Shown: piece after piece, positions 1-34,416 of the stretch | How positions within the stretch are numbered: the stretch's first letter is position 1 | Layout of the letters: each line of letters begins with the position of its first letter | Origin: a virus | Strand: one strand, 5' to 3' | Length of the DNA stretch: 34,416 nucleotides | Virus record (IMG/VR): IMGVR_UViG_3300025889_000456 | Location: 1-34,416 of that record | The notes under the pieces: model-generated | Told to the model about the DNA's origin: nothing | Databases searched by the model: none | The model's input: only the letters and a program-made list of their open reading frames with translations | Translations under genes and position numbers: made by a program

Positions 1-1044
1 CGCCTGTCCCGTATCACCAATGCTGTCCACATACAGGTTCGCCCAACGCACGCTCGTTGTGCCCAGATCGTCCGTAGAGTCGGTATCACTAACAATATTG
101 CCACCAGACGTTACGCCGCCCGTAGCCGTAGTAAGCCCCGTTACATCTAAAGTAGAAGAAATAGTTTGTGCGCCCGTAACATCAACTCCACCATCATCGA
201 CACTAAATATAGCACTGCCCGATTCGTCTACGTAAAACGTAAACTTACCATGATCAGCAGTAGCTGAAGCGGTATATGAAGTAAAGCGAACTTCTTCTGC
301 TGTCTTATTTGCAGCACCGTTTAAAACAGAAATACCAATACGCTCTGTAGCACTCGTACCAATACTGATACTTGTATCTGCATTGTTATTGTCATCATAT
401 AGCGTAACATCGCCAGCTGTTAGCGTAATCGCATTTGTTCCAGCGGTAATAGTCAGCGCCTGTCCAGTATCACCAATACTGTCTACGTATAGGTTAGCCC
501 ACCTAACAGAGGTCGTACCAAGATCATCGGTACTATCTGTGTCAGAAATGACATTGCCGCCAGAAGTCAATGCATCAACGACTGTCGTACCGCCAGCAAT
601 CGTTAGCGTATTGGCCGCATGAGTAATCGTAACATCTGCGGAGTTGTAATCGAAGATATGTCCAGAAGGAAGGTTCGTTGTCGTTGCAGCTATAGTAAGA
701 TCTTGGCCCGTATCGCCAATAGAGTCTACGTATAGATTGGCCCAACGAACAGAAGCACTGCCCAAATTATCAGTAGAATCAGTATCACTAATGATGTTTC
801 CACCACTAGTCATTCCTGCGCTAGCTGTAATTGAAGCTGAAAAAGTTTTTGCACCTGTAATAGTTTGCGTTTGCTGCTTTACAACAATACCATCAATGGA
901 GCTATAATCAACATTGTTTTCGTCAATATTAGCGCCTTCAACGAAATCTTTTATATTTGTTATCCACCCATTTAGCGGTGCGGCTATAATGTCAGCACCA
1001 GCAACAGGCAGTGTAGAAGACGCAGGAACTGTTACGCTTGCCAT
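1..1044 (-). CDS. Repeat-built tail fibre-like structural protein (C-terminus outside window)
   Basis: The frame is open from an ATG at 1044 to the window edge (348 codons), preceded by AGGAAAG. After an N-terminal segment beginning MASVTVPASS, the protein is built from a module of about 33 residues containing DSTDxLGxxSVRWANLYVDS followed by IGDTGQ. Three copies are visible, encoded at about 711-809, 469-565 and 10-108. Glycine-, threonine- and serine-rich beta sequence links them. Such modules are common in phage tail fibres and often lead to a C-terminal chaperone domain, which would lie beyond the edge. It is the last visible gene of the late operon, 9 bp after the preceding gene. Host-receptor binding is an inference from architecture and position. 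The repeats are better conserved in protein than in DNA, so they are not recent copies. Confidence 0.8.
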   Translation of the reverse strand, partial: MASVTVPASSTLPVAGADIIAAPLNGWITNIKDFVEGANIDENNVDYSSIDGIVVKQQTQTITGAKTFSASITASAGMTSGGNIISDTDSTDNLGSASVRWANLYVDSIGDTGQDLTIAATTTNLPSGHIFDYNSADVTITHAANTLTIAGGTTVVDALTSGGNVISDTDSTDDLGTTSVRWANLYVDSIGDTGQALTITAGTNAITLTAGDVTLYDDNNNADTSISIGTSATERIGISVLNGAANKTAEEVRFTSYTASATADHGKFTFYVDESGSAIFSVDDGGVDVTGAQTISSTLDVTGLTTATGGVTSGGNIVSDTDSTDDLGTTSVRWANLYVDSIGDTGQA

Positions 1045-1053
1045 AATTCTTTC

Positions 1054-2649
1054 CTATGAAGGAGTGTTAGCGTCTGTATCATCTACAGTATAAAAAACTT
1101 GATAACCAACAAGCTTAACTGTAGAATTAGAAAAGACTTTTAGCTTTATGTTTTGAGCTGTTCTATTCACTCCCCACCTGCGGAAGTTATTTCCTATAAC
1201 AGGATATTCAATGCCAGAATCATACGTTTGACCTTCGTCGTATTGAAGGTCTGTTCCAAAGTCATCAAATGTTTTAGACTTTGGCAATCTTGCGTCTTCA
1301 TCTCTTATCATTTGCATTGTTATAGACTGTCTCCCAGCTCCAACATCTCTATAAAACAATACTATAGAATGTATAGTTTTATCAACTCCGGGATACCCCA
1401 AATCGTTTGGAGCCATTTCTATGCTCCAATCAATGCCTTCTCCATCGTCATCTGTTCCAGTATTTGCATTATAAATATAACCAGAAGCCTGTGATGCATG
1501 AAAGTCTTTTTCTGTCCCATTAGAGTCATATCGAGCAATCCAACTTAACTTATTGGAAGTATAGTCTTCAATAGAGATATCCCCTGTTTCCCAATCCCAA
1601 ACAAGAATTTTGTCATATCCGTTAGCAGAATTGTCTTTTGAAGCCAATAAAGTTCTGACTTGATGATCATCTTCTCTAGTTGTTGAAATTGCATATTGCA
1701 AACGACTTTGATTAAAAAGTCCTTTAAAATCAATGTTTTGCGTCACAATGCCAAATTGACCATCTGCCCTAACAACAAAAGCACCTTCTGTTGCAATGCC
1801 AAAAATAAAGTCTGGTCGAGCAATAAAAGAGGACCGTGCCACAGGATGAAAACCCTTTAAAGCACCTATCTGTTCATCTGGTATATATTCAATGTGTCCT
1901 GTCCGAAACTCCAATCGACCCGGATAAACACCATCAGACTTCATAACCCATAGCTTTTCCCAGCTATCTACCCCACCAACAATAGGCGCAGAACCAATAC
2001 CCCCAATCTCAAACCTGTTAGAATTTAGATATCGGGTTGTATCTACTCCAAACGTTCTTGTATCAATATCAGCCCACAAAATACGTGTAGACTGAAGCGT
2101 TCCACTAATAGTTGGAGCTAATACAACTAATGTATTTCTATGCTGAACAAGGTCTAAGCATTTAGTAAATTGAACAGAGTCAGCTGCAAAAGACAATGCT
2201 GCTGCATTTGAGGGGCTAGCAAAGTCACCATCCCATGTAAATGGAGCATCTATGCCATTTGTTCCAACAATCTTATCATCCAAAAACGCAAATGAATAAT
2301 GATCTAAGTTTGTTCCAGAAGGAGTTAATGCGCCTGTAATGTCATGTCTTGTAGTGCCATTGTCGGTAAAAATATACGATGGCGTGCAAAAAACTTTTTG
2401 AGTTCCAGCCTTAAAGCTTGCCTCTACAAAACCAACTACTGGCTCAGATCCAGTTATTTGCGTTGTGTTAAACTTATCTTTCCCCTTACGAGAAGCAGCA
2501 ATTTGCTGTTCGCTAAAATCTATATTAGTAACACCAATACAATGCTCTGGAGTAAGATTCTCATTTGGATAAATAAGACCATCTCTTAAGCCTCTCATCC
2601 TAAAGATAGGAGACTTTTTTAATCCTGTTAAATTTGTAGGATTTGGCAT
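1054..2649 (-). CDS. Putative tail or DNA-stabilisation protein
   Basis: The product has 531 aa and its ATG overlaps the stop of the preceding connector-like gene (TAATG). It begins MPNPTNLTGLKKSPIFRMRG and is beta-rich throughout with many Trp/Asp-Gly turns, for example DKILVWDWETGD and ESWEKLWVMKSDGVYPG-like strands, resembling a propeller or beta-hub. No signal peptide or membrane segment is seen. By position (after the connector, before the fibre) and length it is like the DNA-stabilisation and tail-hub proteins of short-tailed phages such as P22 gp10. That comparison is an inference from context, not a sequence match I can demonstrate. It is almost certainly a virion protein. Confidence 0.65.
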   Translation of the reverse strand: MPNPTNLTGLKKSPIFRMRGLRDGLIYPNENLTPEHCIGVTNIDFSEQQIAASRKGKDKFNTTQITGSEPVVGFVEASFKAGTQKVFCTPSYIFTDNGTTRHDITGALTPSGTNLDHYSFAFLDDKIVGTNGIDAPFTWDGDFASPSNAAALSFAADSVQFTKCLDLVQHRNTLVVLAPTISGTLQSTRILWADIDTRTFGVDTTRYLNSNRFEIGGIGSAPIVGGVDSWEKLWVMKSDGVYPGRLEFRTGHIEYIPDEQIGALKGFHPVARSSFIARPDFIFGIATEGAFVVRADGQFGIVTQNIDFKGLFNQSRLQYAISTTREDDHQVRTLLASKDNSANGYDKILVWDWETGDISIEDYTSNKLSWIARYDSNGTEKDFHASQASGYIYNANTGTDDDGEGIDWSIEMAPNDLGYPGVDKTIHSIVLFYRDVGAGRQSITMQMIRDEDARLPKSKTFDDFGTDLQYDEGQTYDSGIEYPVIGNNFRRWGVNRTAQNIKLKVFSNSTVKLVGYQVFYTVDDTDANTPS

Positions 2650-3638
2650 TATGACTCTACGGCGTTAGGTATTTTTCTAAAGTTTCCACGCTGTATATAG
2701 GGATTCGTTGCGTTTCTAAATTTACGATTACGAACACCCCGATGCTGCTTAAGCCCTAAAAACTTTTGTTTCCTATCGGTATACTTTTGCAAAGCTCTAG
2801 CTGCTGCGGCTTCTTTTCCTTTGCCAGCAAGCAACATGGACTGAGGGCCATAGATCAATAGATCGTGAAACATTTCTGGTATCTCTGGCCAATCGTCATC
2901 ATTTACTAGTGGAGGCTTATGAGCAAGACTTCTAACAACATATGTCTGTGCAGCAGCAGGTTCAGGCCAAAGCTCCCACCACTGATACGATGGACTATCC
3001 CCCCAATAAGGAGGAATAACAGAAAGCGTATTCCCATCAACGTCTTTTACAGTTACATTGCCCGTAAAAGTTTGGTTGTTTTGATTCTTTAAAACTATAC
3101 GTCTAATACCAATAGCATTACTTTCTGCGTCAAAGCTATTAGTGGTAGACACAGGGGTTGCTCCTGTAAAATCGACAACTTCCCTTGTGTCTACCCCACC
3201 AACCATGCCGTGTATTACTATCTGATAATTTGCACCTGTATCCGTAGCAGATGAAGATTCTACCGTTAAAGCCCCAGCTGTTGCTGGCTGTTTTTGTACG
3301 CCATACTCACCAATCCAGTATGCTTCTTCGGGCGCTCCAGTTTGAGTAGAGCCAGAATGCCTACGATCATAAGAGTGAGGACCATATAAATCTAATGGCC
3401 TATCATTTGAATCGTCTTCTATATTTAAAACATCAGCAACATATAAGGGCATTCCATATTTACTCTGACCACTTGCAACCGTCAAAGTAAACTCCCTACG
3501 CTCTAAATCAGTATTAGACTCAGAAAGAAGCTCCATGTAATGAAGATTAATAGACCTTTTAGCCATGTCTTGAAAATCATCACCATCCTCTTCAGACGCT
3601 AAAAGATTTAACTCTTTATAAATATCCTCATATGTCAT
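2649..3638 (-). CDS. Putative head-tail connector/adaptor protein
   Basis: The product has 329 aa and starts at ATG 3638 behind AAGGATAATATCA. The N-terminus MTYEDIYKELNLLASEEDGD to about residue 50 is helical, as in phage head-tail adaptors. Residues about 110-205 form a beta-rich insertion (VVDFTGATPVSTTNSFDAES and ITVKDVDGN-type strands) that looks like an immunoglobulin-like or decoration domain. The C-terminus is basic (FLGLKQHRGVRNRKFRN), suitable for contact with DNA or portal. It is followed without a gap by the tail/stabilisation protein. The adaptor role is an inference from the helical start, the basic tail and its place in the operon. Confidence 0.6.
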   Translation of the reverse strand: MTYEDIYKELNLLASEEDGDDFQDMAKRSINLHYMELLSESNTDLERREFTLTVASGQSKYGMPLYVADVLNIEDDSNDRPLDLYGPHSYDRRHSGSTQTGAPEEAYWIGEYGVQKQPATAGALTVESSSATDTGANYQIVIHGMVGGVDTREVVDFTGATPVSTTNSFDAESNAIGIRRIVLKNQNNQTFTGNVTVKDVDGNTLSVIPPYWGDSPSYQWWELWPEPAAAQTYVVRSLAHKPPLVNDDDWPEIPEMFHDLLIYGPQSMLLAGKGKEAAAARALQKYTDRKQKFLGLKQHRGVRNRKFRNATNPYIQRGNFRKIPNAVES

Positions 3639-3669
3639 TGATATTATCCTTAATAATGGATACTATGGC

Positions 3670-4497
3670 TTAAGTCTTAGACTCTTCCAACACTCCATCT
3701 TCAACCATCTTATCAAGATAGTTTGTTTTATCTTGCTCAAGCTCTTCTTTTGACAACGGCTCAATTTCATCCTTTTCAGCAGCATCCATTTCTATCATAG
3801 CTTTAATTTGCTCAGGACTATGTGACCGCAAAAGCTGCTCCATGACAGTAGATGGATCTAAAATGTTACCATTGCTTTGAGCTAATTGCTCTGGAGTATT
3901 TGTAACTTTGCCATCTGATTCTAGTCGATTCATTAGCTTTCCAAAAAACTGTTCCATAGAACTAAACATTTCTGCTTGCTCTTGGTTCTTTTGTCTTTCA
4001 TATGTTTCAGAAAGCTTTAACCTTGCTTCAGGTCCATTTGTAATCTTTGCTTCTGCTAAGCGAAAACCCCATTCTGTGTATCGGTCAAACTGAATACCTG
4101 TTGCTTCTTCTTCTAATTCAGCTTGGTCTTCAGACAACACGCGCATTGTCCTTGCATCAATGCACACAGTCTGCAAAGGTTCTCCCTCAAAAACCATGAT
4201 AATACCATCGTCAGTAGATATTCCAGAAACATCGTCATCCAAAAGGCGATCTTCAAGACCCAAAAGAGCTACCCTTGAATGCGTCACAAGAGTCTCTCTC
4301 CACTCTTTATGGCGAGTATCTGTAATCATTTCTGACTCAGCTTCATACTTTCTATATATAATCTTATCCTTGTCAGACTTAGAAAGAGGAAGCGGAACAC
4401 CAGTATCTAAACTATACTTGCCGCTTTTTATTTCTTTTTGCATCTGTTCAGTAATCGTGCTATCTATAGAAAGTGCTGGCCTTCTTTTACGCAACAT
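3670..4497 (-). CDS. Unknown virion-module protein, acidic helical
   Basis: The product has 275 aa and starts at ATG 4497 behind a strong AAGGAGG inside the recurring CCCCCCTCAAGGAG leader. I do not recognise a family. The N-terminus is basic (MLRKRRPALS). The rest is acidic and helical, with glutamine-rich stretches such as ETYERQKNQEQAEMFSSMEQ at about 160-185, and an acidic end with DKMVEDGVLEESKT. It lies between a beta-rich small protein and the connector-like gene, so an assembly or minor virion role is likely. There are no Cys motifs, no membrane segment and no catalytic signature. Confidence 0.7.
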   Translation of the reverse strand: MLRKRRPALSIDSTITEQMQKEIKSGKYSLDTGVPLPLSKSDKDKIIYRKYEAESEMITDTRHKEWRETLVTHSRVALLGLEDRLLDDDVSGISTDDGIIMVFEGEPLQTVCIDARTMRVLSEDQAELEEEATGIQFDRYTEWGFRLAEAKITNGPEARLKLSETYERQKNQEQAEMFSSMEQFFGKLMNRLESDGKVTNTPEQLAQSNGNILDPSTVMEQLLRSHSPEQIKAMIEMDAAEKDEIEPLSKEELEQDKTNYLDKMVEDGVLEESKT

Positions 4498-4505
4498 AAC
4501 AAAAT

Positions 4506-4520
4506 CCTCCTTGAGGGGGG
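4506..4520 (-). promoter_or_regulatory. Recurrent late-gene leader with Shine-Dalgarno, copy 1
   Basis: Read on the minus strand this is CCCCCCTCAAGGAGG, just before the ATG at 4497. Near-identical leaders precede the genes starting at 8170 and 10915. CCTC can pair with GAGG around an AAG loop, so the ribosome binding site may sit in a small hairpin. Confidence 0.6.
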
Positions 4521-4533
4521 TTTAAGGTATTCT

Positions 4534-4848
4534 TTAAGGAGCAGAATGCCCAAAGATAGTTACTTGGCAATCTGCGGTAGATGCAGTCAAAACGCCTTGA
4601 GCCGCATTACCCAAGCCAGTAGGTATTACTAATCCAGAAAAACCAAAAGTAAATCCTTCCACTGAAACATCTATTTTGCTTTCAAACAAAACATCTGTTC
4701 CATCTTTAATTTGAATTAAAGAATCTGCGTCAGTATGTCCAGCAATTCCTGTAACAATCCACTGACGATTTGCATCTGCGCCTTGCGATGCGGTTGCTCC
4801 GCTATTTGTTCCTGCTGCTGTTGCGCTCCAATAGGAATCACCAACCAT
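4534..4848 (-). CDS. Small beta-rich virion-like protein, paralogue of the 11856-12176 product
   Basis: The product has 104 aa and starts at ATG 4848 after ACGGAGATGATTTA. It shares a clear core with the product of 11856-12176: IAGHTDADSLIQIKDGTDVL here against IAGHTDKNSLVQIIDGTNVV there. Both precede an ID(V) strand, an IP turn and a terminal CxVxIxG strand. The pattern of short strands with no helices suggests a beta-sandwich decoration or head-fibre protein. It sits downstream of the glycosyltransferases, about 7 kb from its paralogue. The exact role is unknown. Confidence 0.75.
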   Translation of the reverse strand: MVGDSYWSATAAGTNSGATASQGADANRQWIVTGIAGHTDADSLIQIKDGTDVLFESKIDVSVEGFTFGFSGLVIPTGLGNAAQGVLTASTADCQVTIFGHSAP

Positions 4849-4894
4849 TAAATCATCTCCGTTTTTAAGGGAGGGATCATTTGCACAACCCCCT

Positions 4895-4913
4895 CAAAGA
4901 GTCGATCTCTTTG
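4895..4913 (-). other. Hairpin in the gap between glycosyltransferase and virion gene
   Basis: CAAAGAG and CTCTTTG pair perfectly (7 bp) around a 5-nt loop in the 95-bp gap 4849-4943. There is no U-tract after it on the minus transcript, where AGGGGGTTG follows, so it is more like a processing or stability hairpin than a standard terminator. Confidence 0.5.
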
Positions 4914-4943
4914 TAATTCGTATGCAAAATCACCCTCCCAAAA

Positions 4944-5855
4944 TCAATTATCTTGCTTTTTTACTCCAAAATCATCTAAAATCTTTTGGATTCTAAGGTC
5001 GTATGTGTGAAACTTTCTGGCATATTCCATGCCATTGTTAGCAATCTTCTCTCGCTCTGTTGGATTAGACAATGCCCATAGCCCTTTTTCTAGCAAGCTC
5101 TCTTTGCTATCATAGCCTAAGAAATGTTCGCCTTCTACAAATCCAAGCTCAACAATTCCTTCTACAGTGGTGTTTGTCAACAGGCTAGTTCCTGTAGATA
5201 GGATTTCAAAAAAGCGCATGTTTAGATCATTACGAATAGAAATGTTGTATCCTAACCTTGATCTAATATAAACAACTGCCATGTCTTCAAAAAAGCGATT
5301 AAACGCAAACCAATGGTTATTAAACCTAGAAAAAGCATAGTCTAACCATTCAGTTCTATTGTTTGACCCTTCCCCAGCACCTTGATTAATAAAGCCAACA
5401 AAGCCTATATCATATTGTTTTGAAAGACTTTGGCCTTTGGTATGCTGCTCTTTGTTGGGATGAGCCATCATTTCTTTTAGGTTTGGATGAGCCATAGGAT
5501 TGCAAGCAAGCGGTAGCCAACTTACATTTTTTATCCCATCTGCTCTCATTTTGCGAACACCTTCAAGCTGAGCGCAATAAACCTTATCAAACTGCTTTGC
5601 TTTCCAAAGACGATAGTCATATCCCAAGTGCGTATCTACGGCCCAATATGCGCTTGGGCCGGGACATTCCCACTTAATATCATCCCGACCATCGTCTACA
5701 TAAATATACAATTCCCTTTCGGGGATTTTTCCATCGGGTCTCCACCGATCTACCTTATCGCCCCATCCCAATTGATGTTTGCATGAATTGAAAGCAAGTG
5801 TAGCAGTTCCGTTGTTTCTTATATCCGAATTATAAACGAAAGAAATTTGAGACAT
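4944..5855 (-). CDS. GT-B type glycosyltransferase, CgeB-like
   Basis: The product has 303 aa and its ATG at 5855 overlaps the stop of the upstream gene (TAATG). The C-terminal third (about 211-295) has the look of the Glyco_trans_1_2 family found in CgeB-like proteins: NMRFFEILSTGTSLLTN, then EGEHFLGYDSKESLLEKG, then a helix with REKIANNGMEYARKFHTYD. The N-terminal half has the features of the first Rossmann domain (YDIGFVGFINQG; KVYCAQLEGVRKMRADG). The predicted reaction is transfer of a sugar from a nucleotide sugar in the cytoplasm. The acceptor is unknown. It ends a three-gene sugar-transfer block inside the virion operon, so a virion protein is the likely acceptor. Family call is from memory of motifs. 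Confidence 0.8.
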   Translation of the reverse strand: MSQISFVYNSDIRNNGTATLAFNSCKHQLGWGDKVDRWRPDGKIPERELYIYVDDGRDDIKWECPGPSAYWAVDTHLGYDYRLWKAKQFDKVYCAQLEGVRKMRADGIKNVSWLPLACNPMAHPNLKEMMAHPNKEQHTKGQSLSKQYDIGFVGFINQGAGEGSNNRTEWLDYAFSRFNNHWFAFNRFFEDMAVVYIRSRLGYNISIRNDLNMRFFEILSTGTSLLTNTTVEGIVELGFVEGEHFLGYDSKESLLEKGLWALSNPTEREKIANNGMEYARKFHTYDLRIQKILDDFGVKKQDN

Positions 5856-7141
5856 TAGACAACCTCCATTGCTTTTGCTTTAATTGCCATTGTCCCATGT
5901 ATGTTTTCGATTATTTCTTCCACTTCAAATCCGCATTTTTCTAAAAGAGACTGTGCAGACTTTGCATTATACGCATGAACGTGCGTATAATCTAGCAAAA
6001 TAGTTGGCAAATAATCATGGTTTGGCATTGTCAAAAGCAATGACCCAGAAGTCTTTAAAACCCTTTTCCATTCTTCTAATGCAGCAAATGGATCAACAAG
6101 ATGTTCTAATAAATGTGGAGCCATGATGTAATCAACACTTCCTGATTGCACAGGAAGATCATTTGCATCAGCAGTCGTGTCTAAGTTGGCTTCTGAAAGT
6201 TTTCGTCCTCCAGCACCTTGCTCTCCTTTTCTTGCAAGATCAAAGCCAAATGCCTCATAGTTTGCGCCTTTTGACCCACATCCCAAATTAAGTCCTTTTG
6301 TTCCTTTTAGTGGAAGCAAATGTTTTTCATACCAATTTTCTTCATACATTGGAACGCCATCAAACATCTTGTCCCAATATTCCTCTGTGTGCTGCTCTGC
6401 ATAACAGTACGTCCACTTACATGAAAAACAATTATTCCACGCTATAAAGCCATGCTTTTTAATAATGGCATTGCTTACAGCTTCTTGATGGTCTTGAGAA
6501 TCCCAATAACCCTTATGGACTCGCTGGCCCGTTTGCTGTCCTATGTGATGAAGGTAAGCTGTTCTGTCTGCAAAAAGCTTATACCCTTCTTTCATTAAGC
6601 GAATAGATAGGTCTAAGTCATCTCCACCCGGAAGACTTTCATCAAGACCCCCTATGCTTTTTAATAGGTCAGTTCTTGTTACCAAGCAAAATCCAATTAG
6701 CAGTGTTGTGTCTAAGCAAATTGGCAAATTGATATTAAAAAGATTTTGATTGCCAGCAACAAAGTTAGAGCATGGACCTACAGCTCCCACCTTTTCATCA
6801 TTAAAATGACGTATAAGCGTCCTCCAAAATACCTTAGACTCTGGAGGGAATACTACGTCATCGTTCATCATACAGAAAAAAGGTGTATCTGTATTTTCTA
6901 ATGCAAGATTTATAGACCCCATCCATTTAAGATTTGATCCGGGCTGCAATACTTCAACGCTTTTAAACCCTGTAGAAGAGCACAAGGATAAAATCTGTTC
7001 TTGGCTTTCTTTGCTACTTTCGTTATTGATTATAATTATTTTATATGGAAACTCTGTATTGGCTATTAGTGAATACAAAGACCATTGGAGCTGTTGATAA
7101 TTTTGAAATGTAGGGATTGCAATAGTTAGAAGAGGTGTCAT
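5855..7141 (-). CDS. Fusion of a GT2 glycosyltransferase and a SAM methyltransferase
   Basis: The product has 428 aa. Residues 1 to about 215 are a GT-A/GT2 domain: LLTIAIPTFQNYQQLQWSLY at the start, MNDDVVF (D94-D95, the metal/nucleotide-sugar site) and GGLDESLPGGDDLDLSIRLM at about 164-183, then a His pair at 198-199. A linker rich in Trp and Cys follows (about 230-275). Residues about 280-428 are a class I methyltransferase: GLNLGCGS at 283-290 (SAM loop), DLPVQSGSVDYIM at 328-340 and LLTMPNHDYLP at 369-379, as in Methyltransf_11 proteins. No frameshift separates the halves. It starts at ATG 7141, 1 nt after the preceding stop. A combined sugar-transfer and methyl-capping function is an inference. 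Confidence 0.88.
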   Translation of the reverse strand: MTPLLTIAIPTFQNYQQLQWSLYSLIANTEFPYKIIIINNESSKESQEQILSLCSSTGFKSVEVLQPGSNLKWMGSINLALENTDTPFFCMMNDDVVFPPESKVFWRTLIRHFNDEKVGAVGPCSNFVAGNQNLFNINLPICLDTTLLIGFCLVTRTDLLKSIGGLDESLPGGDDLDLSIRLMKEGYKLFADRTAYLHHIGQQTGQRVHKGYWDSQDHQEAVSNAIIKKHGFIAWNNCFSCKWTYCYAEQHTEEYWDKMFDGVPMYEENWYEKHLLPLKGTKGLNLGCGSKGANYEAFGFDLARKGEQGAGGRKLSEANLDTTADANDLPVQSGSVDYIMAPHLLEHLVDPFAALEEWKRVLKTSGSLLLTMPNHDYLPTILLDYTHVHAYNAKSAQSLLEKCGFEVEEIIENIHGTMAIKAKAMEVV

Positions 7142-7142
7142 A

Positions 7143-7976
7143 TCATTCCCCTTCTGCCTTATTGTAATGCCCTAAAAACCGATCATACGCACTTGGGTTT
7201 AACTCCCTATATCTTTTATGATATGTCTCATCGACCCAATGTGGCTCATATTTTTTATGCCTAGTCTTTGTTGCCGTATCAACATAACGCTGCACGTTAT
7301 ACTGATGGCATTTTGTGCAAAAGAAAAAATCTTCACCAGCTCCCGTAGACTCAAACCAAGGCTGCGGAACTTGCTTTAAGACCTCTCCTTGCATCATAAA
7401 AACGCCTGTGCCAAATGCTATTGCACCGCCAACGTCTTTATTAGTTATCAACTTATCCTGTGGATAATCCACCACTACTTCGCTTCGCATAAAACGCTGA
7501 CCAGTAGAATTTACATCATCCTTTATTGTCATAATAACAGGCTGATGCGGCTCTCTAGCAGCAAAAGCAAGAGCTGCTACAACGGGGACGTTGTGCCTAA
7601 ATAGCTTTAAAAAAGAGCTATTATCAAACAACATATCGTCATCCCACATCATTATGTAATCAGCATCCCACTGCAATGCCGTTTCACATATTAGCTCTCT
7701 TGCTTTTCCGGGCAATGACGTTCTAGAATAGTCAATTAGCCCTAACTCCAATTTGCCTAACCGCTGAAAATCCTCATCAGTAGGTTCGGCTAATCCACTT
7801 TCATCTGCTGGATCAATAGAAGGCCACTCTATTTTCCAATATGCTTCTTTGCCGATTGTCTGATAGACAATAGAACGAACTCTAAGCTCCGACAAATACA
7901 TAAAAAAATCTATGTGTTTTGCGTAGCACGCAACATCCGATCCATTATACCAAGGCATACCTATGGCTAGTTTCAT
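7143..7976 (-). CDS. GT-A fold glycosyltransferase-like protein
   Basis: The product has 277 aa. The chosen start is ATG 7976, whose ATGA overlaps the stop of the upstream gene and has GGGGTGG before it; a GTG three codons upstream is possible. MKLAIGMPWYNG begins a GT-A Rossmann strand, DADYIMMWDDDM at 105-115 gives the DxD metal site, and STGAGEDFFFCTKC at 210-223 with TRH at 238-240 fits the acceptor-side acid and metal-binding His of GT2-like enzymes. The reaction is sugar transfer from a nucleotide sugar. It is the first of three adjacent sugar-transfer genes downstream of the capsid genes. Confidence 0.78.
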   Translation of the reverse strand: MKLAIGMPWYNGSDVACYAKHIDFFMYLSELRVRSIVYQTIGKEAYWKIEWPSIDPADESGLAEPTDEDFQRLGKLELGLIDYSRTSLPGKARELICETALQWDADYIMMWDDDMLFDNSSFLKLFRHNVPVVAALAFAAREPHQPVIMTIKDDVNSTGQRFMRSEVVVDYPQDKLITNKDVGGAIAFGTGVFMMQGEVLKQVPQPWFESTGAGEDFFFCTKCHQYNVQRYVDTATKTRHKKYEPHWVDETYHKRYRELNPSAYDRFLGHYNKAEGE

Positions 7977-8170
7977 TTGATCCACCCCATTTTAAGTTTA
8001 AAAAACTCCCAAGTGCTGCCATTAATACAAAGAGAAAAACGATGACCATCATGCTTTCTTCGTATCTCTTGGGGTGAGTTGGACCAAAATAAACTACCAC
8101 AGCTACAGCGGTAGAGCCGACGATCTTTCGGATCGTTCGGCTCTACCAGCTTTCGCAAAAATGCTAACAT
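7973..8170 (-). CDS. Small zinc-knuckle-like protein
   Basis: The product has 65 aa and starts at ATG 8170 after AAGGAGTCTGCT, part of the recurrent leader. YRCSCGS at 21-26 and KHDGH at 39-43 give a C-x-C...H-x2-H set suited to one zinc ion. The protein is basic. It overlaps the next gene by 4 nt, so it is co-translated with the glycosyltransferase. Function unknown. Confidence 0.7.
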   Translation of the reverse strand: MLAFLRKLVEPNDPKDRRLYRCSCGSLFWSNSPQEIRRKHDGHRFSLCINGSTWEFFKLKMGWIK

Positions 8171-8176
8171 AGCAGA

Positions 8177-8190
8177 CTCCTTGAGGGGGG
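8177..8190 (-). promoter_or_regulatory. Recurrent late-gene leader with Shine-Dalgarno, copy 2
   Basis: The minus-strand sequence CCCCCCTCAAGGAG lies 6 nt before the ATG at 8170. On the minus strand it is preceded by a run of A, and it matches the copies before the genes starting at 4497 and 10915. Confidence 0.6.
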
Positions 8191-8202
8191 TTTTTTGTTT
8201 TC

Positions 8203-8670
8203 TTACAGAGCCCGAAGAAATACGTGGTCAGCGTAGTTAATCGTACCCAAAGAATGCAACGTTGCCGTTACCGTATCCAGTGCTACGACAGGGCCAAGAA
8301 GACCCTGCACAGCACCCGTCGATCCAAGGCCCACTGAACCAGTAGCGCCCGGACCTAGCGGATGTCCCGGAACAACAGTAACAGAACCAACAATACGATA
8401 AAGCAAAGCCGACTCATGGTAGCCATAAATCTGCACTTCGCCCACATCGTTGTTAGCTATGTCTTCGTTGGCAAGACCGACAAACGATCCCGGACCAGTA
8501 ACATAAGCATTGGCCGCTTGGCCTACTTCGTTACTGCCAACAGAAGTGCTATTTTTCGCAGTGGTAAACAAAAAGACGGGATAATGCGTCGTAATCGTTT
8601 GACCATCCACGTTAGTTACGTTCACCCAAACCTTTTCAGCGTCTGAGCGATTAACGGTCTGCATGATCAT
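8203..8670 (-). CDS. Putative capsid decoration protein
   Basis: The product has 155 aa and starts at ATG 8670 behind AGGAGCATTTAAC; an in-frame ATG two codons on is possible. It is beta-rich, with a glycine-rich turn region PGHPLGPGATGSVGLGSTGA at about 106-125. It is the second gene after the major capsid protein. No family is recognised with certainty. Position, composition and size suggest a decoration or head-fibre protein. Confidence 0.7.
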   Translation of the reverse strand: MIMQTVNRSDAEKVWVNVTNVDGQTITTHYPVFLFTTAKNSTSVGSNEVGQAANAYVTGPGSFVGLANEDIANNDVGEVQIYGYHESALLYRIVGSVTVVPGHPLGPGATGSVGLGSTGAVQGLLGPVVALDTVTATLHSLGTINYADHVFLRAL

Positions 8671-8696
8671 GTTAAATGCTCCTATGCATCAAATGA

Positions 8697-8987
8697 TTAG
8701 AATGGACCCGTCAAGAGAGCTGAGTATTCTACGGTATCGGTAGCGGCTGGGCCGTCTACCCAAATAGAACCATTTGCTGTTCCTTCGGTCCCATCATTGC
8801 TATTCTTCACTCCAAGGCAAGCACTGCCAACGGTGTCTTGATTTGTCAAAGACAACGTGACAATACGCGAATTGGTATCAGCGATAGCAAAAGCTCTGGC
8901 CGTAGTATCAACCTCAATCGTGCCAGAAATCAAAACAAGATCTCCAACACAATTAACACTGCGGCTATTGATATCTCCAGCTGCCAT
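8697..8987 (-). CDS. Small beta-rich protein next to the major capsid gene
   Basis: The product has 96 aa and starts at ATG 8987 with AGAGGAGATAGGCA before it. Sequence such as RIVTLSLTNQDTVGSACLGV alternates strands with short turns and there are no long helices. It lies 15 bp downstream of the coat gene, the usual place for capsid cement or decoration proteins. The role is inferred from position. Confidence 0.7.
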   Translation of the reverse strand: MAAGDINSRSVNCVGDLVLISGTIEVDTTARAFAIADTNSRIVTLSLTNQDTVGSACLGVKNSNDGTEGTANGSIWVDGPAATDTVEYSALLTGPF

Positions 8988-9002
8988 TGCCTATCTCCTC
9001 TA

Positions 9003-9998
9003 TTAAGTGATACCAGCCAAAACGCCAAGCTTACGACGATTGTTGACGGCAATATTACCTTGGAAGAGGATGTTAGCAACAAGCGCATCTTGATCAATGG
9101 GCTTCTGAAAACCTTCATCCGTCATCGCAAAGTTAGCCTTGCCATGAACAAACATCATAATATGAGCGGAGTTTAGCATAAACATTGCACCCGAAGTGCA
9201 ATAATCATCCCAAACAACTTCTGCGCCCTTGAACTTGAGAGTTTCAATGCCAGCATCAGCACCACCCGAAGGATTCTGCTCATAGCGCACACGAGGAGCG
9301 ATCAAGGCTTCCAACGCTTCATGGATGGTCTGCGTAGTAACAATAAAATCGGGCGAAGATGAAACACCTTCGCTACCACGCGAACAGCTATTGTAAACAA
9401 CGCGCATGTTGCTAACCAAGTTAGCAGCCGCATTCCCTACACTAGCCGCAGCGCGGTTGCGCCATGCGGTATTTTCAGCTGGGTCAATGCTACCATAAAC
9501 CGTTGTGGTCGGAGTCGTATCAACCGCTGCGACAAGACCGGTCAACTGCTTATTGGCACTCGCCGTTCCGTCCGAAAAAATACCCGTGGCAATACCATCA
9601 CCCAAAGAAAGTTCGCCTTGGCGTACTTTTTCGGTCATAATATCGTTGATCTGCGCCGGTCCCATATTGGAACGCAAGCTCAAACCATCAATAGCCAAGC
9701 CAACCGCAGCTTGCTTCCACGTAAACCAAGCCGTGGTTTGGCCAATCTGAGGCGTGATGTTAAGATTGTCATAACCAGTATACCACTTAAACGTGCCATT
9801 GGTACCGGTCATAACGGGAATGCGAATACGCTCTCCACCCTGCAAAACCTTAATACGATTTCCAGTGCGGAACCACGCAAGCGTTTTCGCCATATTGTAA
9901 ACGTTATCTTGAATCATTCCAGACGATAGGATTTCATCAAGAGTCATCGTCAACAATGGGCCGTATACCCTCGTCAGAGAGGATTCACCTACTGCCAT
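9003..9998 (-). CDS. Major capsid protein, HK97-fold type
   Basis: The product has 331 aa and starts at ATG 9998 behind AGGAGTAATCCATC. It lies directly after the scaffold gene and before small beta-rich proteins, the classical head order. Sequence features fit a coat protein: an N-terminal arm with TMTLDEILSSGMIQDNVY, a glycine/threonine-rich middle with GTNGTFKWYTGYDN, PDFIVTTQTIHEALEALIAP at about 216-235 (spine helix region), and a C-terminal beta segment FQGNIAVNNRRKLGVLAGIT. Length is normal for coat proteins that use a separate scaffold. No protease or delta domain is fused. The coat role is well supported by synteny; fold assignment is by resemblance. Confidence 0.88.
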   Translation of the reverse strand: MAVGESSLTRVYGPLLTMTLDEILSSGMIQDNVYNMAKTLAWFRTGNRIKVLQGGERIRIPVMTGTNGTFKWYTGYDNLNITPQIGQTTAWFTWKQAAVGLAIDGLSLRSNMGPAQINDIMTEKVRQGELSLGDGIATGIFSDGTASANKQLTGLVAAVDTTPTTTVYGSIDPAENTAWRNRAAASVGNAAANLVSNMRVVYNSCSRGSEGVSSSPDFIVTTQTIHEALEALIAPRVRYEQNPSGGADAGIETLKFKGAEVVWDDYCTSGAMFMLNSAHIMMFVHGKANFAMTDEGFQKPIDQDALVANILFQGNIAVNNRRKLGVLAGIT

Positions 9999-10021
9999 GA
10001 TGGATTACTCCTATCTATGCG

Positions 10022-10915
10022 TTACGTTCTAACAAGACGATTCCACGCTCGTTTCACAGCTTTAGCCGTGACATCTTCAAGCGTATCCCCGTCTTCTCTA
10101 ATGGATGGTTCGCCTTTAGGAACAGAAGCAGAAGAACGATGCATTGAATTTGCTCTCATCAGTCGCTGCACACGATCTCCTCCCGTTGCCCCTTGTGCTC
10201 CCCGCTGTTCCGCTTCAGATATGAGCTTGTCAAAATTATGAAGAATATATAAATGATTAGGAGTTATACCTTGCTCTGGACTTCTTAGCTGACGATAAAG
10301 ATCGCGGACACCATCAAAAATATCAGTGTTCCACACAAATTTATCTCCATCCATATAGCCAAAGTCTTCACCCCACTGCTCAATGCCCTCAGCTATAGAC
10401 TGAGCAGTCATTTTAGTAGACTCTTCAATCATCTTTTCGCGCTCAATTTCATCGCGGCTTATTAACCCCATCTCATCTATCAAAGCTTCTAAGCGGTCAC
10501 GCTCATGCTTTGGCATACGAGATAGTAGCTGCTTACGTCTGACCTCCTCTGGCGAAGGCTGTTCAGGTTTTTCATTCGCCTTCTCCAAAGCTTCAAGCCG
10601 TTCTTGTAATTCTTTGTTACTATTGGCTTGATTGTTTATTGTTCTTTGAATCTCTTTAAAAGATTCGGCTCCTCCGGGCAATCGGTCAGCATTTTGCTCT
10701 AGAAAAGCCAGCACATCTCCTCGCGTTGGTAGTTTCTCCGAACTCTTTGACTCATTCGGGAGTCCATTTCTGGGACCGTTTGAATCTCGTTCGTCACCAA
10801 CGCGACCAGTCGCGCCAGACTGTTTTTGTTCCATTAAATTATTAATAGACTCAGCGTTTAATTCTGCTTCCATTTGTTGCAATTCTTCAGCTGGACTTAT
10901 CGTTGCTGTGCTCAT
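10022..10915 (-). CDS. Capsid scaffold protein
   Basis: The product has 297 aa. It is hydrophilic and almost wholly helical, with a coiled coil at about 80-115 (NNQANSNKELQERLEALEKA) and charged helices around 125-160. The C-terminus is basic (TAKAVKRAWNRLVRT), as in scaffolds that bind the coat protein through a C-terminal helix. It lies directly upstream of the major capsid gene, 23 bp away, so coupled expression is expected. It starts at ATG 10915 behind the recurrent CCCCCTCAAGGAG leader. No protease motif is seen, so procapsid maturation probably releases it intact. Confidence 0.82.
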   Translation of the reverse strand: MSTATISPAEELQQMEAELNAESINNLMEQKQSGATGRVGDERDSNGPRNGLPNESKSSEKLPTRGDVLAFLEQNADRLPGGAESFKEIQRTINNQANSNKELQERLEALEKANEKPEQPSPEEVRRKQLLSRMPKHERDRLEALIDEMGLISRDEIEREKMIEESTKMTAQSIAEGIEQWGEDFGYMDGDKFVWNTDIFDGVRDLYRQLRSPEQGITPNHLYILHNFDKLISEAEQRGAQGATGGDRVQRLMRANSMHRSSASVPKGEPSIREDGDTLEDVTAKAVKRAWNRLVRT

Positions 10916-10922
10916 ACGTAGT

Positions 10923-10935
10923 CTCCTTGAGGGGG
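10923..10935 (-). promoter_or_regulatory. Recurrent late-gene leader with Shine-Dalgarno, copy 3
   Basis: The minus-strand sequence CCCCCTCAAGGAG lies 7 nt before the scaffold ATG at 10915. It is one C shorter than the other two copies. It sits between the zinc-ribbon gene and the scaffold gene. Confidence 0.6.
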
Positions 10936-10936
10936 A

Positions 10937-11377
10937 TTAAGCATTTGGCAAATCATCTGCTTTACCAACGTCATTACTGTCATCTGTTCCTACTACAAAA
11001 TTATTTTTATCTTCTGCTCGTTTTTCTTCTTCTCTACGATAATCATCTAACGTTCGACCACTAAGTTTTTGTATTGGCTTAACAGAGTTAGGTGCTTTTT
11101 CGTCCCAATTTCTAGCACCTTTAACTTTATCTCCTGCCTCAACAACGCCTAACGCTTTCATTATCTGTTTCTTATGGCGAAGTCCATGTATATCCATATC
11201 CAAAGACTCGTCATAATATGACTCAAAAGGCATATAACCTTTGATCGCTGACATAGGAAACTGATATTCTAGCTGTCCTCCGCACGCACATTCTCTCGTA
11301 TGATTACGAACTTCAAAAGAAGACCATAGCTCTTGTTTTTTTTCGCATTTATTACAGCTATAATCGTAGAGAGGCAA
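10937..11377 (-). CDS. FmdB-type zinc-ribbon protein
   Basis: The product has 146 aa. It starts at TTG 11377, supported by GAGGAGGG upstream and by the MPxYxY opening typical of this family. MPLYDYSCNKCEKK with C8 and C11, then C30 and C32 (ECACGGQ), makes a zinc ribbon. The tail from about 90 is charged and helical (DDYRREEEKRAEDKNN). FmdB-type ribbons are widespread and occur in phage head regions, but their role there is unknown. It lies between the Pro/Ala-rich protein and the scaffold. Confidence 0.82.
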   Translation of the reverse strand: MPLYDYSCNKCEKKQELWSSFEVRNHTRECACGGQLEYQFPMSAIKGYMPFESYYDESLDMDIHGLRHKKQIMKALGVVEAGDKVKGARNWDEKAPNSVKPIQKLSGRTLDDYRREEEKRAEDKNNFVVGTDDSNDVGKADDLPNA

Positions 11378-11379
11378 AA

Positions 11380-11856
11380 CTATCTAACCCTCCTCTTTGG
11401 AGACATTAAAGGAATGGATCGTTGTAGATCATCTTGCATTTGCATTTTTGAACGATCCATCGAATTTGTCTTACGTAGCTCTGCGCCTTTTTCTTGGGCA
11501 TAAAGACGTTCTTGAGCTTTTTGCTCAAGATTATCTGTGCGTGACTGTCCAGCAATTTGGTCAAGCTTTTCCAGTGCTTTAGGCAAAACTTCCAATTCCT
11601 CTAAAGTAAAGCCAACTAAGACGCTTTCACCTACTCCAATCTGTTCTGCTACTTTAGCTCTAGCCGCATCCATCCTAGCGCGTTCATCCTGCTGTCTATT
11701 CTGTGGAGCAGCAGGAGCGGTACGTGAAGGAGCCGCATTTCTGTTAGAAGGCATAGGGCGTGCTTGAGCACCTGCTGGCTTTGGTGTTCCAGCGGGAGGA
11801 GCTGTAGCTGCTTGCTGTGGAGCCATAGGCCTACGATGCATTCTACTATGTGGCAT
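11380..11856 (-). CDS. Pro/Ala-rich low-complexity protein with helical C-terminus
   Basis: The product has 158 aa. The chosen start is ATG 11856, which overlaps the previous stop (TAATG); a longer in-frame extension would lie wholly inside the upstream gene. Residues 1 to about 60 are disordered and rich in Pro, Ala and Arg (PQQAATAPPAGTPKPAGAQA). Residues about 60-158 are helical and charged, with FTLEELEVLPKALEKLDQIA at the centre, and the end is basic. It lies just upstream of the zinc ribbon and scaffold genes, so an assembly role is possible. No family recognised. Confidence 0.72.
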   Translation of the reverse strand: MPHSRMHRRPMAPQQAATAPPAGTPKPAGAQARPMPSNRNAAPSRTAPAAPQNRQQDERARMDAARAKVAEQIGVGESVLVGFTLEELEVLPKALEKLDQIAGQSRTDNLEQKAQERLYAQEKGAELRKTNSMDRSKMQMQDDLQRSIPLMSPKRRVR

Positions 11857-12176
11857 TATCCATCTCCTGTAAAGGCTGTAAATCCCGTAAGAGAAATAAA
11901 GCAATCATTTGTACTGTTAACAACTTTGGCTTTCATGTCTGTGTTACGAGTTCCGGGAATGCAGATCGCCTCATTGAAATACGATCCCTGCGATACGTCT
12001 ATATATATTTCCCAGACCACATTTGTTCCATCAATAATTTGCACTAAGCTATTTTTATCTGTGTGACCAGCTATAGCTAATGCCCAATACTGACGATGCT
12101 GTTCAGCTGTTTTTGTAGCTGTTGCACCTCCAGCACCTCCTTCTTGATGCTCCTCCCACCGACTTGAAAGATTCAT
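11856..12176 (-). CDS. Small beta-rich virion-like protein, paralogue of the 4534-4848 product
   Basis: The product has 106 aa. Its ATG at 12176 overlaps the upstream stop, and its own stop overlaps the downstream ATG. The core IAGHTDKNSLVQIIDGTNVV aligns with the product of 4534-4848, including the following ID strand, IP turn and terminal DCxIxL strand. The N-terminal 25 residues are Gly/Ala/Glu-rich. Probable decoration, head-fibre or neck component; the exact place is unknown. Confidence 0.75.
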   Translation of the reverse strand: MNLSSRWEEHQEGGAGGATATKTAEQHRQYWALAIAGHTDKNSLVQIIDGTNVVWEIYIDVSQGSYFNEAICIPGTRNTDMKAKVVNSTNDCFISLTGFTAFTGDG

Positions 12177-12613
12177 TAGCTTAACTTTGGGATGTAATAC
12201 CCCATGATCGTCATGTGAATATCGTCATCATCCGTCTTAGCATTTACAAATTTACCCTTGCTAACAAGGATGTTCAACGGCGTAATAGAAATCGTTGAGT
12301 TTTGAGCCAAGCCAAAATGAAGCAGCTTTTTATCTACTGTCGTTGTAGTATTGCTTGCCGCTTCATAAACAATAATATTTGTATCCGATGCGTTGCTTAT
12401 TTCTTTGTCTGCAAAAGCCACTATGCCTGTAATAACAAATTGCTTTCCGTTTTTAGGCGCATAGTAGCTATACGCTGTGTTTACAAGATTCAGTTCAAAA
12501 AAGACTGTCTCATCATAAGCATACGGCGCAGTAACAAGCTGGCCTATTTTAGTAACAATTGCCGTAACAAAGCCACCCGAATGGTCACCTGTTATGTGCA
12601 TAGGAGCTGGCAT
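12176..12613 (-). CDS. Beta-rich virion-like protein of the same group
   Basis: The product has 145 aa and its ATG at 12613 overlaps the preceding stop. GKQFVITGIVAFADKEISNA at about 55-74 takes the place of the IAGHTD core of its neighbours and is followed by NIIVYEA and a terminal DDIHMTIMGYYIP strand. All four adjacent genes follow the same strand order, which suggests divergence from one ancestor. Function is inferred only from position in the virion operon. Confidence 0.72.
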   Translation of the reverse strand: MPAPMHITGDHSGGFVTAIVTKIGQLVTAPYAYDETVFFELNLVNTAYSYYAPKNGKQFVITGIVAFADKEISNASDTNIIVYEAASNTTTTVDKKLLHFGLAQNSTISITPLNILVSKGKFVNAKTDDDDIHMTIMGYYIPKLS

Positions 12614-13191
12614 TACACCTCAAGCATCATAAATGTAATACGCGCATACGCCGTTCCAGCCGTATGGTCGCTAACAACGCGAATCTCAAACGTCTGGTTT
12701 TGTGGTATTAACAACGAGCCTTCTTTATTAAACGCATACTGACTGTTGTCTACATAAATACGATCCAGCTCAGTAAACGTCCCAGCCATAGTAGGGTTAT
12801 TATCATACGCTGTGACCGCTGCTGAATTTGCCGCACCCGATGTTGTATTAACCGGCGTAACCGCCGTGCCGCCACTTGCATACGTCCTACCGTATCCCAA
12901 TTCAAAGCGCGTTGCTGCGGCTGGCAAAGCCGTTCCACCACTAGTCCCAACAAGCTGCACGCGAACATAGCTAATCGCCATAACGCGATCTGCATCCGTA
13001 TTTTTTACATGCAATATCGTATGCGTACTATTGTTGACCGAAGCAAAATCGCCAACAACTTGATATGACTGGTTTTTATTTAGGGCAACCCAATGCTGTA
13101 GGGCAAGGCTTTCGGACTTTACAAGAGCCTGTCCTTCTTGATTTACCTCCAAAACATATTTATTGCCTCTACCGCCAATTTGAATAGACAT
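12613..13191 (-). CDS. Beta-rich virion-like protein of the same group
   Basis: The product has 192 aa. The start is ATG 13191 with GGAGAGTAAGCGTT before it; an in-frame extension upstream would overlap the previous gene and lacks a ribosome site. It opens MSIQIGGRGNKYVLEVNQEG, much like the next gene upstream, then NKNQSYQVVGDF and HTILHVKNTDADRVMAISYV. It ends in FEIRVVSDHTAGTAYARITF. An all-beta fold is likely. Function unknown, probably virion-associated. Confidence 0.72.
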   Translation of the reverse strand: MSIQIGGRGNKYVLEVNQEGQALVKSESLALQHWVALNKNQSYQVVGDFASVNNSTHTILHVKNTDADRVMAISYVRVQLVGTSGGTALPAAATRFELGYGRTYASGGTAVTPVNTTSGAANSAAVTAYDNNPTMAGTFTELDRIYVDNSQYAFNKEGSLLIPQNQTFEIRVVSDHTAGTAYARITFMMLEV

Positions 13192-13196
13192 AACGC

Positions 13197-13790
13197 TTAC
13201 TCTCCTGTATTCCGCAAATAACAAATAAACGCACAATACACTTGTAGGCTTGTATTGCTGGATGTATTTGGATTTAGCTTTACGCCTATTGTCTTGTTCT
13301 TTGGTATAATCTCATTGATAGGCAAAACATGTCGAGAACCAAGGGACGTAAGTGCTAAAATATGCGTTTCTCCATCGGTCAACGTCTTGCCTGTTGCCCC
13401 TTTATAAGCATCAGCAGTCAAAGAACTTTGTGTTGCGCCGTAGTTTCTGTTTGAATTTACATCCACAGCAACGGGTGTATCAATGATTGTGCCAGCTGTA
13501 GGATTCTTAATGACCGTTGTATAGGCTTTATTACTGCTTGTCCCATTGGTATCAAAATATCCCACAACAATAGTTTCTATAATTAAGTTCCGTGTCTCAT
13601 TATTTTTCACATATATAAGGGGCGTTTCGGCATCATCTGTTAACGTAAAAAGACCTGTGTTAATATTAAATGCCAATTCATCTTGATTTTGCCGAACAGC
13701 CTCTTCAACAGAGACAGCACGCACCCACAGGCGTTCACTTTCATCTACGTTCGCCGCAAAGTTATTTCGTCCACCATTTACTTGTGGCAT
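13197..13790 (-). CDS. Beta-rich virion-like protein of the same group
   Basis: The product has 197 aa and its ATG at 13790 overlaps the upstream stop (TAATG). It contains ETPLIYVKNNETRNLIIETI followed by VVGYFDTNGT and a Pro-containing turn, then GVKLNPNTSSNTSLQVYCAF near the end. This is the same order of strands as the next gene, with about the same length. It begins the run of four related genes downstream of the portal. Probable head or neck accessory protein. Confidence 0.72.
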   Translation of the reverse strand: MPQVNGGRNNFAANVDESERLWVRAVSVEEAVRQNQDELAFNINTGLFTLTDDAETPLIYVKNNETRNLIIETIVVGYFDTNGTSSNKAYTTVIKNPTAGTIIDTPVAVDVNSNRNYGATQSSLTADAYKGATGKTLTDGETHILALTSLGSRHVLPINEIIPKNKTIGVKLNPNTSSNTSLQVYCAFICYLRNTGE

Positions 13791-13975
13791 TACAGTTCCA
13801 CCTCGTTATCAGTGTAGTCCACATCGTACAAACTATAAAGCAAAAAGTTAAGTTTTCTTAATTCCATTAAGATTTGACCCAATGTCTGTGAGGCTTTATC
13901 GTCCTCGACAAACGGTCTATTTGTAAGGCTTTGCGGAATGCGGCCAAGCCCCACTCCGCTTTCGATTTCAGCCAT
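13790..13975 (-). CDS. Small unknown late protein
   Basis: The product has 61 aa and starts at ATG 13975. GRIPQSLTNRPFVEDDKASQ is followed by a helix, TLGQILMELRKLNFLLYSLY, at about 31-50. It is joined by 1-nt overlap to the next gene. No family recognised. Confidence 0.65.
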   Translation of the reverse strand: MAEIESGVGLGRIPQSLTNRPFVEDDKASQTLGQILMELRKLNFLLYSLYDVDYTDNEVEL

Positions 13976-13976
13976 C

Positions 13977-14273
13977 TTAATAGCTCATCATCGACATGTG
14001 TTCAAAGTCATCAGACAACAAGCGTTCTATGTCTTGTTTAAGCTGACGCAATCTACGCTCTCTATAAATTGATTTTTCTAGCGTCCTGCGCTGCTTAATA
14101 AGTTCTGGCAAACGCTCATCGTCTGGATCATCTATCGCATCTATCTTGCGACAGATAATTTCTAATTCAGTTCCGGGGTCATCTTCAAATCCGTTTGAAC
14201 CTTTAGACGATTCAACAACATGAAAGCCACCAACATCTGCTTCATCCTCTAAGCCAAGACCTAGCATATCCAT
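13977..14273 (-). CDS. Small charged helical late protein
   Basis: The product has 98 aa. The start chosen is ATG 14273; an in-frame extension would run into the upstream gene. The N-terminus is Gly/Asp-rich (MDMLGLGLEDEADVGG), the middle is a charged helix (LPELIKQRRTLEKSIYRERR) and the end is Met/Ser-rich. The helix resembles the small coiled-coil proteins that accompany portal genes, but no family is recognised. Confidence 0.65.
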   Translation of the reverse strand: MDMLGLGLEDEADVGGFHVVESSKGSNGFEDDPGTELEIICRKIDAIDDPDDERLPELIKQRRTLEKSIYRERRLRQLKQDIERLLSDDFEHMSMMSY

Positions 14274-14277
14274 ATTG

Positions 14278-14457
14278 TTAACCCAATACCTTTTCAAGGT
14301 TATCTGCAATAAGATCAAACTGACGTTCTGTTAGCACAAAAAGACGCTGGTCTAATTCGCCAACAGACTTAGATGCTTTATACAGTTCATGCAGTGACTC
14401 TTGAATAAGTTCTTCTTTAGTTGGAGCTTTAACTACAACTGCTTTTGCTTTAGCCAT
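14278..14457 (-). CDS. Small helical protein directly after the portal gene
   Basis: The product has 59 aa. ATG 14457 is preferred over an upstream in-frame start because GGAGAAGG precedes it and it follows the portal stop directly. It has a Lys/Ala/Val-rich start (MAKAKAVVVKAPT) and one long helix (LHELYKASKSVGELDQRLFV). Role unknown. Confidence 0.68.
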   Translation of the reverse strand: MAKAKAVVVKAPTKEELIQESLHELYKASKSVGELDQRLFVLTERQFDLIADNLEKVLG

Positions 14458-14458
14458 T

Positions 14459-16573
14459 TTAAGTACCTTCTCCTGTTTGCCTTGGTGAGCTTGGGACTTG
14501 ACCATTTACGCGCATCGCATCGCCCTGTATGGCAGATGGCGTAGGCACAGGTTGATTCATAATGTTTCTGCCTTGAGGACGAGGCTGTCCTTGTCCTTGT
14601 GCTTGTCCCATCATTTGGCTTATCAAATCTTGTGGCGAAACGCCTCCATCTCCCGGACCAGCTGTAGGATTAATCACTCCTTGTAATTGCTGCTCCATAT
14701 TCCCTTCCATATTTAGAAAAGGCAATATACGCTCTGGATCGGGAATGCGATATCCACGTACTAAAAGATCTTTAACTAGTTCTCCAATGTTAGGCCCAAT
14801 GCCATTGTTTTGAGCCTTCAATGTTTCATTCATATTTTGCATGAGCTGGATTAGGTCCATTGCCTGTTTTCGCTCAACAGCTAATGCTGTTGCCGCAGAG
14901 CTAACATCAATCTCAAATCCATACTCACCAGAAGACATTTCTTCAGTGATTTTAACTTCTTCTTGCGCCCTTGGGTCAATAAGAAAAAGTCGCTCTGGTC
15001 GAAACTCTGTCGTTAGCTGCCAAAACTTACGCGCACAGCGAACTTGATATTGAGCAAACTTTTCTGCACGTTCGTCTTCTCTTGCCGTTGTCCGTCGATC
15101 ATGTATGTTAGCTTCTGTAGCAGAGTCCGTCTTAGGCAGCGAGATTGGCTGCGGCGTTCCATTAGCACGATCAAACATGCTCTGAACAAGCCGTAGTATA
15201 TCTCCTTTTTCTGGAGGTATATCGCCAAACTGTATGGCTTGAACCGCACGACCTTGCGCTTGAACCAGCCCTTCTACTTCAAACGCTTCCATATCTTCTG
15301 CGTCTAAAATAGCATCAATCTCTTCTTCGCGTATATACATAGGATCGTAAAGAAAAAGATTTTTCTGCTTACGAATAACAGAGATATATGAATCAAGAAT
15401 CTCGTTAACCATTGACTGCATTGAGTCAGCGCCACCCATAATCAATGGACCTCTAGTCCACCAATTAGTTACCCCATCTTGTAGTGATAGGATTTCTAAT
15501 GGGTAGTCTTCTAGTGACTGAACAGGCCACTCTTCTTCGTAGCGCAAGAACCGGTCATGGTAAGGAACAATCTCCAACCAAAGATTTAATTTGTTGTTTT
15601 GATCTTTGACATGGTTTCTTGCATAAATCTCATACGACTCAACAAGGCCAAAGTCATCTACAGAAAACTTATCGGGGTCAGCGTCTGGAGCGCCTTCTAT
15701 GCGATGATTAGGCTCTAGGTTGGTAGAGTCTAATGAATCATCGTACAGCACATCGTCTATATGTCGCACGGTGCGAAAAGCAACCCATCGGGCATCGTAT
15801 AGTCCATCAGAAGCCAAGGGGTCAATGATTATATCGCCAGCTCTCCAGTGCAAACCAAAGGGGGACTCCCACTTTACGGAAGTGTTTCTGTTTGCGTCAG
15901 GATGCTCTAAAAAGTATTGATGTTCAGTGATGTGCTGCTCAAGGATAGCTTGCTGCTGTGGGGATAAGTCAGGCTGTTGTAAAAAGCGCGTATGGGTTTC
16001 TATATGCTGGACATGAGTCTGATCCATAGAGACTACAGTTATCTCACCAGAAATAAGATACAAAGACTCATCGTAAGGATTATTTATTATCTGTCCGGGA
16101 TTAATCAAACTATCTGTGATTAGTCGCGCTTCTATGTCGGCTGTGTAGCCAATCTTTTTACCACCAAAAGGCGAAAGATACGCATCTAGCAATACGCGCT
16201 TATCGTGTCGTAGCTGCGATGTTTCCTTATACCAATAGTTAGATATCTTTGCTACTGTGCGCTCAGCGCCAACGCTTGCTTTAGACATAGGCTGCACAGT
16301 AAAAGTGGGGTTATGTGCAGCCATGTTTGCAATAGACTGGTCAATATGACCAAACACAATGTTTGCTTTAGATCGGATGCCGGGGTCTTTTTGATCGCCA
16401 AGGTTTAGACGTTGCATCTCGCGCTCTCGCGTAGTGGCAGCGTCATTATTGTACATATCTACAAGCGTTTGTGCTGGCTCAAAAATAGGCTTCCAATAAT
16501 CTATTGCGTGTTCAAGTCTACGCTTCCAGTAATCTAACTGATCAGATTTTCTTGATGGATATGAAACAGGCAT
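14459..16573 (-). CDS. Portal protein
   Basis: The product has 704 aa, near the length of P22-like portals. It forms the ring at the packaging vertex through which DNA enters and leaves. It lies directly after the large terminase gene, as portals normally do. The N-terminus is helical (YWKRRLEHAIDYWKPIFEPA at about 15-34). The middle contains VSMDQTHVQHIETHTRFLQQ and a Trp/Pro-rich wing region. A C-terminal glutamine/proline/glycine-rich tail (QGQGQPRPQGRN region) replaces a long helical barrel. It starts at ATG 16573 and has its own promoter at 16614-16642. Confidence 0.9.
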   Translation of the reverse strand: MPVSYPSRKSDQLDYWKRRLEHAIDYWKPIFEPAQTLVDMYNNDAATTREREMQRLNLGDQKDPGIRSKANIVFGHIDQSIANMAAHNPTFTVQPMSKASVGAERTVAKISNYWYKETSQLRHDKRVLLDAYLSPFGGKKIGYTADIEARLITDSLINPGQIINNPYDESLYLISGEITVVSMDQTHVQHIETHTRFLQQPDLSPQQQAILEQHITEHQYFLEHPDANRNTSVKWESPFGLHWRAGDIIIDPLASDGLYDARWVAFRTVRHIDDVLYDDSLDSTNLEPNHRIEGAPDADPDKFSVDDFGLVESYEIYARNHVKDQNNKLNLWLEIVPYHDRFLRYEEEWPVQSLEDYPLEILSLQDGVTNWWTRGPLIMGGADSMQSMVNEILDSYISVIRKQKNLFLYDPMYIREEEIDAILDAEDMEAFEVEGLVQAQGRAVQAIQFGDIPPEKGDILRLVQSMFDRANGTPQPISLPKTDSATEANIHDRRTTAREDERAEKFAQYQVRCARKFWQLTTEFRPERLFLIDPRAQEEVKITEEMSSGEYGFEIDVSSAATALAVERKQAMDLIQLMQNMNETLKAQNNGIGPNIGELVKDLLVRGYRIPDPERILPFLNMEGNMEQQLQGVINPTAGPGDGGVSPQDLISQMMGQAQGQGQPRPQGRNIMNQPVPTPSAIQGDAMRVNGQVPSSPRQTGEGT

Positions 16574-16613
16574 ATACTATGGCCTTTCGCCTTAGCTACT
16601 TCTTCTCCAAAAA

Positions 16614-16642
16614 TATATAAGTAATTATATAACGCAAGTCAA
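16614..16642 (-). promoter_or_regulatory. Sigma70-like promoter for the portal and head genes
   Basis: On the minus strand it reads TTGACT (16642-16637), a 17-nt spacer and TATATA (16619-16614). The predicted transcript starts near 16607, giving a leader of about 34 nt before the portal ATG. It sits in the only sizeable gap (77 bp) in this part of the late operon. Confidence 0.55.
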
Positions 16643-16650
16643 ATTTAGTT

Positions 16651-18258
16651 TTATTCATCTGTCATCATCCAATAATTCTGGTCATCTGGAATGACTAATG
16701 GACCATGATGCCCCACTATAGGCGCTTCTTTGGCCATTCTAAGTCCTCTTGCGCGTCTTTTTGACCGATCACGCAACTCTTGAAATGAATAGTTTCTAGG
16801 TGACAGATCTTGCATAGGAGGCTTGGGGGGTTTTCCTCCCTTTACTTGGTCCAACATGATACCTAGTAGTGAGAAGGCATCTACAAAGTCATCATGCTTA
16901 CCTGCTGGAAACTTAATCAACTCCTCTATCAAGTCAAATTTCCACGGAGCTTTCTTTGGAAAATAGACCAGCCCCATTTGCGCCCTACCCTGAATGGCGC
17001 GTGCTCTAACCGTCTTGTCTTTAGAGGGCGTAAACTGCTCTCTGTAGCAATAGACACCCTGTTCTTTCATGCGCTGAGACAAAAATGGACCTACGGAGTT
17101 GAGTATCTGTCCTCGTTCCTCTCCCCACATGACAGGTCGATACCTCTGCATAAAGCCAATACAAGCATCAATCCAGTCGTTAGGTGCTTTTCTATCACGC
17201 CATACGTCAATTACGTATATGTTATCGTCAGAATCAATGGCAAATACAGCATGAACAGTATAGTCAGACCCCCTGCGTTCCGATGTGGCATAATCTGATG
17301 TAGCATAATACTTTAAGTAATCTCTGTCAGGTAGGTCATCTTTGTCGTATTCGCCAAACCATTCGCGCTGAAAGTAGGTTCCTTCATTTATAACCGGTTC
17401 CTGCTGATAAAGGGCCATATACTCTCGGTGGCCCAAGACAGCACGGCGCTCTAATAGGTCCGCTTTATTATACCACTGAGGCCAAAGAGGTTCTCCAGCT
17501 TTCCTGCCTAACACATCGTTGTCCCCTGCTTCAGCAGAAAGAGATATGATCTCCCAAGGAGGTATATTAGGATCGTCTTTGGTCTGTTTTATAAGCCTTC
17601 CAGCTAAGTCATCGTCATGCCAGCGTGTCATTATTATAATTATAGCCCCATTAGGCATAAGGCGAGTATAGGCCGTTGAGCGATACCAGCCCCAGACTCG
17701 TTCGCGCTCTATAGCAGAGTCAGCTTCTTCTCTGTTTTTATGGGGATCATCAATAAGAAGTATCTTAGCACCTCTACCCGTAGTAGCCGTGCCGATACCT
17801 ACAGCGTAATACTCTCCTCTAAAGTCTTCTATCTTCCATTTATGCGCTGCCGCAGCATCTGAAGAAAGATGTATAGAAGGAAAAACAGCCTTATATTGAG
17901 GAGAATCGACAATATTACGCACTTCGCGGCCAAAGTCGGATGAAAGTTCTTGACCGTAACTAGCTGTTATTATTGGATCATTAGGATGTTTTCCCATAAA
18001 CCACGCAGGAAAACGGCGTGAAGCCAACTCTGACTTACCGTGGCGGGGAGGCATAAAGATCATTAGGCGCTTTGTCACGCCACGCTCTACCCGCTCTAAG
18101 GCTTCTGCTATAATATGGTGGTGTGCGTTTATTTCAAAATCAGAAAAGGTATACTGCGTAAAAGAGATTAGCCGATCTTGAGCTTGCTTTCGGCGTATAA
18201 CCTCTTGTATGGCTTGCTTTTTACGAATGGCAAGATCTTGTGTAGATTGCTCATTCAT
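16651..18258 (-). CDS. terL: Terminase large subunit
   Basis: The product has 535 aa. It is the ATP-driven motor and nuclease that cuts and packages DNA into the procapsid. Walker A is MPPRHGKSE at 69-77, Walker B is KILLIDDP at 165-172 and the coupling segment is MTRWHDDDLAG at 210-220. The C-terminal nuclease shows ATSDYA with D322, a second acidic strand YVIDVW at 348-353 and HDDFVDA at 455-461. Length and order are normal for the family and no key residue is missing. Its ATG at 18258 overlaps the small subunit stop by 8 nt, so the two are translated together. Confidence 0.96.
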   Translation of the reverse strand: MNEQSTQDLAIRKKQAIQEVIRRKQAQDRLISFTQYTFSDFEINAHHHIIAEALERVERGVTKRLMIFMPPRHGKSELASRRFPAWFMGKHPNDPIITASYGQELSSDFGREVRNIVDSPQYKAVFPSIHLSSDAAAAHKWKIEDFRGEYYAVGIGTATTGRGAKILLIDDPHKNREEADSAIERERVWGWYRSTAYTRLMPNGAIIIIMTRWHDDDLAGRLIKQTKDDPNIPPWEIISLSAEAGDNDVLGRKAGEPLWPQWYNKADLLERRAVLGHREYMALYQQEPVINEGTYFQREWFGEYDKDDLPDRDYLKYYATSDYATSERRGSDYTVHAVFAIDSDDNIYVIDVWRDRKAPNDWIDACIGFMQRYRPVMWGEERGQILNSVGPFLSQRMKEQGVYCYREQFTPSKDKTVRARAIQGRAQMGLVYFPKKAPWKFDLIEELIKFPAGKHDDFVDAFSLLGIMLDQVKGGKPPKPPMQDLSPRNYSFQELRDRSKRRARGLRMAKEAPIVGHHGPLVIPDDQNYWMMTDE

Positions 18259-18883
18259 TCGATTGAGTTATGTCTTGTTCGCCCGGCTGTGTGCCTATGG
18301 TTACGCCTTTATCGTTATTAATATCAGCGTATTCAACAACAGCACCATCGACCTCATAGATTGGCTCAATAGCGTTTCTGTCAGCTAAATCAAGCAACTC
18401 TTCAGTGCTCATATCCTCAAGCTTCTTTGACTGCGATATAACTTGGTCAATCTTTTTCGGCGCATAAAGCCCTAAGATCTTAGCGCGTTGCTCAACGCAC
18501 CACTGTATCTTATCCAACCACTTAGCGTCAGAGACAGAGGGCTTCGTCTTGGTCTTCATCTTAGACGCAGACTTATCTGAGCGTATCGTAGTCGTAGAGG
18601 TCGAGCCGTCTACGCTCCTGTGGAAATTTTCCCACGACACCCGCTCTATCTCATCAATACGTGCCAGCTGCTCTGCTTTAGCTAAGTTAAAATCAAAAAG
18701 GGCTTTTTGCTTCCATTCTTCTCTAAGACTAGCTAAATGATTTTTTACCGTTGCATAGCCCACGTTAAGCTGTTCGCTCATCGCTTTTAAAGACACACCC
18801 TGTAGGTAGTGCTGCGCAATGGCTTGCTTAATGAAAGCGCCTTCTATGTCGGTGTTAGCCCGTCTGCTGAGTCCGTTTGGCAA
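18251..18883 (-). CDS. terS: Terminase small subunit
   Basis: The product has 210 aa. The start is TTG at 18883, with GGAG 8 nt before it and overlapping the previous gene by 29 nt; the first ATG lies inside the helix-turn-helix and is not credible. The DNA-binding helix-turn-helix is at about 27-57 (LKAMSEQLNVGYATVKNHLA). A charged oligomerisation region and an acidic tail follow. It recognises the packaging site and recruits the large subunit. The identification rests on the HTH, length and overlap with the large subunit gene. Confidence 0.85.
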   Translation of the reverse strand: MPNGLSRRANTDIEGAFIKQAIAQHYLQGVSLKAMSEQLNVGYATVKNHLASLREEWKQKALFDFNLAKAEQLARIDEIERVSWENFHRSVDGSTSTTTIRSDKSASKMKTKTKPSVSDAKWLDKIQWCVEQRAKILGLYAPKKIDQVISQSKKLEDMSTEELLDLADRNAIEPIYEVDGAVVEYADINNDKGVTIGTQPGEQDITQSNE

Positions 18884-19133
18884 GAATCTGCTCCACTTTT
18901 TCTTTTATGTCAAAATAGTCATAATTCTTCCAGCACTGTTTACAATGATATTGAGCAGACCCAAGCTTCCATGAGATAAACCGTCTGTTGTGTTCGCAGT
19001 TGGGGTTTAGCTCTTTTAGTGCCTCAAAGACCAGCTCGTCTTCAATGAACTCAACAGGGCCGGGCTTTTTAGAAACCCACGTAGTTACCTTATCGTTAAC
19101 CATTACGGTGTATGATTTTTCTGACTCAGCCAT
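18855..19133 (-). CDS. Small zinc-binding-like protein
   Basis: The product has 92 aa. ATG 19133 with AGGGTGG before it is preferred over an in-frame start that would overlap the upstream gene. NPNCEHNRRF and QYHCKQCWKN give C46, H48, C64 and C67, a plausible zinc site resembling ribbon or HNH-like knuckles, but without a full HNH catalytic motif. It immediately precedes the small terminase gene, so a packaging or DNA-end role is possible. Function unproven. Confidence 0.68.
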   Translation of the reverse strand: MAESEKSYTVMVNDKVTTWVSKKPGPVEFIEDELVFEALKELNPNCEHNRRFISWKLGSAQYHCKQCWKNYDYFDIKEKVEQILAKRTQQTG

Positions 19134-19146
19134 GACCACCCTATAT

Positions 19147-19437
19147 TTAATATATGGTAACGACAGATTCGCCGTCAACTACTTCGTACACAATACCTTC
19201 TTCTGGATCTAAGGATTGCTGATCTACATAGGTATAAGGGGGAGAAAGGGGCCAATTGGCAGATAGCAGTACAGACGAAGCCTCTACGGGCTTAGACACA
19301 GGTTCAGGAGAGGGAGCAATCGTCATAGCTACCCTTAATGCCGTTTCCCACTCCCCCCAATCTTCCGGTGTGACCTTTTCGCCTCGCAGCTTGCGCTGCA
19401 ACGGATGTTGGCGCATCAACGTTTCGTGTGCGTCCAT
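19147..19437 (-). CDS. First gene of the late operon, unknown function
   Basis: The product has 96 aa and starts at ATG 19437 with AGGAGG at the usual distance. EDWGEWETALRVAMTIAPSP at about 25-44 is helical and the C-terminal half is Pro/Ser/Val-rich, ending in VYEVVDGESVVTIY. No family is recognised. It is the first gene after the leftward promoter and long leader. Confidence 0.65.
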   Translation of the reverse strand: MDAHETLMRQHPLQRKLRGEKVTPEDWGEWETALRVAMTIAPSPEPVSKPVEASSVLLSANWPLSPPYTYVDQQSLDPEEGIVYEVVDGESVVTIY

Positions 19438-19454
19438 ACGATCCTACCTCCTAA

Positions 19455-19537
19455 CTGTTGTACGTACTGTACCTGTTGTACGTACTATACGTCAGCACTT
19501 CGTGCTGTTACTTCGCTCGTTGCGGCGCTAAAGCGCC
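19455..19537 (-). promoter_or_regulatory. Late operon leader: repeats and hairpins
   Basis: The leader between the promoter and ATG 19437 contains two identical 14-nt repeats, CTGTTGTACGTACT at 19455-19468 and 19473-19486, each with the palindrome GTACGTAC. Two perfect hairpins follow: CAGCAC/GTGCTG (19493-19507, loop TTC) and GGCGCT/AGCGCC (19524-19537, loop AA). They could bind a regulator or fold in the mRNA. A purine-rich tract lies at 19558-19582. Confidence 0.55.
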
Positions 19538-19635
19538 TCCATCGCTCAGCGTCTCTCTAAAAGAAAGAAAAGAAAAAGAAACAACTGTTGAATGCCTTCC
19601 ATGCCTGATCCGCGCCTACCAGAGCCTGTACATGG

Positions 19636-19664
19636 ATGATAGGCACTTGAAAACAGCTTGTCAA
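19636..19664 (-). promoter_or_regulatory. Leftward sigma70-type promoter for the late operon
   Basis: The minus strand reads TTGACA (19664-19659), a 17-nt spacer and TATCAT (19641-19636): a perfect -35 and a five-of-six -10. The predicted start is near 19629, about 190 nt before the first late ATG. It lies at the boundary of the big intergenic region and points into the late genes. Confidence 0.7.
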
Positions 19665-20040
19665 GAGGAAAAATTTTCCTACCTGTAGATATTGCTACTT
19701 ACACCAATTATTATGTAAACCCATAGCCTTACCTAACCGGTTTGTTATGTAAACACACACATCATGGATATATAGTTTTATATTTTTTTTGAGGCAACAA
19801 TTACCGGGAATTTTGGGTAGCGTTGTGTGGGAGCCATATATAATACACGCATCGCACCGGGGGGAACGCGTACGCGAGCATGTGGGCCTGCCTGCGCACG
19901 CCTATGTTGCCCGCGCCTACCCCCCATGCGTGCGTATGTGCGCCTGTGTGTGCCTGTAGGCGCGTGTAGGCCTACCCTCGTGCGCGAATAGGCGCGTAAG
20001 GCCGTAGGCCCGACCCTGCTTCCTCACTCCCCTTATATCC
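19665..20040. other. Non-coding stretch, GC-rich in part
   Basis: No convincing gene is seen on either strand. The part from 19850 to 20030 is alternating purine-pyrimidine and GC-rich (for example GTGCGTATGTGCGCCTGTG), a composition that can form left-handed or easily structured DNA. A TATAAT at 19839-19844 has no good -35 partner. Confidence 0.6.
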
Positions 20041-20110
20041 TGACCTATAACCTATAGCCTGCTCCTATAACTTATAGCCTACCTATAGCCTTCGCCTATA
20101 ACTTATAGCC
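20041..20110. repeat. Iteron-like tandem motifs, CCTATAACTTATAGCC type
   Basis: Four related units lie in 70 bp: at 20044 (CCTATAACCTATAGCC), 20064 (CCTATAACTTATAGCC), 20082 (short CCTATAGCC) and 20095 (CCTATAACTTATAGCC). The core CTATAACTTATAG is a perfect dyad around a central C. The unit is repeated with short GC-richer gaps. Such arrays fit binding sites for a replication initiator or regulator. Confidence 0.7.
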
Positions 20111-20121
20111 TGACCTGATGG

Positions 20122-20256
20122 CTTTGGCTTGTCCTTGCGCGTTAGGACTTGGGTCTTGACCTTTGGCTTGTCCTTGCGCGTTAGTCCCCTAATCGACCAT
20201 AGCCGTCCTTGCGCGTTAGAGCTTGCTGCTGGCCTATGGTGCTCCTCGCGCGTTAG
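20122..20256. repeat. Second iteron-like family, TCCTTGCGCGTTAG
   Basis: The 14-nt unit occurs at 20132, 20171 and 20206, with a one-base variant (TCCTCGCGCGTTAG) at 20243. Spacing is 39, 35 and 37 bp. The first two copies are part of an exact 24-nt repeat (20122-20145 and 20161-20184). Regular spacing in a non-coding region between divergent modules points to a replication origin or control region. Confidence 0.7.
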
Positions 20257-20581
20257 GGGAGAAAGTGGGTATAATAGTTAGCCCGTTTCGGGAGTTTCTT
20301 GTCGGCGCGAAAAAAAGTTTCTCTCTCACGCCCCCGCGCCGGAACATTATAAGGCGCAAAAGCCCGATACCGGCCTTGGCGAAAAAAAAATCGGGGTGTC
20401 GGGAACCGGTTGCCGAGGTCCGGCGTTGAACTTGTGCCGCTGGGGTTGTCGACCGGCGGCGGCGACAAGGGCAGCGACTACGGGGGATATCGCTCGTAAT
20501 ACGTCCCACTTGCCGACATAGTTAGACCACCAGCCAGACGTATACGGGTGCTGTTGTCCACCGCTTGGTTGGTCCTAACGG
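20257..20581. other. Non-coding GC-rich stretch
   Basis: Open frames here on both strands have low-complexity, Arg/Pro-rich products and no good ribosome sites, so none is accepted. A TATAAT at 20270-20275 lacks a -35 element. A run of nine A and a hairpin GCCGCTGG/CCGGCGGC near 20437-20463 are the visible structure. Confidence 0.5.
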
Positions 20582-20914
20582 GTATATAGGCTGGCTGCGG
20601 AGTGAAGCGCCTATATACTAAGTGCCGAAACCTACCCCCTATGGGTAGAAGATCGGACCAATATCGCTTGGGTCGAGGAACCAGCACCGAGCCATACCTT
20701 ATGGGCAATCGCCTACTATATATGGCTGAGCCGCATTATATATACTTCGCCGCCGTGCTGGACGAACCTATAGGCCTTCTAACGTGACAAGCACATGCAC
20801 GTTAGCTTCAGGTCGAGTCCAAGGGATATAGTCCAGAAAGCCCCATAGGTGATGGGAGGAAGCCCAATATGGATAGCCTATCTCGTAGCAACGAGGTAGC
20901 AGACTAAGAGTCTG
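20582..20914 (+). ncRNA. Cluster of hairpins, possible structured RNA with intron-like motif
   Basis: Hairpins include GTATATAGGC/GCCTATATAC (20582-20618), CTACCC/GGGTAG (20632-20648), CTAACGTG/CACGTTAG (20779-20805), CCCAT/ATGGG (20842-20856), CTATCTCG/CGAGGTAG (20878-20899, one U-G) and CAGACT/AGTCTG (20900-20914). GATATAGTCC at 20825-20834 resembles the conserved S element of group I introns and its GTCCAG can pair with CTGGAC at 20758-20763. A complete intron core was not established, so this is tentative. Confidence 0.35.
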
Positions 20915-20931
20915 GAGCTTGAAACCAACAC

Positions 20932-20945
20932 ATGCGTTGACGCAT
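20932..20945. repeat. Short inverted repeat
   Basis: ATGCGT and ACGCAT flank a TG centre, a 14-bp dyad upstream of the first early gene. It may be an operator or protein-binding site. Confidence 0.45.
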
Positions 20946-21039
20946 ACATGCGCACTTGCGTTGGGAGTAGGGCTGGGGTCGCAACATGCTCAGTGCAAAA
21001 GACTTGCAACGACCCATAGAGCACCGAGCCAACACACAC

Positions 21040-21057
21040 GGGATATATATATATCCC
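21040..21057. repeat. Perfect 18-bp palindrome before the first early gene
   Basis: GGGATATATATATATCCC is perfectly self-complementary, is flanked by CACACACG and ACACACG, and lies 20 bp before the ATG at 21078. It could be an operator, an AT-rich melting site or an RNA hairpin near the ribosome site. Confidence 0.6.
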
Positions 21058-21077
21058 ACACACGAAAGGAGCCAGCA

Positions 21078-21755
21078 ATGGCTAACTCAATCAGCTCCAT
21101 CGTCAAAGCTATGCAAGCCAATGGCGTAGCCACCAAGTCTACCAAGGTCGTAGCTCCCACCAACACGCACACTGCTTCTAAGAAGCAGCGCCGGTGTGTA
21201 TACTTCGCCTCGCTGGGCTTTGGTGTCAAGTTTCATGGCATCTGGGACGCTAACGTGTCTGCGTCAGACCTCGACCCCGCTGTCAAGGTGCTGCACAAAA
21301 ACTCTACGGCCAGCGAAGCTGAGAAGCTGGACGCTTTGGACTACGTCCAAGGGCTGGGTATCGCCTTTACCGTCCCCAAGGTCGACAACGCGCCTGTTGA
21401 GCAGCCCAAGGTCGACAAGCCCAAGGCCGACAAGCCCAATACTGCGCGTAAAGGCCAGCCGGACGCTTTGGCCTATGGTCGCTACGTCAAGGCCACCAAG
21501 AAGGACGGCGGTGAGCCTATGAGCTTTGAAGCTTGGAAAGCTTCGCATGTTGACGGCGTTGTAGTCCCCAAAGCCGACAAGCCCAAAGCTCCCAAGGTGG
21601 GCGCGATTGATAAGACGGGCGATTGGGCTCCCGTTAACCAGCCCAAAGCGGATAAGGCTGCTGCTATCAAGGCAGCCAAGGTCGAAGCCATTGCCAGCGC
21701 AGTAAGTGCAGCTGTAGCAGCAGCTCTCTCAGCTGCGCTGGAAGAAGTGCTGTAA
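21078..21755 (+). CDS. Lys/Pro/Ala repeat protein, first early gene
   Basis: The product has 225 aa. ATG 21078 is chosen because AAAGGAG precedes it; an in-frame start 53 codons upstream has no ribosome site and lies in repeat DNA. Residues about 35-60 (RRCVYFASLGFGVKFHGIWD) form a small folded domain. The rest repeats PKVDKPKADKP-type units at about 100-125, 160-180 and 195-205, and an Ala-rich helix ends the protein (AIASAVSAAVAAALSAALEE). The Lys/Pro/Ala repeats resemble histone H1-like tails, so nucleic-acid binding is possible but unproven. A different codon usage (GC-rich) sets it apart from its small AT-rich neighbours. Confidence 0.78.
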   Translation: MANSISSIVKAMQANGVATKSTKVVAPTNTHTASKKQRRCVYFASLGFGVKFHGIWDANVSASDLDPAVKVLHKNSTASEAEKLDALDYVQGLGIAFTVPKVDNAPVEQPKVDKPKADKPNTARKGQPDALAYGRYVKATKKDGGEPMSFEAWKASHVDGVVVPKADKPKAPKVGAIDKTGDWAPVNQPKADKAAAIKAAKVEAIASAVSAAVAAALSAALEEVL

Positions 21756-21775
21756 GCACAGCATAGGCTGACGGG

Positions 21776-21803
21776 CTATAGGGGGTGAAGCTGCCCCCTA
21801 TAG
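21776..21803 (+). terminator. Terminator-like hairpin after the first early gene
   Basis: CTATAGGGGG and CCCCCTATAG pair over 10 bp with an 8-nt loop, 21 nt after the stop codon. Only two T follow, so it may be a weak intrinsic terminator or an mRNA-stability hairpin. Confidence 0.5.
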
Positions 21804-21849
21804 TTAAAGCCGGTATGAGCCAGTCCGAACTCTGGCCTATAACTCTTTT

Positions 21850-21863
21850 GACAGGAGTCTGTC
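21850..21863 (+). promoter_or_regulatory. Shine-Dalgarno inside a hairpin, copy 1
   Basis: GACAGGAGTCTGTC pairs GACAG with CTGTC and holds AGGAG in the stem and loop, just before the ATG at 21866. A close copy precedes the next gene. Confidence 0.55.
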
Positions 21864-21865
21864 CT

Positions 21866-22066
21866 ATGACAAAGCTATCGTTGTCCCAATCGCGTGCCTT
21901 GCACGTTGTAGATGCCTTACTTGGCAATGGTTCCGCACCGAGCCATACCGAAGCTATGGAGTATGAGCAAATCGAAGCCATTCGTATAGGTGAAGATGGC
22001 AACCCCGAAGTATATCTTAAGCGTGTGCCAAGAGCCTATGGTTCTTATACTCGCAGCTATCACTAA
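21866..22066 (+). CDS. Small early protein
   Basis: The product has 66 aa. ATG 21866 is preferred over an in-frame upstream start because AGGAG lies 8 nt before it. MTKLSLSQSRALHVVDALLG is helical and EQIEAIRIGEDGNPEVYLKR is a beta turn segment. No family recognised. Confidence 0.65.
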   Translation: MTKLSLSQSRALHVVDALLGNGSAPSHTEAMEYEQIEAIRIGEDGNPEVYLKRVPRAYGSYTRSYH

Positions 22067-22073
22067 CCCTTTA

Positions 22074-22087
22074 GACAGGAGTGTGCC
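22074..22087 (+). promoter_or_regulatory. Shine-Dalgarno leader, copy 2
   Basis: GACAGGAGTGTGCC differs at two positions from the upstream copy, which weakens its stem, and keeps AGGAG 8 nt before ATG 22090. Confidence 0.45.
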
Positions 22088-22089
22088 TT

Positions 22090-22326
22090 ATGTATAGATG
22101 GGTAGTATTCGCAAGCACAGTCATAGCTATAGGTCTTATGCTTTTAAGCTTAGGCGCACATAGCGGTAGTGAGTACTCGACTGCTTATGCACAAATAAGC
22201 ATCGAGCCGAGCGACTATGGATTTAAAAGCCAAGAGGAAATGGCTCAATTCATGGCGCAGTTTGACTTCTCAAAGAAAGAAGAAGTGCGCCGATTTCTTA
22301 CACACTTTCCAGTCATAGCATACTAA
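22090..22326 (+). CDS. Small membrane-anchored or exported protein
   Basis: The product has 78 aa. ATG 22090 fits AGGAG spacing; a GTG three codons earlier overlaps the ribosome site. MYRWVVFASTVIAIGLMLLS is a hydrophobic N-terminal helix, an uncleaved anchor or signal peptide. The soluble rest contains QEEMAQFMAQFDFSKKEEVR. Early phage membrane proteins of this size often act on host envelope functions, but no homologue is recognised. Confidence 0.65.
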   Translation: MYRWVVFASTVIAIGLMLLSLGAHSGSEYSTAYAQISIEPSDYGFKSQEEMAQFMAQFDFSKKEEVRRFLTHFPVIAY

Positions 22327-22358
22327 TTAACTACTAATACTAATAGTAGGAGAATAAA

Positions 22359-22562
22359 ATGTTTGATATAATCCACTGGGAATTTGCCGACTGTAAGGAA
22401 GCGCGAAGCAATGAAATGTTAGGGAAGATTTTTGAAGATTATTACAACACTGAGGACAAAGATTCATTCTGCTGTAAACGAAAAACTATCATTGCGCTAC
22501 GAGAATACATGAATATAGCAGAAGCGAAGAGGCAATACGAGAACTTCCAAAGCTTACGATAA
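22359..22562 (+). CDS. Small early protein, unknown
   Basis: The product has 67 aa and starts at ATG 22359 after AGTAGGAGAATAAA. It is a charged helical protein, with FCC at about 37-39 and MNIAEAKRQYENFQSLR at the end. No family recognised. Confidence 0.65.
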   Translation: MFDIIHWEFADCKEARSNEMLGKIFEDYYNTEDKDSFCCKRKTIIALREYMNIAEAKRQYENFQSLR

Positions 22563-22593
22563 CAACCCGTTACGGGTAAAGGCAATAAAAATC

Positions 22594-22845
22594 ATGGGAA
22601 AAGACTACCAGCCAAAAAGAAACCACTATACCATATTGCGCGCCTATCTTACTAGGATAAGAGAAAATGACCTAGAGAATATCCTTGATAAAAAGAAAGA
22701 AAGCGCTTACGCCGCTATGAACTACGGGAACAGCGCTCAATTAACGTGCTTAGAGGCAGAATGGGGAGCTATAGACAAAGCTATTAACAACATGATAGAC
22801 CATGACATACAGCTAATTGATAAAGCGATAGATAGAGAGGAATAA
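22594..22845 (+). CDS. Small early protein, unknown
   Basis: The product has 83 aa and starts at ATG 22594, 31 bp after the preceding gene, with AAAGG upstream. It is a charged helical protein with NILDKKKESAYAAMNYGNSA in the middle. Its stop overlaps the next start (TAATG). Confidence 0.65.
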   Translation: MGKDYQPKRNHYTILRAYLTRIRENDLENILDKKKESAYAAMNYGNSAQLTCLEAEWGAIDKAINNMIDHDIQLIDKAIDREE

Positions 22846-23153
22846 TGAATATTATAGAGAGAAACAAAGCAGCGGCCCAAGCATCTTCCATCGAACCCCA
22901 CCAGACTTGGTCTGGTCTGAATTATTTAGACTGCGTAGCGCATGACATGCTTCGTAGGCGAATGATTTTATCTTATAGCTATACTCTAAACCGATCGCAG
23001 ACAGTCGAGGAAAACATAAAACGCCACAAAGAAACATGGCAGTTAAAGGATTTAGTAGAAGCATATTTTGATAGGACAGAGCACCATCTGTCTTTTCTAT
23101 CAGCCAGACTTACAGCAGCCGGTCTGGACAATGTACACTTTAAAGCAAAATGA
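22845..23153 (+). CDS. Small early protein, unknown
   Basis: The product has 102 aa. Its ATG at 22845 overlaps the previous stop and follows GAGAGG. HDMLRRRMILSYSYTLNRSQ at about 33-52 and a helical C-terminal half (LSFLSARLTAAGLDNVHF) are the main features. No family recognised. Confidence 0.65.
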   Translation: MNIIERNKAAAQASSIEPHQTWSGLNYLDCVAHDMLRRRMILSYSYTLNRSQTVEENIKRHKETWQLKDLVEAYFDRTEHHLSFLSARLTAAGLDNVHFKAK

Positions 23154-23332
23154 CTTCACATGACCGAACAGCTAAACAGGTAGAGCGGCTCATGCAAAGA
23201 CTATGGGCTGCTGGATTAGACGAGCACATAGTGCATGTGCTGGACTCGCTTGTTAACAAGAGAGGAGATGATGAGCCTTACACAAATGACGGAAAAGAAA
23301 TGGGCCAGACTGGTGCTTGCCCAGAAGAATGA
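23150..23332 (+). CDS. Small early protein, unknown
   Basis: The product has 60 aa and starts at ATG 23150 in a 4-nt ATGA overlap with the previous gene, so it is probably coupled. DRTAKQVERLMQRLWAAGLD is helical and echoes the LTAAGLD ending of its neighbour. No family recognised. Confidence 0.55.
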   Translation: MTSHDRTAKQVERLMQRLWAAGLDEHIVHVLDSLVNKRGDDEPYTNDGKEMGQTGACPEE

Positions 23333-23450
23333 CAGACTAACCATTTACCTTTACGGCTCTATAGAAAGAGCAAAGGAGATTGCAGATGCAACCCATCTTG
23401 GAAGCAATAAAACGGGAAGTGAAACGGCTGGAAGATGTAGTGTCGGATGA
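23271..23450 (+). CDS. Possible small gene overlapping both neighbours
   Basis: The product would have 59 aa, from ATG 23271 with AGAGGAG just before it. It overlaps the preceding gene by 62 nt and the following gene by 65 nt. EKKWARLVLAQKNDRLTIYL looks protein-like, the tail GSNKTGSETAGRCSVG does not. It fills the 53-bp gap between the two neighbours, so it may be real. Confidence 0.35.
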   Translation: MSLTQMTEKKWARLVLAQKNDRLTIYLYGSIERAKEIADATHLGSNKTGSETAGRCSVG

Positions 23451-23703
23451 GGTCAAGCCGCACCTAACCATGCTTAAGATACTGTGCGACAGTAACTTAA
23501 CACCGAGCGGTGGTCATGCAGAGTTGACTATCAGTTTGTTAGATACCACTGGAGATCTGCCCGTACACTACAACTACAAAGCACAATGGCGCAGCTCATT
23601 ACATCATGGGTCTGGTGGCGTATTTACTGGCACTCTGCACAGCATCATCACCGAGCTGCAATCTATAGGGGTAGAGACATTCACCTTTAAGATGGAGGAG
23701 TAA
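23386..23703 (+). CDS. Small early protein, unknown
   Basis: The product has 105 aa. ATG 23386 has AAAGGAG 7 nt before it and is preferred over a TTG two codons earlier. MQPILEAIKREVKRLEDVVS is helical, SGGHAELTISLLDTTGDLPV begins a beta half and it ends ETFTFKMEE. No family recognised. Confidence 0.65.
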   Translation: MQPILEAIKREVKRLEDVVSDEVKPHLTMLKILCDSNLTPSGGHAELTISLLDTTGDLPVHYNYKAQWRSSLHHGSGGVFTGTLHSIITELQSIGVETFTFKMEE

Positions 23704-23708
23704 TTACT

Positions 23709-23909
23709 GTGACTACAGATAAGATCACCGAGCTTTTAGACAGAAGGGATGCTGCATGTGCAGCGTACGAAGAAGAAATCAGCAAAGCAATACGCACGAA
23801 AGCAAGCTCTGCATACATCTCTGGATTAGAGCAAGACATACAGATTATAGTCTCCGACATAAACCGAGAGCTGAAAATACTTTTTAAGAAAGGAGAAAGC
23901 AATGACTGA
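23709..23909 (+). CDS. Small helical early protein
   Basis: The product has 66 aa and starts at GTG 23709 with GGAGG 9-10 nt upstream at the end of the previous gene. It is mostly charged coiled helix (LLDRRDAACAAYEEEISKAI). It overlaps the next gene by 8 nt. Confidence 0.6.
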   Translation: MTTDKITELLDRRDAACAAYEEEISKAIRTKASSAYISGLEQDIQIIVSDINRELKILFKKGESND

Positions 23910-24114
23910 CATGGTGTTAGTCAGAGCCACAGACCTGCAAGTGATAGCTTGGCAAGCCATGACACAAGAGCAAGCATCCCAAGCCAACGAGTCGCTGTTC
24001 TTTGAGTCAACGCTCAACGTAACAGATCAGGTCATGTGGATAACCAAAAGTGTATACACTTCAACCATGAAAGAGATCGGAGAGATATATGACCAACACA
24101 ATAGCAGCAAGTAG
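23902..24114 (+). CDS. Small early protein, unknown
   Basis: The product has 70 aa and starts at ATG 23902 with GAAAGGAG before it. TDLQVIAWQAMTQEQASQAN is helical. It overlaps the GP88-like gene by 26 nt, suggesting translation coupling. Confidence 0.6.
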   Translation: MTDMVLVRATDLQVIAWQAMTQEQASQANESLFFESTLNVTDQVMWITKSVYTSTMKEIGEIYDQHNSSK

Positions 24115-24793
24115 CGCGTCTAAGATAGCCCAGTTTAAGGGACATAAGAATAGTGTAGGCTTCATGCCCATTCAGACTTGTCCCTTTGCCACTGAAAGCT
24201 GCACGAAAGTCTGCTATGTAGAGAAGACCTTCCGCTATCCAGCAGTAAAGAAAGTGCTGTCTAAGAATACGGAGGGACTCTTCTTCTTAGACTGCACTGT
24301 CCTTAGTCCACACCGCTTGACTTCTCAGCTTAGAGGCTTAGTCTGGAACAGCTTGCGCCAGAGAGAGCGCCGTCTTGCCAAGCTGGACAAGTTCAGCAAA
24401 GAATACAAGCGGCTCAAACAGAGGGGCCACATCTTTAGATGGCAATGGTCGGGCGATGTCGTTAGTGCCAACCATGCGAAGGCGATATATACAATCTCGC
24501 AAGAGTTCCCTGCCACAAGCTTCTGGCTCTACACCAGAAGCTTTCCCTATGTCAAGCATCTTGTAGGCTTGGACAACCTGCACGTTTACCTGTCTGTAGA
24601 CAGAGACAACCACATACAGGCCATACTAACCCACCAAAACTACCCCACTACTAAGCTGGCATGGATGGGAGAGGGTCCAGCTGAAGCGGTCACATGCCCG
24701 GCTACTAATGGCAAGCTCAACGGAGCCGGTGCTTGTAACACCTGCGGTATATGCTACGGCACAAGTAAGGATGTGCTGTTTAACATTCACTAA
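24089..24793 (+). CDS. Cys-rich GP88-like phage protein
   Basis: The product has 234 aa. It starts at ATG 24089, after GGAGAG. The N-terminal part has CPFATESCTKVCY (C31, C38, C42), the middle has a highly basic stretch (RQRERRLAKLDKFSKEYKRL) and FRWQWSGDVVSANHAKAIYT, and the C-terminus has C203 and CNTCGIC (C216, C219, C222). This pattern recalls the Gene product 88 (GP88) family of phage proteins, where paired Cys clusters suggest an iron-sulfur or zinc site. The function of that family is unknown to me. It is one of the larger, better conserved-looking early genes here. Confidence 0.72.
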   Translation: MTNTIAASSASKIAQFKGHKNSVGFMPIQTCPFATESCTKVCYVEKTFRYPAVKKVLSKNTEGLFFLDCTVLSPHRLTSQLRGLVWNSLRQRERRLAKLDKFSKEYKRLKQRGHIFRWQWSGDVVSANHAKAIYTISQEFPATSFWLYTRSFPYVKHLVGLDNLHVYLSVDRDNHIQAILTHQNYPTTKLAWMGEGPAEAVTCPATNGKLNGAGACNTCGICYGTSKDVLFNIH

Positions 24794-24875
24794 GTAAACA
24801 TAGCTGAGATACCATGACATGCAGGTTGAAAAAGCAGAAGCTTTCGTAGCAAATAATATCATAAGGAGGTTGTCT

Positions 24876-25004
24876 ATGGCATACTTCACACCGATAGGGT
24901 GGAACTGTTACTACTGTAGCTATTGGAACAGTCCACGCAGACGCAAATGCTGGCTCTGCAAAAACAAAAAGAAAGTAGCTGTCAATGAATATCTTCTACC
25001 TTGA
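24876..25004 (+). CDS. RanBP2-type zinc-finger miniprotein
   Basis: The product has 42 aa. ATG 24876 is chosen because AAGGAGG lies 7 nt upstream; an in-frame start 19 codons earlier has no site. W9, C11, C14, N18, C25 and C28 match the RanBP2-type finger, W-x-C-x2-C-x3-N-x6-C-x2-C, exactly. The basic tail KNKKKVA follows. Fingers of this type bind RNA or ubiquitin-like proteins in eukaryotes; in a phage, RNA or protein binding is an inference. It overlaps the next gene by 20 nt. Confidence 0.75.
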   Translation: MAYFTPIGWNCYYCSYWNSPRRRKCWLCKNKKKVAVNEYLLP

Positions 25005-25473
25005 CCCTTCTCCTATCACAGCTGCACAGTATCAGTGTGATAAGCACATAGTTAAGATGCCACTTGAAGCAGCGCAGTTACTATCCACAGCGCACCGAAC
25101 CATAGATAACATACAAGATGGTCCACTATATAAGATAGCACACCTCAACCATCCTTGTTCTATATGGACTCGTGCTTCTGATAGTAACTATCAGTGGCTC
25201 TTTGACCACTTCATTGCTCTCTCTGAAGAGTACGAAAGGAGATACAATAAAGAACACAGTAGCTTTACTACGTTAGTAGAGCATCTGTATAGATCGCCAG
25301 TCAACATCTCTACAGATAGCTTTACTGAGCCGCCTCAGTGTATGCCCGATGAGCACAAGCAAAGCGATACAGTCGCTGCCTATCGTGCATACTATCACAG
25401 TAAGTCAAGCTTTGCTGCATGGAATCACTCACCGGTTCCCCATTGGTGGAGCCACACTAAGGAGATTGCGTAA
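24985..25473 (+). CDS. Conserved phage protein with CDKH motif
   Basis: The product has 162 aa and starts at ATG 24985. MNIFYLDPSPITAAQYQCDK with HIVKMPLEAAQLLSTAHR after it is an opening I recognise from many phage proteins of unknown function; C18, D19, K20 and H21 and the later HPCSIWTR and FAAWNHSPVPHWW regions look like an active or metal site. I cannot name a reaction. Its stop overlaps the next ATG (TAATG). Confidence 0.75.
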   Translation: MNIFYLDPSPITAAQYQCDKHIVKMPLEAAQLLSTAHRTIDNIQDGPLYKIAHLNHPCSIWTRASDSNYQWLFDHFIALSEEYERRYNKEHSSFTTLVEHLYRSPVNISTDSFTEPPQCMPDEHKQSDTVAAYRAYYHSKSSFAAWNHSPVPHWWSHTKEIA

Positions 25474-25982
25474 TGGGAACTTCGTTTAACTATGAAGGCA
25501 ATGCATCTGTGTACATGGAGCTTGAGGTTGAAGCCCAAGATGATGAAGGCAATTACCTTGATTGTGAAGTAGAGTGTGACGGGCATGATAGGCAGATAAC
25601 CGTCAGACTCGACCCACGCTATAAGATCAACGACACTGAAGCGTCTGCGCTGAAGGATGTCAAGGTAAATGTCTATAACAAAGATGGCAACCCTGTTCCT
25701 TTTTTTGTCTTTAGGGACGAGGACAATTTTAAAATGACAATAACGCTGGACGAGAACTATGTGAATCTACGCGACCTTCTCTGCTGCGCGGGTAACCTTA
25801 AATTTCCTATGTGTAGAATTGAAGACGAGGAGGCGAGGCTCTACATACAAGGAGTTGATGTAGAAATTCAGAAGGCCGGTGACGATAACATTTTGGTCAT
25901 TCCGAAGGAAGCGATTGATCGACTGAAGGCTGATCTTAGAAAGGAGATTGTTCAAGAGATCACATCTAAGCTTTTTGATTAA
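25473..25982 (+). CDS. Acidic beta-rich protein, unknown
   Basis: The product has 169 aa and starts at ATG 25473 behind AAGGAG. The N-terminal half is acidic and strand-rich (YMELEVEAQDDEGNYLDCEV), the C-terminus is helical (IDRLKADLRKEIVQEITSKL) and may oligomerise. No family recognised. Confidence 0.65.
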   Translation: MGTSFNYEGNASVYMELEVEAQDDEGNYLDCEVECDGHDRQITVRLDPRYKINDTEASALKDVKVNVYNKDGNPVPFFVFRDEDNFKMTITLDENYVNLRDLLCCAGNLKFPMCRIEDEEARLYIQGVDVEIQKAGDDNILVIPKEAIDRLKADLRKEIVQEITSKLFD

Positions 25983-26042
25983 CCACTTATTGGTTACAAG
26001 GCAGTCACTCACTCAACGCAGTATCATACAAGGAGCTAAGCA

Positions 26043-27125
26043 ATGAAAACAGGACGCACCCTCACGCAGCTGGCCCAAGAGCTTGACCGTCAAGCCAATG
26101 AGAAGAGAGACTTCCTTCTTGACACCAGAGCCTGTCAAGCCATGCCCCACGTTATCAACAGAGAAGGCACAGCTACCAACAATGGCATTGCACTACATCT
26201 GGCTAACATGGGAACGTATCCACTGCGCCCCATTGCCAACGGCCAGATATCTTCGCGCCTTAATATTCCTAAGAAGTATTATGATCGGATGCTGGACAGG
26301 TCTCCCGACCTGCTCTGCACCAACATCAATCACTGGTTCAACAACGAGCCAGAGAATCGTATGGTCAGAACCTTAGACGGTAATGCCAGAGCCTTTCTCT
26401 CTGAAAGGTATCGTCCCTTAGATAACTATGAACTGGCAGAAGCAGTGCTGCCTGTCATAGCAGACACAGAGGCAGAGATAGACAGCTGCGAGATCACCGA
26501 GGCTAAGATGTATATCAAAGCTACTACGCACAAGATACAGGGCGAGGTGCGAAAGGGCGATGTCATACAGTCTGGCATCATTGTCTCTAACAGTGAGGTA
26601 GGACACGGCTCACTGTCTGTCTATCCATTCTTGAAAAGACTTGTATGTCTTAACGGTATGACGGTGACAGACTACGGGCAACGCAAGTATCACGTAGGAC
26701 AGGCCGTTGGTCGAGGTGTCGATCTGAGTTCGGCCTATGAACTGTTCACAGATAAGACCAAGGAGATATCAGACCGTGCTTTTTGGCATCAAGTACGTGA
26801 CGTAGTGCGCGGTGTCTTTAGTCAAGAGGGATTCAATGTCATCCTTGAGTCACTCAAGGAAGCAGCAGAGGTTCCCATCACAGATCAACCGCTTAAGGTT
26901 ATTGAGCGCACACAGAAAACGTTTAAGCTCTCTGACTCAGAGAAAGGTGGCGTGCTACAGCACCTGCTAACAGGTGGAGACTTGACTAAGTGGGGTCTTG
27001 CCAACGCTGTCACTCGCACGGCTGAAGATGCAGACTCATACGACCGTGCTTCTGAGTTAGAAGAGCTGGGCTGGACTGTTGTAGAAATGTCTAAGCACAG
27101 GTGGGAAGAGCTGGCTGCTGCGTAA
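26043..27125 (+). CDS. DUF932 family phage/plasmid protein
   Basis: The product has 360 aa and starts at ATG 26043 after CAAGGAGCTAAGCA. Key parts are VRTLDGNARAFLSERYRPLD at about 107-126, YIKATTHKIQGEVRKGDVIQ in the middle, GIIVSNSEVGHGSLSVYPFL at about 177-196 and RLVCLNGMTV, all typical of DUF932 proteins encoded by phages and plasmids. Their role is unknown; some are linked to DNA metabolism. It is the last gene of this rightward block and is followed by a 16-bp inverted repeat that separates it from a leftward gene. Confidence 0.85.
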   Translation: MKTGRTLTQLAQELDRQANEKRDFLLDTRACQAMPHVINREGTATNNGIALHLANMGTYPLRPIANGQISSRLNIPKKYYDRMLDRSPDLLCTNINHWFNNEPENRMVRTLDGNARAFLSERYRPLDNYELAEAVLPVIADTEAEIDSCEITEAKMYIKATTHKIQGEVRKGDVIQSGIIVSNSEVGHGSLSVYPFLKRLVCLNGMTVTDYGQRKYHVGQAVGRGVDLSSAYELFTDKTKEISDRAFWHQVRDVVRGVFSQEGFNVILESLKEAAEVPITDQPLKVIERTQKTFKLSDSEKGGVLQHLLTGGDLTKWGLANAVTRTAEDADSYDRASELEELGWTVVEMSKHRWEELAAA

Positions 27126-27138
27126 ATAACATGCTGCC

Positions 27139-27207
27139 ATGTCGCAAGTAATGACAAGCCTTGAGGATAGCAGGGAGGGATACTCTGGCTATCATTACTT
27201 GCGACAT
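27139..27207. terminator. 16-bp perfect inverted repeat, probable bidirectional terminator
   Basis: ATGTCGCAAGTAATGA at 27139-27154 and TCATTACTTGCGACAT at 27192-27207 are exact complements with a 37-nt loop. The loop itself has GATAGC/GCTATC (27166-27171 and 27188-27193). It lies between the ends of two convergent genes, which is where a shared terminator is needed. No U-tract is present, so termination may rely on other factors. Confidence 0.6.
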
Positions 27208-27212
27208 TCGCC

Positions 27213-27827
27213 TTACTCGCTTGTCTTCCTTTTGATACTTATAGTTATTTCACCCCAAGGATATTCCACACTAAACTCTGTATCTGGTGTGCTTTCCGCG
27301 ATGGGACATCTTTTCACCTTTGAGGTGAACTCTTCTATTGCTTCTACAAGTTCAGCAGGAACTAACCTGCTGCCTTGATCTGGCTCAGCCAATACAGGAA
27401 CAGGGCGAAGCTCTTCTGCTCTGAGTCTACGCAACGCAAGAGCGGATAGGTTATGTTCACTGGCTTGACGTAGGAACCAATGCCTTTCCTCTTTGTTTCG
27501 TATACCTGCCACTTCTAAGTAGTGCGTGTGTGTTAAGTCATCATACACTCTTTCTTCAGGTGGAAAGACAGAGGCAACCCAAGCACAGTTCCTTAAGGTT
27601 GGCTCTGTCTTTCCCGTAATATAAACTGCTTGAGAATATTTGTCTGGATAGTTCTGCTCACCATACAGAATCCAGTCACCTATCCACCAGTTTATATTGT
27701 GATGTATGGCAAGAAGCACCGAGCCTTTCGATTGCCAATCTTCATACATCAACCCTTCAGGTAGACTGTAATGAGCACCGTCATACAGGCCAGTCTCCGT
27801 AGGGACTAAAGACTGTTCTTCGTCCAA
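27213..27827 (-). CDS. ParB-like or nucleoid-type helical phage protein
   Basis: The product has 204 aa. It starts at TTG 27827, 22 nt inside the preceding repressor gene, because the conserved-looking region GLYDGAHYSLPEGLMYEDWQ begins right after it. INWWIGDWILYGEQNYPDKY and TLRNCAWVASVFPPEER are motifs I recall from a helical domain in phage and actinobacterial DNA-associated proteins, sometimes compared with ParB-like proteins. The C-terminal part is acidic with a strand-rich end. It is the second gene of a leftward pair with a repressor, so it may modulate the same control circuit. Function uncertain. Confidence 0.55.
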   Translation of the reverse strand: MDEEQSLVPTETGLYDGAHYSLPEGLMYEDWQSKGSVLLAIHHNINWWIGDWILYGEQNYPDKYSQAVYITGKTEPTLRNCAWVASVFPPEERVYDDLTHTHYLEVAGIRNKEERHWFLRQASEHNLSALALRRLRAEELRPVPVLAEPDQGSRLVPAELVEAIEEFTSKVKRCPIAESTPDTEFSVEYPWGEITISIKRKTSE

Positions 27828-28060
27828 TCTACCCTATCCTTTATCTTGACAATCTTACCGTTAGGATCATAGGAGAGTATGTCCCAAGGTTCAACCGACA
27901 AAGCTTTGCACAGCTTGGATAATGTACGCAGAGATACACTATGTCCCTTGCCCTTACATAAAACATTGATAGTGTTCTTGGCTACACCAGACCGGAGAGA
28001 AAGCTCAGCCTGTGTATAGCCCCTACTTTCTATGACGCTTCGCAGTTTCCATTTGAACAT
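27806..28060 (-). CDS. XRE-family repressor-like transcription factor
   Basis: The product has 84 aa. ATG 28060 is preferred since MFKWKLRSVIESRGYT is the usual start of such factors; an in-frame start further up would lie in the promoter. The helix-turn-helix is at about 16-41 (QAELSLRSGVAKNTINVLCK), then the SLRTLSKLCKALSVEPWDIL helices typical of Cro/CI-like proteins. It binds operator DNA as a dimer, by family knowledge. It is transcribed against its neighbours from its own promoter and faces a rightward promoter, the arrangement of a small switch. No cleavage or peptidase domain is present. Confidence 0.88.
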   Translation of the reverse strand: MFKWKLRSVIESRGYTQAELSLRSGVAKNTINVLCKGKGHSVSLRTLSKLCKALSVEPWDILSYDPNGKIVKIKDRVDWTKNSL

Positions 28061-28067
28061 ACCTAAA

Positions 28068-28096
28068 AATATAAACCCAAAAATTAACAATGTCAA
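28068..28096 (-). promoter_or_regulatory. Consensus promoter for the repressor gene, leaderless
   Basis: On the minus strand TTGACA (28096-28091), a 17-nt spacer (28090-28074) and TATATT (28073-28068) form a near-perfect sigma70 promoter. The predicted start is at 28061-28060, right at the ATG, so the mRNA would have no leader, as in lambda cI from PRM. Confidence 0.75.
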
Positions 28097-28108
28097 TAAG
28101 AAAAATCA

Positions 28109-28142
28109 TTGCCCCTGTCCTCTTCTATTCTTATATTATAAG
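28109..28142 (+). promoter_or_regulatory. Divergent rightward promoter with operator-like dyad
   Basis: TTGCCC (28109-28114), a 17-nt spacer and TATATT (28132-28137) point right. CTTATATTATAAG (28130-28142) is a perfect dyad around a central T overlying the -10, a candidate operator for the repressor. The leader is about 95 nt to ATG 28239. Confidence 0.5.
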
Positions 28143-28238
28143 TATTAAATTTTGTGACTCTGCATGGCCAAGAAAGGAGAGCAAGGCCATTGCACTACAA
28201 GAAAACATTCAACCAAACCAAACAAAGGAATAAAGAAT

Positions 28239-28904
28239 ATGAACGTTCCACTTCCTAAGAACAGCTTTAGCCCTCATCCCAAGGGTCAGCACACTGGCAC
28301 GATCTTCGATGTTGAAGTAAGGCTGAATGATCCGACTCAGTATGGACCCAAGCATCGCGTCATCCTCAAGATACAATCAGATACAGACATGCTGGATGAT
28401 AGTGGCAACCCCAAGCTCAATGACGAAGGTGAACCCATGAAGTATGTCATATGGGACTGGCTCACCGTAGCAAGGAAGGAAGGCTCACGCTACAGGGAAC
28501 GCAGGGAAGCTGTATTGGATAGGTCATTGACGCAAGAGGAGGTCAATGCTGACTCCCACGATCCGATTGCTGAGTTTATGGGACAGCGCGTTAGCTACGT
28601 TGTCAAACATAAGATCAGCGCAGACAAGACGTATGCTAACATAGAGACTTTATGGTTAGCTGGAGAACGCAAGGACACACCGGACGCTCCTGTTCAGATC
28701 ATATCTGAATGCAAAGCCCTTGAGCAAATGGCTATTGCTGCTGATATAATCAAGCCATCTCAACTGGATGCACTACGCACCAAGTATGGGCAGAGTCCTA
28801 ACATTGAGCAGTTCACTATGATTGCTGCTGCCCAATACAAGGAGGCATTAACCGCACAGACGCAGAACATACAGCAAGAGGATGACTCGGACCTCCCGTT
28901 TTAG
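28239..28904 (+). CDS. Putative single-strand DNA-binding or replication accessory protein
   Basis: The product has 221 aa. ATG 28239 with AAAGGAA before it is used; an in-frame start 25 codons upstream is less likely. The C-terminus DDSDLPF is a typical acidic-hydrophobic SSB tail (compare DDDIPF) that recruits partners. The N-terminal half has strands GTIFDVEVRL and HRVILKIQSDTD and a WDWLTVARKEG segment, consistent with an OB-like fold, and the rest is helical. This phage-type protein is usually a DNA-replication accessory. SSB function is inferred from the tail and place next to the switch. It is the first gene of the rightward operon after the repressor. Confidence 0.65.
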   Translation: MNVPLPKNSFSPHPKGQHTGTIFDVEVRLNDPTQYGPKHRVILKIQSDTDMLDDSGNPKLNDEGEPMKYVIWDWLTVARKEGSRYRERREAVLDRSLTQEEVNADSHDPIAEFMGQRVSYVVKHKISADKTYANIETLWLAGERKDTPDAPVQIISECKALEQMAIAADIIKPSQLDALRTKYGQSPNIEQFTMIAAAQYKEALTAQTQNIQQEDDSDLPF

Positions 28905-28949
28905 TTAAGTTAAGTAAACACAATGGCTTACAATAACCTATAACAGGAG

Positions 28950-28996
28950 CATAAGGTGGGGATGCAACGCTTAGATGGGTTGCTCCCCACCTTATG
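28950..28996 (+). other. Long hairpin between the SSB-like and SWIM genes
   Basis: CATAAGGTGGGGA pairs with TCCCCACCTTATG (13 bp), then, after one bulged T, GCAAC pairs with GTTGC (5 bp) around a 10-nt loop. The right arm ends at the ATG at 28994. No U-tract follows (ACACAAGG), so attenuation, processing or protection of mRNA ends is more likely than termination. Confidence 0.6.
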
Positions 28997-29014
28997 ACAC
29001 AAGGAGACAAGCCA

Positions 29015-29413
29015 ATGATCATTCCATTTGAAACTATAATAAATAAAAACCCTGAGATGATCAGTGATTATGAGCATGAAGTTTTAAACCACGACACATA
29101 CAAGGAGGGTACTATATTTATATCATGTAGCAGTGAAAAAAATCGCTACAAAGAATACTGTGTGATCTGCGAGGATGATTGGCTTTGCACTTGTCCTGCA
29201 TTTAGAATGACCAAGGAGCCAAGCATATGTAAGCATATCAAAAGCGTCACTATGGATATAAACATTATCTTTGAGAAGATAACTAAAGACCCTACTTGGT
29301 GTGCCACCCCGAAGGACTCCAAGCTTAGACTGCACCTGCTTGAACCAGAGCAATTTAAAAGATCCCTCGTGTCCAACCTATTGCAATTCGGAAGAAAGGC
29401 TTATATCAAATGA
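29015..29413 (+). CDS. SWIM-type zinc-finger protein
   Basis: The product has 132 aa. ATG 29015 has AAGGAG 8 nt before it; a start seven codons earlier overlaps the hairpin. The finger is at about 56-76: C58, C60, then C72 and H74, as in C-x-C...C-x-H SWIM domains, which bind DNA, RNA or protein. The flanks are helical and charged with IMENIIFEKITKDP-type sequence. It overlaps the next gene by 4 nt. Function unknown beyond the finger. Confidence 0.75.
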   Translation: MIIPFETIINKNPEMISDYEHEVLNHDTYKEGTIFISCSSEKNRYKEYCVICEDDWLCTCPAFRMTKEPSICKHIKSVTMDINIIFEKITKDPTWCATPKDSKLRLHLLEPEQFKRSLVSNLLQFGRKAYIK

Positions 29414-29706
29414 GGGAAGATAGGACAGATAGAAATGTAAAAAGCAAAGGCCACCTCATAACAGCTATGCTTAAAGACTTACATGATGCCGATCTGTTTA
29501 TCGCAACAACAACTAAGCTTAGCGATGATGACGATACTCCAGATACATTCAGCACCATACGATGGATGTATGACAATGAAGTGTCTGAAGAGATTATCAT
29601 AAAACATTTAGCATATCTTTTTTCTGAACCGTGGATAACAGACCAGATGATCTTGTCTGCTCATCTATTATCAATTCAACTAAGAGAGGGTGGATCAAAT
29701 GAGTGA
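29410..29706 (+). CDS. Small early protein, unknown
   Basis: The product has 98 aa and starts at ATG 29410 in a 4-nt overlap. It has the acidic stretch LSDDDDTPDTF and a C-terminal helix (LAYLFSEPWITDQMILSAHL). No family recognised. Confidence 0.65.
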   Translation: MREDRTDRNVKSKGHLITAMLKDLHDADLFIATTTKLSDDDDTPDTFSTIRWMYDNEVSEEIIIKHLAYLFSEPWITDQMILSAHLLSIQLREGGSNE

Positions 29707-30064
29707 ACCAAAAAATGGACAGGTAATGATTAAGCCATCAAGCTATGAGTTTATGTATGTAGAACCGGGCAGCTCTATGATTAACTTATTTAAAAACAGA
29801 GGCTTGATAACTAAGATCGCAAATCTTTATCCTAAAACAGACCCGCAATATAAATGGCTTACGTGGGGTAAGGAAAACTGCCTGAACTTTAAGGAGGAAT
29901 TTCAAAAGCAGACCAACGTACCTTTTCCTTCTCATATAAAAGAAGGGATAGCAAGAGTTGTTAGATTCACTGTGCTCTTAACATTGCTTGATGAGAGAGA
30001 AAGGATGGAGCTTATGAGAGAAGGAAGGAGCGATGCAGTTATTAGAAAACATTGCCTAACATAA
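29699..30064 (+). CDS. Small early protein, unknown
   Basis: The product has 121 aa. ATG 29699 with GAGAGGGTGG before it is preferred over a GTG three codons earlier. WLTWGKENCLNFKEEFQKQT and ARVVRFTVLLTLLDERERME are helical. The ending MREGRSDAVIRKHCLT is basic. It overlaps its predecessor by 8 nt. Confidence 0.65.
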   Translation: MSEPKNGQVMIKPSSYEFMYVEPGSSMINLFKNRGLITKIANLYPKTDPQYKWLTWGKENCLNFKEEFQKQTNVPFPSHIKEGIARVVRFTVLLTLLDERERMELMREGRSDAVIRKHCLT

Positions 30065-30079
30065 CAAAGGAGAATTTAC

Positions 30080-30316
30080 GTGCAATATAAATATAACATA
30101 ACCTCGATGGAGTTGCATGAAAAGTTTCACGAGCAATACGAGATATGGCTGAACAAGGACAGCTCTATTAACCGCGATAATATCTACGAAAGAGTTAAAG
30201 AGCGCAAGTCGAATAGGCAGTTGAACTGGAAGTACGAGGACTGGCTTGCTCATCAACTTGACTTTGCTCTACACCAACTCGAAGAAGAGGAGCTACCTCG
30301 CCGTGGTTATTACTAA
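30080..30316 (+). CDS. Small early protein, unknown
   Basis: The product has 78 aa and starts at GTG 30080, supported by AAAGGAG 6 nt upstream. It is a charged helical protein (NIYERVKERKSNRQLNWKYE) with a terminal LEEEELPRRGYY. No family recognised. Confidence 0.65.
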   Translation: MQYKYNITSMELHEKFHEQYEIWLNKDSSINRDNIYERVKERKSNRQLNWKYEDWLAHQLDFALHQLEEEELPRRGYY

Positions 30317-30558
30317 ACCCTCACTCTCCCTCGCGTGCGCGTGCGCGTTTTTGTACACAGGATTTTTTTCCGAAGGAAAAAAAGACTGGATGCTGGACGG
30401 TATGAACAGGCTAAGACCGTTATTGCCTGTACACGTACAAGCCTGTTTAAAGCCTGTTATAAACGTCATCTCCCGAAGGGAGATGTATAATCGCGCCCAC
30501 GCGCACGTATGCGTAATATGGTATTCGTGTGCGCGTTGGATGGCTTCCAAATTTTTGG
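30317..30558 (+). other. Intergenic region with hairpins
   Basis: No gene is accepted here. The DNA is GC/GT alternating at 30334-30351. Hairpins are TTTTTTTCC/GGAAAAAAA (30363-30383, loop GAA), CATCTCCC/GGGAGATG (30467-30485, loop GAA) and ACGCGCAC/GTGCGCGT (30499-30536). The first two share the core CCGAAGG. The second can act as a transcription stop before the next promoter. Confidence 0.55.
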
Positions 30559-30587
30559 TTGACAAAAGCCAAACGGCATCGTATGTT
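30559..30587 (+). promoter_or_regulatory. Promoter for the Cro-like gene
   Basis: TTGACA (30559-30564), a 17-nt spacer and TATGTT (30582-30587) are followed by ATG 30617, giving a leader of about 23 nt. The -35 is perfect and the -10 matches four of six. TGGCTT and AAGCCA flank the -35 and may be an operator. Confidence 0.6.
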
Positions 30588-30616
30588 TGTTGAAGCAACC
30601 CATCACCGAGGGTCAA

Positions 30617-30817
30617 ATGAAACTCAACAAAAAAAAGATCAAAATGCTGATGATATACCACGACATCAAATCGGATCGCGTGCTGGCAGAGCGCCTTGGA
30701 AAGCACACCTTCGTGGTCAACCGATGGATTAATGGCGTTCACCTACCGCGCAAGAAAGACCTCAAGGCATTGGCAACTTTGCTGTGCACAACTGAACAGG
30801 AGATTCTAAGTGAATAA
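30617..30817 (+). CDS. Cro-like helix-turn-helix regulator
   Basis: The product has 66 aa. ATG 30617 follows GAGGGTCAA; a TTG ten codons earlier lies inside the promoter. The helix-turn-helix is RVLAERLGKHTFVVNRWING at about 20-39, with WINGVHLPRKKDLKAL giving the recognition-to-dimer segment usual in Cro/XRE proteins. It has its own promoter and is followed by the peptidase gene with an 8-nt overlap, so it probably controls its own operon, lysis included. Confidence 0.78.
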   Translation: MKLNKKKIKMLMIYHDIKSDRVLAERLGKHTFVVNRWINGVHLPRKKDLKALATLLCTTEQEILSE

Positions 30818-31244
30818 ATCATACACAGAAAATACGTGGCCCAAGGATCGCTGGAAAAACTTTTCCTTTGGGGAAATCAAATGCAAGCACACTGGCAAAT
30901 GCGTCATGTCAGAAGAAGCAATGGACCTTCTGCAAAGGCTGCGATCTGAATTGGGATTCGGCTTGACCATTACGTCAGGCTATAGAGACAAGCAGCATCC
31001 CGTTGAAGCAAAGAAGATTGCTGAAGGAACCAGCACCGGAGGAGCGCATACCTATGGCAAAGCTTTTGATATTGCCATTGACGGCGAGAAGGCTTACAGG
31101 CTTATAGGTAAAGCAATTGAGATTGGCTTCACTGGCATTGGTGTGAGCCAGAAGGGAGAGAGTCGCTTCGTTCATATCGACACGATCAATAAGCAAGACG
31201 ATCCAGACTTTGGTGCTCCACGCCCCCACTGCTGGAGTTATTAA
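30810..31244 (+). CDS. M15 family zinc peptidase, probable endolysin
   Basis: The product has 144 aa and starts at GTG 30810, supported by AGGAG 8 nt upstream and by overlap with the regulator gene. TSGYRDKQHP at about 55-64, GGAHTYGKAFDIAIDG at 77-92 (zinc ligands H80 and D87) and FVHID at 120-124 (H122) are the M15 signature, so it cuts D-Ala or L-Ala-D-Glu peptide bonds of peptidoglycan. There is no signal peptide, so release would need a holin, perhaps one of the small membrane proteins downstream. The length is that of a single catalytic domain. Confidence 0.88.
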   Translation: MNKSYTENTWPKDRWKNFSFGEIKCKHTGKCVMSEEAMDLLQRLRSELGFGLTITSGYRDKQHPVEAKKIAEGTSTGGAHTYGKAFDIAIDGEKAYRLIGKAIEIGFTGIGVSQKGESRFVHIDTINKQDDPDFGAPRPHCWSY

Positions 31245-31246
31245 AT

Positions 31247-31762
31247 ATGAAAGCACTTAAGAAAGCAAACTATAATCTATCCCCCTCAGACGTTGATAAC
31301 ATAAACCACATTGAACAGTGTGCGAAGGACGCTGGCAAACCTATAGACAGAGAGACAGCACGCACCATCTACCGATCTATTAAGAACTCAGAGCTGTACA
31401 CTAATGACAAGTATCAAGTTGCTTTACGTAGGCATAGGATGGATGCGCCCGAAGCTGAAAACCCCTTGATCGTTAGTCATCTTTCAATAAAACGAATAGA
31501 CAAAAAGGCACAAAGAGACTGGCGTGACTTTCAAGAAATTAAAAACCAACTGCTTGGCAAAGAAGTGGAAGCAGTAGAACTGTATCCAGCTGAAAGCCGA
31601 AAGGTAGATGCTGCAAACCAGTATCATTTATGGGCGCTACCGGAGGGACAGCAGTGGCCCATTGGATTTACGGAAGGTCTTATCAACGAGGACAGCAATA
31701 ATGGCGCAATACAGCGTCCCTTTAACGAAGAGATATCAGATGAGACAGGCAGTGAATCTTAA
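31247..31762 (+). CDS. Conserved phage protein, unknown
   Basis: The product has 171 aa and starts at ATG 31247 behind GGAGTTATTAAAT. WRDFQEIKNQLLGKEVEAVE and LYPAESRKVDAANQYHLWAL at about 92-131 form the region I recall from many phage proteins of unknown function. The N-terminal half is helical, the C-terminal end acidic. Confidence 0.7.
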   Translation: MKALKKANYNLSPSDVDNINHIEQCAKDAGKPIDRETARTIYRSIKNSELYTNDKYQVALRRHRMDAPEAENPLIVSHLSIKRIDKKAQRDWRDFQEIKNQLLGKEVEAVELYPAESRKVDAANQYHLWALPEGQQWPIGFTEGLINEDSNNGAIQRPFNEEISDETGSES

Positions 31763-31907
31763 GAAGATTCCAAACAAAGACTTAGAAAGAGTATCAAGAA
31801 TGTATCTCAGCAACGAAATGGCAGGAAGGGCCATTGGTGTATGCGGAGCATCCTTTACAAGGGAGTGTAAAAAGAGAGGAATTAAACCACCTTCTGAAAG
31901 GAATTGA
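31740..31907 (+). CDS. Small HTH-like protein
   Basis: The product has 55 aa from ATG 31740, with GAAGAG upstream and a 23-nt overlap with the previous gene; ATG 31701 is a possible alternative start. NKDLERVSRMYLSNEMAGRA and GVCGASFTRECKKRGIKPPS resemble a helix-turn-helix of the kind that recognises a DNA site. No family certain. Confidence 0.55.
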   Translation: MRQAVNLKKIPNKDLERVSRMYLSNEMAGRAIGVCGASFTRECKKRGIKPPSERN

Positions 31908-31908
31908 A

Positions 31909-32178
31909 ATGACAAGCGAATGGAAGAAAAAGATTAAAGAGCTGTTTAAAAATCCAGACATTGAAACTTCTCTTGTCAACAAATACACAAAGAACAATAA
32001 GACAACTAAGTGTTTACTATGGAAGATTGAACATATGTCATTCAGCGAAGATGAGCTTATTAATATATACAATCACTGCACAAAGGAGGTGGCTGCATCC
32101 GTAGACAAAGTAATTATTAAAAGAGAAGAGGAACAACGCGAACGAATAAATAAGGCAAGACAAAAAAGCAAATGGTAA
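31909..32178 (+). CDS. Small helical early protein
   Basis: The product has 89 aa. ATG 31909 with AAAGGA upstream is preferred over a longer in-frame start that overlaps the previous gene. It is charged and helical, ending in REEEQRERINKARQKSKW. No family recognised. Confidence 0.65.
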   Translation: MTSEWKKKIKELFKNPDIETSLVNKYTKNNKTTKCLLWKIEHMSFSEDELINIYNHCTKEVAASVDKVIIKREEEQRERINKARQKSKW

Positions 32179-32222
32179 ATGGACTACCACCCCAAACCAT
32201 ATGAACCATAGGAGATTCGCTA

Positions 32223-33032
32223 ATGCAGCAGCCAGATAAAACAGAGCTTGCTATCATGGACAAGGCAATAGATCAAGGCTTCTTAGAAGAAGCATACGAT
32301 CTATTGTGGGACCATTACGGGAAAAAGAACTACGCTAAAGGCAAGAAGTACTATCAACGAAAGGACTGCCAAGACTTTAAAAAAGATTGTAGTAATCTAT
32401 GGATGGCTGTTCAGCCTACAGATGGACAGCTATTTCTTGAAGGAATTAAAAAGCACTTAGTCGATCATAGCAGCAGTGGAATAGGAAACATAGGAGACTG
32501 GATGCCCAGCGCAGCCAATCTTGCGAAGCACATTTCCACCGCTACAAAAGAAAGGTCTGCTCTTAGAACCCTTGAAAATGATAGACGTATCTCTAGTTTA
32601 AAGGTACCTATAGAAGAAGCAAAAGCATCTATTGTTCAAATAACAGACCCCTTGTTAAGGGCTGCATTTAAGAAAGACTTCATTGAATGCATACCAAACA
32701 ATGCCAGCAGATGCCCTACCTGCGGAGATACAGGAAGAGTACCTTTTTACTTTTATCCAGAAAAGAAAAGTCATATATTTTTACAGAAAGAATGGTTTGA
32801 CTTATGCGATAAGTCACCAGACAAAGCAGCTATGTTTCAGATATCAACAGCTGTTTGCGATGAGTGCGACATAGGCACTGAGCTTTATGATTCTTTCTCA
32901 GATAACTCAAAGGCTCATGTGCCACCGAGCTATTGGAATATCAAACGACTTGCTGGTAGGAGAAAGGAAAAAGGCAAGGAGCTTAGCCGAAAGAAGCAAG
33001 AAGCTATGGCTCAAAGAAAAGATTTATTCTAA
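32223..33032 (+). CDS. Split zinc-ribbon early protein
   Basis: The product has 269 aa and starts at ATG 32223 after TAGGAGATTCGCTA. The first 150 residues are helical and charged. C164 and C167 (CPTCGDTGRV) and C212 and C215 (CDEC) make a zinc ribbon with an inserted loop, as in some replication and helicase-loading proteins. The C-terminus is basic (RLAGRRKEKGKELSRKKQEA). A role in replication is possible but unproven. Confidence 0.68.
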   Translation: MQQPDKTELAIMDKAIDQGFLEEAYDLLWDHYGKKNYAKGKKYYQRKDCQDFKKDCSNLWMAVQPTDGQLFLEGIKKHLVDHSSSGIGNIGDWMPSAANLAKHISTATKERSALRTLENDRRISSLKVPIEEAKASIVQITDPLLRAAFKKDFIECIPNNASRCPTCGDTGRVPFYFYPEKKSHIFLQKEWFDLCDKSPDKAAMFQISTAVCDECDIGTELYDSFSDNSKAHVPPSYWNIKRLAGRRKEKGKELSRKKQEAMAQRKDLF

Positions 33033-33036
33033 CTAT

Positions 33037-33163
33037 TAGCCCCATAGCCGCGCCAACTTAAAACAAAACACACAAGACCTCAGTCAAAGGAACTATTGTG
33101 TGGGACATATGTGTATGGATAATATGCTGGGGAGCATACTCAAACACTGCGGCTATGGGGCTA
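33037..33163 (+). ncRNA. Candidate structured RNA closed by a 15-bp inverted repeat
   Basis: TAGCCCCATAGCCGC (33037-33051) and GCGGCTATGGGGCTA (33149-33163) are exact complements. Inside are CACACAA/TTGTGTG (33069-33075 with 33096-33102) and TATGCT/AGCATA (33123-33138, GGGG loop), so the stretch can fold as a three-way junction. It lies between two genes; the right part also overlaps a possible short GTG-start frame. No function is known. Confidence 0.5.
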
Positions 33164-33211
33164 CTTAAAAGCATGACACAGAAAGATAAACAATGGATAA
33201 TAAAGAATTAG
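33098..33211 (+). CDS. Possible 37-residue hydrophobic miniprotein
   Basis: GTG 33098 has AAAGGA 6 nt upstream and the frame reads WDICVWIICWGAYSNTAAMG, a membrane-like stretch, then a charged end. It overlaps the next gene by 19 nt. It competes with the RNA-structure interpretation of the same DNA, so confidence is low. Confidence 0.35.
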   Translation: MWDICVWIICWGAYSNTAAMGLLKSMTQKDKQWIIKN

Positions 33212-33345
33212 AAAGGACACTGCTACAAATGCTTCATCGAATATGGAGCATTACGTCAAAAGAAGAAAGACTTGGATATGAGAAAGCGGTTAGCCAAATT
33301 AGACAGAAGCTTTTTCCTAAAAAAGAAAAGAGCAAAGATGTATGA
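33193..33345 (+). CDS. Small helical protein
   Basis: The product has 50 aa from ATG 33193: MDNKELERTLLQMLHRIWSI then SKEERLGYEKAVSQIRQKLF, a charged helix with a Lys-rich end. The ribosome site is weak. It fills the gap before the membrane protein and overlaps it by 8 nt. Confidence 0.55.
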   Translation: MDNKELERTLLQMLHRIWSITSKEERLGYEKAVSQIRQKLFPKKEKSKDV

Positions 33346-33457
33346 ATATAGATGGATTGTTGATATCTTTTTAGGAATGATCATCTTTGTATCGGCTTGC
33401 TTTCTATACACTGGTATAGAGATGATAGTTAAGGAAAGAAAAAATAAGGATATATAA
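33338..33457 (+). CDS. Small membrane protein, holin-like size
   Basis: The product has 39 aa. ATG 33338 gives MYEYRWIVDIFLGMIIFVSA with CFLYTGIEMIV next, one transmembrane helix, then a basic end (KERKNKDI). A longer in-frame start upstream exists but overlaps the preceding gene. One-span proteins of this size near a peptidase gene can be holin or spanin components, but here the distance is 2 kb, so this is only a possibility. Confidence 0.5.
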   Translation: MYEYRWIVDIFLGMIIFVSACFLYTGIEMIVKERKNKDI

Positions 33458-34416
33458 ATGTATGTTAATCGTATTAATGAAGGAGTCGTGCGTGTTGGTG
33501 TAAACTTTAAAACAGATTCATTAAAAGAAAAAATTAAGATACTTGTTATGTCGGACCAGCATTTTGACTCAAAGCAATGCGATAGAAAAATGCTTAAAAG
33601 TCACTTCGACCAAGCAAAAGAATTGAATAGCCCCGTGCTAATGCTTGGAGACTGGTTCGATGCAATGCAAACACGCAACGATAAGCGTTCAATGAAGTCT
33701 TCTTTAAAGGCAGCATACCTTAATGCTTACCTTGATGATCTTGTAGATGAAACAGTAGAGTTCCTTGAGCCTTACTCCAAGAACATAGCGGTCTGGGCTT
33801 GGGGAAACCATGAGTCTGCTATACTTAGAAACAATGAGACTCGACTTATAACAAGGGCCATAGAAATCCTCCGACTCAAAACCAAATCCAACATAATGGA
33901 AATGCCTTATAGGGGATGGATATTCTTAGAAGCCAAAGACCCAAGAAACAAGATCAGAAGTAAAGCAGTAAAGATAGCATACACACATGGCGATGGTGGC
34001 TCAGCACCTGTCACTCGTGGTGCTATAAAGTCAGCAAGAAGAGCGGTCATGTGGCCAGATGCAGACCTGTTCCTATCTGGTCACATACATGCACAGCTAA
34101 CAATGCCTATCCCACGCTATAGAATAACAGAGCGTGGCTATGAATACGAAGACGAACAGATTCACGCGCAGCTCCCCACCTACAAAACAAAATCCAAACA
34201 CGATGGATGGGAAGTAGAAAAAGGATTCGGCCCACCCAACATGGGAGGACTATGGATTGAATTAATGACAGAAAGAAACGGAGATCATATGATGGATATA
34301 ACGGAGAAAATAATCCAGCTTAGACGCGAGGGTAAGACCGGAACCGAAATCTTCAGGCTTACCAACGTCTCGTATTATCATCAGTCAAAAATATACCGCG
34401 ATGAGAATGTCCCGAC
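33458..34416 (+). CDS. Metallophosphoesterase with C-terminal HTH-like segment (partial)
   Basis: The frame is open to the window edge (319 codons). ATG 33458 follows AAGGA. Calcineurin-type motifs are complete: SDQHFD (D33, H35), GDWFD at 64-68, GNHES at 116-120, YTHGDGG at 175-181 (H177) and GHIHA at 208-212, which bind two metal ions. It hydrolyses phosphoesters, in phages often of DNA ends or nucleotides. Residues about 280-314 (ITEKIIQLRREGKTGTEIFR and LTNVSYYHQSKIYR) look like a helix-turn-helix, so a DNA-linked role is likely. The end of the protein is outside the window. Confidence 0.85.
   Translation, partial: MYVNRINEGVVRVGVNFKTDSLKEKIKILVMSDQHFDSKQCDRKMLKSHFDQAKELNSPVLMLGDWFDAMQTRNDKRSMKSSLKAAYLNAYLDDLVDETVEFLEPYSKNIAVWAWGNHESAILRNNETRLITRAIEILRLKTKSNIMEMPYRGWIFLEAKDPRNKIRSKAVKIAYTHGDGGSAPVTRGAIKSARRAVMWPDADLFLSGHIHAQLTMPIPRYRITERGYEYEDEQIHAQLPTYKTKSKHDGWEVEKGFGPPNMGGLWIELMTERNGDHMMDITEKIIQLRREGKTGTEIFRLTNVSYYHQSKIYRDENVP

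Follow-up and report, generated by a model that had tools for sequence, protein, structure and literature searches.

Virion glycosylation is already known, and experimental evidence for it in tailed phages has so far come mostly from mycobacteriophages. In Che8-type mycobacteriophages, phage-encoded glycosyltransferases (GTs) were reported on experimental grounds to glycosylate capsid and tail proteins (Freeman 2023, in PMC11256854, PMC12619734). The accounts consulted mention no fusion of a GT to a methyltransferase (MT) in Che8-type phages, and they place the GTs of the Che8-related F1 phage Maravista near the 3' end of the genome, outside the head operon (PMC11256854). A polypeptide of the fused type is known from the algal giant virus PBCV-1, whose three-domain protein A064R joins two GT domains to a methyltransferase; on the capsid glycan, this methyltransferase acts on the sugar that the protein itself has attached (PMC9614988), the targets being the N-glycans of Vp54. 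In the archaeal virus STIV, the single-gene GT-A enzyme A197 is a candidate for glycosylating the coat protein (PMC4187194, PMC10551542).

A close genomic parallel is found in the cultured Mycobacterium phage Minerva, where the capsid gene, a homologue of the GT-A family described here, a kinase-annotated gene, a methyltransferase gene and further annotated GTs stand in a row (gp13-gp19; L114:4908-8868). Minerva belongs to mycobacteriophage cluster J (Omegavirus). Some genes of this row are annotated as head-to-tail connectors.

We analyzed a 34.4-kb IMG/VR record, hereafter the window, which covers only part of the larger genome of an uncultured phage; records related to it extend to 50-55 kb. 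Like the Che8-type phages it carries phage-encoded GTs, whose action on a virion protein is predicted here rather than experimental, and like PBCV-1 it carries a GT-MT fusion, although a capsid glycan is the proven target only of A064R. It differs from Minerva in its head module and host, and in that the methyltransferase of Minerva is a separate gene and its row includes an annotated kinase. The late operon lies on the minus strand and runs from terminase, portal, several small proteins and a gene in scaffold position to capsid and small structural genes; beyond the GT cassette come the 275-aa gene, the SU10-type adaptor and a 531-aa gene, and then a fibre-like gene with repeats (Table 1). 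The fibre-like protein (1-1044) is open-ended and built of repeated units GGNxISDTDSTDDLGTTSVRWANLYVDSIGDTGQ.

Table 1. Genes of the conserved head block and its glycosyltransferase slot, with window coordinates
Feature	Position	Strand	Evidence and remarks
Major capsid protein (MCP)	9003..9998	-	phrog_9953 major head protein, E 9e-61; first gene of conserved block
96-aa small protein behind capsid gene	8697..8987	-	tblastn; found in some relatives only
dec155, 155-aa putative decoration-fold protein	8203..8670	-	AF2 model, Foldseek, distance covariation
65-aa protein, CxC...HxxH	7973..8170	-	Invariant Cys/His; position conserved
GT-A glycosyltransferase	7143..7976	-	AF2, Foldseek, invariant motifs; ATG at 7976, stop at 7143
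GT2-SAM methyltransferase (MT) fusion	5855..7141	-	PF00535 + PF08241/PF13489
CgeB-like GT-B glycosyltransferase	4944..5855	-	PF13524, E 1.5e-16; order conserved
104-aa small protein closing slot	4534..4848	-	Paralogue of 11856-12176
275-aa conserved protein after slot, no assigned function	3670..4497	-	tblastn synteny
SU10-type head-tail adaptor, end of conserved block	2649..3638	-	PF24175, E 9e-14

The original prediction, made from the sequence alone, had placed three sugar-transfer enzymes at this site, between capsid and tail genes. Profile matches, and for the GT-A the predicted fold, confirm all three enzyme classes at the positions given, on the minus strand, with capsid and putative decoration genes upstream and the head-tail adaptor downstream. 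Of the couplings it had described among the three enzymes, the 1-nt gap between GT-A and fusion (7142) and the 1-nt TAATG overlap between fusion and GT-B (5855) are present as claimed, but the 4-nt overlap (ATGA) joins the GT-A to an additional upstream gene of 65 codons. The 65-aa gene, the GT-A, the fusion and the GT-B are translationally coupled. A promoter scan for operon structure gave no excess (7 sites versus 17.3 in shuffled sequences); terminator-like sites were more frequent (15 versus 5.9), but several are intragenic, which makes them no guide to operon structure.

The 65-aa protein carries C22, C24, H40 and H43, which are invariant in 7 relatives, and it may be a zinc-binding, possibly zinc-finger protein. 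Because these residues are invariant and the gene keeps its place in relatives, we count it as part of the block. The 104-aa protein that closes the slot and a 106-aa protein (11856-12176) are paralogues (39% identity, E 7e-20), and the pair flanks the head gene block on either side. The latter is one of four small proteins between portal and scaffold (11856-13790); for the other three, matches came solely from the near-identical contig L017, and the region looks like a variable accessory module.

The GT-A enzyme has no Pfam match, and a sequence search of solved structures was uninformative, but its AlphaFold (AF2) model (pLDDT 92.5) and Foldseek confirm a GT-A fold. The metal-binding DxD motif (D112/D114), a GED motif (214-216) and H240 are invariant across 24 relatives. 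The best PDB folds are the collagen hydroxylysine galactosyltransferase COLGALT1, LH3, STIV A197 and mimivirus R699. A197 is the closest compact fold (TMt 0.72), at 12% identity. By this model the closest folds are protein-glycosylating enzymes, two of them viral; the matches are moderate in TM-score and tell fold and class, not substrate. The enzyme probably initiates glycosylation on a protein. Homologues at no less than 40% identity occur in 37 IMG/VR contigs, some of them near-identical to one another. Beyond the present head type, homologues follow the capsid gene in Minerva, Mel-JY34 and a Manatee Spring phage, all with other heads, and a cyanophage homologue is not beside the capsid gene.

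In the fusion protein, the N-terminal half matches PF00535 (E 8e-14, residues 6-123), with the GT2 motifs NDD (93-95) and GDD-D (173-177) invariant in 24 relatives. The C-terminal half matches PF08241 (E 9e-10, residues 299-369) and PF13489 (E 1e-9); together with the glycine-rich SAM motif LNLGCG, this Methyltransf_11/23 match identifies a class I SAM-dependent methyltransferase. Wherever the MT half is present in relatives, it is fused in frame with GT2, and it is missing from several close relatives. On the GT2 tree its presence changes at least 3 times by well-supported branches and 5 times by a fewest-changes count; for example, L014, which lacks the MT, nests with L004 within an MT-bearing clade. 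These repeated gains or losses mark methylation as an accessory, switchable step. Among cultured phages only distant matches to the MT domain were found, and scanning genome contigs for related prophages gave nothing for the capsid protein and, for the fusion, nothing beyond a distant archaeal GT (22% identity).

The CgeB-like GT-B matches Glyco_trans_1_2 (PF13524) at residues 188-294, its N-terminal half being weakly covered. No homologue was found in cultured phages, and the solved-structure sequence search yielded spurious matches to designed armadillo repeats and was otherwise uninformative.

Relatives were fetched with the fusion, capsid, dec155 and GT-A sequences, and the window proteins were mapped onto them by tblastn. 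A single arrangement emerged, in which capsid and decoration genes are followed by a gene of the 65-aa type, GT-A, GT2 (its MT half present or missing), GT-B, a small protein, the 275-aa gene and the adaptor. MCP relatives span 34-93% identity, and the cassette order holds down to about 45% capsid identity. Since the same order recurs in many divergent contigs, a chance arrangement is excluded. In two contigs at 33-34% capsid identity that end early (L040, L108), the capsid gene still precedes a decoration homologue, a small ORF and a gene resembling GT-A. The GT genes are in conserved linkage with structural genes, as expected of a phage virion glycosylation system. All three enzymes are under purifying selection, with pN/pS of 0.16-0.31, like their structural neighbours. 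In five cultured phages that share the head module more distantly (BUCT555, Mx9, ppBjS10J-1, 45A6 and Mwe-JY13), no GT is annotated at this site, many genes there being labelled merely 'hypothetical'.

Other enzymes can occupy the same slot. Contig L033 has a related capsid and a decoration homologue, yet a different set of enzymes replaces the three GTs (10630-13568): a sulfotransferase (PF13469), a 382-aa GT-A-like protein with a sub-threshold Anp1 Pfam match, a zinc-ribbon-like protein, and a methyltransferase with matches to rhamnosyl O-methyltransferase/CmcI (PF04989, PF13578). In L078 the cassette carries insertions at 7076-7972 and 10170-11336, namely an extra GT2-like gene and a protein that joins a cytidylyltransferase-like domain to a methyltransferase. 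Judged by their domain matches, the enzymes in both slots are carbohydrate chemistries. A further GT position within a related head module is seen in L091, where a small GT-A-like gene (7617-8216), flanked by portal and scaffold, precedes the gene of a capsid protein that is only distantly related (26%).

For dec155, a putative decoration protein encoded beside the capsid gene, no match was found among cultured phages, and the solved-structure sequence search was uninformative. Its AF2 model is of modest confidence (pLDDT 67), and with it all of the top 31 Foldseek PDB matches, at TM about 0.5, are phage or viral capsid entries. Most of these entries are decoration, cement or head-fibre proteins, and lambda gpD, SHP, the phi29 head fibre and capsid components of T1 and Pam3 are among them. 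We further compared pairwise protein distances, regressed on those of MCP, adaptor and the 275-aa gene, with a permutation test. The dec155 distances covary with those of GT2 (partial r 0.68) and with those of GT-B (partial r 0.55), at a permutation p of about 0.001 or below, and both results survive the dropping of outliers; GT2 and GT-B covary with each other to a similar degree (0.63). Covariation of dec155 with the GT-A is weak and vanishes without one sequence, and with three other products (portal, 531-aa protein and the 104-aa protein beside the GTs) there was none. The signal could reflect functional coupling of acceptor and enzymes, or exchange of the dec155-to-GT-B block as one recombination unit; either reading links dec155 to the cassette. 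A near-invariant serine, S87, is lost in L033 and L075, which is too thin a basis to point to an acceptor residue.

Taken together, the late-operon cassette quite probably carries out stepwise glycosylation, with optional methyl-capping, of the putative capsid decoration protein. We propose that the GT-A, acting in the cytoplasm during assembly, would use a host nucleotide-sugar to attach the first sugar to a protein exposed on the capsid, most likely dec155, encoded two genes upstream. No sugar-nucleotide epimerase or dehydratase was found in the window or its relatives, so the donors are probably host-derived. GT2 and the CgeB-like GT-B would then lengthen this sugar into a short glycan, and the MT half may methylate the sugar freshly added by its own GT2 domain. 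The presumed outcome is a short, partly methylated glycan coating the capsid surface, with surface shielding, particle stability or attachment as candidate roles. Synteny, structural neighbours, covariation and the cultured-phage parallels make dec155 the most likely acceptor. The same evidence, with no DNA-modification companions found in the window and 11 relatives, best supports the original prediction that a virion protein rather than DNA is glycosylated, and points to the putative decoration protein as its target, the chemistry being inferred. Methyl-capping, which it had also proposed, is plausible given the proven analogue A064R, but as an accessory step rather than a core one, the MT being absent from several close relatives.

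The cassette might instead glycosylate another virion protein, such as the capsid protein, the 104-aa protein or a tail component. We regard this variant of virion glycosylation as possible but somewhat doubtful. Mycobacteriophage glycans are reported to sit on the C-terminal ends of capsid and tail tube subunits (PMC12619734), but here MCP covaries only slightly with GT2 (partial r 0.05-0.23). The 104-aa gene directly follows the GTs, yet tblastn did not detect it in three contigs that keep them (L012, L039, L073), and its distances lack any excess covariation with GT2 or GT-B, as do those of the portal but not those of dec155.

That the enzymes remodel a host surface glycan, for superinfection exclusion or release of progeny from receptors, appears unlikely. 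Phage glycosyltransferases can alter host serotype in lysogeny (PMC12619734), and a surface polysaccharide would also be a fitting substrate for the sulfotransferases and O-methyltransferases of the slot; however, every relative has the cassette among its late structural genes, not near lysogeny genes, and the closest folds of the GT-A act on protein. Decoration of modified bases in phage DNA is highly improbable. Tet dioxygenase-associated GT-A enzymes (TAGT) do hypermodify phage DNA, and among structural neighbours a TAGT-domain protein appears as a distant hit at rank 43, but a sulfotransferase and a rhamnosyl O-methyltransferase-like enzyme occupy the same slot. DNA modification is also unlikely because thymidylate synthase, C5 DNA methylase, TAGT and Tet/JBP dioxygenase genes had no match in the window and 11 relatives, records that may be fragments; the Tet/JBP part of this negative is weak, since that search matched no control genome either.

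Returning to glycosylation of the decoration protein, we tentatively suggest, short of calling it probable, that the fixed site between decoration protein and adaptor is an exchangeable glycan-coat locus. Enzyme swaps there would switch surface chemistry between methylated, sulfated and phage-activated sugars, the decoration protein co-diverging with its GTs, and the lineage would exchange its coat chemistry as a cassette. The findings point to the surface chemistry of the capsid as a trait that changes quickly in phages. Many uncultured phages carry such a conserved multi-enzyme cassette in their head operon, beside its predicted acceptor, and the locus predicts, testably, which protein carries the glycan. 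Its GT-methyltransferase fusion parallels A064R, the chlorovirus enzyme of the capsid glycan; a related slot holds a sulfotransferase.

Two further features of the window lie outside the late operon. Within the plus-strand early region, a minus-strand pair (27213-28096) encodes a Cro/C1-type HTH protein alongside one that weakly matches DUF1016, possibly a regulator or toxin-antitoxin-like pair. A pyrimidine dimer DNA glycosylase-like gene (PF03013) is located at 24985-25473.
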